Source: Thermoplasma acidophilum DSM 1728 (GTDB taxonomy: Archaea; Thermoplasmatota; Thermoplasmata; Thermoplasmatales; Thermoplasmataceae). Taken from it: a stretch of 64,000 nucleotides of DNA. Shown here one piece after another: positions 1 through 64,000 of this stretch (its first letter is position 1; every line of letters starts with the position of its first letter). The DNA lies in contig NC_002578.1 of assembly GCF_000195915.1 (NCBI RefSeq), positions 806,001 to 870,000 of the forward strand, in the 5' to 3' direction. The notes below the pieces were generated by a model, which made no database searches, had not been told where the DNA came from, and worked only from the letters and a program-made list of their open reading frames with translations. The position numbers and the translations under genes were made by a program.

Positions 1-236
1 ATTTTTACATCTGTATATGAGATTTAAGCATTTCCCTGGGAAGAAATTGCTGCCAGATTCGCTATCCAAACGGGAAGATACAAAGGCCCACCGTACGGAT
101 CGCAATGCATTATCAGAACGGACATACGGTGAAGAAATGATTCCGGATTTCCCATCTTCCCTACTTCAATCGTCAAGTTCCATCACCGTGAATCGCTGTT
201 GAATCGTACATACATTGCGGATCATAATGTCAATTA

Positions 237-263
237 ATCATGACAATATTTTATATTCATGAT
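237..263. promoter_or_regulatory. TATA box inside an inverted repeat, upstream of the aminotransferase
   Basis: ATCATGA at 237-243 and its reverse complement TCATGAT at 257-263 flank an AT-rich TATA-like core at about 247-256. The ATG of the next gene is at 280, about 27 nt after the core, which fits leaderless transcription. A dyad that brackets the TATA box is where an archaeal repressor would block TBP/TFB. The repressor is unknown. Confidence 0.5.
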
Positions 264-279
264 GTAAATCAGCCGATGT

Positions 280-1437
280 ATGAAACAAATTCAGCTGAGC
301 AGAAACGTCGTCGATGATATTTCGTTCGGCGCAATAGTGAAGATAAGGGATCAGCTTCTGGAGATGCAGAGGGCAGGAAAGAAGGTATACAGACTCGAGT
401 CCGGAGACCCATCGTTCCCCATACCAGAACATGTAAGGCTTGCAATTGAAGATGCGCTTAAGAAGAACAGAACGCATTATACCGATTCAACAGGAATACC
501 GGAGCTCAGGAAGGCCATAGCCGAGAAACTGGTGAAGAAAAACGGCATAAGGAGTGCAACACCAGAAAACGTCCTCGTGTCCAATGGAGGAATGAACGCA
601 CTCTACATAACGTTCAGATCTCTTATCGCTCCGGGTGAGAAGGTCATAATACCGGATCCGATGTGGACGGAGATCGCAGAGATCATAAAGCTGGCGGACG
701 GAATACCGATAAGGATTCCTGTCGAAAGATACGTTGAGGAGATGAGAAAATACGAGAATGATGACAGGGTGCGCGCTGTATTCATAAACAGCCCGCACAA
801 CCCAACCGGTTATGTTTTCGGTGAGAAGCAGATCTCTGATATAATAGATTTCGCCGAGAGCAAGGGAATTTTCATAGTCAGTGATGAGGCTTATGAGGAC
901 GTCATATTTGATGGACTGAAACATCTCAGCCCCGGATCCCTCTACGATGACACCATATCTCTGTTCTCCATGTCAAAGAGCTACGCCATGAGCGGACTGA
1001 GAATAGGATACGCGCACACAAGCAACGAGATCCTTTATGACAGGATGAAGAAGCTGCTCAGGTGCACCATTAATGGTGTGAACTCAGCCACGCAGTACGG
1101 TGCAGTTGCGGCACTGACGGGCCCGCAGGACTACATAGGCGAAATGCGAAAGGAGTACCAGAAGAGGAGGGACATAATATACGAAGCCGTGTCTGAATCA
1201 AGGTATCTCGAACCAATAAAGCCTCACGGTACCTTCTATCTCTGGAACAGGATAAAGGAATACCCGCCAGGAGTTTCCGATTCATGGGGAATGACATCCT
1301 ACCTTCTGGAGAAAACCGGTGTTGGTTCGTCTCCTGGTCCTGTATTCGGACCGGCCGGCGAGGGATACATCAGATTCGCATTCAGTGCAGCAACAGACCA
1401 CATACAGGAGGCAGCAGACGTTCTGAGAAACTTCTGA
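280..1437 (+). CDS. PLP-dependent aminotransferase, class I (aspartate aminotransferase-like)
   Basis: A cytosolic fold-type I aminotransferase of 385 residues, a normal length for class I enzymes. Visible active-site signatures are NPTG at residues 174-177, D202 and Y205 in DEAY (pyridine nitrogen and ring contacts), the Schiff-base lysine K233 in SMSKS, and R365 in YIRFAF, which should bind the substrate alpha-carboxylate. The family moves amino groups between amino acids and 2-oxoacids. The amino donor cannot be read from sequence; aspartate, aromatic or alanine-type specificity is possible. The start at 280 is chosen because a TATA-like core lies about 27 nt upstream. The gene stands alone and is followed by transposase debris. 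Confidence 0.9.
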   Translation: MKQIQLSRNVVDDISFGAIVKIRDQLLEMQRAGKKVYRLESGDPSFPIPEHVRLAIEDALKKNRTHYTDSTGIPELRKAIAEKLVKKNGIRSATPENVLVSNGGMNALYITFRSLIAPGEKVIIPDPMWTEIAEIIKLADGIPIRIPVERYVEEMRKYENDDRVRAVFINSPHNPTGYVFGEKQISDIIDFAESKGIFIVSDEAYEDVIFDGLKHLSPGSLYDDTISLFSMSKSYAMSGLRIGYAHTSNEILYDRMKKLLRCTINGVNSATQYGAVAALTGPQDYIGEMRKEYQKRRDIIYEAVSESRYLEPIKPHGTFYLWNRIKEYPPGVSDSWGMTSYLLEKTGVGSSPGPVFGPAGEGYIRFAFSAATDHIQEAADVLRNF

Positions 1438-1497
1438 CACCTCCCTATTTTGAACGTGAAGAAAGACATATTTATCCTCACTTTAGTCCGGTATTCG

Positions 1498-1842
1498 ATG
1501 AATATACAGTTCGAATTCCAGGAGACCACGGAATTGCTGAAGAAAGATGAAATATACGCATTCCTTGAGGAAATTGGTGATAAATGGAACAGCTATCACG
1601 AATAGATCTATTAACGAAGTATAAAAAGATCAATCCATTCAACGAACATAATCGAAAGTATGAACAAGGAGATACGTGGGAGGATAAAGATAATCTATTC
1701 ACTTCCGTCCGAAGAGAGCGCTATGAAGATAATGTACCTGGGGGTGGCCGAACTCAACGAACAGCGGTCTTTACGATCCCTAATGGGATTCTATAAATGC
1801 ATGGACGCGATCAAGGACATGTTCCAGAGAAGGTATCCTTGA
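1498..1842 (+). pseudogene. IS256-family transposase remnant with the middle deleted
   Basis: Two pieces lie in the same frame. Residues read from 1498 to the stop at 1603-1605 form a 35-residue N-terminal piece (starts MNIQFEFQETTELLKK). From about 1615 the frame resumes as STNIIESMNKEIRGR and then NEQRSLRSLMGF, ending MFQRRYP at the stop 1840-1842. The second piece resembles the C-terminal end of IS256/Mutator-type transposases, where a TN-(I/M)-(I/L)-E-x-(M/L/F)-N-x-E-I-R-x-R block follows the catalytic domain. About 300 residues carrying the DDE core are absent, so this cannot be active. The sequence just after the stop (TACACAAAATTTAGGAC, 1846-1862) resembles an IS256 terminal repeat. 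Confidence 0.65.
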
Positions 1843-1939
1843 GCATACACAAAATTTAGGACGCTACGTATGGCCATTCGCCTCACAAGAAAAGTACGAG
1901 ACATTTTTATATTAATGTTATGAGATTAAAATCTGGGTG

Positions 1940-1947
1940 CTATAAAA
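1940..1947 (+). promoter_or_regulatory. TATA box of the hicBA pair
   Basis: TATAAAAA at 1940-1947 lies about 27 nt before the ATG at 1971. That spacing predicts a leaderless or nearly leaderless hicBA transcript and favours 1971 over the downstream ATGs at 1980 and 1989. Confidence 0.45.
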
Positions 1948-1970
1948 AGACTAAAAATTAAATAACGTCT

Positions 1971-2198
1971 ATGAGATGTATGACATATATGAAATACACG
2001 GTTATAATAACGAAAGATGAAGATGGGTATTACGTTGTTAATGTACCCGCGCTTCCAGGTTGCTTCACCCAAGGAAAGACAAAAAAAGAAGCGTTGATAA
2101 ATATTAAGGAAGCCATTAGAGCATATATTGAATCGTTGAAAAAACACAATGAAAAGATCCCAAGGGACAATGCAGAGGAGATAACTGTACATGCCTAG
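1971..2198 (+). CDS. hicB: HicB-like antitoxin
   Basis: A 75-residue protein matching the HicB partial RNase H-like fold. It has the start block KYTVIITKDEDGYYV, the core NVPALPGCFTQGKT, and KKEALINIKEAIRAYIESL. HicB neutralises the HicA mRNA interferase and usually represses its own operon. Some HicB proteins have a C-terminal helix-turn-helix or ribbon-helix-helix. This one ends soon after the fold, so it is a short form with no obvious DNA-binding tail. It overlaps hicA by 8 nt, so the two are probably co-translated. The pair is in antitoxin-toxin order. The canonical start could also be the ATG at 1989 (MKYTVII). Confidence 0.85.
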   Translation: MRCMTYMKYTVIITKDEDGYYVVNVPALPGCFTQGKTKKEALINIKEAIRAYIESLKKHNEKIPRDNAEEITVHA

Positions 2199-2412
2199 AA
2201 CCCCTGTACTATCAGGCCATGATGTCATAAAGGCATTATCTAAGATAGGCTATCGTTTTGATCATCAAACAGGAAGCCACGTGATTTTGATTAATGAACA
2301 AAATAGAAGGATAACAGTTCCCATGCATGATGAAATAGGAAAAGGCCTGTTAAGAGCGATATTAAAGCAGGTAGGGATATCAATGAACGACTTTTTGAAA
2401 CTTCTCGAATAA
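2191..2412 (+). CDS. hicA: HicA-like toxin (mRNA interferase)
   Basis: A 73-residue double-stranded RNA-binding-like fold toxin. Visible signatures are SGHDVIKALSKIGYRFDHQ, the catalytic-histidine block TGSHVIL, and RRITVPMHDEIGKGLLRAILKQVGIS. This is the full length of the HicA family, with no lesion. HicA cleaves mRNA in a ribosome-independent way when HicB is lost. The reading frame starts inside the end of hicB. The pair sits between two decayed IS256 right ends, so it may have arrived or persisted with a mobile element. The histidine in GSH is the residue I expect to be essential. Confidence 0.87.
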   Translation: MPRTPVLSGHDVIKALSKIGYRFDHQTGSHVILINEQNRRITVPMHDEIGKGLLRAILKQVGISMNDFLKLLE

Positions 2413-2460
2413 TTATTGTCGATATAGAGCCGAAGATAATTATAATGTGTTAACAGATGA

Positions 2461-2530
2461 ATGGATGCTATCAGAGGCATGTTCCAGAGACGGATTTTTT
2501 GTTATAAACAAAGTTTATGATTCCATGGAT
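2461..2530 (+). mobile_element. Second IS256 right-end fragment
   Basis: MDAIRGMFQRR read from 2461 repeats the last residues of the transposase remnant at 1801-1842 (MDAIKDMFQRRYP). The following bases (AACAAAGTTTATGAT, about 2506-2520) resemble those after the first remnant. Only the extreme 3' end of the element remains, in the same orientation as the first copy. Confidence 0.45.
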
Positions 2531-2627
2531 CAGGCGCGAGGCAAACTGGCACGGAATAGAGATTATTATAGATGAATTGTATATGGATGCCGAATTATTC
2601 TTTCCTAGACAATGAATCCATAGTAAC

Positions 2628-2699
2628 GCATGAAAAGTGTCTTAGTAAAAGAATAACGCATAGGCATGAAAAGTGTCTTAGTAAAAGAATAACGCATAG
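2628..2699 (+). repeat. Perfect 36-bp tandem duplication
   Basis: Two identical 36-base units lie at 2628-2663 and 2664-2699. Each begins GCATGAAAAGTGTC and ends GAATAACGCATAG. No coding frame uses it. It is probably a recent local duplication in decaying DNA. Confidence 0.85.
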
Positions 2700-3259
2700 A
2701 ATATCGGATCAACAAAATATATCCATGAATGCCTATTCCAAGTAACCATTGACAAGAAAGACAATCCAATAATGATTAACGAACGCTAAAATGGACATCG
2801 AAGAATATCCGGAAAGTTCAAGCTTACCTGTATTTAGAGATATGAGAATTTCTAAAGGTGCTTAAAAACATGGTCAATGAAGACCATAACCTATTCAGAC
2901 CATTGCAAGTATAGCATCTTTCGAAACCTCTTATTCATTATTCCTGTGGACTTACATCGTTAAAAATTCGCCGACATATGAGGCATTCATACAGATTGGA
3001 TATCGATTTTTTTTCTCTTAGCAGTTGTATTTATTATCCGAAATTCAATTTTATTTTTCGCCATTTTACTATCAGGGTCAACTCTGAGAGGACAGATTCT
3101 TGAAAATAGAGATAATCGCATATTGTTATGTAGTCCATTCATATTGGATACCAGAATATGATGAATAAATATTTTATCCGAAATATAACTACATTATGCA
3201 TGAATGCATATACCTTTCCAATGATATAAATATATATAGTCGTGATCTTTATTTTCATT

Positions 3260-3472
3260 ATGGCGGATTCCGAAAGCTGCGGAAGAATAGATTGTGCAGT
3301 AGAAGGGTTTCCGAAGACCGATATTGAATGGCACCCATCTGCTGCAACCGGTACAGACCTGTCAGCAATTAGAGATTTCTGTACCTGCGCACGCGCGGAT
3401 CGAGCGGTGGCAGAGTTTGGATTTGCTGGTGCAGATTCAGAATTTATATGCAAGGGCCCTGAAAACAGGTGA
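3260..3472 (+). CDS. Small ORF of uncertain reality
   Basis: A 70-residue frame starting MADSESCGRIDC, with four cysteines and no family I recognise. Its support is positional: a TATA-like run at about 3222-3238 sits 25-30 nt before the ATG, and its stop touches an ATG at 3472. Another frame over 3324-3470 reads as a better amphipathic helix (WQSLDLLVQIQNLYARALK) and would continue naturally into the next small ORF after a shift. The whole of 3260-3624 may therefore be one frameshifted gene. It could also be noncoding. Confidence 0.25.
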   Translation: MADSESCGRIDCAVEGFPKTDIEWHPSAATGTDLSAIRDFCTCARADRAVAEFGFAGADSEFICKGPENR

Positions 3473-3477
3473 TGAGC

Positions 3478-3624
3478 ATGGAGCAGAACGAAATAGAAGA
3501 CCTCATAAACAGTAACGAAGTATTCAGGCCTATATTGGAACATAGCGGCAGGATTCGCCTCAATTCTCAGGATGATTACAGGACGATCTATGAGCGAACC
3601 ATTGCTGACCTAGGCGAATACTGA
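3478..3624 (+). CDS. Small hypothetical protein before the acyl-CoA synthetase
   Basis: A 48-residue charged, helical protein (MEQNEIEDLINSNEVF near the start, TIADLGEY at the end). GGTGAT at 3469-3474 lies four bases before the ATG, the ribosome-site type used elsewhere in this window. Its stop is seven bases before the GTG of the acyl-CoA synthetase, so the two would be co-transcribed. No homology is recognised. It may be the C-terminal part of a broken longer protein whose upstream part is in another frame at 3324-3470. Confidence 0.45.
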   Translation: MEQNEIEDLINSNEVFRPILEHSGRIRLNSQDDYRTIYERTIADLGEY

Positions 3625-3630
3625 GCCGGC

Positions 3631-5430
3631 GTGGCATCTGAATTGGACGGGTTCAAGAAATGGGATAAAGATCTTGAAGGTGATCTTGGAAAATTCGAAT
3701 TTTTCGTCAATGGATACAGCAATGTCAGTTTTAACTGTATTGACAGGCATGCAATGAAAACACCTCAGAAGACTGCTATAATATGGCTGAGTGAGGACGG
3801 TTTACGGCAATCGATAACCTACAGAGATCTCATGCTGCAGACCGCGAAATTTGCGAAAGGATTGGCAGATGAAGGCGTAAAAATGGGAGATGTCGTGACG
3901 ATCTTTCTCCCCAATAGAATAGAGGCATTCATAGCTGCCCATGCCTGCTTCAGAATTGGGGCGATATATAACATAATATTTTCTGGGTTTTCTGCTAAAG
4001 CCCTTCTGGATAGGATGAAGGAAACTAACCCAAAGGTGGTAATAACCACAGACAGCAGTCTACGCCGGGGAAGAAAAATCAACCTGAAGGAGACCCTAGA
4101 CTCAATAATCAGTGAAGTGCCGTCCGTGAAGAAAGTCATCATAATCAAGAGAGACGGCAAGCACGATCTGAATCTGGGTGAAAGGGAAGTATACTACGAT
4201 GACTTTATGTCAGGAATAACGGGATATGCCGAACCGGTGCCTATCGAGGCTAATGCACCTGGTTTTGTCATATACACTTCTGGGACAACGGCCAAGCCCA
4301 AGGGCGTGGTCCATTCCGGCATAGGTTTTCTTGTTGGATCCTATCACAATGTAAAATATGCGCTTGATCTTGGGCCTGAAGATATCTTCTGGTGTACCGC
4401 CGACGTGGGATGGCTGACGTTCCCGATCTTCGAACTCGTGGGCGGCCTGGCACACGGTGCAACGGTCATTGCATACGAGGGGGCGCTGGATTACCCTGAC
4501 ATAAGGCATTTCTACAGCATTATACAGGATTTCAAGGTTACGAAATTGTTCACGGCGCCAACCTTTTTGAGAATGCTTGCCAGGAATGGATCGGACGTGG
4601 CTTCTGGATATGACCTGAGCAGCCTGAGGCTGATATCGCTGGTTGGGGAACCGCTAGACGTGAAGACATGGAAATGGGTGTACAACGACCTCGGGCACGG
4701 GAGGATAGAGATAAACAACACCTACGGCCAGACGGAAACAGGGAGCGCATGGACTTCCTCTCTTGTGGGCGTTACCGGTGCAAGGCCCGGTTCATGCGGG
4801 CTTCCACTCCCAGGTCACTCATTTGATATACTTGACGAAGGTGGTCAACCAGTTGAAAATGGAAGGATAGGGACGCTCGTATTGAGAAAGCCATTCCCTT
4901 CACTTGCAAGAGGAATATGGAAAGACCCACAGAGATATTTCAAGGAATATCTTTCTGTTTTCCCGGGGAATTATTGTACCTATGATTCTGCCGTCCGTGA
5001 CAGGTATGGCCATATATGGGTACTCGGAAGAACTGACGATGTGATAAATGTTTCCGGGCACAGGATCTCCACAATGGAGATGGAAGATGCAATAATGTCT
5101 ATACCGGAGGTTTCTGAGGCTGCCGTTGTTGGTGTCGATCATGCTATAAAAGGCATGTCAACTGCGGTATTTGTCACCCTCGGCAACGGAATTGATTTGC
5201 CAGCAGATCTAGGAAAAAGGATACAGGACGAAATTGCTAGAAGGATAGGTAATTATGCCAAGCCTGAAAGTGTATACGTGATCCCAGAGATGCCAAAGAC
5301 GCGTAGCGGAAAGATAATGCGAAGACTGTTGCGAGAGATCGTAATCAGCAATAAAGTGAGCGGTGATCTGACAGGCCTCGAGGATCCCGGTGTGATTTCG
5401 CGCATACTGCAGGAGATGAAGCAGGCTTAA
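3631..5430 (+). CDS. AMP-forming acyl-CoA synthetase (acetyl-CoA synthetase family)
   Basis: A 599-residue cytosolic ANL-superfamily ligase that activates a carboxylic acid with ATP to an acyl-adenylate and then forms the CoA thioester. The core motifs are in order: YTSGTTAKPKG at 215-225 (phosphate loop), YGQTE at 365-369, the hinge region GRTDD at 466-470, and PKTRSGKIMRR with the adenylation lysine K561. It is somewhat shorter than bacterial Acs (about 650), and the first 50 residues are reduced. The start is GTG at 3631, six bases after the stop of the preceding small ORF. The acid cannot be read; acetate, propionate or a short branched acid is plausible. A 53-residue ORF follows within 4 bases. 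Confidence 0.88.
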   Translation: MASELDGFKKWDKDLEGDLGKFEFFVNGYSNVSFNCIDRHAMKTPQKTAIIWLSEDGLRQSITYRDLMLQTAKFAKGLADEGVKMGDVVTIFLPNRIEAFIAAHACFRIGAIYNIIFSGFSAKALLDRMKETNPKVVITTDSSLRRGRKINLKETLDSIISEVPSVKKVIIIKRDGKHDLNLGEREVYYDDFMSGITGYAEPVPIEANAPGFVIYTSGTTAKPKGVVHSGIGFLVGSYHNVKYALDLGPEDIFWCTADVGWLTFPIFELVGGLAHGATVIAYEGALDYPDIRHFYSIIQDFKVTKLFTAPTFLRMLARNGSDVASGYDLSSLRLISLVGEPLDVKTWKWVYNDLGHGRIEINNTYGQTETGSAWTSSLVGVTGARPGSCGLPLPGHSFDILDEGGQPVENGRIGTLVLRKPFPSLARGIWKDPQRYFKEYLSVFPGNYCTYDSAVRDRYGHIWVLGRTDDVINVSGHRISTMEMEDAIMSIPEVSEAAVVGVDHAIKGMSTAVFVTLGNGIDLPADLGKRIQDEIARRIGNYAKPESVYVIPEMPKTRSGKIMRRLLREIVISNKVSGDLTGLEDPGVISRILQEMKQA

Positions 5431-5433
5431 TCC

Positions 5434-5595
5434 ATGATCTCAGGTAGAGAATTTCATCCCATAAAATACGACTGCTTCTTGAATCCTCAGCTGCAGTCCA
5501 ACCTGACCAGGGCCTATCCAAATATTTCAGAAAAAGGATGCTGGACGTTCAGGGTTAAGATCGTATTCGATGTCAACGGTATGCCAGGCCTTTAG
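5434..5595 (+). CDS. Small hypothetical protein
   Basis: A 53-residue ORF starting MISGREFHPIKYDC, three bases after the acyl-CoA synthetase stop. The close spacing suggests co-transcription. It has two cysteines and no family I recognise, and no membrane segment or coiled coil. It could be a real small partner or the truncated start of a lost gene. Confidence 0.35.
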   Translation: MISGREFHPIKYDCFLNPQLQSNLTRAYPNISEKGCWTFRVKIVFDVNGMPGL

Positions 5596-5645
5596 CATAT
5601 CCGGATGTCTCCATAACTGTCTAAAATACATAAAAATAGGAGGTT

Positions 5646-5967
5646 TCACACGTGGATGTAATACCACCCCTCCTGCTGCCTCCTAACAATCTCTATGAAA
5701 CCGCCCATCGGGGTGGGAGAGACACCCTTGACAAGATCGGATTCCTTGATGTTGTTCATTTCCATGGATGTCCTGCAGGCCATGACTATTACTTTTTTTC
5801 TCTTCCAGAAGCGGTTTTATCATTTCCTCATGCGTGGTAGCGATGATAGCGCTTTCCAGATACACAACTTCAACGGTCTCAACATCCTTCAGCACAGCTA
5901 TGTGTGTTCCAACGAGGTTTCCCATAGGTATTTTTTCCTTTTCAGAAACCTATATGACCACTTTCAT
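5646..5967 (-). pseudogene. DsrE-like protein gene with a stop codon and a frameshift
   Basis: Read on the minus strand from the ATG at 5967, the frame begins MKVVI, meets TAG at codon 6 (5950-5952), then continues VSEKEKIPMGNLVGTHIAVL. At a run of seven A residues after codons PLLEE, dropping one A restores a coherent end: VIVMACRTSMEM, then GVSPTPMGGFIEIV and WYYIHV with TGA at 5646-5648. The repaired product of about 107 residues looks like a DsrE/DsrF-like small protein (sulfur-relay or redox fold). Two lesions in one short gene indicate a true pseudogene. Slippage on the A7 run could bypass only one of them. Confidence 0.65.
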
Positions 5968-6221
5968 GACCAGTGTATGACCAATTCACATATTAAACTA
6001 TTTATTCATATCTATGATTTAATGGTGGACGGAAACGATACATCTAAACGGTGTCCGACGTTTTATCGGATCAGCCTGAGAATTTCCAGAAATTTAGAGG
6101 CTGCCATAGACTATATTCTCATACCGATAATGATAAGAACGAGACCACGGCAGATTCTTGAAATTCTCTATATGACGTATGGCTTAAAAAAGAATAAATA
6201 TAAAATTAAATACGCAGGCCC

Positions 6222-7145
6222 TTAAACTATGATCTTATCCTTGAATGTTTCGAATGGATCGACTATCGGCCTGCCGTCGGGTGACTTCACGTCCTGTGCA
6301 GCTGGCGGCACGTTTTCGTAGTTATCAACGTACTGCTTGAGACGCTCAGTGAACGGCGGTATTTTCTTGTTGACATAGAATACGCCGATTGGTATGCGGT
6401 CTCCCCATTCAAAGGACTTCTCAATGGCCCTGTTGTACTTCTCCTCTGCCTTGGGGTCGTTCTCCGTGACGACAGGATCCCATGACTTGTCATCGTCGAG
6501 CTTGTAGACCCTCTTCTTGTACCAGTCCATTGTGTTTATGTTGTTGTACGTCGGGCAGGGCTGCAGTATGTCTATGAATGAAGATCCCGGGAACATTACA
6601 GCCTGCTTTATTATGTTCTTAAGGTGTGCGATTTCGAAGCTGAACCCTCTGGCAACGAAGGAGTATCCGGTGGATATGGCAAGCATTATCGGATTTATCG
6701 CGTCGTAAATGTTCGGCCTTGCCAGGCTCTTCGTCTGCACTCCAAGCTTCAGCGTCGGGGCTGCCTGTCCCTTTGTGAGACCGTAAACGGCGTTATCGTA
6801 CATAAGCACCGTTATGCCGCTGTTCCTCCTGCCCTCAGCCACAAGGTGACCGGCACCGATGCTCATGAGATCGCCATCTCCACCGGTCACGATGACCTTC
6901 AGCTTCGGGTTCGTGAGCTTGACGCCAACCGCCACAGGTATCGCTCTCCCGTGCAGCGTGTGTGCACCGGCAGCGTTCACGTAGTGAGGCGTCTTTCCAG
7001 AGCACCCAATACCGGATATGACCGCAACATCGTGCGGCCCGAGATTCAGTTCCTGCAGTGCCGATGTGAGTGCGGTCAGAATACCAAAATCACCGCAGCC
7101 AGGGCACCAGTCAACCGTTATATCGTTCCTGAAATTATGAACCAT
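6222..7145 (-). CDS. 2-oxoacid:ferredoxin oxidoreductase, beta subunit
   Basis: The ThDP-binding beta subunit of an archaeal two-subunit oxidoreductase that decarboxylates 2-oxoacids to acyl-CoA and reduces ferredoxin. Cluster ligands are visible as C14 and C17 (WCPGCG), C48 (GIGCSGKTPHY), and a cysteine in LQPCPTYN near residue 197. ThDP/Mg binding is TGGDGD at 87-92. I place the start at the ATG at 7145 rather than the in-frame TTG at 7151, because GGTGGT lies about 8 nt upstream. The gene overlaps the alpha subunit stop by 11 nt, so the subunits are translationally coupled. Specificity among pyruvate, 2-oxoglutarate and 2-oxobutyrate is not resolved. Confidence 0.93.
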   Translation of the reverse strand: MVHNFRNDITVDWCPGCGDFGILTALTSALQELNLGPHDVAVISGIGCSGKTPHYVNAAGAHTLHGRAIPVAVGVKLTNPKLKVIVTGGDGDLMSIGAGHLVAEGRRNSGITVLMYDNAVYGLTKGQAAPTLKLGVQTKSLARPNIYDAINPIMLAISTGYSFVARGFSFEIAHLKNIIKQAVMFPGSSFIDILQPCPTYNNINTMDWYKKRVYKLDDDKSWDPVVTENDPKAEEKYNRAIEKSFEWGDRIPIGVFYVNKKIPPFTERLKQYVDNYENVPPAAQDVKSPDGRPIVDPFETFKDKIIV

Positions 7146-9024
7146 CTTCAAGCACCACCATCAAACTTTCCTTGTTCAATATCTCCTTAGCCGACTTCAG
7201 TATCTCATCCTCGGTCATGTGGCGACCGTTGTACTTCAGTATCTTGTTCTTTATATCTATGCCCGTGTAGAGCTTTATCATCTGGGCGGCCTGTGCCGTG
7301 TAGTTGCTCTCCACGTCTATCACGAGGTTTGCACTGCTGAGAACGTTCTTCACGAATTCCGTGGGGAACGGTGAAAACATCTTGAGGTAAAGCAGGTTTG
7401 CAGATATGCCCTCTTCCTTGAGGTCCTCTATGACATCCAGGATCGGCCCCTTCTGGCTTCCCCATGTCACGAAGGTTATGTCAGCTTCCTTTTCCCCGAT
7501 CAGAACGGCCTTCTCATCGATCGGAATCTCCCTGTCCGCCGTTTCCAGCTTCTTGAACCTCTTCTCCATCATCCTGTCCCTTATGTCCGAATCCTCGGTT
7601 ACGTGGCCAAGTTCATCGTGTTCGTCTCCGGTCATCCAGAATATGTTTCTTCCCATTGTGGTATATGGCGATACGCCGTTGTCGGTGTTGAGATCGTAAC
7701 GCTTTACATCGTCGCCCTCCTTTGCGAGCTTCACAGTCTCTATCTTTATCCTGTCGAGATCCACCTTGGATATGAGATCGAGAGTATTTGCAAGGTTCTT
7801 GTCTATCAGATGAATGACAGGCATCTGGTACTTTGCGGCATAGTTCAGCGCTTTGGCCGCATCGTATATGCACTCGTCAACCGTTCCGGACGAGAACACT
7901 ATTCTCGGATACTCACCATGGCCTGCATTAAGGGCGAAGAGCAGATCGGACTGACCGTTTCTGGTAGGAAGCCCAGTGCTGGGCCCGCCCCTTTCATAGA
8001 ACGTCACGACGAGAGGTACCTCATCCATTCCCGCGAATGATAATCCCTCTGCCATGAGCGAGAATCCCGGACCGCTTGTTGCCGTGGCAGATCTTACGCC
8101 GGTGAGCGCGCCGCCTATGGCCATGTTGACGGCTGACAGTTCATCCTCCGTCTGCACTATGACAACGCCGCCCTTCTTGAGGTTGGCGGCCTCCTTATCG
8201 AGCCACTTTATATTCTGATGTTCCTCTATCGTCGTGCTCTCATCGCTTGCAGGCGTTATAGGATAGTACGTCTGGAACCTGAGTCCGCCAAGAAGCTTTC
8301 CAAGTGCAGAGGCATCGTTTCCGGTCAGCAGAAGCTTTCTCGGCGTCGGCAGTGCCGGAAGCGTCTTACCGGCAACCTTGCTGTCCTCAGCGAACTTGTA
8401 TGATGCGTCTACGACCTTCACATTCTCTTCGACGACCTGCTGCTTTCCCTTGAATATGTATGATATTGCGTCATCGGCAAATTTTCTGTCTATGCCTATG
8501 ATCGCAAGCGTTATGGCCGCCCCTATGGTGTTGTAGTACCTGCTGGGTGTACCGTCGGGCACAGCCTGTGTCGCTATGTCGGAGAATGGTATAGGCAATA
8601 GCCGGGCACCGCGCTTCTTCATGTAGCCCAGTGCACCCCTGATCGTGGTTTCGAAGCCATTTTCCGTGAGTATCCTCCTGATCTTGACCGAAGTATCCCT
8701 CATTATCATCCTTGCGGCCTGGAGATCGTAATCCTCCGTTGTCTTATCATAGAGAACCGTCGAGACCTCTGAAACATCATCAAGGTGCTCAAAGATCGTG
8801 TCAGGATCCAGAGCGACGAAAATATTCACAGGGTACTTCAGCGACCTTGGCTGCTTGTCCATAACCCTCATGTGGGTATAACTGTGGCGCCCCTTTATAT
8901 TTGAGTGGTATTCCCTGACACTGAGAACACCATACCCAGAAGTTGCAACTGCTTTCCCTACAAGGTTAGCGGCTGTATCAATACCGCCTCCTTGCGGACC
9001 GCCTATGAGTATATTGAAATCCAT
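7135..9024 (-). CDS. 2-oxoacid:ferredoxin oxidoreductase, fused gamma-alpha subunit
   Basis: A 629-residue subunit. Residues 1 to about 190 are the gamma domain (start FNILIGGPQGGGIDTAANLV) and the rest is the alpha domain. YPITP near residue 254 is the signature loop that contacts substrate and ThDP, and VATSGYG and TSGPGFSLMAEG are further family blocks. This gamma-alpha fusion with a separate beta subunit is the arrangement known from Sulfolobus-type enzymes. The complex feeds central carbon metabolism with acyl-CoA and reduced ferredoxin. A 566-bp gap without a convincing intact gene separates it from nadM. No ferredoxin or delta subunit gene is adjacent. Confidence 0.93.
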   Translation of the reverse strand: MDFNILIGGPQGGGIDTAANLVGKAVATSGYGVLSVREYHSNIKGRHSYTHMRVMDKQPRSLKYPVNIFVALDPDTIFEHLDDVSEVSTVLYDKTTEDYDLQAARMIMRDTSVKIRRILTENGFETTIRGALGYMKKRGARLLPIPFSDIATQAVPDGTPSRYYNTIGAAITLAIIGIDRKFADDAISYIFKGKQQVVEENVKVVDASYKFAEDSKVAGKTLPALPTPRKLLLTGNDASALGKLLGGLRFQTYYPITPASDESTTIEEHQNIKWLDKEAANLKKGGVVIVQTEDELSAVNMAIGGALTGVRSATATSGPGFSLMAEGLSFAGMDEVPLVVTFYERGGPSTGLPTRNGQSDLLFALNAGHGEYPRIVFSSGTVDECIYDAAKALNYAAKYQMPVIHLIDKNLANTLDLISKVDLDRIKIETVKLAKEGDDVKRYDLNTDNGVSPYTTMGRNIFWMTGDEHDELGHVTEDSDIRDRMMEKRFKKLETADREIPIDEKAVLIGEKEADITFVTWGSQKGPILDVIEDLKEEGISANLLYLKMFSPFPTEFVKNVLSSANLVIDVESNYTAQAAQMIKLYTGIDIKNKILKYNGRHMTEDEILKSAKEILNKESLMVVLEDGS

Positions 9025-9349
9025 ATTTACTCAACTATGGTTATTACCTTCGTATTAAAATATGTTTTTGATCGCTTGAAGAGAAAGAAAATGATAGTCG
9101 AAAAACGAAAAACAGAATGAGATATCCGGGATTCGACTTACATCGCCATATATATTGGTGCAGATTCATGCTACATGTGTCGCCTATCGCCAATCCGGTG
9201 TTCCTCATAATGCGCGATTATGTATACCTCCGCGTTTTACGCCTTTTTCATAGCTTAAGTATACGGTAGAATATGAAATCGAAGGATCACGGTAATGCAT
9301 AATGCCTGTTCATAGGCCATCCATGAAGGCTCTCAAACCCTGAGGCATA
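9025..9349. other. Intergenic stretch with no gene seen
   Basis: About 325 bases between the oxidoreductase start and a decayed gene. It is AT-rich near 9040-9110, where the minus-strand promoter of the oxidoreductase must lie. I see no intact reading frame or RNA gene. Confidence 0.5.
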
Positions 9350-10133
<784 letters not shown>

Positions 10134-10274
10134 TATTTATTTTAAGCGCTGGGTTATCATCGGTCTCTAACAGGTTTTAATTATCTATAGCTATATATAT
10201 TAATAAATATTACTAAATATCTCACAATTGCCTCATGCGAATAAAATTAATATGATCCATGGTCTGATCTTACG

Positions 10275-11699
10275 ATGGAATCAAACGCATACGCTAAACC
10301 GGTTAAGGTGCCCGGTAGGTCGATCATAACATCGCTGTCCGCGATGGGGTATTTCCTGGATGGCTACGATCTGAGCGTGATCTCTGTGTTCACGCTGGTC
10401 CTGGTCACGTACCACATATTCAGGTACACGGCCTTCACGGAGTCGTTCGTCACAGGATCGGCCCTGCTCGGCGCCTTCGTTGGAGCAGTGCTCTTTGGCC
10501 ACTACGCCGACAGGATCGGCAGAAGATACCTGTACATATTCGATCTCATTTTCTTCGCGGTTTTTGCGGTGCTCACCGCACTCGCGACGAACATATATGA
10601 GATGATAGCCTTCAGGTTCTTCGTCGGCCTTGGAGTCGGCGCGGACTATTCGCTGAGCCCTGTGTACACCACCGAGATGTATCCCAATGCGAAGAGGGGA
10701 GGCGGCTACGGATGGGTCTGGACCTTCTGGAGCCTGGGTGCTGCAGCTGCATTCATCATAGGCTACGGCTTCTATCTCATCGATCCGCTGACGGGCTGGC
10801 GCTGGACGCTCGGTCTTGGAGCCATACCGGCCATAGTCGTGGTCGTCATGAGGATGAGGATGCCGGAATCCATAAGGTGGAAGGCCGCCGACAAGAATGT
10901 ATCGGAGCAGGAGATCAGGGATGTCGCTGACAGCATCGGCATCAAAAAGGAGGAAATGGACAGCATAATGGCGGAGAGAAACAGGGAATCGAGGATAAGA
11001 TCAGGATCGCTCTCCTCCCTCTTTAAAGGAGAGTACGGCAAGAGAACGCTCATAGTCTGGATACAGTGGATCCTGTACGATATAGCAGGATACGGTATCG
11101 GCCTCTATTCCCCGCTTATCCTCAAGGAACTCGGCGTCAGCGGATCGTACACCCTGCTCTACTCCTTCATGTTCTACATGCCCATAGGCTTCATGGGCGC
11201 CTTCGGTGCAGTAATGCTCAACGACCGCGTGGGAAGAAGGCCGCTTCAGATACTCGGCTTCGGATCGATGGCCCTGGCTATACTTCTCTTCTTCTTCGCA
11301 GCAAGCGGAAAGGGACAGGTCTTCCTGGCCATAGGAATACTTGCATTCATCATCGATTACGCACTTGGCAACCTTGGGCCAGGAAATACAATGGGGCTGT
11401 ACGCCATAGAACTGCTGCCCACGAAGTTGAGGAGCTCTTCCATGGGAAGCGCCACCGGCATAACAAGGATAGTCTCGTTCCTCTCCGCCTTCCTGTTCCC
11501 ATATCTGTCGAAGCCGACAGTGCTCGGAAAGGAGGGTTTCTTCTTCGTCCTCTTCGTTGTGATGATCCTCGCGCTGATCTTCACAATATTCTTCACACCT
11601 GAGACGAAGGGATTGAGCCTTGAGGAGATAACGGTGGCAAAATACAGGCACGAGGGCTGGAAACCAGTCCTCGCCCTGGACGATACGAGTAAAAAATAA
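10275..11699 (+). CDS. Major facilitator superfamily transporter
   Basis: A 474-residue membrane protein with about 12 hydrophobic helices. The loop 2-3 motif reads GHYADRIGRRYL, and FLDGYDLSVISV in helix 1 is typical of the sugar porter and phosphate:H+ symporter branches. PETKGLSLEEI at the C-terminus matches the PETKG signature of the sugar porter family. It probably imports an organic substrate with protons, suited to a highly acidic habitat. The substrate is unknown. A close paralogue, broken by a frameshift, lies at 20496-21915. It converges with gdhA, with 10 bases between the stops. Confidence 0.88.
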   Translation: MESNAYAKPVKVPGRSIITSLSAMGYFLDGYDLSVISVFTLVLVTYHIFRYTAFTESFVTGSALLGAFVGAVLFGHYADRIGRRYLYIFDLIFFAVFAVLTALATNIYEMIAFRFFVGLGVGADYSLSPVYTTEMYPNAKRGGGYGWVWTFWSLGAAAAFIIGYGFYLIDPLTGWRWTLGLGAIPAIVVVVMRMRMPESIRWKAADKNVSEQEIRDVADSIGIKKEEMDSIMAERNRESRIRSGSLSSLFKGEYGKRTLIVWIQWILYDIAGYGIGLYSPLILKELGVSGSYTLLYSFMFYMPIGFMGAFGAVMLNDRVGRRPLQILGFGSMALAILLFFFAASGKGQVFLAIGILAFIIDYALGNLGPGNTMGLYAIELLPTKLRSSSMGSATGITRIVSFLSAFLFPYLSKPTVLGKEGFFFVLFVVMILALIFTIFFTPETKGLSLEEITVAKYRHEGWKPVLALDDTSKK

Positions 11700-11709
11700 A
11701 CCAATTTTT

Positions 11710-12960
11710 TTAATACATGCCTCTGGCCTTCATGGCGTCCGCCACTTTCTTGACTGAGACAACGTAGGCCGCTGTCCTTGGATTGACCTTGTATTTATCC
11801 ATAGCATCGAACACGTCATGCGCTGCCTTGGTCATCTTCTGGTCGAGCTTTTTGTACACATCATCGGCCGTCCAGTACTCGCCGTAGTTGTTCTGGACCC
11901 ACTCGAAGTAAGAGACCGTTACTCCACCGGAGTTTGAGAGGAAATCTGGAAGATCCAGTATGCCGCGCTTGTACAGTATCTCATCCGCCTCCGGCGTTGT
12001 AGGGCCGTTTGCAAGTTCCAGCACTATCTTCGCCCTGATCCTGTCCGCGTTCTTTCCGGTGATCTGCTCCTCTATTGCCGCCGGTATCAGAACGTCTACG
12101 TCCGATTCGAGAAGCTCCTCGTTGGTTATCGGTTCCGATCCCGGGAATCCCACGACCGATCCCGTCTTTTTCTTGTGTTCGAGAAGCGCTGCATAGTCAA
12201 TTCCATCCTTCACATATATGCCTCCCTTCGTGTCCGATACCGCGACGACCTTTGATCCGAACATCTCATGAACGAATTTCACTGCAAACTGCCCTGCATT
12301 TCCGAATCCCTGCACGGCCACGCGAGCCTTAGAAAGATCAAGACCGATCCTCTTCGCACCTTCCCTAAGAACGTACATTCCACCTTTTGCTGTTGCGTCT
12401 CCGCGGCCCTCGGATCCGCCCACTTCAAGTGGCTTTCCGGTTATGACATTCGGTGCGCTGTGCCTCACAACGTTCTCATATTCGTCCATCATCCAGGCCA
12501 TTATCTGCGGGTTCGTATATACATCCGGGGCCGGCACATCCACCTCCGGGCCGATGAAATCAGCGATGGCCCGTATGTATCCCCTGCTTAGCCTCTCAAG
12601 CTCACCCTGGCTCATGGACTTTGGATCGCATATCACCCCTCCCTTGGCACCGCCGAATGGAATGTCAACGATCGCGCATTTCCATGTCATCCAGGCGGCA
12701 AGGGCCTTCACCGTGGACAGCGTTTCCTCTGTGTGATACCTGATACCGCCCTTCCCTGGCCCCCTGGCGGTGTTGTACCTCACCCTGAATCCGGTGAAAA
12801 CCTTTATCCTGCCGTTGTCCATCCGAACGGGAATGCTCACCTGCAGGATCTTCTCCGGCTGCTTCAGTATCTCAAGGGCCTGCTCATCCAGCTTCAGAAC
12901 CGCGGCGGCTTTTTCAAGCTGCTGGAGGGCCATCTCAAAAGGATCCATATTCTCCGGCAT
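11710..12960 (-). CDS. gdhA: Glutamate dehydrogenase
   Basis: A hexameric-type glutamate dehydrogenase of 416 residues, interconverting glutamate and 2-oxoglutarate plus ammonia with NAD(P). [10 protein letters not shown] carries substrate lysine K70, and [19 protein letters not shown] carries K94 and catalytic K106 with its neighbouring aspartate. The Rossmann motif is [11 protein letters not shown]. Three residues of frame exist before the ATG at 12960 (GTG at 12969), but GGTGA 7 nt upstream of the ATG supports 12960. An ATGCAT palindrome lies at 13001-13006, just upstream of the TATA-like run, resembling those at the trp and car promoters. Coenzyme preference is not determined. Confidence 0.94.
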
Positions 12961-13043
12961 ATAGGTCACCTTATTATTAAATACTTAATAACATGTAGAC
13001 ATGCATTAATAATATATGAAATTACTTATCTTGGTATTCTTAT

Positions 13044-15737
13044 TCATGATATATATATGACCGGTTTGCCGGGAAGTGCTATTTTTCCGTTTATGACATC
13101 GCCCCTCTCTATGCGCACGGGGCACCCGATCTGTTTCGACAGGTAGACCTGGTTCCTCTGCAGAACATCGTACTCGTCAAAGCCGTATATCATTATGTCC
13201 TTCCTGCGCTTCGCCAGGTACTGCATGTATTTCTTCGACTGGCCGGAAACACTGTTATTGAGGAACTCCTGTGCAGCCCTCACCACGTCGGCATTCGCCA
13301 CAGTTATCTCCACCGACTTCGGTTCAATGCCCGTGACCTGCATGATGTTCTTAACGTCCTGAAGCACCTTCTCCACGTAGTCCATGGCGCTGTACATCTG
13401 GTCGCAGGTCATGCCGAATCTGCGCACAGTGCGTTCGTACCTGTCCTGGAAGTTCTCGTCGAACGGATCAACCGACACGTATGTGTCCGATACGTAGCTG
13501 TGCCAGTACTCCTCTGCATGGTGAGGTATAACGGGCATCAATGCCCTCAACCAGTCAGCGATCACAGGGGTCAGGGCCCTGTTGACGTCTCCACCCCTTG
13601 AGGAGAGGTACCTGAGGTCGTTCAGCACGCCGTAGAAGATGTTGATGTAGGCATCCCTGATCTGGTACCTGTCCATGCTCTCCATGAACTGCCTCAGCCT
13701 GACGCTGAACCTTGCGACAAACCATGCCTCTTCGAAGGTGAGATCCGACGTGTCCTGCTTGAATCCAGCCATTAAATCTTTGAACTCGTTGAAGCGCCGG
13801 GTTATGCTTGCCAGGTCGGTCTCATTCCAGTCCATGGTGGAGGATATGTCTGCCTGCACCGCCACGTACAGCCTGTAGATATCCGCAGAATATTTCTTGG
13901 CTATCTCGAGCAGGGATACCACGTTCCCCTTGCTCTTAGATATCTTTGCACCGTTTGAGACCACAAGCCCGGATATGATGAGGCCTGCTGGCCATTTCTC
14001 CTTGGGGAATATTGCAGCGTGGTTCAGAACGTAAAATGAGAGGTGATTGGATATGTGCGGGATGGCCGTTAACCTTATGTCAACCGGATACCAGTACTCG
14101 AACTGCCTCTTCGCCTCCGATTCATCCTCATTCTTCGGTTCGCCGTTCATGAATATCCTGGTAATGGCATCATCGTCAAGCTTCCCAGTCTCGTAGAGGG
14201 ATCTCAGAGGAATCGAGTTCGTGTATACGGCCGGGTATATGGTGGAATCGGACAGCGATTCTATGACCCACCTGTCGTCGAATGGCAGCCGCGTGCCCAG
14301 GCCACGCCTCCTGGCGCAGGGCCTTTCCTTGAGCCAGTCAATGGCATCGTTCATGACGTTCCTGTATACCTCAGGGTGCATCGTCATGGTGTTTATCATC
14401 GTGTGCCCAAGATCCTTGAGCCAGGGCTGGGAATAATCCAGGAACCACTGGTCAGGGAGCACCGCCACGATGACCTTCGATCCCGATCTGGTTACGGCAT
14501 GCCTCGACGTTTCATAGAATGTGAAGGCGTTTCCGCTGGAGATGAGATCCCTTTTGACCGCCTCCCGCGCTTCCCTCACGGTCATGCCGGTGTACGGGCC
14601 GGAATCCACCAGCTTTCCGTAGTAGAACTCGTTCCTGTAGAGATCCTTCGTGGCCTCCTCCCTGCCCTCCTCGGTTTCCAGGTCGTACTTGCTTTCGATA
14701 TCCTTCATCTTCATCGGCGCTTCTATTATGACCGGGAAATCCTTTCCGCGCTTCTTCCGGTAATACACGTAATCGTAAACAGAGTGCGACGGTACGGAAT
14801 ACACTATCCCGGTTCCGTTGTCCGGATCCACGAAATCGGCCTGGTATACCTTGACCTCCTTTCCTGCAGGCGTGGTGTAGGTCTGCTTCTGTATCTCCTG
14901 TACGGACGCTTCCCCCGCGACCTCTATTTCGTTGCCCTGGAATTTCAGCTTTGTCGAGCATTCCTCGGACACAACGGCCATGCGCCCAGATATCTTCACC
15001 TTCACGTACTTCACATCCGGATTTACCCATATGTTCGTTATGCCATATATGGTCTCCGGCCTGAGCGATGCCGCTATGAGATCGAAGGACTTTCCACGGA
15101 AGAATATGGCGGTATACTCCTCTATGGTGACCTTGTCCGTATCCCCGTCCTTGATGTCGTCCTCACCTACCGCATTGTCATCCTCAAGGCTGTAGAGTAT
15201 GGGATACCTTCCCTGCTTCACGAGCCCCTTCTCGTTCAGGCGCCTGAACTGCCACTGGACGAATTTCTGGTAGAACTCGTCTGCGGATGTGAAGCGCCTG
15301 GTCCAGTCAATGGAGTATCCCAGGTGCTTGAAGTCGTTGATTATGGCATTCGAGAAATAATCCGCGATGTTCTTCGGATCCTTGAAGCTCTCTATCAGTG
15401 CATCGATGTCCTTTTCACCGTACTCCTTGAGATACGACGTGTAGAGATCGATCGTGGACCTGTCGCCGGCCCTTATCCTCTCAGAAAAAGCGAGTATCGG
15501 CGTTCCGCTCTGGTGGAATCCCATGGGAAACAGAACGTTGTAGTTTCTGGATCGCTTGTATCTGGCGATGATGTCGCCAAGCGTGTACGTCCTGCCATGC
15601 CCTACGTGGAGGGATCCATTGGTGTACGGCCATGGCACGGTTATCATGAACTTCTTCCTGCCATCCATCTTCGGGACGAATATGCCATCGCGATCCCATG
15701 CATTCTGCCATTTAGCCTCTATATCCAAGGCGATCAC
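13044..15737 (-). CDS. leuS: Leucyl-tRNA synthetase
   Basis: A class I aminoacyl-tRNA synthetase of the archaeal/eukaryotic LeuRS type, 897 residues from the GTG at 15737. HVGH at 44-47 is the HIGH motif and KISKS near residue 597 is the KMSKS loop. Between them lie the CP1 editing region ([18 protein letters not shown]1 is inserted as in archaeal LeuRS) and the [12 protein letters not shown] block. The GTG overlaps the stop of the arginine decarboxylase by 4 nt (GTGA), which favours coupled translation. A longer form from the ATG at 15776 would add 13 residues unlike the family start. Co-transcribed with pdaD. Confidence 0.95.
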
Positions 15738-16306
15738 TCCACTATGAGTACAGCAGCGGCGACCACGGTCGTCCATTCACCGGATTCAAGCACAACGGCT
15801 GTCGATGATATTGAACCGGTCGTGAGTATCTTATCCTCAAGGACATATTCCTCCTTCTGCTTATCATACGCCAGCTGGGCAGAGGATCCTATCGTGGAGG
15901 CAAGCATCTCCGCAGCCAGCTTCTCAGCGAAGGACCCCGCAACCTTCTCGGTCTCGCCGAAGCTGTGGTGCTCGCTGAGGTAGCCCCACTTGCTCCTGTC
16001 CCTGGGAATCGCGTAGCCTATGGCCGCCGATACCATCCTGTTCAGCTCGTTGGACGTGTTCCGCGCCAGAACAGTGAACAGTATCTGGCCAGGGCTGAGC
16101 TTCTTCAGCCCTTCCTCTCTCGTTATCATCTCCGCATGAGGCGGAAATATTGAGCTTATGCTTGACAGGTTGTAAGGTGCTATACCTGCATCCCTGAGCG
16201 CAGCCTCGAATGACACCAGCTGCGTCTCTCCCCTTCCCACGCCTCTGGTAAAGAATATGTGCGTCGGCACGAATCCTGACATAAAAAACCGATCTTCTGC
16301 GTTCAT
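15734..16306 (-). CDS. pdaD: Pyruvoyl-dependent arginine decarboxylase
   Basis: A 190-residue proenzyme that cleaves itself in [11 protein letters not shown]. By comparison with the Methanocaldococcus enzyme, the break falls between S51 and S52 and leaves a pyruvoyl group on the new beta chain. It decarboxylates arginine to agmatine, the entry to archaeal polyamine synthesis and the source of agmatine for agmatidine in tRNA-Ile2. It is about 25 residues longer than the Methanocaldococcus form, mainly through the C-terminal stretch [17 protein letters not shown]. The start is uncertain; an in-frame ATG at 16282 is possible. Its last bases overlap the leuS start, forming a two-gene operon. Confidence 0.9.
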
Positions 16307-16435
16307 ATATTACTTTTGATCCTTTCAGCAGGAACACGGATCATGGCGAAAGCGTAAACGCAATCAGAATGTTGAATGGGGATCTCAAGCACGTACTCTG
16401 GCAAAGTATATATATTATATTCAACTGATTTAAAT

Positions 16436-17365
16436 ATGAAAGTACTGGTCGTAGTCCCGAATTTTCTCCCCCTGGATCAGATAAGATCCGCTGTGTCAAC
16501 CATAACCCAGGACGTCGAGGTCCGGACGGATACAGATTTCGACAGGAGCGATGCTGAGATTCTCATCGTCACCACGTTCACGCCTGTTAACGGAGATCTG
16601 CTGAAGAAGATGCCCAGGCTGAGATTCGTGCAGGTTGCCAGCATAGGATATGACAACGTTGATATGAACGCCATGAAGAAAAACGGTATCATGGTCTCCA
16701 ACATACCCACTGCAAGTGCGGACAGCGTGGCCGAGCATGCTCTCTCCATGGTTCTGTCTCTGATCAAGGATCAGCGCTTCCTGGACGCTGAGATAAGGTC
16801 CGGCCGCTGGCCGAGAATAACAAGATCGTCGGATCTGATGGGCAAGACGTTCGGCATAGTCGGCATGGGTTCCATAGGGCGCGCCCTCGCTGCCAGGCTT
16901 CTGCCGTTCAAGGTGGCGATAATCTACAACGATACGAAGAGGATGAGCGAGGCAGAGGAAGAGGAATACGGGGCCACCTTTGTCAGCCTTGATCGCCTTC
17001 TCTCCGATTCGGACGTCATATCGGTCCACGTGCCTCTGAATGAGACCACAAGGCACATGTTCAACAGCAGTAGATTTGGCCTGATGAAGGACGGTGCCAT
17101 ATTCATAAACACGTCGAGGGGAGAGGTCGTTGTCGAGAAGGATCTCATAGAAGCGATCCAGAAAAAGGGCATACGAGCTGGCCTGGATGTATTTGAGCAT
17201 GAGCCCCCGGATCCAAATTCTCCGCTGTTCAGATTGGAGAACACGCTGTTCTCGCCACACATAGCCGGAGTAACGGCGGAGAGCCAGATGCGCTTCTTCC
17301 GTGAGACGATAGCCAACGTCATGCGCTACATGCAGGGATACGATCCGAACTTCAGGGTGATCTGA
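16436..17365 (+). CDS. D-isomer-specific 2-hydroxyacid dehydrogenase
   Basis: A 309-residue NAD(P)-dependent dehydrogenase. The Rossmann motif GMGSIG lies near residues 143-148, with catalytic R228 (INTSRGEVV), E256 (FEHEPPDP) and H275 (FSPHIAG). The family reduces 2-oxoacids such as glyoxylate, hydroxypyruvate or phenylpyruvate. The start at 16436 is chosen because an AT-rich TATA run at 16405-16421 lies about 25 nt upstream, and MKVLVVVPNF fits the family start. An upstream in-frame start at 16376 would overlap the promoter. The stop directly abuts the reading frame of the next ThDP enzyme, so they may form an operon. Confidence 0.9.
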   Translation: MKVLVVVPNFLPLDQIRSAVSTITQDVEVRTDTDFDRSDAEILIVTTFTPVNGDLLKKMPRLRFVQVASIGYDNVDMNAMKKNGIMVSNIPTASADSVAEHALSMVLSLIKDQRFLDAEIRSGRWPRITRSSDLMGKTFGIVGMGSIGRALAARLLPFKVAIIYNDTKRMSEAEEEEYGATFVSLDRLLSDSDVISVHVPLNETTRHMFNSSRFGLMKDGAIFINTSRGEVVVEKDLIEAIQKKGIRAGLDVFEHEPPDPNSPLFRLENTLFSPHIAGVTAESQMRFFRETIANVMRYMQGYDPNFRVI

Positions 17366-17410
17366 ACGAAGGGGCATGAGATATTCGGCAGGGTCCTTCA
17401 CGACCTGAGA

Positions 17411-18904
17411 TTGCTCCCCATGTTTGGAAATCCCGGGACGACAGAGATCCCGATGATCAGAGACGTTACCGATTATGTTCTGGCCCTCCACGATGGCGTA
17501 GCGGCTGCCATCGCTGAAGGATACGCGATTTCATCCGGAAGGCCGTCAATCGTGAATCTTCACACGGATCTGGGTGTGGGCAACGCCATGGCCTACCTCA
17601 TAACCGCTTTGAAAAACAGGACACCGGTAATAGTCACCGCGGGCCAGCAGGATCAGAGGCATCTTGCATACAGCCCACTGCTTTCCGGTAACCTGTATGA
17701 CCTCGCCGGAAACTTCGCGAAGTACAGATCCGAAGTGAGAAGGGCTTCGGACATAGCATACGAGATGAGGAAGGCATACCAGATTGCGGCGGAACCGCCT
17801 AGGGGCCCCGTGTTCCTCTCATTTCCCATGGATGTGATGGAACAGGATGGCCTGTACTCAGGGGAGGGGGTCGCAGTTTCTGAATACGGAATCGCAGACG
17901 ATGACGATGTTAACAGGATAGCCCAGGCCATAAACGAATCCGAGAATCCCGCCATCATCTTCGGGTCTGAAATAGACGAATTCAACGCGTTCAGTGAAGC
18001 CGTGGAATTCGCAAGGAAGGTCGGATGTCCCGTATACTCAGAGCCGCTTGGAAACAGGTCGAGCTACATTTCGGATGACCCACAGTACGCCGGTGAGCTG
18101 TTTCCAGCCGCAATACTGATCAATCTTCAGCTCATGCAGCACGATCTCCTGGTCTTCATAGGATCTGATATAACGCTTTATCCGTACACAACCGATACAG
18201 TTCTTCCCGAAAAGCGCAAGATATTCGTGGGCCTGAACAACACGCGGAGAATGGGTGAGACGTACATAGCCAATCCAAAGACCTTCCTCAGGAAGATAAC
18301 GCCCCTGGTGAAGAAGAAGAATAGTTACAGCGCTCAGAAGGATTACAGAAAGTTCACGGACGCCATGCGAGAGAGGAAGAGGATGGGCTACAATTACGTG
18401 TCATACAGGATATCGAAGTATTTCAGCGATTACACGCTGGTCGATGAGGCCATATCCATGTCAGAGCCGCTGCGCCATTACTTCGGTTACAGGCCCCACG
18501 GCTATTTCACGGCCAGGAGTGGCCAGATAGGGTGGGCGCTGCCCGCATCCATTGGCATGGCGATGGACAGCCCCAAGGTGGTATCGGTGATCGGGGATGG
18601 ATCGCTGATGTATTCGGTGCAGGCGCTATGGACTGCAAGGCACTACGGCATACCGCTGAAAATGATCGTGCTCAGAAATGGTGGTTACAGCATACTGCGC
18701 AGCTATGCAAAATCGTATTATCCGGAAATCAAGGATGCCGATTTTCTGAGGCCGGACCCGGACGTTGAGAGCATATTATCGTCATACGGCATCGATGTAA
18801 ATACCGCTGACACAGATCTCAGAAACCTGGAGTGGCTGAGATCCGGATCGGATCAGAAAGCGATTGTCGTCGATGTGGACAGATCCATACCGAACATGTT
18901 CTGA
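17411..18904 (+). CDS. ThDP-dependent decarboxylase-like enzyme (benzoylformate decarboxylase / acetolactate synthase family)
   Basis: A three-domain ThDP enzyme of 497 residues from the TTG at 17411. The N-terminal PYR domain starts at PMFGNPGTTEIP, and LHDGVAAAIAEGYA holds the conserved ThDP-activating region. GDGSLMYS near residue 395 followed by RNGGYSIL is the ThDP/Mg site of the PP domain. The homology continues upstream in frame (KGHEIFGRVLHDLRL) as far as the stop of the preceding gene, yet 17366-17410 contains no ATG, GTG or TTG. The codon directly after that stop is ACG. Either an unusual start is used, or the ATG was lost and a shortened protein is made. Substrate unknown; a 2-oxoacid is likely. 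Confidence 0.82.
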   Translation: MLPMFGNPGTTEIPMIRDVTDYVLALHDGVAAAIAEGYAISSGRPSIVNLHTDLGVGNAMAYLITALKNRTPVIVTAGQQDQRHLAYSPLLSGNLYDLAGNFAKYRSEVRRASDIAYEMRKAYQIAAEPPRGPVFLSFPMDVMEQDGLYSGEGVAVSEYGIADDDDVNRIAQAINESENPAIIFGSEIDEFNAFSEAVEFARKVGCPVYSEPLGNRSSYISDDPQYAGELFPAAILINLQLMQHDLLVFIGSDITLYPYTTDTVLPEKRKIFVGLNNTRRMGETYIANPKTFLRKITPLVKKKNSYSAQKDYRKFTDAMRERKRMGYNYVSYRISKYFSDYTLVDEAISMSEPLRHYFGYRPHGYFTARSGQIGWALPASIGMAMDSPKVVSVIGDGSLMYSVQALWTARHYGIPLKMIVLRNGGYSILRSYAKSYYPEIKDADFLRPDPDVESILSSYGIDVNTADTDLRNLEWLRSGSDQKAIVVDVDRSIPNMF

Positions 18905-18920
18905 CGCCTTCCGTGAAGGA

Positions 18921-19874
18921 TCAGCGACCGTACATCATGAGGACGGTCTCAAGGTTCCTTATTGCATTCGCGGGAGGATATGGCACTTCCGTATCCTTTT
19001 CTATGCTCTTTAAGAAGCCTCCTATCTCTGATTCGTATACGTCTTTCCATTCAACACTGACGATGTTTCCATTGAGAACCGGCTGATTCAGAACCGTTCT
19101 CACATTATCCGGCTTCATCAGGCTCGATTCCTTCATCTCGTAGACCGATCCTTCAGTACCGATAACCTCAAAAGCGGGCAGCTTTGGAGGTTCAACGTAG
19201 CTCCATGAATAGTAGAATATGCCATGCACATCATTTTCAAAGGTGAAGAGGGCGGCCGTGTTGTCCTCACCCTCTATGGATGTGCCGCCCTTATAGTTGT
19301 GTGCACTGATAGACTTCCACTGGCCTCCGAAGTCCAGGAATATTTCCAGAAAGTGCACACCGCCGTCTATCAGCGACCCGCCCATCATCTCGTTTTTTCT
19401 GCTCCTCCATCCCGGCGCATCGTACCTCTGCTGGTCCCTGACTATAACCGTGCGAACGTCTCCAATCTTTCCGCTCTGCACGATCTCCAAGGCCTTTCTG
19501 AATGACGGATCGAAATAGAACTGCTCCGCCACCATGAACTTTAGACGCTTCTTCTTAGCCTGGTTTATGATCTTCACCGCTTCATCGATCCTCCCCGTCA
19601 CTGGTTTCTCCACCAGAACATGCTTTCCCTTTTCGATCGCCTTCATCGCAACCTCGTAATGGAGGTTGTGGGGCAGAACTATATCCACGGCATCGTTATC
19701 GGCGTCCAGCGCCGCAGCCATGTCGGAGTAGGTTTCCCTAACACCGTAATCTCTCCTGTACATCTCCAGAACCTGTGGGTTCCTGTCATACACTGAAAAT
19801 TCTATACCGAGCCGTCTGTAGGTTTCAGCATGAACCTTTGCGAATCCGTTGCCGCCTATGAGAAGAACGCTCAT
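18921..19874 (-). CDS. Gfo/Idh/MocA-family oxidoreductase
   Basis: A 317-residue NAD(P)-dependent sugar or inositol dehydrogenase-like protein. The N-terminal Rossmann loop is LLIGGNGFAKVH (a glycine-rich variant), EKPV is at 89-92, and the active-site helix is SLIDGGVHFLEIF, with the D and H typical of the family. The start at 19874 (MSVLLIGG) is preferred over 19889, since five extra residues precede the first beta strand there. It converges on the ThDP enzyme with 16 bases between. Thermoplasma oxidises sugars by a nonphosphorylating Entner-Doudoroff route, so a sugar substrate is reasonable but not shown. Confidence 0.87.
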   Translation of the reverse strand: MSVLLIGGNGFAKVHAETYRRLGIEFSVYDRNPQVLEMYRRDYGVRETYSDMAAALDADNDAVDIVLPHNLHYEVAMKAIEKGKHVLVEKPVTGRIDEAVKIINQAKKKRLKFMVAEQFYFDPSFRKALEIVQSGKIGDVRTVIVRDQQRYDAPGWRSRKNEMMGGSLIDGGVHFLEIFLDFGGQWKSISAHNYKGGTSIEGEDNTAALFTFENDVHGIFYYSWSYVEPPKLPAFEVIGTEGSVYEMKESSLMKPDNVRTVLNQPVLNGNIVSVEWKDVYESEIGGFLKSIEKDTEVPYPPANAIRNLETVLMMYGR

Positions 19875-20045
19875 TGCACACAAAAGCATGAATCCGGATA
19901 TTATCTTTTCTGGATCTTCACAGGATAAGAATAAAATATGGCGTATCCATCATGGTGGGAACAGAGGCAAAGCACTGGGCCGATGGTCTCCCGATGTGGC
20001 ATTTGACGAAAAAGTTAAAAGGAAAGTAGTTCTATCGGTCTTAGT

Positions 20046-20118
20046 GCCGCTGTAGCTCAGTTGGTAGAGCACTCGGCTGTTAACCGAGCGGTCATCGGTT
20101 CGAGACCGATCAGCGGCG
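20046..20118 (+). tRNA. tRNA-Asn (GTT)
   Basis: A complete 73-nt cloverleaf. The acceptor GCCGCTG pairs perfectly with CAGCGGC, followed by discriminator G. The D arm has TAGCTCAG and the anticodon loop CTGTTAA gives GTT. The T loop is TTCGAGA. No intron and no encoded CCA. An AT-rich stretch at 20010-20032 is the likely promoter. A single base separates it from the next tRNA. Confidence 0.95.
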
Positions 20119-20119
20119 T

Positions 20120-20193
20120 GGGGATGTAGCTCAGCTAGGCAGAGCGCCTGGCTCATAACCAGGTGGTCGTCGGTTCAAACCCGGCCATCCCCA
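20120..20193 (+). tRNA. tRNA with CAT anticodon (elongator Met or Ile2)
   Basis: A 74-nt cloverleaf. The acceptor GGGGATG pairs with CATCCCC, discriminator A. The anticodon stem CCTGG/CCAGG surrounds loop CTCATAA, and the T loop is TTCAAAC. It lacks the three G-C pairs next to the loop that mark archaeal initiators, so it is an elongator tRNA-Met or the CAU-anticodon tRNA-Ile2. I cannot decide which from sequence alone. It is processed from a joint transcript with tRNA-Asn. Confidence 0.93.
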
Positions 20194-20495
20194 TCATCCA
20201 TTCTAGAATTGCGGATATGATCTTAGAATTATGACCTGAAGCATAATTGCCCGGAGTTCGAGGGATCTGCGTCTTAACCCCGGACAGGATTTCCATCTCC
20301 AGGAGGCACCGATTCTACGCAGGCTTTCACAGACGTCTTGTGAACAATCTTTTTTATTTATCGGTTAAGCGTTCCATTCTCTCCTCTGTTTTTCTCAGAA
20401 AATATGGATAAATAAGATTGTGGTCGATATATATAGTATATATATTATGGTGATAAAATACATATTAGACGCGGAGTTTTTTACCTCTGAAGACA
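20194..20495. other. Intergenic stretch with the promoter of the broken transporter
   Basis: About 300 bases without a gene. A T-rich run at 20348-20360 may end the tRNA transcript. TATA-like runs lie at 20426-20446 and 20452-20463, before the ATG at 20496. Confidence 0.5.
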
Positions 20496-21915
20496 ATGCC
20501 GAATATATTTGAAGACCTAGATAGGAAGAAATTTGGATGGTTCCACCTTCGATCCATCCTGACAACGGGAATGGGAGTTTTCACGGACGGCTACGATCTT
20601 TCGTCCATTGGCATCGTTCTGGCCATAGTGCTTTCGTCCTACGGAATCACAAAGATCACGCCAGGGTATACGCTTTACACAAGTCTGATCGCAGGATCTG
20701 CACTCATCGGCGCGGCAATCGGTGCACTCATCTTCGGTGAACTTGCGAAGAGGGGCAGAAAGAAATTCTACGGTGTTGACGTCCTCATCCTCGGGATATT
20801 TGCATTTCTGCAGATATTTGCCGTGAACGTTTACGCACTGATAATCATCAGGCTGATACTGGGGATCGGCGTCGGTGCCGATTACGTCATGTCGCCGATG
20901 ATAATGGGTGAACACGCAAACTCCAAAGACAGGGGAAAGACCATAGCATTCGGCTTTGGAATGATGTGGGGGTTTGGCGCTTTGCTGGCAGCCTTCGCAT
21001 ACATGATCTTCGGGCCGATACTCGGACTCCCTGACGCAGTTGTCTGGAGAATTGTGCTGGCATTCGGTGCGGTTCCGGCCCTTGCCGTGGTGTACTTGAG
21101 AAGAAAAATGCCCGAAACGCCGAGGTTTCTGGCGAGAATTGCAGGGGATAAGGCAAGCTTCGAGGAGGAAGTCAAGTACGTGGCGAACAGAGAGATCATG
21201 ATAGAGGGCAACATAAGGGACGACCACGGTTTCGGATACTATTTCAAAAGATACAGGCGCGAATTCATCGCCGCCATGCTCCTGTGGTTCCTGTACGATC
21301 AGATAGCTTACGCAGGAATACTGTTCGGGCCAATGCTCATAGCATCAAAGCTTGGGCTCGGCCCAGTTTCATGGACATACCTGATGGAGGTGTTCACACT
21401 GATCGGCGGCATAATAATGCTCTCATTGATAGACAGGAAGGGGCGGAAGGTGCTGCAGATCCTTGGATTCATAGGCATGGGCGCGTCTCTCCTGCTGTTT
21501 GATGCACTTAAATCTGCCGGAATCGTCGCTGCAACTACCGGTGGTGGGAATGCTCGCGTACGGCATCGGAATGGAGTTCTTCAATCAGCTCGGGCCCGGA
21601 TCGGTGACTGCGTCTGGCATGTACGGTGTGGAGCTTGCCCCAACAAAGATAAGATCGCAAATACAGTCCTACACCGTGGCATCCGGAAGGATCGGCGCAT
21701 CGATTGCGTCATTTGTCTTTCCGGCTGTATTCGCAGCACTCGGCGAATCAGTGGCATTTTACTATCTCTCGGCACTGGCAATAATTGCTGCGGTCATCAC
21801 GCTTGTGTTCATTCCTGAGACGAGGGGATCGCTTGAAAAATCGTCAAGGGAGATAGAGGAGATGAACCATATAAGGGTTGTTGAGGCGCGGCCCGCGGAA
21901 GAAAGTGTGATGTGA
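20496..21915 (+). pseudogene. Major facilitator transporter split by a single frameshift
   Basis: From the ATG at 20496 the frame encodes a transporter like the one at 10275 (FTDGYDLSSIGI, GELAKRGRKKFY loop, LGIGVGADYVMSP) up to about ALKSAGIVAA near 21530. It then runs into meaningless sequence ending at 21818. The correct continuation is in the next frame: LPVVGMLAYGIGMEFFNQLG onward through VELAPTKIRSQ and FIPETRGSLEKS to the stop at 21915. Joined, it would be about 473 residues, the same as the intact paralogue. The shift lies within about 21520-21545. It could be a sequencing error, a recent mutation, or rarely a programmed +1 shift; I favour mutation. Confidence 0.75.
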
Positions 21916-22377
21916 AAATCATCTGAATTTATTGAAAATAACCTACATTTTATGAATGAAGAAGCGCTTTATTCCCTTTCAATGACCTTCCTGTATAAAT
22001 TCATGCGAAATATATTTCAGGAAAGGCGAAGCCCTTAAAGGCTGTTGATATGCAGCATGAAGGATCCTGCAATGGAATTAACGAAACTTATACTGATCTG
22101 CGGATACACTTGAAATTAGCGCGTGGCTTATCAGTCAATTTCCGGGAATACAGATAACATGAGAATGAATACCGTTGCAAAATCCAGATGCATGGAATAA
22201 ATCGGGTTATCAGAATATCGAAAGATAGACGGCCCGAAGATCTGGGCAAAACGTGTTCATTCATGCTTCAGGAGAACGCAGGCGAAGATTGATGATCAGG
22301 ATTAACATAAGGCATGGGATCACCTGCGGCGCCTGACGATATTCACCGTATGAGAATGAGCCCTGGAACGGCGATGG
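21916..22377. other. Gene-free stretch before the methyltransferase
   Basis: About 460 bases with only very short frames, including a 28-residue one at about 21952. No repeat, tRNA-like end or IS terminus is evident to me. It may be remnant DNA of an insertion next to the tRNA pair. Confidence 0.4.
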
Positions 22378-23724
22378 ATGATGACAGGGAAAGGCAAAAT
22401 TGAACAGAGAATGCTGGGTATGCACTTCACGCCTGTAGAGGTCTTTCACAGGTATATAATGCCGCAGATCAGGGATCATTTAAACGATTACCTCTGGGTT
22501 GACATGTTCTGCGGAGAGGGAAACCTGATCCTGCCTATGCTTGATTACATAGACCGGGATCGAAGAGGAGAATTCTTCAGGGATCACATAATGTGTTTCG
22601 ACATAGATGAAAGCGCAGTGGAAAGATCGATAGAGAACGCCATGAAGTACGGCATTCCGCAGGAGATGGCCAGAAGGAATATACGAACCAGGGATACGCT
22701 CATGGACTATCCCGTACTGAGCGGCAGATACCCGGTATTTCACATAACGAATCCCCCCTACCTGTATCTGGGATACATCAGGAAGAGAAAAGATGCCAGG
22801 AGGCATCAGGAATACTTTGAGGGCCAGAACGACGGCTATCAGGATCTCTACCAGATCGCCATGATGAACGATCTCCGCCACGGCATCGGCAACATGATAT
22901 ACATAATACCGTCGAACTTCTTCTTCTCCGATGCTGGAACAAGGAAGATAAGGGAAGACTTCCTGAAGATTTACAGGATAGGGAGCTGCTACATCTTCGA
23001 GAGGAGAATTTTTCCGTCCACCGGAACAAACGTTATGATACTGAGTTTTCAGCGTTCACAATCGCCTGTGGAAAGTATCGAATTCGATGCGATCAGAATA
23101 AATAAACACGAAGAGAAAAAGAGATACGTCCTTCGCAGTGAAAACAATTTCAAGCCGGACAACGAATATCAGGATTATATACGGGCACACTTCAGGCCTG
23201 ATCACCCGGTGGTGAAATTCTACCTCACATACGACGAAATAGGGAAAAATCCTGGAAATAACAGGGTCGTGCTTGTCAACTCCAAGGAGTACCGGCACGG
23301 CGAATATGAAAGAGAAACCTTCAGCGTGAATGATGACCTCTATGCCAGAATAAAGTCAAATCCCCTTTACGTCAGGACAGTGGATAAGGGGACCCGGGAG
23401 GGCAGATCTGGCATATATTCGATCATCCGCGATTTTGGTGCGGACGGCATATTCGTAAAAGGACCGACGTACAGGACTAGCCCGATACAGATCTTCATCG
23501 ATCCCCCGTTGTCAGCGAACGAAGCGCTGAAACTCATGGAGATCTTCAACAGAACCCTGAACGATCTCAGAGAGAGAAGCGACAGTGACTTCATGACGAC
23601 GTACAAGTATTCGGATTCCGCTGCATATGTAAGGAAATACCTGGGCCTGAAGCAGGTAAGAGGCATAATGAGCACCATCTCCCTTGAGGATCTGAAGGAC
23701 GGTGCGTCTTCAACTGACCTTTGA
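22378..23724 (+). CDS. N6-adenine/N4-cytosine DNA methyltransferase (NPPY class)
   Basis: A 448-residue AdoMet-dependent DNA methyltransferase. HFTPVEVF at 16-23 is a motif X-type start, DMFCGEGN at 42-49 is AdoMet motif I, and NPPY at 125-128 is catalytic motif IV. FHITNPPYLYLG and YIIPSNFFFSDAG follow the type II gamma-class order, with target recognition expected in the C-terminal half. GFVKGP-type blocks near 360 (GIFVKGPTYR) are seen in related enzymes. It could be the modification half of a restriction system or an orphan. The species is known for ThaI (CGCG), but I cannot link this gene to it. Neighbours are a broken transporter and an unknown protein. Confidence 0.83.
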   Translation: MMTGKGKIEQRMLGMHFTPVEVFHRYIMPQIRDHLNDYLWVDMFCGEGNLILPMLDYIDRDRRGEFFRDHIMCFDIDESAVERSIENAMKYGIPQEMARRNIRTRDTLMDYPVLSGRYPVFHITNPPYLYLGYIRKRKDARRHQEYFEGQNDGYQDLYQIAMMNDLRHGIGNMIYIIPSNFFFSDAGTRKIREDFLKIYRIGSCYIFERRIFPSTGTNVMILSFQRSQSPVESIEFDAIRINKHEEKKRYVLRSENNFKPDNEYQDYIRAHFRPDHPVVKFYLTYDEIGKNPGNNRVVLVNSKEYRHGEYERETFSVNDDLYARIKSNPLYVRTVDKGTREGRSGIYSIIRDFGADGIFVKGPTYRTSPIQIFIDPPLSANEALKLMEIFNRTLNDLRERSDSDFMTTYKYSDSAAYVRKYLGLKQVRGIMSTISLEDLKDGASSTDL

Positions 23725-23847
23725 ATATCGTAGCCAGCGGAATGAGGCAATTGAAATTCTCCAAACGCATCGGAAAATTATAAGCCCAGATAACACTCCA
23801 TGCGCCGACGATAATGAATTTAATATAGTAGAAATCAATAAATTCTC

Positions 23848-24789
23848 ATGCAGCTCATAGACGTTGACCACGCTCTGGATATGGATCTCATACTGAAGTT
23901 GAAGGAGGATACCCCGTTTATCATATCATCTTCAGATCTTGACTTCAGAATACCTGTGATGATCAATAACATGGATGGAAAACTTATGATGAGTGCGTTC
24001 TTTCCAAAATTCAGGGCTGGAAAAAGGATCAATATGAACCTGGCTGCATTCAATCCGTTGGAGAAGGAGGATTTTTTCGTCATAGATGAGAGAATAAACA
24101 ATGTCCACGGCTATGAAATTATAGAAAAACTGCTCAAAGCGCCATCATGCGTTATGAGCAATATCGACATCTTCAGGGGAGAGTTAAGCGTGTACATAAG
24201 GTTTCACAGTTCAAAGATGGAGGATGTGTCGGATCTCCTCTCCAGGTATGTTGTTCACGGTGATCATGCAAGGGTTGAATACCTTGGCCCGACTAAGGGC
24301 ATACAGGAAATGTTCGAACGCCTGAACACAGATTATGGGCTCTCCATTGTATCGTATGTGCTGCCGCTTGAAGACGAGGAGAAGGAGGCCGCAAAGGAAC
24401 TTGCCGCTACTCCGTTCATAGGTGAACTCAAGAACGATTCCATACAGAAGGATCGCCTTGAGACGCTCATATACTTCCAGAAGTCCAGACTGAACAGGCA
24501 TTACAGCCAGATGCTTATTCCTGTGTCTGAAGACAACGGCATATTCGAAGCATTGATAGAGAGCAAGAACGTCTCAGAGATAAGAAGGGTCTCAAACGAA
24601 CTGCACATACCCAGGTTCAGGTACTTTTTCAAATTGATAAAGGATATGATCGAGATAGATACCTTCCTGCCGTCATCGGCGATGTACGATTACTATACGG
24701 AGATCTTCAAGCTGATTCAGCGGGCCGACGGGCACTTTTATGTGAAATACATATCCAACTACACTCAGGACGTGTGGAAATACCTCTGA
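23848..24789 (+). CDS. Protein of unknown function downstream of the methyltransferase
   Basis: A 313-residue soluble protein with no signal or membrane segment and no family I recognise. It looks two-part. Residues 1 to about 185 are a mixed alpha/beta domain (VEYLGPTKGIQEMFERLN and SIVSYVLPLEDEEKE), and the rest is helical (ETLIYFQKSRLNRHYSQM). I looked for a restriction-endonuclease PD-(D/E)xK, HNH or GIY-YIG core and saw no convincing match. A TATA-like run at 23818-23828 gives it its own leaderless promoter, so it need not be co-transcribed with the methyltransferase 123 bases upstream. A cognate restriction enzyme, a regulator or an unrelated gene are all open. Confidence 0.75.
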   Translation: MQLIDVDHALDMDLILKLKEDTPFIISSSDLDFRIPVMINNMDGKLMMSAFFPKFRAGKRINMNLAAFNPLEKEDFFVIDERINNVHGYEIIEKLLKAPSCVMSNIDIFRGELSVYIRFHSSKMEDVSDLLSRYVVHGDHARVEYLGPTKGIQEMFERLNTDYGLSIVSYVLPLEDEEKEAAKELAATPFIGELKNDSIQKDRLETLIYFQKSRLNRHYSQMLIPVSEDNGIFEALIESKNVSEIRRVSNELHIPRFRYFFKLIKDMIEIDTFLPSSAMYDYYTEIFKLIQRADGHFYVKYISNYTQDVWKYL

Positions 24790-24878
24790 ATGCAATTCCT
24801 TTCATGCAAAACTGCATTCACAATTATCCATCAGCACGATGCGAATATTTATATTTATTTATATGAATATGCCTGAAT

Positions 24879-25493
24879 ATGGAAAGAGTTTCAGATAATC
24901 ATATGCCGCCGAGGTCGTTGGCCCTCGGAGGGGTCATTGGCCCCGTGATAACCATACTGTTCATTCTCATCGATGTAGCCGTGAGTCCATGGTTCTCATG
25001 GTCAAGAAACGCCCTGAGCGACCTGGGCGTTCATCCCTACGGCTACTTATTCAATTCCGGCCTGATAATTGAAGGCGTCCTCAACATAGCCTTCGTCATA
25101 TCGCTGAAAAGGATACGGACCGCGGGATATGTCCAGGCACTGATGATCGTCTCCGGCCTTGCGCTGGCACTGGTCGGCGTTTTCAACGAGCACTTTGGCT
25201 ACCTGCACCTGATCTTCGCGCTGATCTACTTCGTCCTCTTTCCCATATCGATAATAATAGCCAGCGTTCGCGCATCGCTTCCCGCATGGATCAGGGTCTA
25301 CGGCATCGCCGGATCTGCCGCTGCTTTAGCCGTGATCGTGATAGGCATAGGCTTCGTCTTTCACTTCGTCACAATAAAAAATGTCGGCCTTGCCGTGCCT
25401 GAATTCATAGAGGCGGTTCTTCTGGCCGCATGGTCCATATCGGCAGGCTCAATCGTATACCTGAAACGTGGAAGCTATGGCAGTGAGCGGTAA
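24879..25493 (+). CDS. DUF998-family membrane protein
   Basis: A 204-residue integral membrane protein with about six hydrophobic helices. The diagnostic WSRNALSDLGVHPYGYLFNSGLI block after the first helix matches the DUF998 family (RxALSxLG). Function is unknown in the family. The basic tail YLKRGSYGSER is probably cytosolic. An AT-rich TATA region at 24845-24860 sits about 25 nt before the ATG, so the mRNA is probably leaderless. It converges on scpA. Confidence 0.85.
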   Translation: MERVSDNHMPPRSLALGGVIGPVITILFILIDVAVSPWFSWSRNALSDLGVHPYGYLFNSGLIIEGVLNIAFVISLKRIRTAGYVQALMIVSGLALALVGVFNEHFGYLHLIFALIYFVLFPISIIIASVRASLPAWIRVYGIAGSAAALAVIVIGIGFVFHFVTIKNVGLAVPEFIEAVLLAAWSISAGSIVYLKRGSYGSER

Positions 25494-25527
25494 ATTACAG
25501 TGCATGACCAGAATGCCCAAACTATTT

Positions 25528-26262
25528 CTAATGGATCTTGCGTATTATGATGTCGCTGTCAGGGGTCTCCTGCATCATCTCTATCCGCCCGTCATGGTAC
25601 AGGAAGAGCGAATAAAGGAAGAATGATGCCTGGTCCCTGCGGCTCTTTCCCCATACATCCGACATGCGCATGGTATCGGACGGGTATCCTTCAATGATGC
25701 CAATGACCCTCTCAAGCTGTTCCTCCGGGCTCTCGCTGTTCAGCCGCTCTATGGAAAACGAAACCGGAAGCGCCCTCTGCCTGACGGGCTGTCTTCTGGC
25801 GATGTTGTGCCTAACCTGGTCTATGACCTCTATGAGCGAAACGGGCCTCCTGAAAGGTACCGTTATGACCGGCGTAACGTCAACAGGCTGAACCTCTTCC
25901 GGCATCTCATCGCCGTATTCTTCTGGAATTTCGTTCTCTTCCGGGGCCTCATCCTTAGCTGTCCAGTCCGATTTCCTGCGCAACACAGACCAGGCCTCGG
26001 CAAGCGCCCTGCCCGCAAACTGGAAATCGATGCTGCCGCCCTCAGTGAACCTGATCATTATCTGCGAGAATTTGGTCAGATCCACGTTCCACGGGTCGAT
26101 TAGGCCGTCGGCGCACATCTCCAGTATCTTTATGATTGCTGCCTTGGACGGATCGACGACCTTCTTCGATTTTATAGACCGCTCCAGATCCCGGTAATAC
26201 TCCGCCTGGTCTTCATCTGAGGCCTGCACTATGAGGTCCTCTATTATCTCCTCCACGTTCAT
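25528..26262 (-). CDS. scpA: Segregation and condensation protein ScpA (kleisin)
   Basis: A 244-residue kleisin that bridges SMC heads for chromosome compaction and segregation. The N-terminal LIDPWNVDLTKFSQIMIRF is the SMC-neck binding region seen in archaeal ScpA. An acidic linker follows at about 97-130 (EAPEENEIPEEYGDEMPEE). The C-terminal winged helix, ending SFFLYSLFLYHDGRIEMMQE, binds the head. Its ATG overlaps the smc stop by 4 nt (ATGA), so expression is coupled to smc. No ScpB gene is in the window. Confidence 0.9.
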   Translation of the reverse strand: MNVEEIIEDLIVQASDEDQAEYYRDLERSIKSKKVVDPSKAAIIKILEMCADGLIDPWNVDLTKFSQIMIRFTEGGSIDFQFAGRALAEAWSVLRRKSDWTAKDEAPEENEIPEEYGDEMPEEVQPVDVTPVITVPFRRPVSLIEVIDQVRHNIARRQPVRQRALPVSFSIERLNSESPEEQLERVIGIIEGYPSDTMRMSDVWGKSRRDQASFFLYSLFLYHDGRIEMMQETPDSDIIIRKIH

Positions 26263-29200
26263 GGTGCAGCCTCCGGAGAACCGTCGAAGTGGCCGTTGAA
26301 CACGAACGACTCGCCGTTGACGCTGGTCACGCCTATGGCGTTGGACGCATAGCTGAAAACCAGTGATTTCAGCGATATCACTATCGTCTGTGCCTCACCC
26401 GCGTTCTGGCTTATCATCTTGATCATGTTCTCGGCATTGTAGGCATCCAGGTACATATCCACCTCGTCCAGGAAGTATATCGAGCTGGGCATAAGTATCT
26501 GCACCGCTGTTATGAATGAAAGTGCGGCAACGCTCTTCTCGCCTCCGCTCAGTGCCTGTATCTTCACCGTTGCCTTGTCCTTTGGAGTTACGCTCACCTC
26601 CACCGATGATGTCAGCGGGTCGGAACCGATCATGATCAGCTTTGCGGTGCCCCCGTTTATTATGCCGTACACATAGTTCATCTTCTCGCTTATGTCGGTG
26701 AACGTCTTCACGAACACCTCGCGCTTCTTCTCGTTGAGCATGGCTGTGGTCTCCTCCAGGGCCTTCTTCTCCTCCATGAGCTTCTCATGTTTCTTCTCGT
26801 AATCATCGAGATCCTTCAGCGCATCCTCATACTGCTGCGGTGCAGCATTGTTTATCTCGCCGAGATCCATTATGGCCCTTTCGATCTCCTGCCTCATGGC
26901 CTGCAGATCTCCGATCACGGCTTCGCAGCCGCTGTACGATGACAGTTCCCTCTCGATCGATGACAGGTTCCCTTCCAGTATGCCCGCCTTGACCTTCAGA
27001 TCGTTCATGAGATCGTTCTTCAGATCGATGGATGCCTTGGCATCGTTTATGCCGTTCTCCATCTCCCTGATCTGCTTATCGGCCTCCCTGACCTGTGCCG
27101 AAAGATTGCCGTAGCGGCCCTCAAGATCGTTCAGTGCGTACTGATACTTCTTCGCCTTCTCCTCGAGTTCCCTCTTCTTTCCATTGAGGTCATCGATCTC
27201 AGCTGCGATTGAATTCTCCTGGAGCTTCGTATCGATCATCTGATCCTCCAGATGCTTTCTTTCGCTGGAGAGTATGTCCCTCCTGCTGGTGATCTGATTC
27301 AGTTCGCTGGCAACGGCATCGATCTCGGAACGCACCTCGTTGATCTCGTTTGAGAGGTCTCCGATGTTCTTGAAGAACTCCGGGTCGATCCTGTCGTACA
27401 GATCGTTCAGAGCCTCCTGATACTTGTGCAGATCCAGCGTCTTCTGTTCGATCACCTTTTCATTTTCGTCTATCATCCTTTTTTTGTCTGCTATCGCCCT
27501 GTCTGTGCTTGAGATATCGTCCATGACCTGCTTGAGTTCTTCCCTTGACCTCTCCGCCTCCTTCTTCAGCATCTCCTGCTCCTTCATGATCTCTCCGGTT
27601 CTCCTGGAAGCCTCGCTCATCTCGCTGAATGCCTGGTCCATCTCCCTCTTTATCCTGGATCGATCATCCATCAGCGAGGAGAGCTGGATCTTCATGCCCT
27701 CGAGATCATGCTGCATTCTCAGGGCTGATGCGTAGTCCGAGGCGTAATTCCTGTAACCGCCGGTTATGGATCCGCCGGGATCGAATATATCGCCGTCAAG
27801 CGTCACAAGGCGGAATATTCCCATCAGCCTCCTGCCGGCATCGATGTCCTGGACCAGTATCGTGTCACGTATTGCATAATACACGGCCGATCTGTACTGA
27901 TCCTCGAAGTCGACGAAGTCCATGAGGATGCCGAGGTATCCCGGGTCCTTTGAGATCTTGCCCACATCCCTCTGTGCCGGTGGATCCCGCATCTTGTTCA
28001 GCGGAAGAAACGTCATAGGCGATATCTTCCGGTCCTTCAGGATCTGTATGCATTCCTTAGCGACAGCATCGTCCTTCACGACCACTGCATTAAGCCTGCC
28101 TCCGCCAGCGCTTTCCACGGCCTTAACGTACTTTTCGCCGTACGATATCAGATCGCGGACGAGGCCGATCACGCCTTCGACGCTCTCCTCAAGCATCTTT
28201 ACGTTCCTGACGTACTCCGGCACCCTGCTTGATGCGATCTTGGCCGATGCCTCTTTTTCGCTGATCTCGCTCTTCAGATCGGATATGCGGTCGTTTATCT
28301 GATCGTACTTGGCCTTGAGATCGTAGTACTTCCTGCTGTACTTGCCCATATCCTCAGACGTTTCCTTTGCCTTCCACTCTGATGTCCTGATCTTCAGATC
28401 AAGGTCCTCCTTCCTCTCCTCCAGTGCGGCCTTCTTCTGCAGCAAAACAGCAAGATCGGCGTTCATCTGCGATCCTGCCGCTTTCAGTTCCTCTATCTCC
28501 CTGCCCAGCCCGTCGATCTTCTCCTGGTATTCCTTCGATTTTCTCCTGGTCTCCGCCGCATCCACGGCCTCGGCCTGAGCCCTGCTGAAAAGGTCATCGT
28601 ATCTCTTCTTGAGATCGGCGTAGCGATCCTCCAGTGCCCTCTTCCTCTTCGCCTTTTCCTCTATCTGCCTGTCCAGATCCTCGATCTCGCGGTCCGTGCT
28701 GTCCCTTTCGCTTTCATACTTCGCTATGGTCTCCTCCAGCTTCTCCATATTCCTGTTCTTTTCATCGATGATACCGCGTATCTTCGCTATATCCACCTCG
28801 ACGGAATGAAGGTCCGTCTTCACCCTGTTCATCTCGCCGCTTGTCAGGTCGTCTATCCTTTTCGCAACATCTTCCCTCCTGATCCTGATAGCCTCGGAAC
28901 GCTTTTCAAGATCCGATCTGCGTTCTTCAAGCTGTGCTATTTCTTTCGTGAGATCGGAGATCTGCCCCTCTATGGTGCGCTTCTGCCTTTCCATAGCGTT
29001 TTTCCTGTTCAGTATCTCCGTGTATTCCACGTCCCGCTTTCTCTTCAGCAGCGCATCGTACCTCTCCTTCTTCTCCTTTTCCGTTCGCAGCCTTTCCAGG
29101 TTCTGCCTCTTCTCGTCTATTATCGTCTGGTTTATCTCCATGTTCCTGCTGACGGCTTCGATGTCAGCTTTGACCCTTTCAATCTCGCTGTCGAACTGAT

Positions 29201-29681
29201 CCACGCCGGATATTCTCTCTATGAGCTTCCTGCGCTCCTGGCCGCTGTAAGAGATGAAATCGTTTATATCCCCCTGAAGCACGAAGCTGTATGTCCCGAA
29301 GTTTATGCCCATGGAGGCCAGGGTCTCATCAATCTCCGAGAGCCTGGATCTGACCCCGTTGACGTAATAGTACGACTTCGGTTCATCCTCTATGACGAGC
29401 CTCCTCTCTATGACCAGCGATCTGCCGTCGTCGCTCCTGAACGTGACGGAGACGCTGCATTCGTTTCCGGATCCCTTGCTCACAAGGTCCGATAGCCTGT
29501 CCGCCCGGACAGCGTGTATGGACTTTGTTCCGAGGACGAAGAGAAGCATATCGCCTATGTTGCTCTTGCCGCTGCCGTTCGGGCCGCTTATGACGTTGAG
29601 GCCCTTCGTGAAATTTATGACCTTCTTCCTGCGGAATGACTTAAAATTGTGCGCCTCGATCCTCTCGATGTACGACGACAA
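26259..29681 (-). CDS. smc: Chromosome segregation ATPase SMC
   Basis: A full-length SMC of 1140 residues. Walker A is GPNGSGKSN at 33-41, the signature LSGGEKS is near 1040, and Walker B is FLDEVDMYLD near 1070 (DEVD followed by M where AA is usual). Two long coiled coils flank a hinge at about 480-650, with glycine-rich parts such as GSITGGYR. The start is TTG at 29681, supported by GGAGGTC six bases upstream. No ATG or GTG gives the conserved SSYIERIEAHNFKSF opening. It is transcribed with scpA, and a TATA-like run lies at 29708-29722 in the 60-bp gap after lysA. Confidence 0.95.
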   Translation of the reverse strand: MSSYIERIEAHNFKSFRRKKVINFTKGLNVISGPNGSGKSNIGDMLLFVLGTKSIHAVRADRLSDLVSKGSGNECSVSVTFRSDDGRSLVIERRLVIEDEPKSYYYVNGVRSRLSEIDETLASMGINFGTYSFVLQGDINDFISYSGQERRKLIERISGVDQFDSEIERVKADIEAVSRNMEINQTIIDEKRQNLERLRTEKEKKERYDALLKRKRDVEYTEILNRKNAMERQKRTIEGQISDLTKEIAQLEERRSDLEKRSEAIRIRREDVAKRIDDLTSGEMNRVKTDLHSVEVDIAKIRGIIDEKNRNMEKLEETIAKYESERDSTDREIEDLDRQIEEKAKRKRALEDRYADLKKRYDDLFSRAQAEAVDAAETRRKSKEYQEKIDGLGREIEELKAAGSQMNADLAVLLQKKAALEERKEDLDLKIRTSEWKAKETSEDMGKYSRKYYDLKAKYDQINDRISDLKSEISEKEASAKIASSRVPEYVRNVKMLEESVEGVIGLVRDLISYGEKYVKAVESAGGGRLNAVVVKDDAVAKECIQILKDRKISPMTFLPLNKMRDPPAQRDVGKISKDPGYLGILMDFVDFEDQYRSAVYYAIRDTILVQDIDAGRRLMGIFRLVTLDGDIFDPGGSITGGYRNYASDYASALRMQHDLEGMKIQLSSLMDDRSRIKREMDQAFSEMSEASRRTGEIMKEQEMLKKEAERSREELKQVMDDISSTDRAIADKKRMIDENEKVIEQKTLDLHKYQEALNDLYDRIDPEFFKNIGDLSNEINEVRSEIDAVASELNQITSRRDILSSERKHLEDQMIDTKLQENSIAAEIDDLNGKKRELEEKAKKYQYALNDLEGRYGNLSAQVREADKQIREMENGINDAKASIDLKNDLMNDLKVKAGILEGNLSSIERELSSYSGCEAVIGDLQAMRQEIERAIMDLGEINNAAPQQYEDALKDLDDYEKKHEKLMEEKKALEETTAMLNEKKREVFVKTFTDISEKMNYVYGIINGGTAKLIMIGSDPLTSSVEVSVTPKDKATVKIQALSGGEKSVAALSFITAVQILMPSSIYFLDEVDMYLDAYNAENMIKMISQNAGEAQTIVISLKSLVFSYASNAIGVTSVNGESFVFNGHFDGSPEAAP

Positions 29682-29741
29682 GTCTGACCTCCTTATGACA
29701 TTATCTGATTACTATATAAATATTGTGAAACTTTGTTCAGT

Positions 29742-30950
29742 TCAGACGACGGTTGCGATGAAATCCGAGAAATCCTCCCTCCGCCTGATCATCACGTCCT
29801 TCCCGTCCTCCATGATCATGATCTCGGGCGGCCTCGGCCTGCCGTTGTACCTGGAGCTCATCGAGTAAACGTAGGCGCCGGCATCGAGCACCATTATGCG
29901 ATCGCCCTCACTCAACCTCCATGCCGTATCGCCGATCCTGTCCGTGTTCTCGCATATCTGCCCGGTGACGGTGATCTTCTCGCCCTCAACCCTCTCTCCG
30001 ACCGGGATTATCGTGTGCCTGGCGCCGTACAGGGCCGGCCTTATGTTGAGGTTCATGCCGATGTCTGTGCCCGCGAAGCCGTTGTGCACATCGTTGACTG
30101 TGCCGACGATGATGCCGGCATCGCCAACCAGATAGCGTCCCGGTTCGAGGACGAGATCGCCGAAATGGTATCGATCAAATTCTTTCAACACGGCTGACCC
30201 CAGTGCCGCAATGTCCAGTTCGTTTTCGCCCTGGACATACGGAATGCCCAGGCCACCCCCAACATCCGCGAATTGAAAACTCACGCCCGCTTCCCTCCCG
30301 ATCCTGTCTGCAATGCGGAAGAAATTCGAATACGCTTCAGCGATCTTGACATGATCCCTGTTGTTCGATCCGATCATCATGTGTATACCGAACTCCCTGA
30401 TCCCGTCCTCCCTGGCCTTTCTGTAGGCCAGGATGGCGGCATCCGGGTCTATCCCGAACTTTGTCCTGGCACCCCCGGTGGTGGTACCTGCGAATTCGCC
30501 CATGCCAAAACCCGGGTTGATCCTGAAGGATATCCTCTCGGGCTTTTCCCTCATCTTCCTGTACTGTGTGAAAGTGTTGAAGTTTATGGCTATCCCGCGA
30601 TCAAGCGCGAAGTTGAGATCGTACTCGGAGGCATTGTTCGGGGAGTAGAGTATGTCCTCCGGCGGTATTCCAGAGAAAATGGACATCATGATCTCCATCG
30701 GGCTCGCTGAATCTGATCCGATGCTTTCCTGATGCATGATCTCTATGATCCTAGGGTTGTCGTTGGCCTTGACGGAGTAGAGCATCCTTACACGGTTCTC
30801 ATAGGCCTCCCTGATACGTCTGATATTTGAGACGATCCTTGCCCGTGAATAGATGATCACCGGAGTGCCGTACTTCTTCGCCATCTCATCTATGGACATT
30901 CCGGATATGCTCCTGGCCGATTCATCATCAAAAATGTCGTAAATACCCAT
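29742..30950 (-). CDS. lysA: Diaminopimelate decarboxylase
   Basis: A fold-type III PLP enzyme of 402 residues that makes lysine from meso-diaminopimelate. The PLP lysine is K61 in YSVKAND. GGGLGIPY is the phosphate loop and EPGRYLVGDAG is the conserved substrate region. The start at 30950 is set by GGAGGTT about 7 nt upstream, and MGIYDIFDDE fits the family. The frame runs 70 residues further upstream with non-family sequence. An ornithine or arginine decarboxylase reading is unlikely given the LysA-type EPGR. It is divergent from an amino acid permease. Confidence 0.9.
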   Translation of the reverse strand: MGIYDIFDDESARSISGMSIDEMAKKYGTPVIIYSRARIVSNIRRIREAYENRVRMLYSVKANDNPRIIEIMHQESIGSDSASPMEIMMSIFSGIPPEDILYSPNNASEYDLNFALDRGIAINFNTFTQYRKMREKPERISFRINPGFGMGEFAGTTTGGARTKFGIDPDAAILAYRKAREDGIREFGIHMMIGSNNRDHVKIAEAYSNFFRIADRIGREAGVSFQFADVGGGLGIPYVQGENELDIAALGSAVLKEFDRYHFGDLVLEPGRYLVGDAGIIVGTVNDVHNGFAGTDIGMNLNIRPALYGARHTIIPVGERVEGEKITVTGQICENTDRIGDTAWRLSEGDRIMVLDAGAYVYSMSSRYNGRPRPPEIMIMEDGKDVMIRRREDFSDFIATVV

Positions 30951-31139
30951 GAATCCCAACCTCCTGCATGGATAGCGATGATCCTTATTTATATACCTTC
31001 GTCCGGAGATCAGTGATCGGAGGTACAAAAAATGCGGCATCAAAACGCACATTCCATGAAACGCAGCACAAGAATGTGAAGATAAATTTCGGATCCATCC
31101 ACTAAGGCCATTGAATACGAATATCGTAATTACACTTCG

Positions 31140-31169
31140 AAAATTTATATATACGCATGCCATTACGAG
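31140..31169 (+). promoter_or_regulatory. Promoter of the amino acid permease
   Basis: TTTATATATA at 31144-31153 is about 23 nt before the ATG at 31170, which predicts a leaderless mRNA. The same 220-bp region must also hold the lysA promoter on the other strand. Confidence 0.5.
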
Positions 31170-32945
31170 ATGATGAATGAAGATACGAATTTCGGAAATG
31201 CAAAGCTGAGGAGAAGCCTGGGCATGTGGGACCTCTTCTTTCTGTCCATCACGGGAATGATCGGATCCGGGTGGCTATTCGCCGCCCTGGACGCTGCGGA
31301 CTACGTCGGGCCGGCGTCCATATTCACATGGATCATAGCTGCCCTCTTCTTCTTCGTGATAGCGCTGACCTATGCCGAACTCTCCGGCATTATCCCCTAT
31401 TCCGGATCGATAGTGAGGTTCAACCAGTACTCCCACGGTTCCATGTCCAACTTCCTGATCGGGTGGGCGTACCTCATCGGTGCGGTGTCCACCGTCACCG
31501 TTGAGGCCATATCCGTGGTCACGTACACGTCAACGTACATGCCGCAGTTCTACAACAGCAGCGCCGGCGTTCTGACGCCGCTGGGCATACTCGTCTCGAT
31601 AGTGCTGATCGGTTTCTTCTTCTTCATACAGTTCATCGGTGTCAACGTCTACGGAAAACTGAACACAATAATGACAGCGTGGAAGCTTGCCATACCGGTC
31701 ATAACGGTCGTCCTCATCATGTCGCTGTCGTTTAACCCGAGAAACTTCTATGTGGCGCACGGTTTCCTGCCCTACGGTTCCGCCGCAATATTCGCCGCGC
31801 TGATACCCAGCGGCGTTGTTTACGCGTTCGAGGGCTTCAGGCAGGGGATAGAGTACGCGGGGGAGGCCAGGAATCCGCAGAGGGACGTGCCGATAAGCCT
31901 CATCGCTGCCATGCTGGCGACAATAGGCATATACGTGGCGCTCGAGATCGCCTTCATCGGTTCCATAAAATGGGGCGCCATAGGCATAAGCCCGGGCGAC
32001 TGGGCAGCCCTCAGCACCTCTTCCTGGGCCTCAGGGCCGTTCTACTACGCCACCAAATATTCCGGCGTCCTGATACTGTCGGTATTCGCAGTTGTGATAC
32101 TCATCGATGCCTTCATATCCCCGTTCGCATCGCTCGGTGTCTACGAGGGCACATCGGCCAGGTCTTTCTACGGCATGGCCAGGCTCAACGTCATACCTGA
32201 ATTCTTCGGGTCGATACACCCCAGGTTCAGGACGCCATGGGTCGGCCTGATCTTCACGCTCATACTCTCATCGCTCTTCCTTGCGCCGTTCCCGAGCTGG
32301 TACCTGATCGTGGGAATCAACGCGTCGTTCACCGTCTACGCCTACCTCTCCGCCGGAATAACCAACACGGTGATAAGGAAGAACGCGCCAGATATACACA
32401 GGCCATTCAGGCTCCCAGCAGCCTCCGTACTCAGCCCCATAGCGTTCGTCGTCGCATCCATGCTTGTCTACTGGTCCGGATTCTCCATAATCGATTTCCT
32501 CATACTGGTTGTTTACGCCGGCCTGCCGCTGATACTGCTCAGCAAGTTCAGGGAGAAGCTGAACCTCAGCCTGCGGGCATCGATAATAATATCGGCAGTG
32601 TACTGGATACTCATTGCAGTTGTCGGCTTCTCCGGCTACACCGGGAGGCTGCCCTTCGTATACTACTGGCCGCTGATCTCCGCAATACCATCGGCGACCT
32701 TCGCCTACGCATACCTGAAGTCCAGGTCGATAGAGATCGTATCATCGGTGTGGATCATAGTGTACAACATACTGATCGGGGCAGTCTCGTACTACGGATC
32801 GCTTGGCACAGGCGTCATCGCATATCCGTACGATTATGCGATATTTGCGGTCATAAGCCTGGGCATCTACTTCCTCGCCGTGCGCACGGGATACAGCACC
32901 GAGGAACTGAAGAACCTCGTCACCTACGGCCCCGTGGCCGAGTGA
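31170..32945 (+). CDS. APC-family amino acid permease
   Basis: A 591-residue membrane protein. It opens with the APC signature SLGMWDLFFLSITGMIGSGW, in which the GMIGSGW loop binds the substrate amino group. It has about 14 hydrophobic helices, more than the usual 12, with two extra at the C-terminal end. FEGFRQGIEYAGEARNPQRD is the conserved helix 6 to cytosolic loop motif. It probably takes up amino acids or peptides' breakdown products with protons. It is divergent from lysA and stops 2 bases before the nth stop. The substrate is unknown. Confidence 0.9.
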   Translation: MMNEDTNFGNAKLRRSLGMWDLFFLSITGMIGSGWLFAALDAADYVGPASIFTWIIAALFFFVIALTYAELSGIIPYSGSIVRFNQYSHGSMSNFLIGWAYLIGAVSTVTVEAISVVTYTSTYMPQFYNSSAGVLTPLGILVSIVLIGFFFFIQFIGVNVYGKLNTIMTAWKLAIPVITVVLIMSLSFNPRNFYVAHGFLPYGSAAIFAALIPSGVVYAFEGFRQGIEYAGEARNPQRDVPISLIAAMLATIGIYVALEIAFIGSIKWGAIGISPGDWAALSTSSWASGPFYYATKYSGVLILSVFAVVILIDAFISPFASLGVYEGTSARSFYGMARLNVIPEFFGSIHPRFRTPWVGLIFTLILSSLFLAPFPSWYLIVGINASFTVYAYLSAGITNTVIRKNAPDIHRPFRLPAASVLSPIAFVVASMLVYWSGFSIIDFLILVVYAGLPLILLSKFREKLNLSLRASIIISAVYWILIAVVGFSGYTGRLPFVYYWPLISAIPSATFAYAYLKSRSIEIVSSVWIIVYNILIGAVSYYGSLGTGVIAYPYDYAIFAVISLGIYFLAVRTGYSTEELKNLVTYGPVAE

Positions 32946-32947
32946 CC

Positions 32948-33601
32948 CTATTTTTCTGAATCTTTCACCTTTTCCTCGTAGTACCTGCAGTACTCCGATA
33001 CCGGGCATCTGTCGCATAGAGGGCGAACTGGCCTGCATATGGCCTTTCCGAACTCAACCATCATGGGATTGAAGCCAACCTGCAGATCGACCGGTATGAT
33101 CCTTTCCAGTTCTTCCGATGTTTCCTCCGGCGTTCTGGCCGATGACCAGCCGATCCTGTGGGATATCCTGAATACGTGCGTATCGACCGCTATTGCCGGC
33201 CTGTTGAAGCCCTCCGCCAGCACGACCTTCGCGGTCTTGAGGCCGACGCCGGGGAGCGATACGAGTTCATCGATGCTGTCAGGAACCCTGTAGTTATAGC
33301 GATCTCTTATTATCCTCGCTATTTCGACTACCTTCCGGCTCTTCACGCGCCAGAACCCGACCTTGCTGATTATACGGCCGACCTCATCCGGATCGGCGTC
33401 CGCAAGGCCGTCGATGTCCCTGTACTTTTCATAAAGGGATCTTGCGGCCTCATCCGTGGTCTCGTCCTTGGTCCTCTGCGAGAGCACGGTTGTTATGAGC
33501 ATCCAGAACGGATCCCTGAAGACGAACCTGTGGGCCGGCACAGCTTCCCTTATCCTGCCTATAATGGTGCGGACGGCCTCCTCGCTCCTGTTCTCCCTCA
33601 T
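32948..33601 (-). CDS. nth: Endonuclease III (base excision DNA glycosylase/AP lyase)
   Basis: A 217-residue HhH-GPD DNA glycosylase for oxidised pyrimidines. The helix-hairpin-helix LPGVGLKTAKV at 116-126 carries the catalytic lysine K122, and D140 lies in AVDTHVFRISHRIG. The 4Fe-4S cluster loop CRPVRPLCDRCPVSEYC has the C-x6-C-x2-C-x5-C spacing. The length matches bacterial Nth. Its ATG touches the carB stop, so it is the last gene of the carAB transcript, an unrelated function carried in the operon. Confidence 0.95.
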   Translation of the reverse strand: MRENRSEEAVRTIIGRIREAVPAHRFVFRDPFWMLITTVLSQRTKDETTDEAARSLYEKYRDIDGLADADPDEVGRIISKVGFWRVKSRKVVEIARIIRDRYNYRVPDSIDELVSLPGVGLKTAKVVLAEGFNRPAIAVDTHVFRISHRIGWSSARTPEETSEELERIIPVDLQVGFNPMMVEFGKAICRPVRPLCDRCPVSEYCRYYEEKVKDSEK

Positions 33602-36600
33602 TCATGACACCTGCAGGTAATCGCCGATCTCGCGGTAATCCACCTCAACCTGTCCAAGCGCCTCCGCGTAGGCCCTTGCCAAATTTATGTTCATTATTAG
33701 CGGTATGCCCCGCATTATGCAGATCCGTCTTATCTTGAAACCGTCCCTGACGGCACCGGCGGTCATCTCTGTCGTGTTTATCACCATGTCTATAGATCCT
33801 GACGAGATCATGTCCAGGATGCGCGGTTCCCTCCTGTCCCTGACCCGGTAGAGCGTCTCAGTGGGTATGCCGTGATCCGCGAGAAACTTAGAGGTTCCGG
33901 CCGTGGCATACAGCTTTACGCCCTTCTCCAGCAGGATCCTCGCTATGTCCACAATCCTGGGCTTGTCCTCGTCCCTTACCGTTATGAGCACGGATGATAT
34001 GCTGCGCTGAAGGCTCTTTCTCAGCGCTTCGGCCAGCGTTCGGCCCGGATACATTGCCTCTCCGGTCGACTTCATCTCCGGGCCATATACCACGTCCATG
34101 TCGGAGAACTTTGAGAACGGAAAGACGGATACCTTCAGGAAGTAGCTCTTCGCCTCCATACGCTTATTTTCGATGCGTGAACCGATCATGCACTCGACGG
34201 CAAGGCGGACCCAGTCAATGCCAGTCGCCTTGGATATGAAGGGCACGGATCTGCTGGACCTGGCGTTTAGTTCGATAACGTAGACGTCCCCGTCGCGCAC
34301 GGCGATCTGGAGATTCGATAGTCCGATGAGCCTGAACTCCCTGACCATGCTGCCGACGATGCCCTCGATCTTCTTCTCTATATCCACGGGCACTATGCCG
34401 GGGCCGTAGACCATGGTTGCGTCACCAGAGTGCACGCCGGCCTCCTCTATATGCACGATGATCCCGCATATGCTATACGAGGTGCCGTCTGATACGAAGT
34501 CCACGTCCATCTCGACGGCATTTTCCAGGTACTTGCTCACAAGCACGTTCTTCGATATGGCGAAGATCTCCCTGGCCCTGTCTGCCAGGTAATCCACATC
34601 GTATATGATCTCCATGGAACGTCCGCCTATCACGTGGCTTGAACGCAGGATTATGGGAAGGCCAAGGCCCATCGCCTTCCTCACCGTATCGTTCTCGTTC
34701 TCCGCGATGGCGAAGGGCGGCTGCTTTATGCCGAGGCCCTCTATTACCCTTGAGAAGACCGTGCGATCCTCGATGCGGTCTATGCTCTCCGTCGACGTTC
34801 CCAATACGATATGTTTGCCCAGTATCTCCTCTATCCTCCTGGCCATGTTCTGCCCGGTCTGCCCGGAGAACTGGACTATGAGTCCCGCGCATCCGGATCT
34901 GCGTATGACGTTCACGACGTACTCCGGGGTCACCGGTTCGAAGAACAGCGCATCGGATATGTCGAAGTCCGTCGAAACCGTCTCCGGATTGGAATTCAGC
35001 ATGATGCTCCTGTAGCCCATGTCCCTGAGGGCAAGAATCGCCTTCACGGAACCGTAGTCGAACTCCAGGCCCTGCGCTATCCTGTTCGGGCCAGAGCCTA
35101 TGATCATTATGGAACCGGACAGGTCTGGCGTTTCGTCCTCATCCTCATAGGTCGAATACATGTACGGGACGGCGACCTCGAATTCCCCGGAGCATGTGTC
35201 GATGCGCTTGTAGACCGGCATGATGTTCCTGTCGATCCTGTACTTCGTGATCGTATCGGCAGGCACACCGCAGAACGCGGAAATGATCTCGTCAGGTATC
35301 CCGATCCTCTTGATCCTCAGGAGATTCTCCGGAATGCGGCCCATGTCCATGTTTCGAAGGGCCTCAACGATGTTGCGCATCTTCTCTATGAAGTATTCGT
35401 CATAACCGGAAAGCCTGGACATGCGCTTCACGTCGAAGTTGCGGAACAGGCCCTCAAAGATGGCGAAGATCCTGCGGTCGTTGGGCTTCCCTATGAGCCG
35501 CCAGAGTTCATCGTCAGGAACGTGCAACCTTATGTTCGAAGAGAACGCGTTGTCAAGGCTGGCTATGGCCTTCATCAGCGCCTCCTCGAACGTGCGACCT
35601 ATGCCCATGACCTCGCCTATGGATTTCATCTGGACGCCGATGGTGCGGTCAACGGAAAACTTGTCGAAGGGCCACCTCGGTATCTTCACAGTAACGTAAT
35701 CAAGGGACGGCTCGTAGGCCGCGAACGTGCTCTTCGTTATTGGGTTCTTTATCTCGTGCAGGCCGTATCCTGCCGCTATCTTCGCCGCTATCCTCGCTAT
35801 CGGATAACCGGTTGCCTTGGAGGCCAGCGCGGACGACCTCGAGGTCCTCGGATTTACCTCTATCACGTAGTACCTGCCCTCTGACAGCGCGAACTGTATG
35901 TTGCAGGCGCCCTCTATCCCCAGGCCGGATATGATGCGTATGGCTGAATCGCGGAGCATCTGGTACTCGATGTCGCTCAGCGTCTGGGACGGAGTGACGA
36001 CGATGCTCTCGCCCGTGTGCACGCCCATGGGATCGAGGTTCTCCATGTTGCACACTGTTATGCAGTTCCCAAAGGAATCCCGTATGACCTCGTACTCGAT
36101 CTCCTTCATGCCCTCCAGCGATTCATTCACCTCCAGGTAATCTATGTCCGATGCCCGGAAGAGGTTCTCCGCCATTGCCAGCAGGTCCTGCCTGTTCTGC
36201 ACGATGCTGCCGCCGGTTCCACCGAGGGAAAACGAAGTCCGGACTATCACCGGAATATCCGGAATTGAAGCGACGTCCTCATCGATATGATCCCTCCTTA
36301 TCCTGTACCTCGCGGGCTGCGGCTCGCCCATTGCCTTCAAGAATTCGTAAAATTTTTCACGGTCTTCGGCCAGCTCGATGGATTCCACCGGCGTACCTAT
36401 TATCTTTATTCCGTATCGCTGCAATATTCCGCTGTTCTTGAGCTTCACGGCAAGGTTAAGGGCAGTCTGCCCGCCCATGTGCGGTTCTATGGCATCTATC
36501 TTCTCCTTCTCAATTATGCGTTCCACAGCCTCCACTGTTATCGGTTCGATATATACGCGGTCCGCTATCCTGTGATCCGTCTGTATCGTGGCAGGATTTG

Positions 36601-36745
36601 AGTTAAGGAGCACCACATAGTACCCTTCCTCGCGTAACGATAGACATGCCTGCGACCCGGAATAATCGAACTCGGCGGCCTGGCCTATCACGACCGGCCC
36701 TGATCCGATAACGAGTATCCTGTGTATGTCATCCCTTCGCGGCAT
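33602..36745 (-). CDS. carB: Carbamoyl-phosphate synthase large subunit
   Basis: The 1047-residue synthetase subunit that makes carbamoyl phosphate from ammonia, bicarbonate and two ATP, for arginine and pyrimidines. Two ATP-grasp halves are visible: ILVIGSGPVVIGQAAEFDYSG at the start of the first and IMIIGSGPNRIAQGLEFDYG at the start of the second. The C-terminal allosteric MGS domain is present (VKLYATAGTSKFLADHG). Length and domain order are normal, so it is a fused single-chain enzyme, unlike the split forms in some methanogens. Its ATG lies 17 nt inside the end of carA. Confidence 0.96.
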   Translation of the reverse strand: MPRRDDIHRILVIGSGPVVIGQAAEFDYSGSQACLSLREEGYYVVLLNSNPATIQTDHRIADRVYIEPITVEAVERIIEKEKIDAIEPHMGGQTALNLAVKLKNSGILQRYGIKIIGTPVESIELAEDREKFYEFLKAMGEPQPARYRIRRDHIDEDVASIPDIPVIVRTSFSLGGTGGSIVQNRQDLLAMAENLFRASDIDYLEVNESLEGMKEIEYEVIRDSFGNCITVCNMENLDPMGVHTGESIVVTPSQTLSDIEYQMLRDSAIRIISGLGIEGACNIQFALSEGRYYVIEVNPRTSRSSALASKATGYPIARIAAKIAAGYGLHEIKNPITKSTFAAYEPSLDYVTVKIPRWPFDKFSVDRTIGVQMKSIGEVMGIGRTFEEALMKAIASLDNAFSSNIRLHVPDDELWRLIGKPNDRRIFAIFEGLFRNFDVKRMSRLSGYDEYFIEKMRNIVEALRNMDMGRIPENLLRIKRIGIPDEIISAFCGVPADTITKYRIDRNIMPVYKRIDTCSGEFEVAVPYMYSTYEDEDETPDLSGSIMIIGSGPNRIAQGLEFDYGSVKAILALRDMGYRSIMLNSNPETVSTDFDISDALFFEPVTPEYVVNVIRRSGCAGLIVQFSGQTGQNMARRIEEILGKHIVLGTSTESIDRIEDRTVFSRVIEGLGIKQPPFAIAENENDTVRKAMGLGLPIILRSSHVIGGRSMEIIYDVDYLADRAREIFAISKNVLVSKYLENAVEMDVDFVSDGTSYSICGIIVHIEEAGVHSGDATMVYGPGIVPVDIEKKIEGIVGSMVREFRLIGLSNLQIAVRDGDVYVIELNARSSRSVPFISKATGIDWVRLAVECMIGSRIENKRMEAKSYFLKVSVFPFSKFSDMDVVYGPEMKSTGEAMYPGRTLAEALRKSLQRSISSVLITVRDEDKPRIVDIARILLEKGVKLYATAGTSKFLADHGIPTETLYRVRDRREPRILDMISSGSIDMVINTTEMTAGAVRDGFKIRRICIMRGIPLIMNINLARAYAEALGQVEVDYREIGDYLQVS

Positions 36746-37775
36746 CCTCCGTCCTCCTCCTCATCTCAGAAAAGAACCACCTGGTGTCGTGCGGACCGGG
36801 CGAAGCTTCCGGATGGTACTGCACGGCCATCATCATCCCGTCCTCGATCATCTCGATTGTGCCGTCGTTTATGTCGCGCTCCCTGACATGGAAGTCCCTC
36901 ACGGTATCCGGGTCCACGGCGTACCCGTGGTTGTGCGTCGTTACGTATATGCGGTTCCCATCCGTGACCGCATGGTTCGATCCCCTGTGGCCGAACTTCA
37001 TCTTGTACGTCTTCGATCCGTATGCCAGCGCTATTATCTGCAGCCCGAAGCATATTCCGAAGATTGGCTTCACGCCTATGTTCCTCTTCAGAAAATTCAC
37101 CACCGGCCTCAGCGACGGATGATCGGGATCGCCGGGCCCGTTGGACACGAATATGGCATCGTATTTATCGATGGCATCAAGATCGGAATCCGCAGAAGCC
37201 ATTATCAGGGAGAAGTGTTCCAGCATCATATCTCTCAGCGTTTTCTTCGAACCAAGATCGATGAAAAGTATCCTCCTTTCGCCTTTACCCCTGATGTTCT
37301 TCACGCCCCTGGCGTCAACGGCCCTGGCAACAAGATTCTCGGACATGGGATCGGGGAAATCAGAATGGCCCTGAGGATCGTCCGCTATGTATGCCCTGAG
37401 GACGCCGCCCTGCCTTATCTTCCGCACAAGAAGCCTGGTGTCAACCCCGTCTATGGCCGGTATCCCCTCGTCCCTCAGAAAACGGTCGAAGTCCAGGCCA
37501 AGGGTCCCGGCCGGCATGTTTATGTGAGCGTCCCTGGTCACGATGCCAGATACCTTCACCCTGTCGCTCTCCATCACGCCCTTGCGCAGTTCGTAATTCG
37601 CTATCGTAGGCGACGCAAACACGAGGATCTGGCCCACGTATGACGGATCCGTCATACTCTCGAGATAACCGGTCATCGAGGTGGTGAAAACAAGCTCTCC
37701 ATACCCTGTGACGGGGGAACCGTAACCATAACCTGCTATCACGGTCCCGTCGCTGGTGATCAAGTATCGCTTCAT
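36729..37775 (-). CDS. carA: Carbamoyl-phosphate synthase small subunit (glutamine amidotransferase)
   Basis: A 348-residue class I amidotransferase that feeds ammonia to CarB. The nucleophile is C242 in GICFGLQ (GICLGHQ is usual), and the triad histidine and glutamate are in QYHPEASPGP. The N-terminal domain opens MKRYLITSDGTVI and has the FTTSMTGYLES block. The start at 37775 has a purine-rich GGTTG upstream and a TATA-like run at about 37804-37815. An ATGCAT palindrome lies at 37824-37829, just upstream of the TATA box. First gene of carA-carB-nth. Confidence 0.94.
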   Translation of the reverse strand: MKRYLITSDGTVIAGYGYGSPVTGYGELVFTTSMTGYLESMTDPSYVGQILVFASPTIANYELRKGVMESDRVKVSGIVTRDAHINMPAGTLGLDFDRFLRDEGIPAIDGVDTRLLVRKIRQGGVLRAYIADDPQGHSDFPDPMSENLVARAVDARGVKNIRGKGERRILFIDLGSKKTLRDMMLEHFSLIMASADSDLDAIDKYDAIFVSNGPGDPDHPSLRPVVNFLKRNIGVKPIFGICFGLQIIALAYGSKTYKMKFGHRGSNHAVTDGNRIYVTTHNHGYAVDPDTVRDFHVRERDINDGTIEMIEDGMMMAVQYHPEASPGPHDTRWFFSEMRRRTEDAAKG

Positions 37776-37850
37776 TTCAACCTTTTCCACGGGTATTGTG
37801 TCGCATTTAAATAAATTTTGCACATGCATATATTCAAAATGGTTCGAAGG

Positions 37851-39293
37851 TCATCTCCCCCTGTTCTTGAGCAGCGATGTGTAGGCGCCGGCAAGGCTCA
37901 GAATTCCCGATACGATCATCACGATCCTGAAGCCGTGCACGAAGTCAGCAGCATAGGCCGGATCTATGGATACTACGGCACCGGAAAATATTCCTGACAC
38001 GAGCTCCCTGGGGATGTACGATGAGAGTATCGATGAGGCCATTATTATGCTGAACAGCTGCCCGAGGAACCGCATCGTGCCGAGGAACCCAGAACCGATG
38101 CCGGAAAACATCGGGTCTATGGAGCTCATGACTGAATTGGTGTTCGGTGCAGAGAAGAGGCCGAAGCCCACGCCTATGACCGCCAGGGATGCCATGATCA
38201 CGCGTATGTCCCTTCCGGCATAGACGAAGAGGTAGATGAACGATGCACCTATGATTATCATGCCGAGAGACGCTATCACCCTCGATCCGTAGCGGTCTGA
38301 TAGCCGGCCAGCAACAGGCGACAGGAGCACCATCATCACTGGCTCCGGCAGTATTATGAGGCCTGATATGAACGGCGTTATCCTGAGTATTGCCTGCAGG
38401 TATATGGAGAAGACGAAGACTATCGAGAACGTGCTCAGGTAATTCAGCAGCGCCGTTATGTTCGAGGCAACGAAGGTCCTGTTGCCTGAGACCATCTGCC
38501 TCGGTATGACCTGCACATCGGATCGGATCTCCCTGTACACGAAGATGCCCAGAAGGATGAGGCCGATAACGATGAGATAGATCAGGCGGAGGTATCCGAA
38601 GAAGTACCCCAGGGCTGCGAATGATGTTATGGACAGAAGAGAGGCCATGAACAGGCCGGCCTGCGGTATCTCGCGCGATCTTCGGCCCCTCATGTCTATC
38701 GATCTCAGGCTGAACATGGAGACCGCGTATCCCACGACGGCCATGCCAGCGGAGAAGTAGAACACGGACTGCCAGTCGTATGCCTCTATGAGGGTGCCGC
38801 CCAGGAACGGGGCGAACGTGAGGCCGAGGTAGACGGCCATGGCGTTTATGCCCAGCGCGAAGCCACGGCCGCCACGGGAGAATATGTAGCTCACGATGGC
38901 CGTTCCGTTTGTGCTCAGGGCGGCGGACCCGAAGCCGACCATGAACAGGGAGGCAAGGAGCATGGTGTACGATCGGGAGAAGGCGGCCACCAGAGAGAAG
39001 GCCATGAACACCATGAAGCCCATCCTGAATATCAGCACGCGGCCCACGGCATCGGCGAACTTCCCCAGGAATATCATCATGGATGCCAGCGGTATCAGGA
39101 GGACCATGGGGATGATCGCAGCCTGTATGAACGACAGGTGGAAGTACCGGCCTATGCTTGGGACAGCGAACGCCGCCGCGCTTGAGAGAAACGGGGTCAG
39201 GAACGATCCTATGGATGTTGTCAGGAGTATGGGGCCCCTACCTCTTATCGAAGGCGTTCCATGTAATTTGGCGACTCCAGAAGTTACGTCCAT
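37851..39293 (-). CDS. MFS efflux-type transporter (DHA2-like)
   Basis: A membrane protein of 480 residues with about 14 hydrophobic helices, the number typical of the 14-helix drug:H+ antiporter branch. FADAVGRVLIFRMGF is the loop 2-3 motif, and a second copy-like loop, GRLSDRYGSRVIAS, is in the second half. It probably exports drugs or metabolites. The start is uncertain: ATG at 39293 gives a short cytosolic tail before helix 1, and 39350 would add 19 residues. It lies upstream of carA with a 75-bp gap carrying a separate promoter. Confidence 0.85.
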   Translation of the reverse strand: MDVTSGVAKLHGTPSIRGRGPILLTTSIGSFLTPFLSSAAAFAVPSIGRYFHLSFIQAAIIPMVLLIPLASMMIFLGKFADAVGRVLIFRMGFMVFMAFSLVAAFSRSYTMLLASLFMVGFGSAALSTNGTAIVSYIFSRGGRGFALGINAMAVYLGLTFAPFLGGTLIEAYDWQSVFYFSAGMAVVGYAVSMFSLRSIDMRGRRSREIPQAGLFMASLLSITSFAALGYFFGYLRLIYLIVIGLILLGIFVYREIRSDVQVIPRQMVSGNRTFVASNITALLNYLSTFSIVFVFSIYLQAILRITPFISGLIILPEPVMMVLLSPVAGRLSDRYGSRVIASLGMIIIGASFIYLFVYAGRDIRVIMASLAVIGVGFGLFSAPNTNSVMSSIDPMFSGIGSGFLGTMRFLGQLFSIIMASSILSSYIPRELVSGIFSGAVVSIDPAYAADFVHGFRIVMIVSGILSLAGAYTSLLKNRGR

Positions 39294-39601
39294 ACATATC
39301 GCCAGCAGCTCTTTACGATCTTGATAGCCATGTCGATATCCCGATGGCATAGATAATGATTGGCAATTGCCGACGATGACGGGCGTATTGGTGGCAACCG
39401 GTGATTCAATTTGCCAACAAAAAGGGAGCCAAGAATATGCAAATTTAAAATTGGGCCTGTATGAATGCCGATCGGGGGGTTATGTGGCTAAGCTATACTT
39501 GAAAATTCTATGCTGCTGGCGGATGATGCATGTCGTGACGAATGGGATAAGCTACGGATGACGTAAATTATTAAATATTCAGTAGCTATATGGGAAATTA
39601 T

Positions 39602-39674
39602 GCCCCGGTAGTGTAGTGGCCTATCATACAGGCCTGTCGAGCCTGTGACATGGGTTCAAATCCCGTCCGGGGCG
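39602..39674 (+). tRNA. tRNA-Asp (GTC)
   Basis: A complete 73-nt cloverleaf. GCCCCGG pairs with CCGGGGC, discriminator G. The anticodon loop CTGTCGA gives GTC and the T loop is TTCAAAT. No intron, no encoded CCA. It directly precedes the CRISPR leader. Confidence 0.95.
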
Positions 39675-40048
39675 TCCGAATAAAAGTTCAATTTTTTGGT
39701 TAAGGTTTTAGAGAAATTCTCTAAGAGGACGTGTGAAAGCCATACATTAATAGACAAAGGTTTCAATGCTAGACTAATGCGAACATAAATGTTCGAATTC
39801 TAATGAATTTCTATGAAACTAACTTGGCATTGACTTATAAAAACAGGATACCTTCACATCTTGAGAATTGTACGGGAAAAATCCTAGTTATGCCAAAATA
39901 ATGGATCTTAAAGAAGCTCTTGTTTGATGGCGTCATCTTAGGAAATGTACAGATCCTTTATATACCAACCCTAAGACCTTAGGTTCTGTACACTTTACGA
40001 ATCTCGAAAACAAAGATAATATAGTCATGAACTGATTATCTACCTCGG
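39675..40048 (+). promoter_or_regulatory. AT-rich CRISPR leader
   Basis: About 370 bases of low-complexity, AT-rich sequence with no gene, between tRNA-Asp and the first repeat. The far end of the array carries the degenerate repeat, so this side is the leader and new spacers should enter here. A TTTATATA core at 39958-39965 is the probable promoter, about 85 nt before the first repeat. A short perfect dyad, TTAGAGAA/TTCTCTAA, lies at 39708-39724. Confidence 0.75.
39937..39992. repeat. Paired 15-bp repeats around the leader TATA box
   Basis: CTTAGG-NNN-TGTACA occurs at 39937-39951 and again at 39978-39992, 41 bp apart, which is close to four helical turns. Since TGTACA is itself palindromic, TGTACAGA (39946-39953) and TCTGTACA (39985-39992) also form an inverted repeat. 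The TATA core 39958-39965 sits between the copies. CCTAAG at 39970-39975 forms a second dyad with CTTAGG. This looks like a protein-binding operator. Confidence 0.55.
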
Positions 40049-43000
40049 GTAAAATAGAACCTTAATAGGATTGAAAGAGTTCGTTCAGGCTGAGGGATAA
40101 GACCGAAAAAAATGGTAAAATAGAACCTTAATAGGATTGAAAGACGAGTGCCGATGCAATCAAGAACGAAGAGGACTATAAGTAAAATAGAACCTTAATA
40201 GGATTGAAAGTCTCACAAGCTTCTACGACCGAGACTGCATCGCCTTGTAAAATAGAACCTTAATAGGATTGAAAGTTCTCTGCAGTCATGGTCAGATTCA
40301 GTCATAGCAGAGTAAAATAGAACCTTAATAGGATTGAAAGTTGGAAAGATCCGTAAGGTCTTTCTGCTGCAAATAAGTAAAATAGAACCTTAATAGGATT
40401 GAAAGAGCGACACCTGCTGGGTCGGGTTGTACAAGACAACGGTAAAATAGAACCTTAATAGGATTGAAAGTTCCTCCTCGCCATCATCTTCGACTACCGT
40501 TCGCTCGTAAAATAGAACCTTAATAGGATTGAAAGGTTTACGGCGATCGAAACTGAAGCAGTCTCACCCTGGTAAAATAGAACCTTAATAGGATTGAAAG
40601 AGAAGAGATATATCCGGAACAACTACGGGGCTACTAGTAAAATAGAACCTTAATAGGATTGAAAGATATATATGAACGAAGTGATATATACCGGAAACCG
40701 GGTAAAATAGAACCTTAATAGGATTGAAAGCACGTTGACGGTGAAGTTCTGGACGTCAGTATAACGTAAAATAGAACCTTAATAGGATTGAAAGTCGGAA
40801 ATAAAGCGTATGCTTGATGAGGGATGGGTCTGTAAAATAGAACCTTAATAGGATTGAAAGAATGGGGATAACGGCAATTTAGAAGTGGGTTCAACGTGTA
40901 AAATAGAACCTTAATAGGATTGAAAGTAGCCACCTTTCCCATCTTTATGGCCAGGAATGAAGAGTAAAATAGAACCTTAATAGGATTGAAAGAAGTACAT
41001 CGCATTCTCAACTATGGCGAAACCCATGCCGGTAAAATAGAACCTTAATAGGATTGAAAGAGTAGAGAAACTCTTGAGAAACTGCGTTCCGCGAAGGTAA
41101 AATAGAACCTTAATAGGATTGAAAGACGATATCCTCATCGCAGAACCCGACCGATGTGGGCAAGGTAAAATAGAACCTTAATAGGATTGAAAGATCTGAC
41201 CAACTCAAACACCACAGGCACACCCTTCAACGTAAAATAGAACCTTAATAGGATTGAAAGGTACTTCCCCGGTGGCGAGCAATACAGCGGAAACAGTAAA
41301 ATAGAACCTTAATAGGATTGAAAGAGACGTGGCACCGCTTATCGCCGACCCGCTTCCAGACGTAAAATAGAACCTTAATAGGATTGAAAGAAAGTCACGC
41401 TGTCACCGACGTCCGTTGGGTTCTGGGTAAAATAGAACCTTAATAGGATTGAAAGAATCACCAAAGGAATAGAAGAAACCGCCTCCATTACGGGTAAAAT
41501 AGAACCTTAATAGGATTGAAAGTAATTGTACGGAGAGGTGCCTCCTGATACCGAAGCAGTAAAATAGAACCTTAATAGGATTGAAAGGATATATTCGGCT
41601 GCAACCTTCCTGAACATATCTTTGGTAAAATAGAACCTTAATAGGATTGAAAGAAAATATGGGGTACAAGACCGAAAGAAGGATAAGGGAGTAAAATAGA
41701 ACCTTAATAGGATTGAAAGAGTTGGTAAAGTTTTTGAAATGGAATACCAGACTAGCGTAAAATAGAACCTTAATAGGATTGAAAGTTTTTGTAGATGTTC
41801 TAGATTTGGAGGACTGGATTTAAGTAAAATAGAACCTTAATAGGATTGAAAGATTTTGATCTGGGCGGATGCTCCGCTGTATGATGATGTTGTAAAATAG
41901 AACCTTAATAGGATTGAAAGATTTATACGGACACGGACAGTTTCTTCGTGGTAAACAGTAAAATAGAACCTTAATAGGATTGAAAGAATGTGCGGAATGC
42001 TGACGCCGGCGCTGATATTCCCCGTAAAATAGAACCTTAATAGGATTGAAAGGTTAAGCTAAACTTAAAGACCGATGAACTGGAAATTGGTAAAATAGAA
42101 CCTTAATAGGATTGAAAGATGAGTGGCAAATATATCATGAAATCGATGAGTTTGTAAAATAGAACCTTAATAGGATTGAAAGATTGGAATCACGGTGTCG
42201 ATCTTAATAACAGATTTGGCGGTAAAATAGAACCTTAATAGGATTGAAAGCCACAAGTGAGATCGGCATAGCCCCTGCATAATAGCTAGTAAAATAGAAC
42301 CTTAATAGGATTGAAAGCCAGAGCTTCGGCTTCTCAACCTCCGGATACGGGAGTAAAATAGAACCTTAATAGGATTGAAAGGCGAGAATTCAAAGCCATA
42401 TATATTATCGGAAAGTCTGTAAAATAGAACCTTAATAGGATTGAAAGTTTATGGCTGAAATAACGGGGAATGACCCCAAATATCGTGTAAAATAGAACCT
42501 TAATAGGATTGAAAGTACACATTCGGCTCTTCCTTAAGCTCCGCAACGCTGTGTAAAATAGAACCTTAATAGGATTGAAAGAGTCTTCATTGCTTTACCC
42601 CCATAAATCAGATCCTCCGTAAAATAGAACCTTAATAGGATTGAAAGCTGGAACGTGATCGACTGCGAATAGCCATATTGATCCGGTAAAATAGAACCTT
42701 AATAGGATTGAAAGTTTGTTCAGTTCCTTCTTTGAGATCTCGAAAACTATTGTAAAATAGAACCTTAATAGGATTGAAAGTTCCGCAAGCACTGGGGGAT
42801 CCTGAATAACAGAAGAGGCGGTAAAATAGAACCTTAATAGGATTGAAAGTGCACGCCTGCCCTGAGATGAATCCTCTTCTTCCTGTAAAATAGAACCTTA
42901 ATAGGATTGAAAGACACCTGATCCGACCGAACACCCCTAAAATGAATTAGTAAAATAGAACCTTAATAGGATTGAAAGGTATGATGCCTGGACAGTCTGC

Positions 43001-43106
43001 CCCTGGTCAAATGTGTAAAATAGAACCTTAATAGGATTGAAAGAGGTTCTGGAGTGGCTGGCTTATCGCGACTGAATGTAAAATAGAAACTTAATAGGAT
43101 TAAGAG
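40049..43106 (+). CRISPR. CRISPR array, 47 repeats and 46 spacers
   Basis: The 29-bp repeat begins GTAAAATAGAACC and ends ATAGGATTGAAAG. I count 47 copies at about 66-bp spacing, with spacers of about 36-40 bp. All but the last look identical. The last, at 43078-43106, has at least three changes (GAAACTTAA, TTAAGAG), marking the distal end. The ATTGAAAG 3' end gives the 8-nt 5' handle typical of type I-A/I-B and type III crRNAs, so transcription is expected on the plus strand from the leader. No cas gene lies in the window; Cas proteins must act in trans. 43107-43319 has no gene. Confidence 0.97.
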
Positions 43107-43319
43107 TTCCTTCGAACTATAGATTCTTCGCGAAACTCTCATCTAACTGATAAACATGTATCACTTCACTTTAACGATTGAAGCTATTATATCATAATTC
43201 ACCTCGATCCAATGCGATAGATCCAGTTAGGCATTTCCTTACAATAATAAACTTTGAAAACTTATGTATGGCAGAATCATCTTAAAGGTTAAACTCTTTG
43301 ACGATATTCTAGAGAAGAA

Positions 43320-43664
43320 ATGGAAGAACTGGGCGATCTCTGTAAAAGCATCCTCATCCACATATATAAGTACGGCCCGGACAGCCCCAAATACATGTCC
43401 CACAGGTTATTGGGAGCCAGCGGCTGGGCCCCCAAATATGACCAGGAAGAACTGAAGCGGGCCTGCAAGAAGATGGAATCGATGAGGCTCCTGACCATCT
43501 TCAATGGCCCGCTCAAACGTTCGCCGACCTCATCCGTGAAGCCCTGGATCAAGATCAAGGCCAGGGAGATCAACTACAAGCCGGCAGGCATATACTACGA
43601 CCTCACCAAGGAAGGCAGGCGAATGGCATCGCAGCTCTACAAGGAGAGCCGTGAGATGCGCTGA
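43320..43664 (+). CDS. Winged-helix-like archaeal protein (DUF2250-like)
   Basis: A 114-residue basic protein. It opens CKSILIHIYKYGPDSPKYMS, then EELKRACKKMESMRLLTI, and ends YDLTKEGRRMASQLY. The last block is the beta-wing pattern of winged helix-turn-helix proteins. This resembles the archaeal DUF2250 family, presumably DNA-binding. It lies just beyond the distal end of the CRISPR array and 27 bases before a DUF302 gene. A role in CRISPR control is only a guess. Confidence 0.65.
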   Translation: MEELGDLCKSILIHIYKYGPDSPKYMSHRLLGASGWAPKYDQEELKRACKKMESMRLLTIFNGPLKRSPTSSVKPWIKIKAREINYKPAGIYYDLTKEGRRMASQLYKESREMR

Positions 43665-43691
43665 TATCATTTCCATACGCAAAATAAATAA

Positions 43692-44099
43692 ATGATATCG
43701 CGCATTGCAGACCGCATGGAAACCGTAGATCTTGAAAGCAGATTTTCCTTCGAGGAGACCGTTTCCAATCTCAGGAATGCCATCAGGAAAAGGAATCTTA
43801 CGGAATTCGCGATCTTCGATCACCGATTGAACGCGGAGAAGGCCGGCCTGAAGATGAACAGCTGCACGGTATTCGTTTTCGGAAATCCCGCCATAGGTAC
43901 GTACATCATGCAGGAGGATCCGGCAGTCGGACTTGATCTGCCATCGAAGATCCTGGTGTACGAGAAGGGCGATGCGGTTCACGTGAGGTTCCGGAAGATC
44001 GATGATACATTCAATGAAGAAAGATCCAGGGAAGCTGCTAGGAAGCTGAACTTCGTGGTTGAGTCCATGGCCAGGGAGATCGCCGGCCTCCAGCCCTGA
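43692..44099 (+). CDS. DUF302-domain protein
   Basis: A 135-residue soluble protein with the DUF302 pattern: SFEETVSNLRNAIRKRNL, then the core VFVFGNPAIGTYIMQEDPAV and GLDLPSKILVYEKG. The family is small, alpha/beta, widespread and without an established function. No cysteine pair or metal site is obvious. It probably shares a transcript with the preceding small gene. It converges with sfsA, with stops two bases apart. Confidence 0.85.
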   Translation: MISRIADRMETVDLESRFSFEETVSNLRNAIRKRNLTEFAIFDHRLNAEKAGLKMNSCTVFVFGNPAIGTYIMQEDPAVGLDLPSKILVYEKGDAVHVRFRKIDDTFNEERSREAARKLNFVVESMAREIAGLQP

Positions 44100-44101
44100 A
44101 T

Positions 44102-44770
44102 TCACAATCTTCCGTTGGTGCCATGACCGACATCAGCGCAGAGGCCGATGCTGCCGGCATACCTCAGGTAAAGGCCGTCGAAGCCGAAGGTCAGGAAGTG
44201 TGCCTTCACGTATGCCGGCACCAGCCTCAGGAACGCCTCTGCGAACTTGGGATCGGTTTCGAAGTTGGGGTAGAAGCATCTCACGTCGTCCCTGGTTATT
44301 ATCATCATTACATGCGATCTGTATCCTGATGAGGCGAGCGTTTCGAGCGTCTTCAGGTGTTCCAGGCCCCTCTTCGTAGGAGCGTCTGGAAACATGGCGA
44401 TTCCGTTCGCCATGAGGGTGCACCCCTTGACCTCTATGTAATCGTCCCCGTACCTGAAATCTATTCGTTTCCTTCCAACCCTGACCTCTGGAACCGCGCC
44501 CTCGGGAAGGAACCTTCTGGCTATATCCGAGTGCAGCCCGGAATCTATTAACACGTATCTTCCGTTGATCTTCCCGAACTCAATCCTCCATTTCAGCTTT
44601 GGGCCATCCGTCCTCCTCACAAGGACCTCATTTCCGGGATAAACGATCTCCAGAAGCCTGCCAGGATCGTGCAGATGCGCCAGTTCCGTCCTGCCTTCCA
44701 CATCGATCTGTACGGCGAACCTGTTGATCCTCTTCAAAATTCTCGCTCCTATCAGACCCTCAAACCGCAT
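44102..44770 (-). CDS. sfsA: SfsA-family protein
   Basis: A 222-residue protein of the SfsA (sugar fermentation stimulation) family. It has an N-terminal OB-like domain with ELAHLHDPGRLLEIVYPGN, and a C-terminal nuclease-like domain with DYIEVKGCTLMANGIAMFPD, TKRGLEHLKTL and VMMIITRDDVRCFYPN. The PD-(D/E)xK-like E-V-K suggests nucleic acid binding or cleavage; the cellular role is unclear. The start at 44770 (MRFEGLIGARI) is preferred over 44800, because ten non-family residues precede it. Divergent from the MscS gene. Confidence 0.9.
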   Translation of the reverse strand: MRFEGLIGARILKRINRFAVQIDVEGRTELAHLHDPGRLLEIVYPGNEVLVRRTDGPKLKWRIEFGKINGRYVLIDSGLHSDIARRFLPEGAVPEVRVGRKRIDFRYGDDYIEVKGCTLMANGIAMFPDAPTKRGLEHLKTLETLASSGYRSHVMMIITRDDVRCFYPNFETDPKFAEAFLRLVPAYVKAHFLTFGFDGLYLRYAGSIGLCADVGHGTNGRL

Positions 44771-44877
44771 CACAGGATATCCTGCGGGCCTATCCAGCAC
44801 AACGCCATCTGACAGATCATCACCTTCACGGCAATCGTTCGTGGATGATTAAGGTTATTAAGCAATGCTGAATTTTC

Positions 44878-45744
44878 ATGCCGATGGATCGGAGAAACAT
44901 TCGGGACGCCATTTTCATCATAACCATAATACTGGTCATTTCCATAGCGATCTTCGTAATAAGGCCGGCCGTGGACTACCTTGTGCGTACCTATATCGTG
45001 AGGCTTTCGCCATACATCGATTACGTGAACGGTGCCATAGCGGCAGTATTCGTGGGCGGTGGCGGCGTCCTCATCCTGCACATAATCAGGAGGGACATCA
45101 ACAGGTATTTCTCAAAGAAGGTCAACAGATCCGCACAGAATCTCATCGATCTCCTCGTTTCATTCTTCATGTACGCCATCATACTGGCCATAATACTCTC
45201 ATCACTGGGCATAAACCTGACGAGCGCGCTGGTAGGCGGATCCGTCGGTGCCCTGATAATAGGCATAGCGCTGCAGGGCATATTCTCAAGCATATTCTCG
45301 GGCTTCGCCGTCACATCCGGCGGTGCGCTGAAGCCGGGCGATGTGGTGAACATGCAGTCATGGCTCTTTTCCGCTCCGATAACAGGCGAGGTCATGAAGA
45401 TATCGTACCTGTTCTCGGACATACGCACGCAGAACGGCAACATAATAAAGATACCCAATTCGGCTTTCTTTGGAAACACCATATTCGAGAACCTGGGAAA
45501 GTATGATGGATTCTCGTACAGGATACAGGTCACGCTTCCATCTGATGTGGCGGTGTCGAAGATCGAGAAGAACATTGGGGAGCTTCCGGACAGAACTACA
45601 TGGTTTTTTTCCGCATCAAGCGGCAGTACGAATACTTTCACGGCCATCGTTCCCATGAACAGCATAACCGTACTTAACGAAGCTGCGGACAGGATAAACC
45701 GCGCGTTCAACGAGGCCTACTGGAAGGCAAAATCCAGTACGTAG
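44878..45744 (+). CDS. Small-conductance mechanosensitive channel (MscS family)
   Basis: A 288-residue membrane protein that opens under membrane tension to release solutes. It has three membrane helices at about 10-30, 52-70 and 88-110. The pore-lining helix has the glycine/alanine pattern GGSVGALIIGIALQG, followed by FSGFAVTSGGALKPGDVVNM, the MscS entry to the beta domain. RTQNGNIIKIPNSAFFGNTI is the conserved cytosolic beta-domain block. Length matches E. coli MscS. It converges with the thioesterase, with two bases between stops. Confidence 0.92.
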   Translation: MPMDRRNIRDAIFIITIILVISIAIFVIRPAVDYLVRTYIVRLSPYIDYVNGAIAAVFVGGGGVLILHIIRRDINRYFSKKVNRSAQNLIDLLVSFFMYAIILAIILSSLGINLTSALVGGSVGALIIGIALQGIFSSIFSGFAVTSGGALKPGDVVNMQSWLFSAPITGEVMKISYLFSDIRTQNGNIIKIPNSAFFGNTIFENLGKYDGFSYRIQVTLPSDVAVSKIEKNIGELPDRTTWFFSASSGSTNTFTAIVPMNSITVLNEAADRINRAFNEAYWKAKSST

Positions 45745-45746
45745 TC

Positions 45747-46151
45747 CTACGTTTTCACATCGCTTATGACAAGATCCTTCACAAAATCCGGTACACTGAC
45801 CGGCTTTCCGTCCTCCACGAATACGTTGACGGTTCTGCCCCTGCAGAATACCGTACCGCCGTCATCCTCTATTGTGTAGCTGAAATCGAAGCTCCTGTTG
45901 CCAACCCTAGAGATCCAGGTGCGCACGAATATATCGTCCTCGAACATCACGGATCTTTCGAAATCCAGCTCTGCCCTGGCTATGACCATGCTTATGTCCT
46001 TTGCGCTTCTTGTGTTGAAGAATCTCTTCATGTAGCTCAGGCGGCCTATTTCAAAATAGGCGAGGAATCTCGCGTTGTTCACATGGCCCAGGTAATCGAT
46101 GTCGTCGTACCTTATCTGGATCCTCACACGATCCATTCTGTCCAGGTCCAT
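45747..46151 (-). CDS. Hotdog-fold acyl-CoA thioesterase
   Basis: A 134-residue single hotdog domain of the 4-hydroxybenzoyl-CoA thioesterase/YbgC type. The active-site stretch is RIQIRYDDIDYLGHVNNARF, with the catalytic D and the GHVNN block of the family, followed by the long helix AYFEIGRLSYMKR. It hydrolyses short- or medium-chain acyl-CoA; the acyl group is unknown. The upstream partner on the same strand is a small coiled-coil gene 30 bases away, so they may be co-transcribed. Confidence 0.88.
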   Translation of the reverse strand: MDLDRMDRVRIQIRYDDIDYLGHVNNARFLAYFEIGRLSYMKRFFNTRSAKDISMVIARAELDFERSVMFEDDIFVRTWISRVGNRSFDFSYTIEDDGGTVFCRGRTVNVFVEDGKPVSVPDFVKDLVISDVKT

Positions 46152-46181
46152 GCAGAGCGATAACGTTGCGAGATAAAATGT

Positions 46182-46475
46182 TTATTTTGAAGCTTTTTCC
46201 TTCGCCTTTGCCGGCTTCTTTTCGGCCGCGGCTATCCTTTCAGACGTAGCGGACATGGATTCAAGAAGTGCCTTCAATTCCTCCTCCATCTTCTCAAGCT
46301 GGTTCGATACGGCCTGGACAACGTCATCTGGCATAGAACTCATCTTCTTCTCCATATCGGCATAGTACTCCTTCAGGAGCGGGGCGTCAGACATGGCATC
46401 CAGCTTCTTCTGCAGATCATCTATCTTACCGGATATCTCCGCAAGTTTATCCATAACGTCTTTCTTGAATGACAC
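46182..46475 (-). CDS. Small coiled-coil protein
   Basis: A 97-residue, highly charged protein with heptad-like hydrophobic spacing over residues 8-85 (KLAEISGKIDDLQKKL, LEKMEEELKALLESM) and a Lys/Ala-rich tail (KKPAKAKEKASK). The start is GTG at 46475 (MSFKKDVMDKL) or an in-frame ATG at 46454. No enzyme motif. The basic tail suggests nucleic-acid or membrane contact. It is divergent from mcm across a 171-bp region and shares its strand with the thioesterase. The family is not recognised. Confidence 0.7.
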   Translation of the reverse strand: MSFKKDVMDKLAEISGKIDDLQKKLDAMSDAPLLKEYYADMEKKMSSMPDDVVQAVSNQLEKMEEELKALLESMSATSERIAAAEKKPAKAKEKASK

Positions 46476-46646
46476 GCTATAAGAAACGGTATCTTTACTT
46501 AAACTTTCCCTTCACGCCTTTATGGTATGATATCGTATGACAGAATAAAAATATTATAATATTAGATTATGGAAATTATATGTCGGAACTGGTCGGACAG
46601 CGTTGGATCAAAATCAATAAGTATTCTCAACTCAATACGTATCTGA

Positions 46647-48743
46647 ATGATATCATCTGAGGTTTCTGAAGACAGGATCAAGGATCTCTGGAGGGATTTC
46701 TTCAGGCTCTACGGGTACTCGGACGAGATAAACAGAATACACCAGGAGTATCCGGAGGTGAGGACCCTTTACGTATCATTCAGGGATCTCGAGGACTACA
46801 ACTGGCAGTTCGCCGGTTCCATACTGGTCTCTCCGGAAATATACATAAGGGCCGGAGAGGAGGTGATACTTCAGGATTATCTCCTGGACAGGGTAACGCA
46901 GAGGTTCAACATATTCAATCTCAGGATAAAGGACCTTGAGGAGAAGAACGTAGCGTACAGGATACGCGATATAAGGAGCGCAAACATAGGCACACTCATC
47001 AGCGTATCTGGCATAGTCAGGAAGAACACCGAGGTGTTTCCCAAGCTGAAGAACGCTGCCTTCGAATGCAGCAGCTGCCACGGCCTCACGTACGTGGAAC
47101 AGACGGAGAACAGGCTCAGCGAGCCGCAGGTCTGCGACCACTGCGGACTCTCCAGAGGCAAGGACAAGATATTCTTCAAACTCAGGCCCAACCTATCCGA
47201 ATTCATAGACGTGCAGAAGGTGGAGATACAGGAGGACCCGGAAACGCTTGAAGGGGGATCGCAGCCTCAGCGCATAACCATCATAACCGAGGACGATCTT
47301 GCAGGCTTACTCTACCCGGGAAACAGGGTGATCGTGGACGGCATACTGAGGACGGAGCAGCGCAGGCAGGGAAACATACCGCTGACCGAGTTCTTCACCT
47401 ACCTGTACGCAATAAACGTCAGGAAGGACGTCAAGGAGCTCGAGAGCGTGAAGATAACCGAAGAGGATAAGAAGAGGATCATCGAGATATCGAAGAAACC
47501 CGACATAATAGATGTCATATCCAGATCGATAGCGCCGACGATACACGGCCTGGATATGGTGAAGAAGGCGCTTGCGCTGCAGATGTTCGGCGGTGTACGG
47601 AAGGTGATGAAGGACGGCACGACCATGCGCGGCGATATACACATACTTATGGTCGGTGATCCCGGTACCGCCAAATCGCAGCTCCTGAAATACATGGCGG
47701 AGGTCTCGCCGAGGGGCATCTTCACCTTCGGCAGGGGGTCAAGCGCTGCCGGCCTCACGGCCGCCGCCGTACGGGATGAGTTCGGAGAGGGAAGATGGAC
47801 GCTGGAAGCGGGCGCACTGGTCCTCGCGGACAACGGCTTCGTGGCCATCGACGAACTGGACAAGATGGACGAACACGATACCGCTGCGATGCACGAGGCC
47901 ATGGAGCAGCAGACCGTAACCATATCCAAGGCGGGCATAATGGCAACGCTGAAGGCCCGCGCATCCGTGCTTGCAGCTGCCAACCCGAAGTTCGGCAGGT
48001 ACGACCTGAACAGGAACCTCGCCGAGCAGATCAACTTTCCCCTTCCGCTGCTCTCAAGGTTCGATGTCATATTCAAGATGGTCGATCATCCGAACAAGGA
48101 CAGCGACAGCAGGCTTGCAGAGCACGTGCTGAAGGCGCACAGGATCGGCGAGATCTACAGGAGCATAGAGCACAGCGATGCCGACATCGAAATTGACGAG
48201 CAGGGCTTCGAACCGGAGATCGACAAGGACACGCTCAGGAAGTACGTGGCATACGCAAGGAACAATGTCTTTCCAAGGCTCAGCGACGAGGCAATAGCCA
48301 TACTCCAGGATCAGTACGTCAAGACCAGGAGCACGTCGCACGATGCAATACCCATAACCGTGAGGCAGCTTGAATCCACCATAAGGCTCGCTGAAGCCGC
48401 GGCCCGTGCCAGGCTGTCCACGATCGTAACGGTAGAGGACGCCCTGCTGGCGAAGAAGATCGTCGATTACTACCTGATGGATGTGTCCATGGACAATGGA
48501 AAGATGGATATCGACATCATATATACGGGAGCAAGTTCGAAGCAGAGGAATGATATGGAAACTGTCCTTGATATAATAAAGCAGCTGAAGTCGGAAAAGG
48601 GCATGGCCGAGGTCGCTGACGTCATAAACGTGGCCATGAGCAGGGGCATGACTCAGAAGAAGGCTGAGGAAGCTTTGCTTAAGCTGAAGAACGCGGGCCA
48701 GATATTCGAGAAATCCTACGGAAAGATCGACGTGATAAGTTGA
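46647..48743 (+). CDS. mcm: Replicative DNA helicase MCM
   Basis: The hexameric 3'-5' helicase of archaeal replication, 698 residues. The N-terminal domain has zinc ligands C141, C144, C163 and C166. Walker A is GDPGTAKS at 337-344, Walker B VAIDELDKM includes D402 and E403, and LLSRFDVIF carries the arginine finger. The C-terminal winged helix (VADVINVAMSRGMTQKKAEE) is present. Length is typical, with no intein. The ATG of the next small gene overlaps or touches its stop. No orc1/cdc6 gene is in the window. Confidence 0.97.
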   Translation: MISSEVSEDRIKDLWRDFFRLYGYSDEINRIHQEYPEVRTLYVSFRDLEDYNWQFAGSILVSPEIYIRAGEEVILQDYLLDRVTQRFNIFNLRIKDLEEKNVAYRIRDIRSANIGTLISVSGIVRKNTEVFPKLKNAAFECSSCHGLTYVEQTENRLSEPQVCDHCGLSRGKDKIFFKLRPNLSEFIDVQKVEIQEDPETLEGGSQPQRITIITEDDLAGLLYPGNRVIVDGILRTEQRRQGNIPLTEFFTYLYAINVRKDVKELESVKITEEDKKRIIEISKKPDIIDVISRSIAPTIHGLDMVKKALALQMFGGVRKVMKDGTTMRGDIHILMVGDPGTAKSQLLKYMAEVSPRGIFTFGRGSSAAGLTAAAVRDEFGEGRWTLEAGALVLADNGFVAIDELDKMDEHDTAAMHEAMEQQTVTISKAGIMATLKARASVLAAANPKFGRYDLNRNLAEQINFPLPLLSRFDVIFKMVDHPNKDSDSRLAEHVLKAHRIGEIYRSIEHSDADIEIDEQGFEPEIDKDTLRKYVAYARNNVFPRLSDEAIAILQDQYVKTRSTSHDAIPITVRQLESTIRLAEAAARARLSTIVTVEDALLAKKIVDYYLMDVSMDNGKMDIDIIYTGASSKQRNDMETVLDIIKQLKSEKGMAEVADVINVAMSRGMTQKKAEEALLKLKNAGQIFEKSYGKIDVIS

Positions 48744-49042
48744 AGATAGTGATGAAGATCAGCGAGGTGCGCGGTGAGATACTCCTCGCTGCAGCCGACG
48801 CCGACATTGTCGGCAAGAAGTTCCGTGAGAAGAACCTGCACATAGAGGTTTACCCGTCGTTCTACGGCGAGGTGAGGGTAACCGATGAGATGTTCATATC
48901 TTCGATGAACATCTGCACCATAGCGAACCTCGTCGGGGAATACACGATAGGCGTTGCCATTGATGCAGGTTTCATAGAGAAGGACAACATACTGTACATA
49001 CAGAAGGTACCGTATGCGCAGTATGCAAAGATATTCCAGTGA
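48740..49042 (+). CDS. DUF424-family protein
   Basis: A 100-residue archaeal protein with the DUF424 pattern: VRGEILLAAADADIVGKKFREKN at the front, then INICTIANLVGEYTIGVAIDAGFI-like sequence, ending with NILYIQKVPYAQ. The function is not established in the family; an association with translation has been proposed. The start could be TTG at 48740, GTG at 48749 or ATG at 48752. TTG lies in the TTGA overlap with the mcm stop and has GTGAT three bases before. It is followed with TGATG overlap by a methyltransferase, making mcm-DUF424-ubiE one transcript. Confidence 0.85.
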   Translation: MKIVMKISEVRGEILLAAADADIVGKKFREKNLHIEVYPSFYGEVRVTDEMFISSMNICTIANLVGEYTIGVAIDAGFIEKDNILYIQKVPYAQYAKIFQ

Positions 49043-49731
49043 TGGCCATGATGGCGAAGCACCAGGCTGTGAAGAAGATATTCGATCAGATCGCTACAAA
49101 GTACGACCTCATCGACACAATAATAAGCCTCGGCCTTGACCAGCACTGGAGGCGCGTTCTGGTCAGCAGCCTTGGCCTCAGGGAGGGCATGCGCTGCCTT
49201 GACTGCGGGGCCGGCAGCGGCAAGGTTACGGAGCTCATATACTTCAGGTGCGGAGGCTGCGATGTCACCGCCCTGGACATAACGGACAGCATGTTCAATC
49301 CGGAGCTGAAGAAGTACGTCAAATTCGTGGTATCGCCCGCAGAATCGCTCCCCTTCCCGGACGCGTCCTTCGACCGGGTCTCATCGGCCTTCCTTACCAG
49401 GAACCTGGCGGACATCGACAGGTACTTTGCCGAGGTCTACAGGGTGCTCAGGCCGGGCGGCGTATTCGTCAACATGGACATATACAATCCGACAAGGCCA
49501 GTCATATCGGAATTCTTCTCCCTGTACTTCTACAGGTTCGTGCCCTTCTTCGGGAACAGGGCAACGGGATCGAAGAATTACACGTACCTGGCGAACACAG
49601 TAAAGTACTTCCACAGGCCATCCGTCATAAGCCAGAAGCTTGCGGACAGGGGGTTCAGCGTTGAGGCAACAGACCTGTTCTTCGGCGCGGTTTACCTGCA
49701 CAGATCGGTCAAGCCGGAGGGGAGGGGCTGA
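49042..49731 (+). CDS. UbiE/MenG-like methyltransferase
   Basis: A 229-residue class I AdoMet methyltransferase. KKIFDQIATKYDLIDTIISL is the UbiE/COQ5 opening, LDCGAGSGKVTELI is AdoMet motif I, AESLPFPDASFDRVSSAF is the post-motif region, and VYRVLRPGGVFVNMDIYNPT follows. The family methylates demethylmenaquinone or other prenyl quinones, and Thermoplasma contains menaquinone-type and thermoplasmaquinones. The ATG at 49042 overlaps the DUF424 stop (TGATG). A GTG three bases upstream is also possible. Last gene before the trp operon promoter. Confidence 0.88.
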   Translation: MAMMAKHQAVKKIFDQIATKYDLIDTIISLGLDQHWRRVLVSSLGLREGMRCLDCGAGSGKVTELIYFRCGGCDVTALDITDSMFNPELKKYVKFVVSPAESLPFPDASFDRVSSAFLTRNLADIDRYFAEVYRVLRPGGVFVNMDIYNPTRPVISEFFSLYFYRFVPFFGNRATGSKNYTYLANTVKYFHRPSVISQKLADRGFSVEATDLFFGAVYLHRSVKPEGRG

Positions 49732-49740
49732 AGAATTGAA

Positions 49741-49799
49741 TATTTATGCATAAATTAAATGCATAAATGCTTATATATTATGCATATATCACATTATTG
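49741..49799 (+). promoter_or_regulatory. trp operon promoter with three ATGCAT palindromes
   Basis: ATGCAT lies at 49746-49751, 49759-49764 and 49780-49785 within 40 bases, the first and third extended to TTATGCATAA and TTATGCATAT. The TATA box TTATATATTA is at 49771-49780, between the second and third. It is about 25 nt before the ATG at 49800, so the operon mRNA is leaderless. The palindromes bracket the TATA box and are likely operator sites. Confidence 0.65.
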
Positions 49800-50588
49800 A
49801 TGATTAGAAATATCAATCGCGATCCACCGCAGGTTATCTCCGCCCATTTCAACCCGGTGCACTATTCATCACCCGATGTGCCGATCGAAAGCATAAGGAT
49901 GGCGTTCCCTGAGGAGGTGATCAGGCATGAGATGATATTCTCCGAATATGCGGATATGCATGATGATATCGATCGCATCATTTCTGATCTTCGCATATAC
50001 TTCGCAGAGACGCCGAATGGGCTGCGGCTCCAGTCCAGCGTGCCGCTGCTGGCCATACCGGCAGTTTTTCAGATGGTGTACGCCGGTACGGATGTCATAA
50101 CAAAAAACCACGGAAGGGCCTGGAACGAGGCGCTTGAGATCGCGTCGCGTTTGACAGACCGCAGGTTCGAGGTCATGGACGGAAACATCGATGGACCGGC
50201 ACTGCTGAAGGCAGCGGTGGAATCCGGCCGGAAGATTGTGGATCCGGCTATCCCCAACGCCAATGCGATGTACTTCAGGGCGGTGAGGGACAGGATCGAT
50301 TACCGCCGCGATGATTTCAGGTACATCGTTTTCAGCCCGGACGTTCCCGATTCCATCATACCTGTGGTCGAAATGGTCACTGGCATAGACAGGTACGTAA
50401 TTTCCTCGCCCCATGAACCGAAGGAAGCCATGATACCCATCATGGCCGGAACGATGTACGTCAGCGGCTTTGCAATCGGCGATCGCGGCATAACGGATCC
50501 AGCCCTTGTCCGCCGCATAAGAGATGGCTCCGTGGAGATTGTGGACGCCGGTGTTTCCGGTATCGTGCTCATGCGTGATCACCCATGA
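49800..50588 (+). CDS. First gene of the trp operon, function unrecognised
   Basis: A 262-residue soluble protein starting MIRNINRDPPQV, set by the TATA box 25 nt upstream. I recognise no family. SVPLLAIPAVFQMVYAGTDV followed by ITKNHGRAWNEALEIASRL faintly resembles the cofactor-binding stretch of aldehyde-dehydrogenase-fold proteins, but the catalytic cysteine region is absent. Blocks FRYIVFSPDVPDSIIPVV and VYAGTDV alternate with helices, suggesting an alpha/beta fold. Its stop overlaps the trpA start by 4 nt (ATGA), so it is tightly coupled to tryptophan synthesis. It occupies the place where trpB usually sits, but has none of the TrpB PLP motifs. Confidence 0.8.
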   Translation: MIRNINRDPPQVISAHFNPVHYSSPDVPIESIRMAFPEEVIRHEMIFSEYADMHDDIDRIISDLRIYFAETPNGLRLQSSVPLLAIPAVFQMVYAGTDVITKNHGRAWNEALEIASRLTDRRFEVMDGNIDGPALLKAAVESGRKIVDPAIPNANAMYFRAVRDRIDYRRDDFRYIVFSPDVPDSIIPVVEMVTGIDRYVISSPHEPKEAMIPIMAGTMYVSGFAIGDRGITDPALVRRIRDGSVEIVDAGVSGIVLMRDHP

Positions 50589-51295
50589 AGCCGTTCGTCT
50601 ACTTCACCCTGGGATACAGGTACGATGCCATTGCAGAGTTCATGAGAAACTCGGACGGCGTTTACGCCTTCGAGTTCGGCTTTCCAACTTCGAAGCCCGT
50701 TTACGACGGCATCAGGATCAGGAAAACGCATGATCCTGAATTGAACAGGTACAGCGAAGCCGAGAATTCCAGGATCTTCAAAATTGCGGACGATATCGGA
50801 TCTAAGAAGTATGCGCTCATGTACTACGAGGTACTCTCAGCGAATCCGGGAATACTTGATTACCTTAACAGGAACGGCTTCGCCGGTGCAATACTGCCGG
50901 ATCTGATGATCGACCACAGGGATGCCTTTTTTGATGCGGTAGAGAGGCTCAGACAATACTCGCTGGACTACGTTCCCTTCGTAACCCCAATAACGCCGGT
51001 AAAGGTCATGGAGGAACAGATAGCAGCCGGCGGCGACTGGATATACCAGGGCATGATGCCCGCCACCGGAGTGCAGCTTCCGTACAGCATAGATGCCATA
51101 TACAACCATATAAGGCCCTACGCCGGCGGAAAGCGCATAGTCTACGGGTTCGGAATACGCGATGCCGGCACGATGAAGATGCTCGCATCCTACGAGGCAT
51201 TCGGGATAGCGGTCGGAACGGCTGTCGTTGAGATGATGGAGAATCTCGATACAGCTTCCTACCGGAGGCTCATCGAAACCATAATGGAGGCCTGA
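50585..51295 (+). CDS. trpA: Tryptophan synthase alpha chain
   Basis: A 236-residue TIM barrel that cleaves indole-3-glycerol phosphate to indole. YAFEFGFPTSKPVYDGIRIR aligns with the LELGIPFSDPxADGP region, placing the catalytic Glu (in FEFG) and Asp (in YDG). YVPFVTPITPV and GKRIVYGFGIRD are the later phosphate-binding blocks. It is about 25-30 residues shorter than bacterial TrpA (about 265). It needs a beta chain to make tryptophan, and none is encoded in this operon. The start overlaps the previous stop. Confidence 0.92.
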   Translation: MKPFVYFTLGYRYDAIAEFMRNSDGVYAFEFGFPTSKPVYDGIRIRKTHDPELNRYSEAENSRIFKIADDIGSKKYALMYYEVLSANPGILDYLNRNGFAGAILPDLMIDHRDAFFDAVERLRQYSLDYVPFVTPITPVKVMEEQIAAGGDWIYQGMMPATGVQLPYSIDAIYNHIRPYAGGKRIVYGFGIRDAGTMKMLASYEAFGIAVGTAVVEMMENLDTASYRRLIETIMEA

Positions 51296-51299
51296 TCGC

Positions 51300-52268
51300 A
51301 TGTATGAAAGTTTTCTCACCGGCAAACCCATGGACAGGGCCACGGCCATGGACCTCATGCAGTACATGGCGTCCCCGGAGTGCAGCGACGCATTCCGTGC
51401 CGCAGTCCTGTCCGTCCTGAGGGTCCGTGGCGTGACCGAGGACGAGATGATGGGATTCTACGAAGCCATGCATGCTCCGAACGATGTGACTGACGCCACC
51501 GACATCGTCGGCACCGGCGGAGACATGGCCCATACCATAAACGTGAGCACGGCATCGGCCATAGTCGCGGCATCCATGGGCCTGAAGATCGCAAAGTTCG
51601 GAAACAGATCCGCATCGGGCAATCATGGCGCTGCGGACTTCATGTCCGAAACTGGTTATGCGTTTCCTAAGAGCACAGGAGAGGCATTACGCAGGCTATC
51701 CAGAACGAATTTCGTCTTCTTATACGCGCCGGACTTTCTGAAGGAGTTTGCGCTGTTCGCAGGCGTAAGGAAGATGCTCGGCTTTCCCACCGTGCTGAAT
51801 TTTCTCGGACCGATACTGAACCCCCTCTCGCCGATCCGCAGGGTCATAGGCACATCGGACCCCTCGTTCATGGAGCTATACGCAGGCATTGCCAGGCGTT
51901 CCGGTATGCGAGCGATTATTCTGCACTCTGCGGACGGCATGGACGAGATCAGCCCCTTCGCGAAGGCCCGCATAATGCATGTCTCCGATTTGGTCTCGGA
52001 ATCGTACGTGGATGCCTCATCGCTGACAGGGCCTCTGGAGAGGCGGAACATAGCATCCGCGGATCCGGGTGCAATATCCGGCCTCACATTATCTGCCATA
52101 CGCGGGGAGAACGAAGACGGCGCCAGATTCGTTGCCCTTAATACGGCACCGGTGCTGATCATCAACGGCCTCGCTTCGGATTTCCAGGAAGGATATGAGG
52201 CTGCATTGGAACATATAATGAGCGGGGGGCCTGCAGAATTTCTGAAGGTGATCGCAGGTGATCGTTAA
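51300..52268 (+). CDS. trpD: Anthranilate phosphoribosyltransferase
   Basis: A 322-residue transferase that attaches phosphoribosyl to anthranilate. GTGGD at 71-75 is the PRPP loop, and INVSTASAIVAASMGLKIAK follows. KFGNRSASGNHGAADF matches the KHGNR(S/A)xSSxxGxAD signature, with F in place of H and N-H in the loop. FLGPILNPLSPIRRVIG and IILHSADGMDEISPFA are further conserved blocks. It starts 4 bases after the trpA stop and its end overlaps trpF by 11 nt. Confidence 0.93.
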   Translation: MYESFLTGKPMDRATAMDLMQYMASPECSDAFRAAVLSVLRVRGVTEDEMMGFYEAMHAPNDVTDATDIVGTGGDMAHTINVSTASAIVAASMGLKIAKFGNRSASGNHGAADFMSETGYAFPKSTGEALRRLSRTNFVFLYAPDFLKEFALFAGVRKMLGFPTVLNFLGPILNPLSPIRRVIGTSDPSFMELYAGIARRSGMRAIILHSADGMDEISPFAKARIMHVSDLVSESYVDASSLTGPLERRNIASADPGAISGLTLSAIRGENEDGARFVALNTAPVLIINGLASDFQEGYEAALEHIMSGGPAEFLKVIAGDR

Positions 52269-52842
52269 GGTGTGCGGCGTTACGGACTTAAAGGACGCGC
52301 TGATGTTATCGGATGCCGGATCGGACATCATTGGCTTTGTCTTCGATGCTCGCAGCCCGCGCCGGTCGAGCTACAGCACACTGAAGGATGCTGTGGCATC
52401 TGGAATAAAGACCGCTGCCGTTTACACCGACCCGGCGTCCATCATGGCATCGGAGATGGTGGAGGATTTCGTCCAGATCCACTTCCCCCACGACCGGGAA
52501 CTGATAGACTACGTTCACGGCCAGGGCAGGAAGGTCATATCCGTCATCAAATACGGCATAGACGATTTCATGGCAAAGTACAGGGAGTACGGACCGGCAG
52601 ACATAATACTTGTGGAGCGGAAGCCGAAGATCTCTGAGATCATGGGCGCTGAGGAATTCAGAGGAAAGAGGATCGGCTTTGCGGGAGGCATAGGCACGGA
52701 TGACGTTGAAAGGGTCATCGCGGAAAAACCCGTAATGATAGACGTCAGCAGTTCCCTGGAATCGTCACCGGGGCACAAGGATCCCGAGAAGGTACGCGAA
52801 TTCTTCTCTCTGGTTGGTGGTGTGCATGAACCTGATCGATGA
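52258..52842 (+). CDS. trpF: Phosphoribosylanthranilate isomerase
   Basis: A 194-residue TIM barrel carrying out the Amadori rearrangement of phosphoribosylanthranilate. The catalytic cysteine is in VKVCGVTD at the N-terminus (usually KICG), and the acidic partner is in SVIKYGIDDF or nearby. DIIGFVFDARSPRRSS and the phosphate loops RIGFAGGIGTDDV and IDVSSSLESSPGHKD are well conserved. The start is GTG at 52258, inside the end of trpD. The end overlaps trpE by 17 nt. Confidence 0.92.
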   Translation: MIVKVCGVTDLKDALMLSDAGSDIIGFVFDARSPRRSSYSTLKDAVASGIKTAAVYTDPASIMASEMVEDFVQIHFPHDRELIDYVHGQGRKVISVIKYGIDDFMAKYREYGPADIILVERKPKISEIMGAEEFRGKRIGFAGGIGTDDVERVIAEKPVMIDVSSSLESSPGHKDPEKVREFFSLVGGVHEPDR

Positions 52843-53884
52843 GCTCTCAGAGTACAGAGACCGCGGGTCATTGGCTTACTTTGCGTCATTTCCTGATCGC
52901 ATTTCAGGCTACGAGTACGCCTTTCTCGGAGACGGCATGATCACGGATCCGGAGAGGATATTCGACGGGAAGCTCAGGCCCTTGATCGTCACATACGATT
53001 TCGTGAACAGCGTATTCGGACAAAAAGTCCGCAGATCGGGGTGGCCGGAGATGGTCTCGTTCGATCCTGATACGGTTATGAAGAGGAGGATCGTGAGAAG
53101 CGGCTATCTCACCAGAAAGGAGGTCGGCGATTTCTCGGACCCGGATCTTTCCAGGAAAATAGCTGAGGTCAGGGATCTCATAAGATCCGGCGAGGTACTG
53201 CAGGCCGTCATATCGCGCGACTTCGAAGCATGCATAGATCCCTGGGAAAAGCTGCGGGAATTCATAGATCACGATCGGTCACGTTACGTTTTCTACTACA
53301 GGATCGGAAAATACCAGGTCGTCGGGAGCTCCCCCGAGAACCTGGTCACCGTCAGCGGAAACGAGGTGTTCACCGATCCCATAGCGGGTACCGTGCCTTC
53401 CACGGTCAGATCTTCCGTGCTTCTTGAAAGCATGAAGGACGCAAACGAGCACCGCATGCTTCTGGATCTTGCCAGGAACGATCTCAGCAAGTTCGCGGAT
53501 ATCGGTACGCTCGGCGTTTCCAAGGTCATGCAGATAGAGGAGTTCTCCTCAGTGAAGCATCTGGTGAGCCAGGTGCGGGCATCATTTTCAAACACTCCGT
53601 ACCTAGACATACTGAAGTCGATGTTCCCCGCCGGCACGGTGTCCGGATCACCCAAGGAACGTGCAATAGAGATCATAGAGAAGTACGAAGAAACGCCGCG
53701 GGGCCCCTACGGCGGATCCATAGGCATAACCATGGACGGCATGATGGATCTTGCGCTGACAATAAGAAGCGCGTATTCCGATGGCAGCGGATTCCGGGTC
53801 AGGGCCGGTGCAGGCATAGTTAAGGATTCCGATCCTGATGCCGAGGTTCGCGAGATATATTCCAAGGCGAGGTCGGTCATTTGA
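52826..53884 (+). CDS. trpE: Anthranilate synthase component I, compact form
   Basis: A 352-residue chorismate-using enzyme that makes anthranilate with TrpG. Conserved blocks are VVGSSPENLV, DPIAGTVPS (PIAGTRP is usual), ANEHRMLLDLARNDLSKFAD, and FPAGTVSGSPKERAIEII, then PYGGSIG. At this length it is clearly shorter than typical TrpE (420-520). The loss is at the N-terminus, where the tryptophan-binding LLES region of feedback-sensitive enzymes lies, and I see no LLES equivalent. ATG at 52826 has GGTGGTG upstream; the frame opens at 52814. Confidence 0.9.
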   Translation: MNLIDELSEYRDRGSLAYFASFPDRISGYEYAFLGDGMITDPERIFDGKLRPLIVTYDFVNSVFGQKVRRSGWPEMVSFDPDTVMKRRIVRSGYLTRKEVGDFSDPDLSRKIAEVRDLIRSGEVLQAVISRDFEACIDPWEKLREFIDHDRSRYVFYYRIGKYQVVGSSPENLVTVSGNEVFTDPIAGTVPSTVRSSVLLESMKDANEHRMLLDLARNDLSKFADIGTLGVSKVMQIEEFSSVKHLVSQVRASFSNTPYLDILKSMFPAGTVSGSPKERAIEIIEKYEETPRGPYGGSIGITMDGMMDLALTIRSAYSDGSGFRVRAGAGIVKDSDPDAEVREIYSKARSVI

Positions 53885-54432
53885 GCATACTGATAATAAA
53901 CAACCATGATTCGTTTGTCTACAACCTCTTCTACTACGTCCGTTCCGTGGGCGAACGTGTGGACGTTGTGGACAACGACGGATGGGCGGATGCATCGAAG
54001 TACGATAAGGTCATAGTGTCTCCCGGGCCAGGCACACCCCTATCGGCAAGGGACGCTGGAAACATTGCGAAGATGCTGGATGGCTACGGCGGATACGTTC
54101 TGGGCGTCTGCTTCGGGCACCAGATCCTCGCGCACATGCTGGGATCCGAGATCATAACACTGAAAAGGCCATACCACGGCGAGGTTGACGAGGTGAAACA
54201 CAACGGGAGCCCCATATATGACGGCGTACCGGAGAAATTCAGGGCGATTCGCTATCATTCCCTCGCGGTGATTCCGTCCCGCGGGATAATCGTTGATGCG
54301 GTATCCGTAAGCGACGGCACGGTAATGGGGTTTCACACGCCGGATATGCGCATATTCGGGGTGCAGTTTCATCCAGAGAGTTACTTCACGGAATATGGAT
54401 TCCGCATAGTCCAGAACTTCGTGAGATTATGA
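53881..54432 (+). CDS. trpG: Anthranilate synthase component II (glutamine amidotransferase)
   Basis: A 183-residue class I amidotransferase supplying ammonia to TrpE. The nucleophile is C77 in VCFGHQ, VSPGPGTPLSA is the oxyanion strand region, and FHPESYFTE holds the catalytic His and Glu. Length is standard for an unfused TrpG. The start is TTG at 53881, in the TTGA overlap with the trpE stop. No ATG or GTG precedes the conserved ILIINNHDSFVYN opening. It overlaps trpC by 4 nt. Confidence 0.94.
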   Translation: MSILIINNHDSFVYNLFYYVRSVGERVDVVDNDGWADASKYDKVIVSPGPGTPLSARDAGNIAKMLDGYGGYVLGVCFGHQILAHMLGSEIITLKRPYHGEVDEVKHNGSPIYDGVPEKFRAIRYHSLAVIPSRGIIVDAVSVSDGTVMGFHTPDMRIFGVQFHPESYFTEYGFRIVQNFVRL

Positions 54433-55142
54433 ACATCGAAGACATATTCGCCAACAACAGAACGAGGAGTTGCGAGTACAGGCGCGAACGCAGGACCGTG
54501 AGCCTCAGGAGGGCCATAGAACTGTGCAACGGTGAGGGAAGAAGGGGCCTCATAGCGGAGTACAAGCGCAGGTCGCCGTCCGGCTTCAGTACCGATGAGG
54601 ATATCTCATCGTACCTGTCCTACGTGAAGATGCACCGCATAGCCGGGCTGAGCATACTCAGCGAACCCACTCACTTCTCCGGATCATTCGATGACGTGAC
54701 CCTGGCGCACAGGATCGGCGTGCCAGTCCTGGTAAAGGACTTCGCTCCTGATGATCACTTCGTTGAATCTGCCTACAATGCCGGAGGAGATGCCGTGCTG
54801 GCCATACTGGACTTCCTGCCGTCGGAGGATGTTGAGAGAATAGTGCGCAGATCCGCAGATCTAGGCATGGACGTGATCGAGGAGTACCATGACAGAAAGG
54901 CCCTGAAAAAATTCGTGGATGGAGACAACGTCATCCTGGGGTACAACAGGCGCGATCTCGTTAGCCTTAAGACCGGCGAGGATCAGGATATGCCGCAATA
55001 CGACATCACAATACTGGAAAGTGGGATAAACATAGATAATGTCGTTCATGTGGATATGCGATACAGCGGGTTCCTCATAGGAACGTCCATATTGAAAAGA
55101 GACGGCACGCTTGAGTACCTCGAGAAAAACCGCATAATATGA
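54429..55142 (+). CDS. trpC: Indole-3-glycerol phosphate synthase
   Basis: A 237-residue TIM barrel that closes the indole ring. IAEYKRRSPSG carries the catalytic lysine of the ExKxxSPS motif, and LSILSEPTHFSGSFDDV follows. PVLVKDFAPDDHFVESAYNA contains the second lysine region (LxKDF), and LILE-type ends are replaced by ILESGI. Start ATG overlaps the trpG stop (ATGA). Last gene of the operon. The order E-G-C after A-D-F is unusual. Confidence 0.93.
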   Translation: MNIEDIFANNRTRSCEYRRERRTVSLRRAIELCNGEGRRGLIAEYKRRSPSGFSTDEDISSYLSYVKMHRIAGLSILSEPTHFSGSFDDVTLAHRIGVPVLVKDFAPDDHFVESAYNAGGDAVLAILDFLPSEDVERIVRRSADLGMDVIEEYHDRKALKKFVDGDNVILGYNRRDLVSLKTGEDQDMPQYDITILESGINIDNVVHVDMRYSGFLIGTSILKRDGTLEYLEKNRII

Positions 55143-55265
55143 TCTTTGTCGGTGAGGCCTGAATTTCTGCAGATATTGAGATCTTCATGACGGTATATTT
55201 GCCTCATTATAAATATATATTATATGATAAAAAGGTTAAATTAAGATGAAGGGCTAACGTTAATT

Positions 55266-56747
55266 ATGGATACGAAGTTATACATAGATGGACAGTGGGT
55301 TAATTCTTCTTCCGGAAAGACTGTCGACAAGTACAGCCCGGTGACTGGACAGGTCATCGGAAGGTTTGAGGCGGCGACCAGAGATGATGTTGACAGGGCC
55401 ATAGATGCTGCGGAGGATGCATTCTGGGCCTGGAACGATCTTGGTTCGGTGGAGAGATCGAAGATAATTTACAGGGCAAAGGAACTGATAGAGAAGAACA
55501 GGGCGGAACTTGAGAACATAATAATGGAGGAGAACGGAAAGCCGGTAAAGGAGGCCAAGGAGGAGGTCGACGGCGTCATAGACCAGATACAGTACTACGC
55601 GGAATGGGCGAGGAAGCTCAACGGCGAGGTCGTCGAAGGAACGTCGTCCCACAGGAAAATATTCCAGTACAAGGTTCCTTACGGCATAGTCGTTGCGCTG
55701 ACGCCCTGGAATTTCCCGGCCGGTATGGTTGCGAGGAAGCTGGCTCCTGCGCTGTTGACAGGAAACACCGTTGTTCTGAAGCCGAGCAGCGATACGCCCG
55801 GAAGCGCAGAGTGGATCGTGCGCAAGTTCGTCGAAGCCGGCGTACCGAAGGGCGTTTTGAACTTCATCACCGGAAGGGGATCAGAGATTGGCGATTACAT
55901 AGTCGAACACAAAAAGGTAAACCTAATAACGATGACCGGTTCAACCGCAACCGGCCAGAGGATAATGCAGAAAGCATCAGCCAACATGGCAAAGCTCATA
56001 CTCGAGCTGGGCGGAAAGGCGCCGTTTATGGTGTGGAAGGACGCAGACATGGACAATGCACTGAAGACCCTGCTGTGGGCGAAGTACTGGAACGCGGGCC
56101 AGTCTTGCATAGCGGCTGAGCGCCTCTACGTGCACGAAGACATCTACGACACATTCATGAGCAGGTTCGTGGAACTGAGCAGGAAGCTCGCACTGGGCGA
56201 TCCGAAGAACGCTGACATGGGCCCGCTTATAAACAAAGGCGCGCTCCAGGCCACATCCGAGATCGTTGAAGAGGCAAAGGAGAGCGGTGCAAAGATACTG
56301 TTCGGCGGAAGCCAGCCAAGCCTCAGCGGACCGTACAGGAACGGCTACTTCTTCCTGCCGACCATAATAGGCAACGCAGACCAGAAATCGAAGATATTCC
56401 AGGAGGAAATATTCGCACCAGTCATAGGCGCCAGGAAGATATCCAGCGTTGAGGAAATGTACGATCTGGCCAACGATTCAAAGTACGGCCTGGCATCGTA
56501 CCTGTTCACGAAGGACCCGAACATAATATTCGAGGCTTCAGAGAGGATAAGGTTCGGCGAACTTTACGTTAACATGCCTGGTCCGGAGGCCTCGCAGGGA
56601 TACCACACAGGCTTCCGCATGACCGGACAGGCAGGAGAGGGGAGCAAGTACGGAATATCCGAATACCTGAAGCTGAAGAACATCTACGTTGATTACTCCG
56701 GAAAGCCCCTGCACATAAACACCGTGAGGGACGATCTGTTTCAGTGA
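55266..56747 (+). CDS. NAD(P)-dependent aldehyde dehydrogenase, probably D-glyceraldehyde dehydrogenase
   Basis: A 493-residue ALDH. The nucleophile C281 is in NAGQSC and the general base E247 in LELGGK. MTGSTATGQ is the cofactor loop and TPWNFPAGMVARKLAPAL the fold signature. By recalled gene order (five genes before tricorn factor F3) it matches Ta0809, reported as an NADP-dependent D-glyceraldehyde dehydrogenase of the nonphosphorylating Entner-Doudoroff pathway. Sequence alone does not prove the substrate. Convergent with the tungsten aldehyde oxidoreductase. Confidence 0.9.
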   Translation: MDTKLYIDGQWVNSSSGKTVDKYSPVTGQVIGRFEAATRDDVDRAIDAAEDAFWAWNDLGSVERSKIIYRAKELIEKNRAELENIIMEENGKPVKEAKEEVDGVIDQIQYYAEWARKLNGEVVEGTSSHRKIFQYKVPYGIVVALTPWNFPAGMVARKLAPALLTGNTVVLKPSSDTPGSAEWIVRKFVEAGVPKGVLNFITGRGSEIGDYIVEHKKVNLITMTGSTATGQRIMQKASANMAKLILELGGKAPFMVWKDADMDNALKTLLWAKYWNAGQSCIAAERLYVHEDIYDTFMSRFVELSRKLALGDPKNADMGPLINKGALQATSEIVEEAKESGAKILFGGSQPSLSGPYRNGYFFLPTIIGNADQKSKIFQEEIFAPVIGARKISSVEEMYDLANDSKYGLASYLFTKDPNIIFEASERIRFGELYVNMPGPEASQGYHTGFRMTGQAGEGSKYGISEYLKLKNIYVDYSGKPLHINTVRDDLFQ

Positions 56748-56788
56748 TCTTAAAAATTGATTTTTTTTAAAAATATTATTTTTGATCA
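56745..56788. terminator. Bidirectional terminator that includes both stop codons
   Basis: TGATC at 56745-56749 pairs with GATCA at 56784-56788. The pairing extends through A/T runs (AAAAAT against ATTTTT) with a 2-nt bulge. Both strands have T8 or T5-type runs between. The TGA of each convergent gene forms an arm of the dyad. Confidence 0.6.
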
Positions 56789-58597
56789 CAGTTTGTAGAA
56801 TTCCAGTCCCAGTTCCTTTATCTTTTCTTCGGTCGGATAGCCCCTGCTGTCCCATCCGCGTGCCCCGTAGTAATCCTGCAGCAGCTTCTGCATCGGAACG
56901 ACGTTCCCCTTCTTTGGGCCCTTCGGCAGCGGTACCTTGAGGAACCTCTCCGGCAGCTTATCGTCCTCAGGCTTTATTCCAGCTTTCAGGTTGAAAAGCC
57001 TCTCAAGGTTCCAGACGCGTTCAGCTGCCTTCATTATCTCCTCCTTCGTGTATTTGAAGCCTGTTACGGCATTTACCAGTTCGATGTAATCATCCAGGTT
57101 CAGGGCAAATGAAGGGAACTGGCACAGGCCGGAGCAGTCCATGACCTCGGTGAAGTCCTGCACATATTTCACGAGATCCGCCTTTCCCTCAAGCTGCAGC
57201 GGATCCTGAGTCGGCTCTACGCCCAGTATCTCGTTCGATATGGTGTAGGCTCTCATGTGCGATCCGCCTATGTTGCTTGTGGCATACTCCAGAGCCAGGC
57301 CCCAGACACCCCTAGGATCGTATGCCGCTATCTCCTGCCCCTTCACGCTCATGGATACGCTCTCGTCCCCATACATCTTCGCGAGGCGGTATGAACCCTC
57401 CGCAAGCTTGTCGCCGAAGTCCTTCCTGTAGCCGATCTTTGCCGTCATCTCGAGCAGCGCCGATGTGTTTCCGAATTTGGGCTTTGTTGGGCCGACGTCC
57501 TTGTCCGGTATCTTTCCCTTCTCGTAGAGCTCCATCGCAGCCGATATCGTCAGGCCGGCCGATATGGTGTCGTAGCCCAGGCGGTCTGCGTTGTCGTTCG
57601 CAGCTATGATGGTGTAGAGGTCGTGAACGCCGGTGTTCGGCCCGAGGGCCCATGTGCTCTCGTACTCGGGCCCCTCGCTCTCGCGTTCGTTGTACCTTAC
57701 TACACGGCCGCAGCCGATTGGGCAAGCAAAGCATGGCTGGTTGTGGATCAGGTACGTTTCTGCCAGCGTCTCGCCGCTGACATCATCAGCAAGCGGGTCA
57801 TCGCCGGAATCCGTCAGGTTCCTGTTCGAATATATGCCGCTTCTGTTTATTATGTTCACCAGAACCTCAGTGCCGAACTGCGTGAGCCCCTGCGATGTCA
57901 CGGGGTTCTCCTTTATCTTCTTCAACATTTTTGGAAGCACGGCCTTGTACATCTCCGGGTCTCCGATGGCTGGCATCCTGCCCCCGCCCGCCACTATAGC
58001 CTTGAGCTTCTTGGACCCCATTACCGCTCCGACGCCGTTCCTACCAGCTGCCCTGTGCTTGTCGTTCATTATGGATGCAAACTTGACCAGGTTCTCGCCG
58101 GCAGGGCCTATGCAGGCAACGCTGACGTTTCCGCCTATCCTTTTCGTGAGAGTGTCCGTGGTCTCGAAGACGTCTTTGCCCCAGAGATCGGATGCATCGC
58201 GGATCTCGGCCTTTCCCTTGTCCACATATAGATATACCGGCTTCTCTGATCTCCCTTTGAATATTATCATATCAAAACCGGTGTGCTTCAGCTTTGCACC
58301 GAAATAACCGCCGGAGTTGCTCCTTGTGATCGTGCCCGTGAGCGGGCTCTTCGTCACAGCCATGTACCTTGCAGCTGTCGGTGCACTCGTTCCGGTGAGC
58401 GGGCCCGGAGCTATTATGAGTTCGTTGTCTGGATCGTACGGATCGATCTTCGGATCCACCTCTTCAACGTAATACCTCGTTGCCAGTCCCTGGCCGCCGA
58501 TATAATCGCGCGCCCACTGCATGTTCGTATCCTCAACCTTTATCTCGCCCTTCCCCAGGTCAACCCTGAGGATCTTGCCCGTGAAGCCACCCACCAT
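56786..58597 (-). CDS. Tungsten-containing aldehyde:ferredoxin oxidoreductase family
   Basis: A 603-residue pterin-tungsten enzyme that oxidises aldehydes to acids and reduces ferredoxin. Cluster ligands are C289, C292 and C296 (CFACPIGC) and C492 in DCSGLC. The opening GGFTGKILRVDLGKGEIKVE and the pterin-binding YFGAKLKHTGFD and AGRNGVGAVMGSKKLKAI blocks match the AOR family. EYESTWALGPN holds the usual glutamate. A TATA-like run at about 58622-58635 lies about 30 nt before the ATG. It may complement the NADP aldehyde dehydrogenase across the terminator. Confidence 0.92.
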   Translation of the reverse strand: MVGGFTGKILRVDLGKGEIKVEDTNMQWARDYIGGQGLATRYYVEEVDPKIDPYDPDNELIIAPGPLTGTSAPTAARYMAVTKSPLTGTITRSNSGGYFGAKLKHTGFDMIIFKGRSEKPVYLYVDKGKAEIRDASDLWGKDVFETTDTLTKRIGGNVSVACIGPAGENLVKFASIMNDKHRAAGRNGVGAVMGSKKLKAIVAGGGRMPAIGDPEMYKAVLPKMLKKIKENPVTSQGLTQFGTEVLVNIINRSGIYSNRNLTDSGDDPLADDVSGETLAETYLIHNQPCFACPIGCGRVVRYNERESEGPEYESTWALGPNTGVHDLYTIIAANDNADRLGYDTISAGLTISAAMELYEKGKIPDKDVGPTKPKFGNTSALLEMTAKIGYRKDFGDKLAEGSYRLAKMYGDESVSMSVKGQEIAAYDPRGVWGLALEYATSNIGGSHMRAYTISNEILGVEPTQDPLQLEGKADLVKYVQDFTEVMDCSGLCQFPSFALNLDDYIELVNAVTGFKYTKEEIMKAAERVWNLERLFNLKAGIKPEDDKLPERFLKVPLPKGPKKGNVVPMQKLLQDYYGARGWDSRGYPTEEKIKELGLEFYKL

Positions 58598-58724
58598 ATT
58601 TATCGTAATAATAGTTGTTGTAAATATATAAATATTTTTAAATACTTTTAAATCGTTTTTAATTGATACCGCATCTAAATTGCCGATCGATAATTATTTA
58701 TTGCGACATTCGTAATCTCCCTCT
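58598..58724. promoter_or_regulatory. Divergent promoter region
   Basis: A very AT-rich 127-bp region between the aldehyde oxidoreductase and glyA. TATA-like AATATATAAATATT at 58622-58635 serves the minus strand. AATTATTTATT at 58692-58702 lies about 27 nt before the glyA ATG. Both mRNAs look leaderless. Confidence 0.5.
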
Positions 58725-59888
58725 ATGAGGAATGTTTTGGATATTGTTCAGGATGCTGATGTATACCGATCGAATGTTCTCAATCTGCAGGCTTCGGAGA
58801 ACGTAATTAGCCCCAACGTCAGGAAAGCCCTGGGATCTGATTTTGCATCCCGGTACTCGCACATGGAGAACGGCGTCAACGACTATGGTGGAACAAGATA
58901 TGCCGAAGAGCTTGAAAACACGGTATCCGAGAATGCGAAGAAGCTCTTCGGATTCGCGTACGCTGAAACGCGCATGCTGAGCGGCCATATAGCGGCCATG
59001 ACTGTCCTCGCAGCACTGGTGAAGAGGGGCGAGAGCATAATCAAGGTGCCGGAATCGGTTGGCGGATACACGGGCTACTCCGGTGCGTATCTGCCCAGGA
59101 TGATGGGCTTCAGGTCCTATGACATGCCCGTAGGCGCCGATGGCTTCATCGATTACGACGCCCTTGAGAAGCACGTTGAGTATGTGAAGCCAAAGATGAT
59201 CGTCCTGGGGCAGTCAATATTTGTGAAATCGTACGATATGAAGAGGATCAGGGAGATCTGCGACAGGCACTCCTGCCTTCTCGGATATGATGCATCGCAT
59301 GTCATGGGCCTCATAGCCGGGAAGCAGTTCCAGAAGGACATAAAGGAGGCAGACGTTGTATTCGGATCGACGCACAAGACTTTCTTCGGGCCTCAGGGCG
59401 GCATAATACTGACGGACAGCGAGAAGATATTCGCGCGCATCGAAGACAGCATAACATGGAGGACCATGGACAATTACAACATAGCGAGGATGGCGGGTGT
59501 GGGCGTTGCCATCGAGGAGATGATCAGGTACGGGGAAGAATACGCGAAAAACGTGATAAGAAATGCAAAGGCACTAGCAGAAGCCATGGATGGCAGGATA
59601 AAGATCAGGTATGCGCCCTGGTACACGGAGTCGCATCAGATACTGGTTGACGGGGACTGGATCAGATCGAAGGGCTATGATTACGTGAGGTTCAGCAGGG
59701 TGATGGAGGAGAACGGAATAATCGTTGACAGGATAGGCCGAATCGGAACGGCGGAGATAACAAGGATGGGCATCGACAACGTCGAGGAGATAGCGTCGAT
59801 GATGGTGGATGCCTTCAACGGCATTGACGTCAAGGATAGGGTTAATAAATTCGTACGCAATATGAAAATGAGGTACTATGAAAGTTAG
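58725..59888 (+). CDS. glyA: Serine hydroxymethyltransferase
   Basis: A PLP enzyme of 387 residues that moves a one-carbon unit between serine and glycine. The Schiff-base lysine is K218 in GSTHKTFFGPQGG. NLQASENVISPNVRKALGS is the usual opening, and ENGVNDYGGTRYAEELE binds substrate. It is about 30 residues shorter than bacterial GlyA. Archaeal versions may use tetrahydromethanopterin-type carriers; the carrier here is not readable. It ends 11 nt inside the start of the CBS gene, so the two are coupled. Confidence 0.92.
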   Translation: MRNVLDIVQDADVYRSNVLNLQASENVISPNVRKALGSDFASRYSHMENGVNDYGGTRYAEELENTVSENAKKLFGFAYAETRMLSGHIAAMTVLAALVKRGESIIKVPESVGGYTGYSGAYLPRMMGFRSYDMPVGADGFIDYDALEKHVEYVKPKMIVLGQSIFVKSYDMKRIREICDRHSCLLGYDASHVMGLIAGKQFQKDIKEADVVFGSTHKTFFGPQGGIILTDSEKIFARIEDSITWRTMDNYNIARMAGVGVAIEEMIRYGEEYAKNVIRNAKALAEAMDGRIKIRYAPWYTESHQILVDGDWIRSKGYDYVRFSRVMEENGIIVDRIGRIGTAEITRMGIDNVEEIASMMVDAFNGIDVKDRVNKFVRNMKMRYYES

Positions 59889-60966
59889 CGAACTGATGAC
59901 CACAGACCCGATAACTGTGAGCATTGACGACACGTTTTCCAAGGTGATGTCAAAGATGAACGAGACCGGCATACACCAGCTCCCGGTCATGGACGGAGAC
60001 CGCTATGCCGGTATGATCACATACTCGGATCTGCTGAAGAAGAGAAGCATACAGGTCAAGTCGAAGATATCCAACTACACGATAAGCACGCCCACGCTCA
60101 ACGCGGACGATGACGTGCTGGAGGCTGTGCGCCTGATAAAGGATACCGGCCTGTCTGCCCTTCCAGTGTTCCAGAAGGGCAAGCTGGTGGGCATCATATC
60201 CAGGACGGACATAATAAAGAACCTGCCTCAGATCGTCGATGTAAGGGACGTGCGCATATTCCAGATAATGAGCTCTGATCCCATATACGTGTACGAGGAC
60301 GACGACATAGAGGAGGCGTTTGACAGCATGAGGATGCTGAACGAGGTCGAGATACCTGTCGCAAGCCGCGATGAAAAGCTTTCCGGCATAATAAGGCTGA
60401 ACAGCATCCTGAACATACTCTACAGGCAGAAGGAGAAGATCAAGTACGGCGGATACGGTGAAAAGGAGCCTGTGGAGATAAAGTGCAAGTCCCTGATGGA
60501 CCCTCCGGTGAGCGTGGACAGGTACGCCGGTATCGATGAGGCCGTCAAGCTGATGATGCAGTACAGCCTCCACATAATGCCTGTAACGGACTCAGGAAAG
60601 ATCGTGGGTATCGTAGACTTCAGCGACCTAATAAACATGATCAAGACGGAGAGCAAGGAGGGCATACTCATAGAGATCAGTGGCCTTGACGTATACGATG
60701 AGGACCTGTACGACATTGCCTTTGAGCTCTCCGAACGTTTCCTGGACAAGTTCTCCAAGATGACGGACGTTTCGCAGGGAAAGCTCCTCATACATGTTAT
60801 GAAGTACAAGACACAGGGATCGACAAAGTACAGCATAAGGACAAGGATATCCGCACCTCCGCTCTTTCTTGTGCAGAACGGATCTGGATGGAACTTTGCA
60901 GAGGTGCTTGGCGAAATATTCGACAGGTATGAGGAGAGGATAAAGAAGATGAAGGAGAAGCAGTGA
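59878..60966 (+). CDS. Four-CBS-domain protein with a possible ribosome hibernation domain
   Basis: A 362-residue soluble protein. Residues 1-250 are four CBS repeats in two Bateman pairs, with openings such as MTTDPITVSIDDTFSKVM, STPTLNADDDVLEAVR, MSSDPIYVYEDDDI and LMDPPVSVDRYAGIDEA. CBS pairs sense adenine nucleotides. The C-terminal 110 residues (LIEISGLDVYDEDLYDIAFE, then KLLIHVMKYK and YSIRTRISAPP, with a basic helical end) have the beta-alpha-beta-beta-beta-alpha pattern of HPF/RaiA-type ribosome hibernation domains. An archaeal factor with four CBS domains has been described as a ribosome inhibitor (Dri, from memory). The start overlaps glyA by 11 nt. The HPF assignment is inference. 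Confidence 0.82.
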   Translation: MKVSELMTTDPITVSIDDTFSKVMSKMNETGIHQLPVMDGDRYAGMITYSDLLKKRSIQVKSKISNYTISTPTLNADDDVLEAVRLIKDTGLSALPVFQKGKLVGIISRTDIIKNLPQIVDVRDVRIFQIMSSDPIYVYEDDDIEEAFDSMRMLNEVEIPVASRDEKLSGIIRLNSILNILYRQKEKIKYGGYGEKEPVEIKCKSLMDPPVSVDRYAGIDEAVKLMMQYSLHIMPVTDSGKIVGIVDFSDLINMIKTESKEGILIEISGLDVYDEDLYDIAFELSERFLDKFSKMTDVSQGKLLIHVMKYKTQGSTKYSIRTRISAPPLFLVQNGSGWNFAEVLGEIFDRYEERIKKMKEKQ

Positions 60967-61040
60967 ATATGCTGCATTCTCCCCCATCATTTATTTTTTC
61001 GGAATCCGTATCTGTTTTCTGCTACAAGGGATGATGTTTT

Positions 61041-62420
61041 ATGAGTGGAGAATTGCTTGACAGGATACTGGATTATGCTGGCTCGAAATCCGCCTTTGCG
61101 GACGCAAGATTCATGGAGATAGAGGGCAGGGGCGCCGTCATAAGGAACGGGGAATTCGACGAATCGCTGTATTCCAATGACAGTGGATACGCGATCAGGG
61201 TTGTGAACGATTCCATAGCCATGGCGTACGTGGATTCGGAGGACTGGGATAAGGTCAGGGCTGTTGTCGATGACGCTGTTCTCAGATCCAGGAGGCCGGG
61301 AAAGAACAGGATATACCGCGGGAGATCGGAGAAGGCATCATGGTCCGAGATCGGCAGCGATCATGTGAGGGATCACAGCCTTGGGGATATGATCGCTATA
61401 CTGAAGGAAGCCGATTCCGTAGCTGAGGAAGCGAATGTCAGGATAAGCGCACTGTCCGACAGGTTCGTGCACCAGGTGTATGAGAACACAGATGGATCGC
61501 ATGTTGAGGGGACTTACTCAAGGATATTCTTCAACTATCTTGTGGGCGTATCCGAGAACGACAGGTATGAGCAGTCCTCTGAAGAGTTCGGATGGACCGG
61601 TGGATACGATGCGTTCGATTTCAAAACGATATCGGAAACAATGAAGAACGACGTTTCAAACCTTCGCGAGATTATACTTGCGCCATCCGTGGAACCCGGA
61701 AACTTCGATGTCATAGTTGGCCCGGAAATATCCGGTATAGTCGCGCATGAGAGTGCCGGGCATCCCACGGAGTACGACAGGATAGCCGGCAGAGAGGCAG
61801 CGCTGGCCGGGGAATCGTTCCTCACCGGCAAGACCTTCCCATACAGGATCGGATCAGAGAAGGTCAGCGTCATAGACGATCCAACGCTGAAGGGGTCCTA
61901 CGGGTACTACCTCTACGACGATGAGGGTGTGCGCGCCAGGAAGCGCTACCTGTACAGGAACGGGTACACGTCTGAATTCCTCATCAACAGAGAGAGCGCG
62001 GCGTGGATCGGGCAGGAGAGCAACGGGTCCGGCCGGTCATCATCATGGGACATGGAACCGCTGGCCAGGATGAGCACGACATACATAGAACCGGGCGATT
62101 ATTCCTTCGAGGAGCTCTTCGAAGGTGTGCACAGGGGCATATACATAAAGTCGTTTACCGAATGGAACATAGACGACATAAGGTTCAACGAGCGATACGT
62201 TGGGAAGGAAGCATATTACATCGAGAATGGTGACATAAAGGGCAGGGTCAGGAGGCCAATACTGGAAACCAACACCATAAAGTTCTACTCCGCTGTCGAC
62301 GCAGTTGGCAAGGACCTGCACTTCAGCGCAGGCATATGCGGGAAGGGCGATCCTGAACAGGGCGTAGAGGTCTGGATGGGCGGCCCGCACATGAGGCTGA
62401 GGAATATGAGGGTGAAGTGA
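61041..62420 (+). CDS. tldD: TldD-family metalloprotease
   Basis: The catalytic subunit of the TldD/TldE peptidase, 459 residues. The zinc motif HEXXXH is H236-E237-SAG-H241, with the rest of the active site in FSAGICGKGDPEQGVEVWMGG. TldD with TldE unfolds and cleaves small peptides. In Thermoplasma, peptide breakdown by the tricorn system is prominent, so a role in peptide degradation is plausible. GGGATGAT at 61027-61034 is a near-SD before ATG 61041. It overlaps the next gene by GTGA. Confidence 0.92.
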   Translation: MSGELLDRILDYAGSKSAFADARFMEIEGRGAVIRNGEFDESLYSNDSGYAIRVVNDSIAMAYVDSEDWDKVRAVVDDAVLRSRRPGKNRIYRGRSEKASWSEIGSDHVRDHSLGDMIAILKEADSVAEEANVRISALSDRFVHQVYENTDGSHVEGTYSRIFFNYLVGVSENDRYEQSSEEFGWTGGYDAFDFKTISETMKNDVSNLREIILAPSVEPGNFDVIVGPEISGIVAHESAGHPTEYDRIAGREAALAGESFLTGKTFPYRIGSEKVSVIDDPTLKGSYGYYLYDDEGVRARKRYLYRNGYTSEFLINRESAAWIGQESNGSGRSSSWDMEPLARMSTTYIEPGDYSFEELFEGVHRGIYIKSFTEWNIDDIRFNERYVGKEAYYIENGDIKGRVRRPILETNTIKFYSAVDAVGKDLHFSAGICGKGDPEQGVEVWMGGPHMRLRNMRVK

Positions 62421-62422
62421 AC

Positions 62423-63709
62423 ATGTTCGATATGGACAGGATATCAGAATCCTTCGAGAAGAGATTCGACGAGTACGCCATAGAGATGCACGTGAACAGG
62501 GACGATCAGGTCAGGTTCTCCAACGGCAGCAGGGATCTGCACAACATATGGGAGGAATCCGTTCTTCTGGTCTTCGTCGCCAGGGGAAAGCGTACGCTGA
62601 TGACCACCATCAAGGAAGGCGCCGATCTGGAGAGGTCCATAGAGGATCTGTCCAGGAGAATAGATCAGACACCGGAAAATCCGCTGTTCTCTGGCATAAA
62701 CGACAGAAAGCAGGTCTACAGGAAACTGGATCTGCCGCCAAGGGAATTCGATGCTGATGAACTCGCGGACATGGCGATGGCCGGATCCAGGGATGCCGGA
62801 TCGGAGAGGATGGCCGGCCTCGTGTACTCGATGAGATCGAGGGTGGAGATAGCCACCAGGTACAACAGGGGTTCTTACGATTCCATCGGCGCCGAGGTCG
62901 TGGTTCGATCGTTCAGGGGAGACCGATCGGGCCAGGAATGCGGGCATACGGGCATAAACGGATATCTGGATGCGTACGCCATAGGCAAAAGATCGGCCGA
63001 GAGCATCGTCAACGCAGAGAGGCATGAGGGCAGGGAGGGACACTACGACGTCATACTTGCACCCATGGCTGCCGGGAACATAATAACGTCCGGAAGCTAT
63101 GCGTTCTCTGCACACACGGTCATATCAGGGCTAAGCTTCCTTCAGGACTCCATGGGCAGGCAGATCGCAGCACCCATGGTCAATCTGTACGATGACCCCA
63201 CGGATACGGCTGGCATGGCCTACCGCGTCTTCGACGAGGAGGGTACGGCCACTTCAAGGGTGCCCATAATAGAACACGGTGTGCTGAACACATACCTGCA
63301 CTCCACATCAACAGCAAGGTACATGAATACCGAAACGACCGGAAACGCCGGCATAATATCGCCGGAGGCCTGGCAGCTAGAGATGGACGGTGGTGATGCC
63401 TCCGCCGAGGAACTCATATCAGACACACGTGAAGGCGTCTTCATAAGGAACAGCTGGTACCTCCGCTTCCAGGACTACAGGAACGGCGTCTTCTCCACAG
63501 TCCCGAGGGACGGGGTATACTACATCAGAAACGGCGAGATCGCCGAGGCATGGGACGGCATAAGGATAAGCGATTCAATACCGGAGATACTGAAGAAGAT
63601 ATCGGCCCTGTCGAAAGAGACACAGTACGTCAAATGGTGGAACGAGGTCATGCCGTCAAGGTTGCCGTACATCAAGGTCAGCGGGCTCGGATTGACCAAG
63701 TCCCACTGA
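62423..63709 (+). CDS. TldE/PmbA-family partner protein
   Basis: A 429-residue homologue of TldD without HEXXXH, the pattern expected for the non-catalytic TldE/PmbA subunit that forms the heterodimer. [19 protein letters not shown] replaces the zinc helix region. [12 protein letters not shown]-type end ([14 protein letters not shown]). Start at ATG 62423; GTG at 62417 overlaps the tldD stop and is the alternative. Transcribed with tldD, 55 bases before tricorn factor F3. Confidence 0.9.
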
Positions 63710-63764
63710 CCCATTTTTGCAGCTGGGGAGAATAAGTTTTAAGCATAGTCAGCGATACTTTTTC

Positions 63765-64000
63765 ATGGAAGTCGAGAAGTACGATCTCACGCTGGATTTT
63801 GATATTCAGAAGAGGACATTCAATGGGACGGAAACCATAACGGCTGACGCTGGAGACATAGTCCTCGATGCCGTAGGATTGCAGATAAACTGGATGAAGG
63901 TCAACGGCAGGGACACGGCGTTCACCTACGATGGCCAGACGGTAAGGGCCCCCGGTGATTCACAGCCACAGAAGATCGAGATATCCTTTGCCGGAAAGGT
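63765..64000 (+). CDS. trf3: Tricorn protease-interacting factor F3 (N-terminal part)
   Basis: The reading frame from ATG 63765 runs off the window. It starts [17 protein letters not shown] and continues through [18 protein letters not shown], the saddle-like N-terminal domain of M1 aminopeptidases. The sequence matches my memory of T. acidophilum factor F3, a zinc aminopeptidase (HExxHx18E, beyond the edge) that releases amino acids, preferring acidic ones, from tricorn products. A TATA-like TAAGTTTTAA at 63733-63742 lies about 27 nt upstream. The catalytic part is not visible here. Confidence 0.92.

Follow-up and report, generated by a model that had tools for sequence, protein, structure and literature searches.

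A predicted TrpB2-derived pseudoenzyme in the trpB slot of the Thermoplasma tryptophan operon

Introduction

What has become of trpB in the tryptophan operon of Thermoplasma, and what is the protein that stands in its place? Tryptophan synthase is a textbook model for allostery and channelling. Merkl (2007) described Thermoplasma as carrying an unlinked trpB2 only, invoked gene loss and regarded this arrangement as the least complex state (PMC1854888). We analysed a 64-kb stretch of a 1.56-Mb, single-contig genome (G000:C1:806001-870000, the window), for which the original prediction had described a tryptophan operon lacking trpB and led by an unknown protein, here called X.

Results

As had been predicted, seven genes are packed together in the order X-trpA-trpD-trpF-trpE-trpG-trpC, with adjoining genes overlapping or at most a few bases apart. 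Pfam and NCBIfam annotation of all seven ORFs bears out that trpA is present and trpB absent from the operon. X (49800..50588, + strand) encodes 262 aa and is read here as a shrunken TrpB2, a putatively dead pseudo-beta subunit, from synteny, profile-profile comparison, a six-frame search, fold match and dN/dS. Its stop overlaps the trpA start as ATGA at 50585-50588. The trpA gene, of TrpA2 type (50585..51295; PF00290, 49.5 bits), keeps its catalytic residues and is followed after a 4-nt gap by trpD (51300..52268; TIGR01245, 344 bits), trpF (52258..52842; NF002302, 308 bits), trpE (52826..53884; NF005009, 659 bits), trpG with a TTG start (53881..54432; PF00117, 142 bits; TIGR00566, 128 bits) and trpC (54429..55142; NF001374, 307 bits), all on the + strand and with overlaps at every junction after trpA-trpD.

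The operon promoter has a TATA box, CTTATATAT (49770..49778, + strand), with AATG upstream and its centre some 26 nt ahead of the start codon ATG (49800). A 273-aa version of the X ORF from 49767 was rejected because it would begin at the TATA box, and the 262-aa start at 49800 is thus taken as the right one. This agrees with the predicted use of the first start of a leaderless mRNA, the leaderless transcription being suggested by the TATA-to-ATG spacing. The promoter element AATGCTTATATAT lies at the same distance ahead of X in four Thermoplasma genomes, which also keep the protein start M-I-(R/K)-N-I-N; the fifth, G101, keeps the spacing with a close variant of the promoter. A similar element precedes operonic trpB2 in four relatives (G095, G063, G044 and G074).

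Four genomes share an almost unchanged block running from AAATGCTTATATATT to the start codon, although in three of them X itself has just 40-48% identity with the window copy; this near-invariant 5' block suggests a putative regulator site. TGCATA motifs occur several times around the TATA box (window 49740-49799). In G101, ubiE and X are about 400 nt apart (L014:11319-11724), as against about 50-85 nt in the other four genomes.

We then compared the operon across the order. X occurs in 5 of 117 genomes, all of them Thermoplasma, at 26-48% identity to the window copy, and a wider scan of genome contigs for X relatives returned Thermoplasma MAGs and no further genus. The proposed check for co-occurrence with trp genes came out in favour of a link, as X sits in the operonic trpB slot in every Thermoplasma genome (5/5), directly before trpA and after mcm-orf100-ubiE. 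In all 68 non-Thermoplasma genomes of the order with a detected trpA, trpB lies directly 5' of trpA, as judged by eye from the coordinates of the TrpB2 and trpA matches. Sixty-three of these trpB genes are TrpB2, a few being contig-edge fragments or carrying in-frame stops; the other five have only weak TIGR01415 scores and are probably TrpB1. The order trpB2-trpA-trpD-trpF-trpE-trpG-trpC was found in the 18 operons read out, most of them with mcm-orf100-ubiE ahead. By slot, neighbours and promoter, X is therefore the positional orthologue of operonic trpB2.

Since G063 and G095 each carry an operonic and an unlinked TrpB2, the two can coexist in one genome; in Thermoplasma, the unlinked TrpB2 is whole and X fills the operonic slot. 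One incomplete genome, G097, has in-frame stops in both its trpB2 and trpA matches (G097:C1:133578-135492), which may mean that tryptophan synthesis has been lost there or that the assembly is poor.

X had been described as belonging to no recognised family, and our searches concur: neither X alone nor a five-member X profile matched anything in Pfam, NCBIfam or PDB sequences, and X gave no match to the TIGR01415 model of catalytic TrpB2 even at E 10 (curated cut-off 518.85 bits). Single X sequences scored marginally against a TrpB2 HMM. Using hhalign, the five X proteins aligned with 50 TrpB2 at a score of 60.0 (probability 94%, pairwise E 1.4e-7; X columns 18-127 against TrpB2 columns 45-174), compared with a mean of 15.3 (sd 2.7, maximum 25.5) for 100 column shuffles. 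An earlier comparison with 18 operonic TrpB2 scored 48.2, against 15.2±2.3 (maximum 23.3) for 200 shuffles, 17.4 for the reversed profile and no more than 26.1 for other families of the operon. Against TrpB2, ten further gene families taken from these five genomes scored no higher than 31.8. An X-trpA profile score of 26.1 was weak and taken as chance.

The least biased test was a six-frame search of 400 whole genomes with the X profile, which makes no reference to trp genes. It gave 24 matches outside Thermoplasma (E 5e-5 to 0.01), and 22 of these fall by coordinates within TrpB2 genes, while about four chance matches would be expected anywhere at this threshold. In G095, with its two TrpB2 copies, the profile matched the operonic one, and the unlinked Thermoplasma TrpB2 was not among the matches in the 400 genomes.

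The relation above chance is confined to about 110 N-terminal residues (49845..50174, + strand), covering the N-terminal arm, the Lys-loop region and the start of the COMM domain. The C-terminal half (50175..50588, + strand) has no significant sequence relation to TrpB2 and matches it only in the fold of a model: hhalign gave 16.3 against 14.3±2.2 for shuffles, and a semi-global profile alignment gave z 1.7 for the correct and the wrong TrpB2 regions alike. As its score is at shuffle level and its z equals that for the wrong region, we do not claim sequence homology for this half. X gives similar scores with the operonic (48.0) and the unlinked (53.2) TrpB2 sets. X was assigned to the operonic type because of synteny, promoter and the G095 match; its diagnostic residues (15 of the operonic type, 8 of the unlinked type) are too few to decide this alone.

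To see what fold X may adopt, two AlphaFold2 models, one for the window protein and one for its G100 counterpart, were built from the five X proteins as alignment, with no templates and no TrpB2 included. In a PDB fold search, the predicted G100 model (pLDDT 65.1, pTM 0.67) found the two chains of the TrpB2 structure 4QYS first (E 4.2e-4 and 9.4e-4, probability 1.00; TMq 0.49 and 0.47 over 271-312 columns), and the 271 columns aligned to 4QYS by Foldseek are what we cite for the C-terminal half. Lower matches were TrpB1, threonine deaminases and serine racemase, together with SRP-type GTPases at low TM-scores. The G100 model would thus have the fold of type II PLP enzymes. For the window model (pLDDT 62.7, pTM 0.52), 4QYS was again the first PDB match, yet not significant (E 0.028). 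The structure prediction and fold search proposed for the 262-residue protein therefore put TrpB2 first in both cases, significantly so for the G100 model. Because neither model is confident over the first ~54 residues and AlphaFold2 was trained on the PDB, we regard the fold match as support, not proof.

Taken together, these results make descent of X from TrpB2 very probable. As predicted, X occupies the place of trpB; it is no longer an unknown protein there, since synteny, profiles and fold point to it as what remains of that trpB.

We next looked at the active site. X is about 155 residues shorter than TrpB2 (262 versus ~417). The absence of a PLP-lysine motif had been noted before and holds throughout the genus, as the segment opposite TrpB2 GATxTGSHKIN (50034..50054, + strand) is shorter and has no lysine in each of the five aligned X proteins. 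In the remnant of TrpB2 TETGAGQW (50100..50123, + strand), T101 and W108 are invariant, the catalytic Glu is replaced by K/R/L/F and GAGQ is lost. X thus has neither the PLP lysine of SHKIN nor the catalytic Glu and TETGAGQ loop of catalytic TrpB2; the TrpB2 tryptophan matching W108, W110 in P. furiosus numbering, is described as strictly conserved (PMC1854888). There is no GGGSN phosphate-binding loop in X; MAFFT sets AGTMY at that place, where the alignment is uncertain. A by-eye pairing of AGGLRYHAVAP with AGTMYVSGFAI was discarded, as MAFFT puts the segment opposite GGGSN.

Despite its divergence, X is constrained. It is an intact ORF in 5/5 genomes, with 33 residues invariant across the genus. 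In the closest pair, G098-G100, its dN/dS is 0.21-0.24, below 0.27 in both halves and 0.18-0.22 in the C-terminal half; in the same pair trpA has 0.07-0.09 and other trp genes reach ~0.2 at most. X, though constrained, thus evolves faster than every other gene of the operon. As the PLP-lysine segment and the catalytic Glu are gone in five species while dN/dS is ~0.22, X is, judged from its sequence, a catalytically dead yet maintained protein, i.e. a pseudoenzyme.

A distant TrpB2-type beta chain, which the original prediction had proposed to look for, lies ~150 kb away, outside the 64-kb window: a full TrpB2 at G000:C1:702827-704068, the sole TIGR01415 match above the curated cut-off in the genome. 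TrpA residues E30, D41 and Y154 are invariant in the TrpA alignment and are taken to correspond to the active-site residues E36, D47 and Y161 named for P. furiosus TrpA (PMC1854888); Thermoplasma TrpA is predicted to be catalytically intact.

The TrpA active-site loop has a genus-specific form, YQGMMPATG versus YYGLQPSTG in most relatives (window 50585-51295; also L013:8447-9157), and probably lies near the predicted docking place of the beta subunit. In G098, trpA is apparently frameshifted near codons 24-35 (L012:9769-9900), at a GGGG run, which may be an assembly error.

Discussion

Of the roles that had been suggested for X, partner of TrpA is the best-supported. We favour, with moderate confidence, the view that X is the operonic TrpB2_i of the Thermoplasma ancestor, shrunk, stripped of PLP catalysis and retained to serve TrpA as a non-catalytic partner; by analogy with known systems, our confidence that it acts as a TrpA activator is likewise moderate. 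In S. solfataricus, the operonic TrpB2_i was reported to associate weakly and transiently with TrpA, with one-way activation, and the non-operonic TrpB2 not to bind TrpA (PMC1854888). By this precedent, the unlinked full TrpB2 of Thermoplasma may not activate TrpA, which makes X a likely activator. That a dead beta subunit can activate alpha is known from eudicot TSB-like, a dead TrpB paralogue that binds and activates TSA, leading to indole release (PMC12727527). The ancestral operonic TrpB2_i would accordingly be pictured as having shrunk from ~417 to 262 residues with loss of PLP catalysis. X would bind TrpA and raise its otherwise low activity, the activated TrpA would cleave indole-3-glycerol phosphate and release indole, and the free indole would pass to the unlinked TrpB2, which would join it with serine or phosphoserine to give tryptophan. 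The chances seem to us evenly balanced that Thermoplasma has such a three-part tryptophan synthase, composed of TrpA, a mini dead beta that is its obligate allosteric activator, and an unlinked TrpB2 that captures indole. Against an activator role, 26-48% identity within a genus is loose for an interface protein, and X has lost ~155 residues where the plant pseudoenzyme has changes at two key residues; the TrpA interface could have gone with them.

The evidence for TrpB2 ancestry, equally strong here, also allows a relic that took on another job, either as a tryptophan/indole sensor for operon control or by docking TrpA to the unlinked TrpB2. Strong divergence and shrinkage leave room for such a new function, and the unusually conserved stretch just 5' of the X start, with its TGCATA motifs, hints at regulation. 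A role as regulator is possible, yet Pfam, NCBIfam and profile searches found no DNA-binding or known ligand-binding domain in X, the core promoter element also stands before trpB2 in relatives, so that X is not needed for it, and the X/trpA overlap points to stoichiometry with TrpA. We consider a relic with another job rather unlikely.

That same overlap could be taken to mean that X is in decay and survives mainly as an ORF through which translation is coupled into trpA, with the protein as such of little weight; its high divergence and large deletions relative to TrpB2 would fit. Coupling alone, however, puts no constraint on amino acids, and the dN/dS values of the whole protein (0.21-0.24) and of each half (<0.27), the ORF intact in 5/5 genomes and the 33 invariant residues make this reading improbable. 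We give still less credence to an unrelated protein that replaced trpB, such as a new chorismate- or shikimate-branch enzyme. X has no family match in Pfam, NCBIfam or PDB sequences, and shikimate-dehydrogenase folds appear among the weak matches of the window model, but these cover ~100 columns at TMq 0.17 and do not recur among the best 50 matches of the G100 model, and profile comparison, the unbiased genome search and fold all favour TrpB2. The suggested enzyme for another branch from chorismate, or a shikimate-linked step, is thus unsupported.

As a TrpB2-derived partner of TrpA, X would be closest to operonic TrpB2 (TrpB2_i; TIGR01415, COG1350; Thermoplasmatales and Sulfolobales), with which it shares slot, neighbours, promoter position, the N-terminal ~110 residues, predicted fold and the invariant T and W of TETGAGQW. 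It differs in being ~155 residues shorter, in lacking the SHKIN lysine segment, catalytic Glu and GAGQ loop, and in falling below detection by the family model. The unlinked Thermoplasma TrpB2 (TrpB2_a of Merkl 2007) belongs to the same superfamily and genome; unlike X, it is full-length, has the SHKIN lysine and GGGSN, and lies outside the operon, and X is not its recent duplicate. The resemblance to TSB-like is one of working principle: in both cases a dead beta paralogue is retained with an active TrpB elsewhere, and TSB-like acts on the alpha subunit as X is proposed to do. TSB-like arose from TSB via two key-residue changes, is plant-specific and yields defence indole (PMC12727527), whereas X derives from TrpB2, is heavily deleted and lies within the trp operon, where its role would be in tryptophan synthesis; it is not expected to belong to the plant TSB-like clade.

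We found no description of X in the literature searched, nor is it mentioned where PMC2395257 deals with Thermoplasma. What would be new here is a miniaturised, predicted TrpB2-derived pseudoenzyme in an archaeal trp operon. Because a trimmed, non-catalytic trpB descendant appears to persist in the slot under selection, the Thermoplasma state would be derived rather than one of simple loss. If X activates TrpA, the beta subunit's allosteric function would be uncoupled from its chemistry, the split would have arisen in archaea besides plants, and a 262-residue activator would be available for study. If the three-part system is true, X would be an unusually small beta-derived TrpA activator, and Thermoplasma would hold an archaeal counterpart to the TSB-like switch of plants that evolved independently of it.
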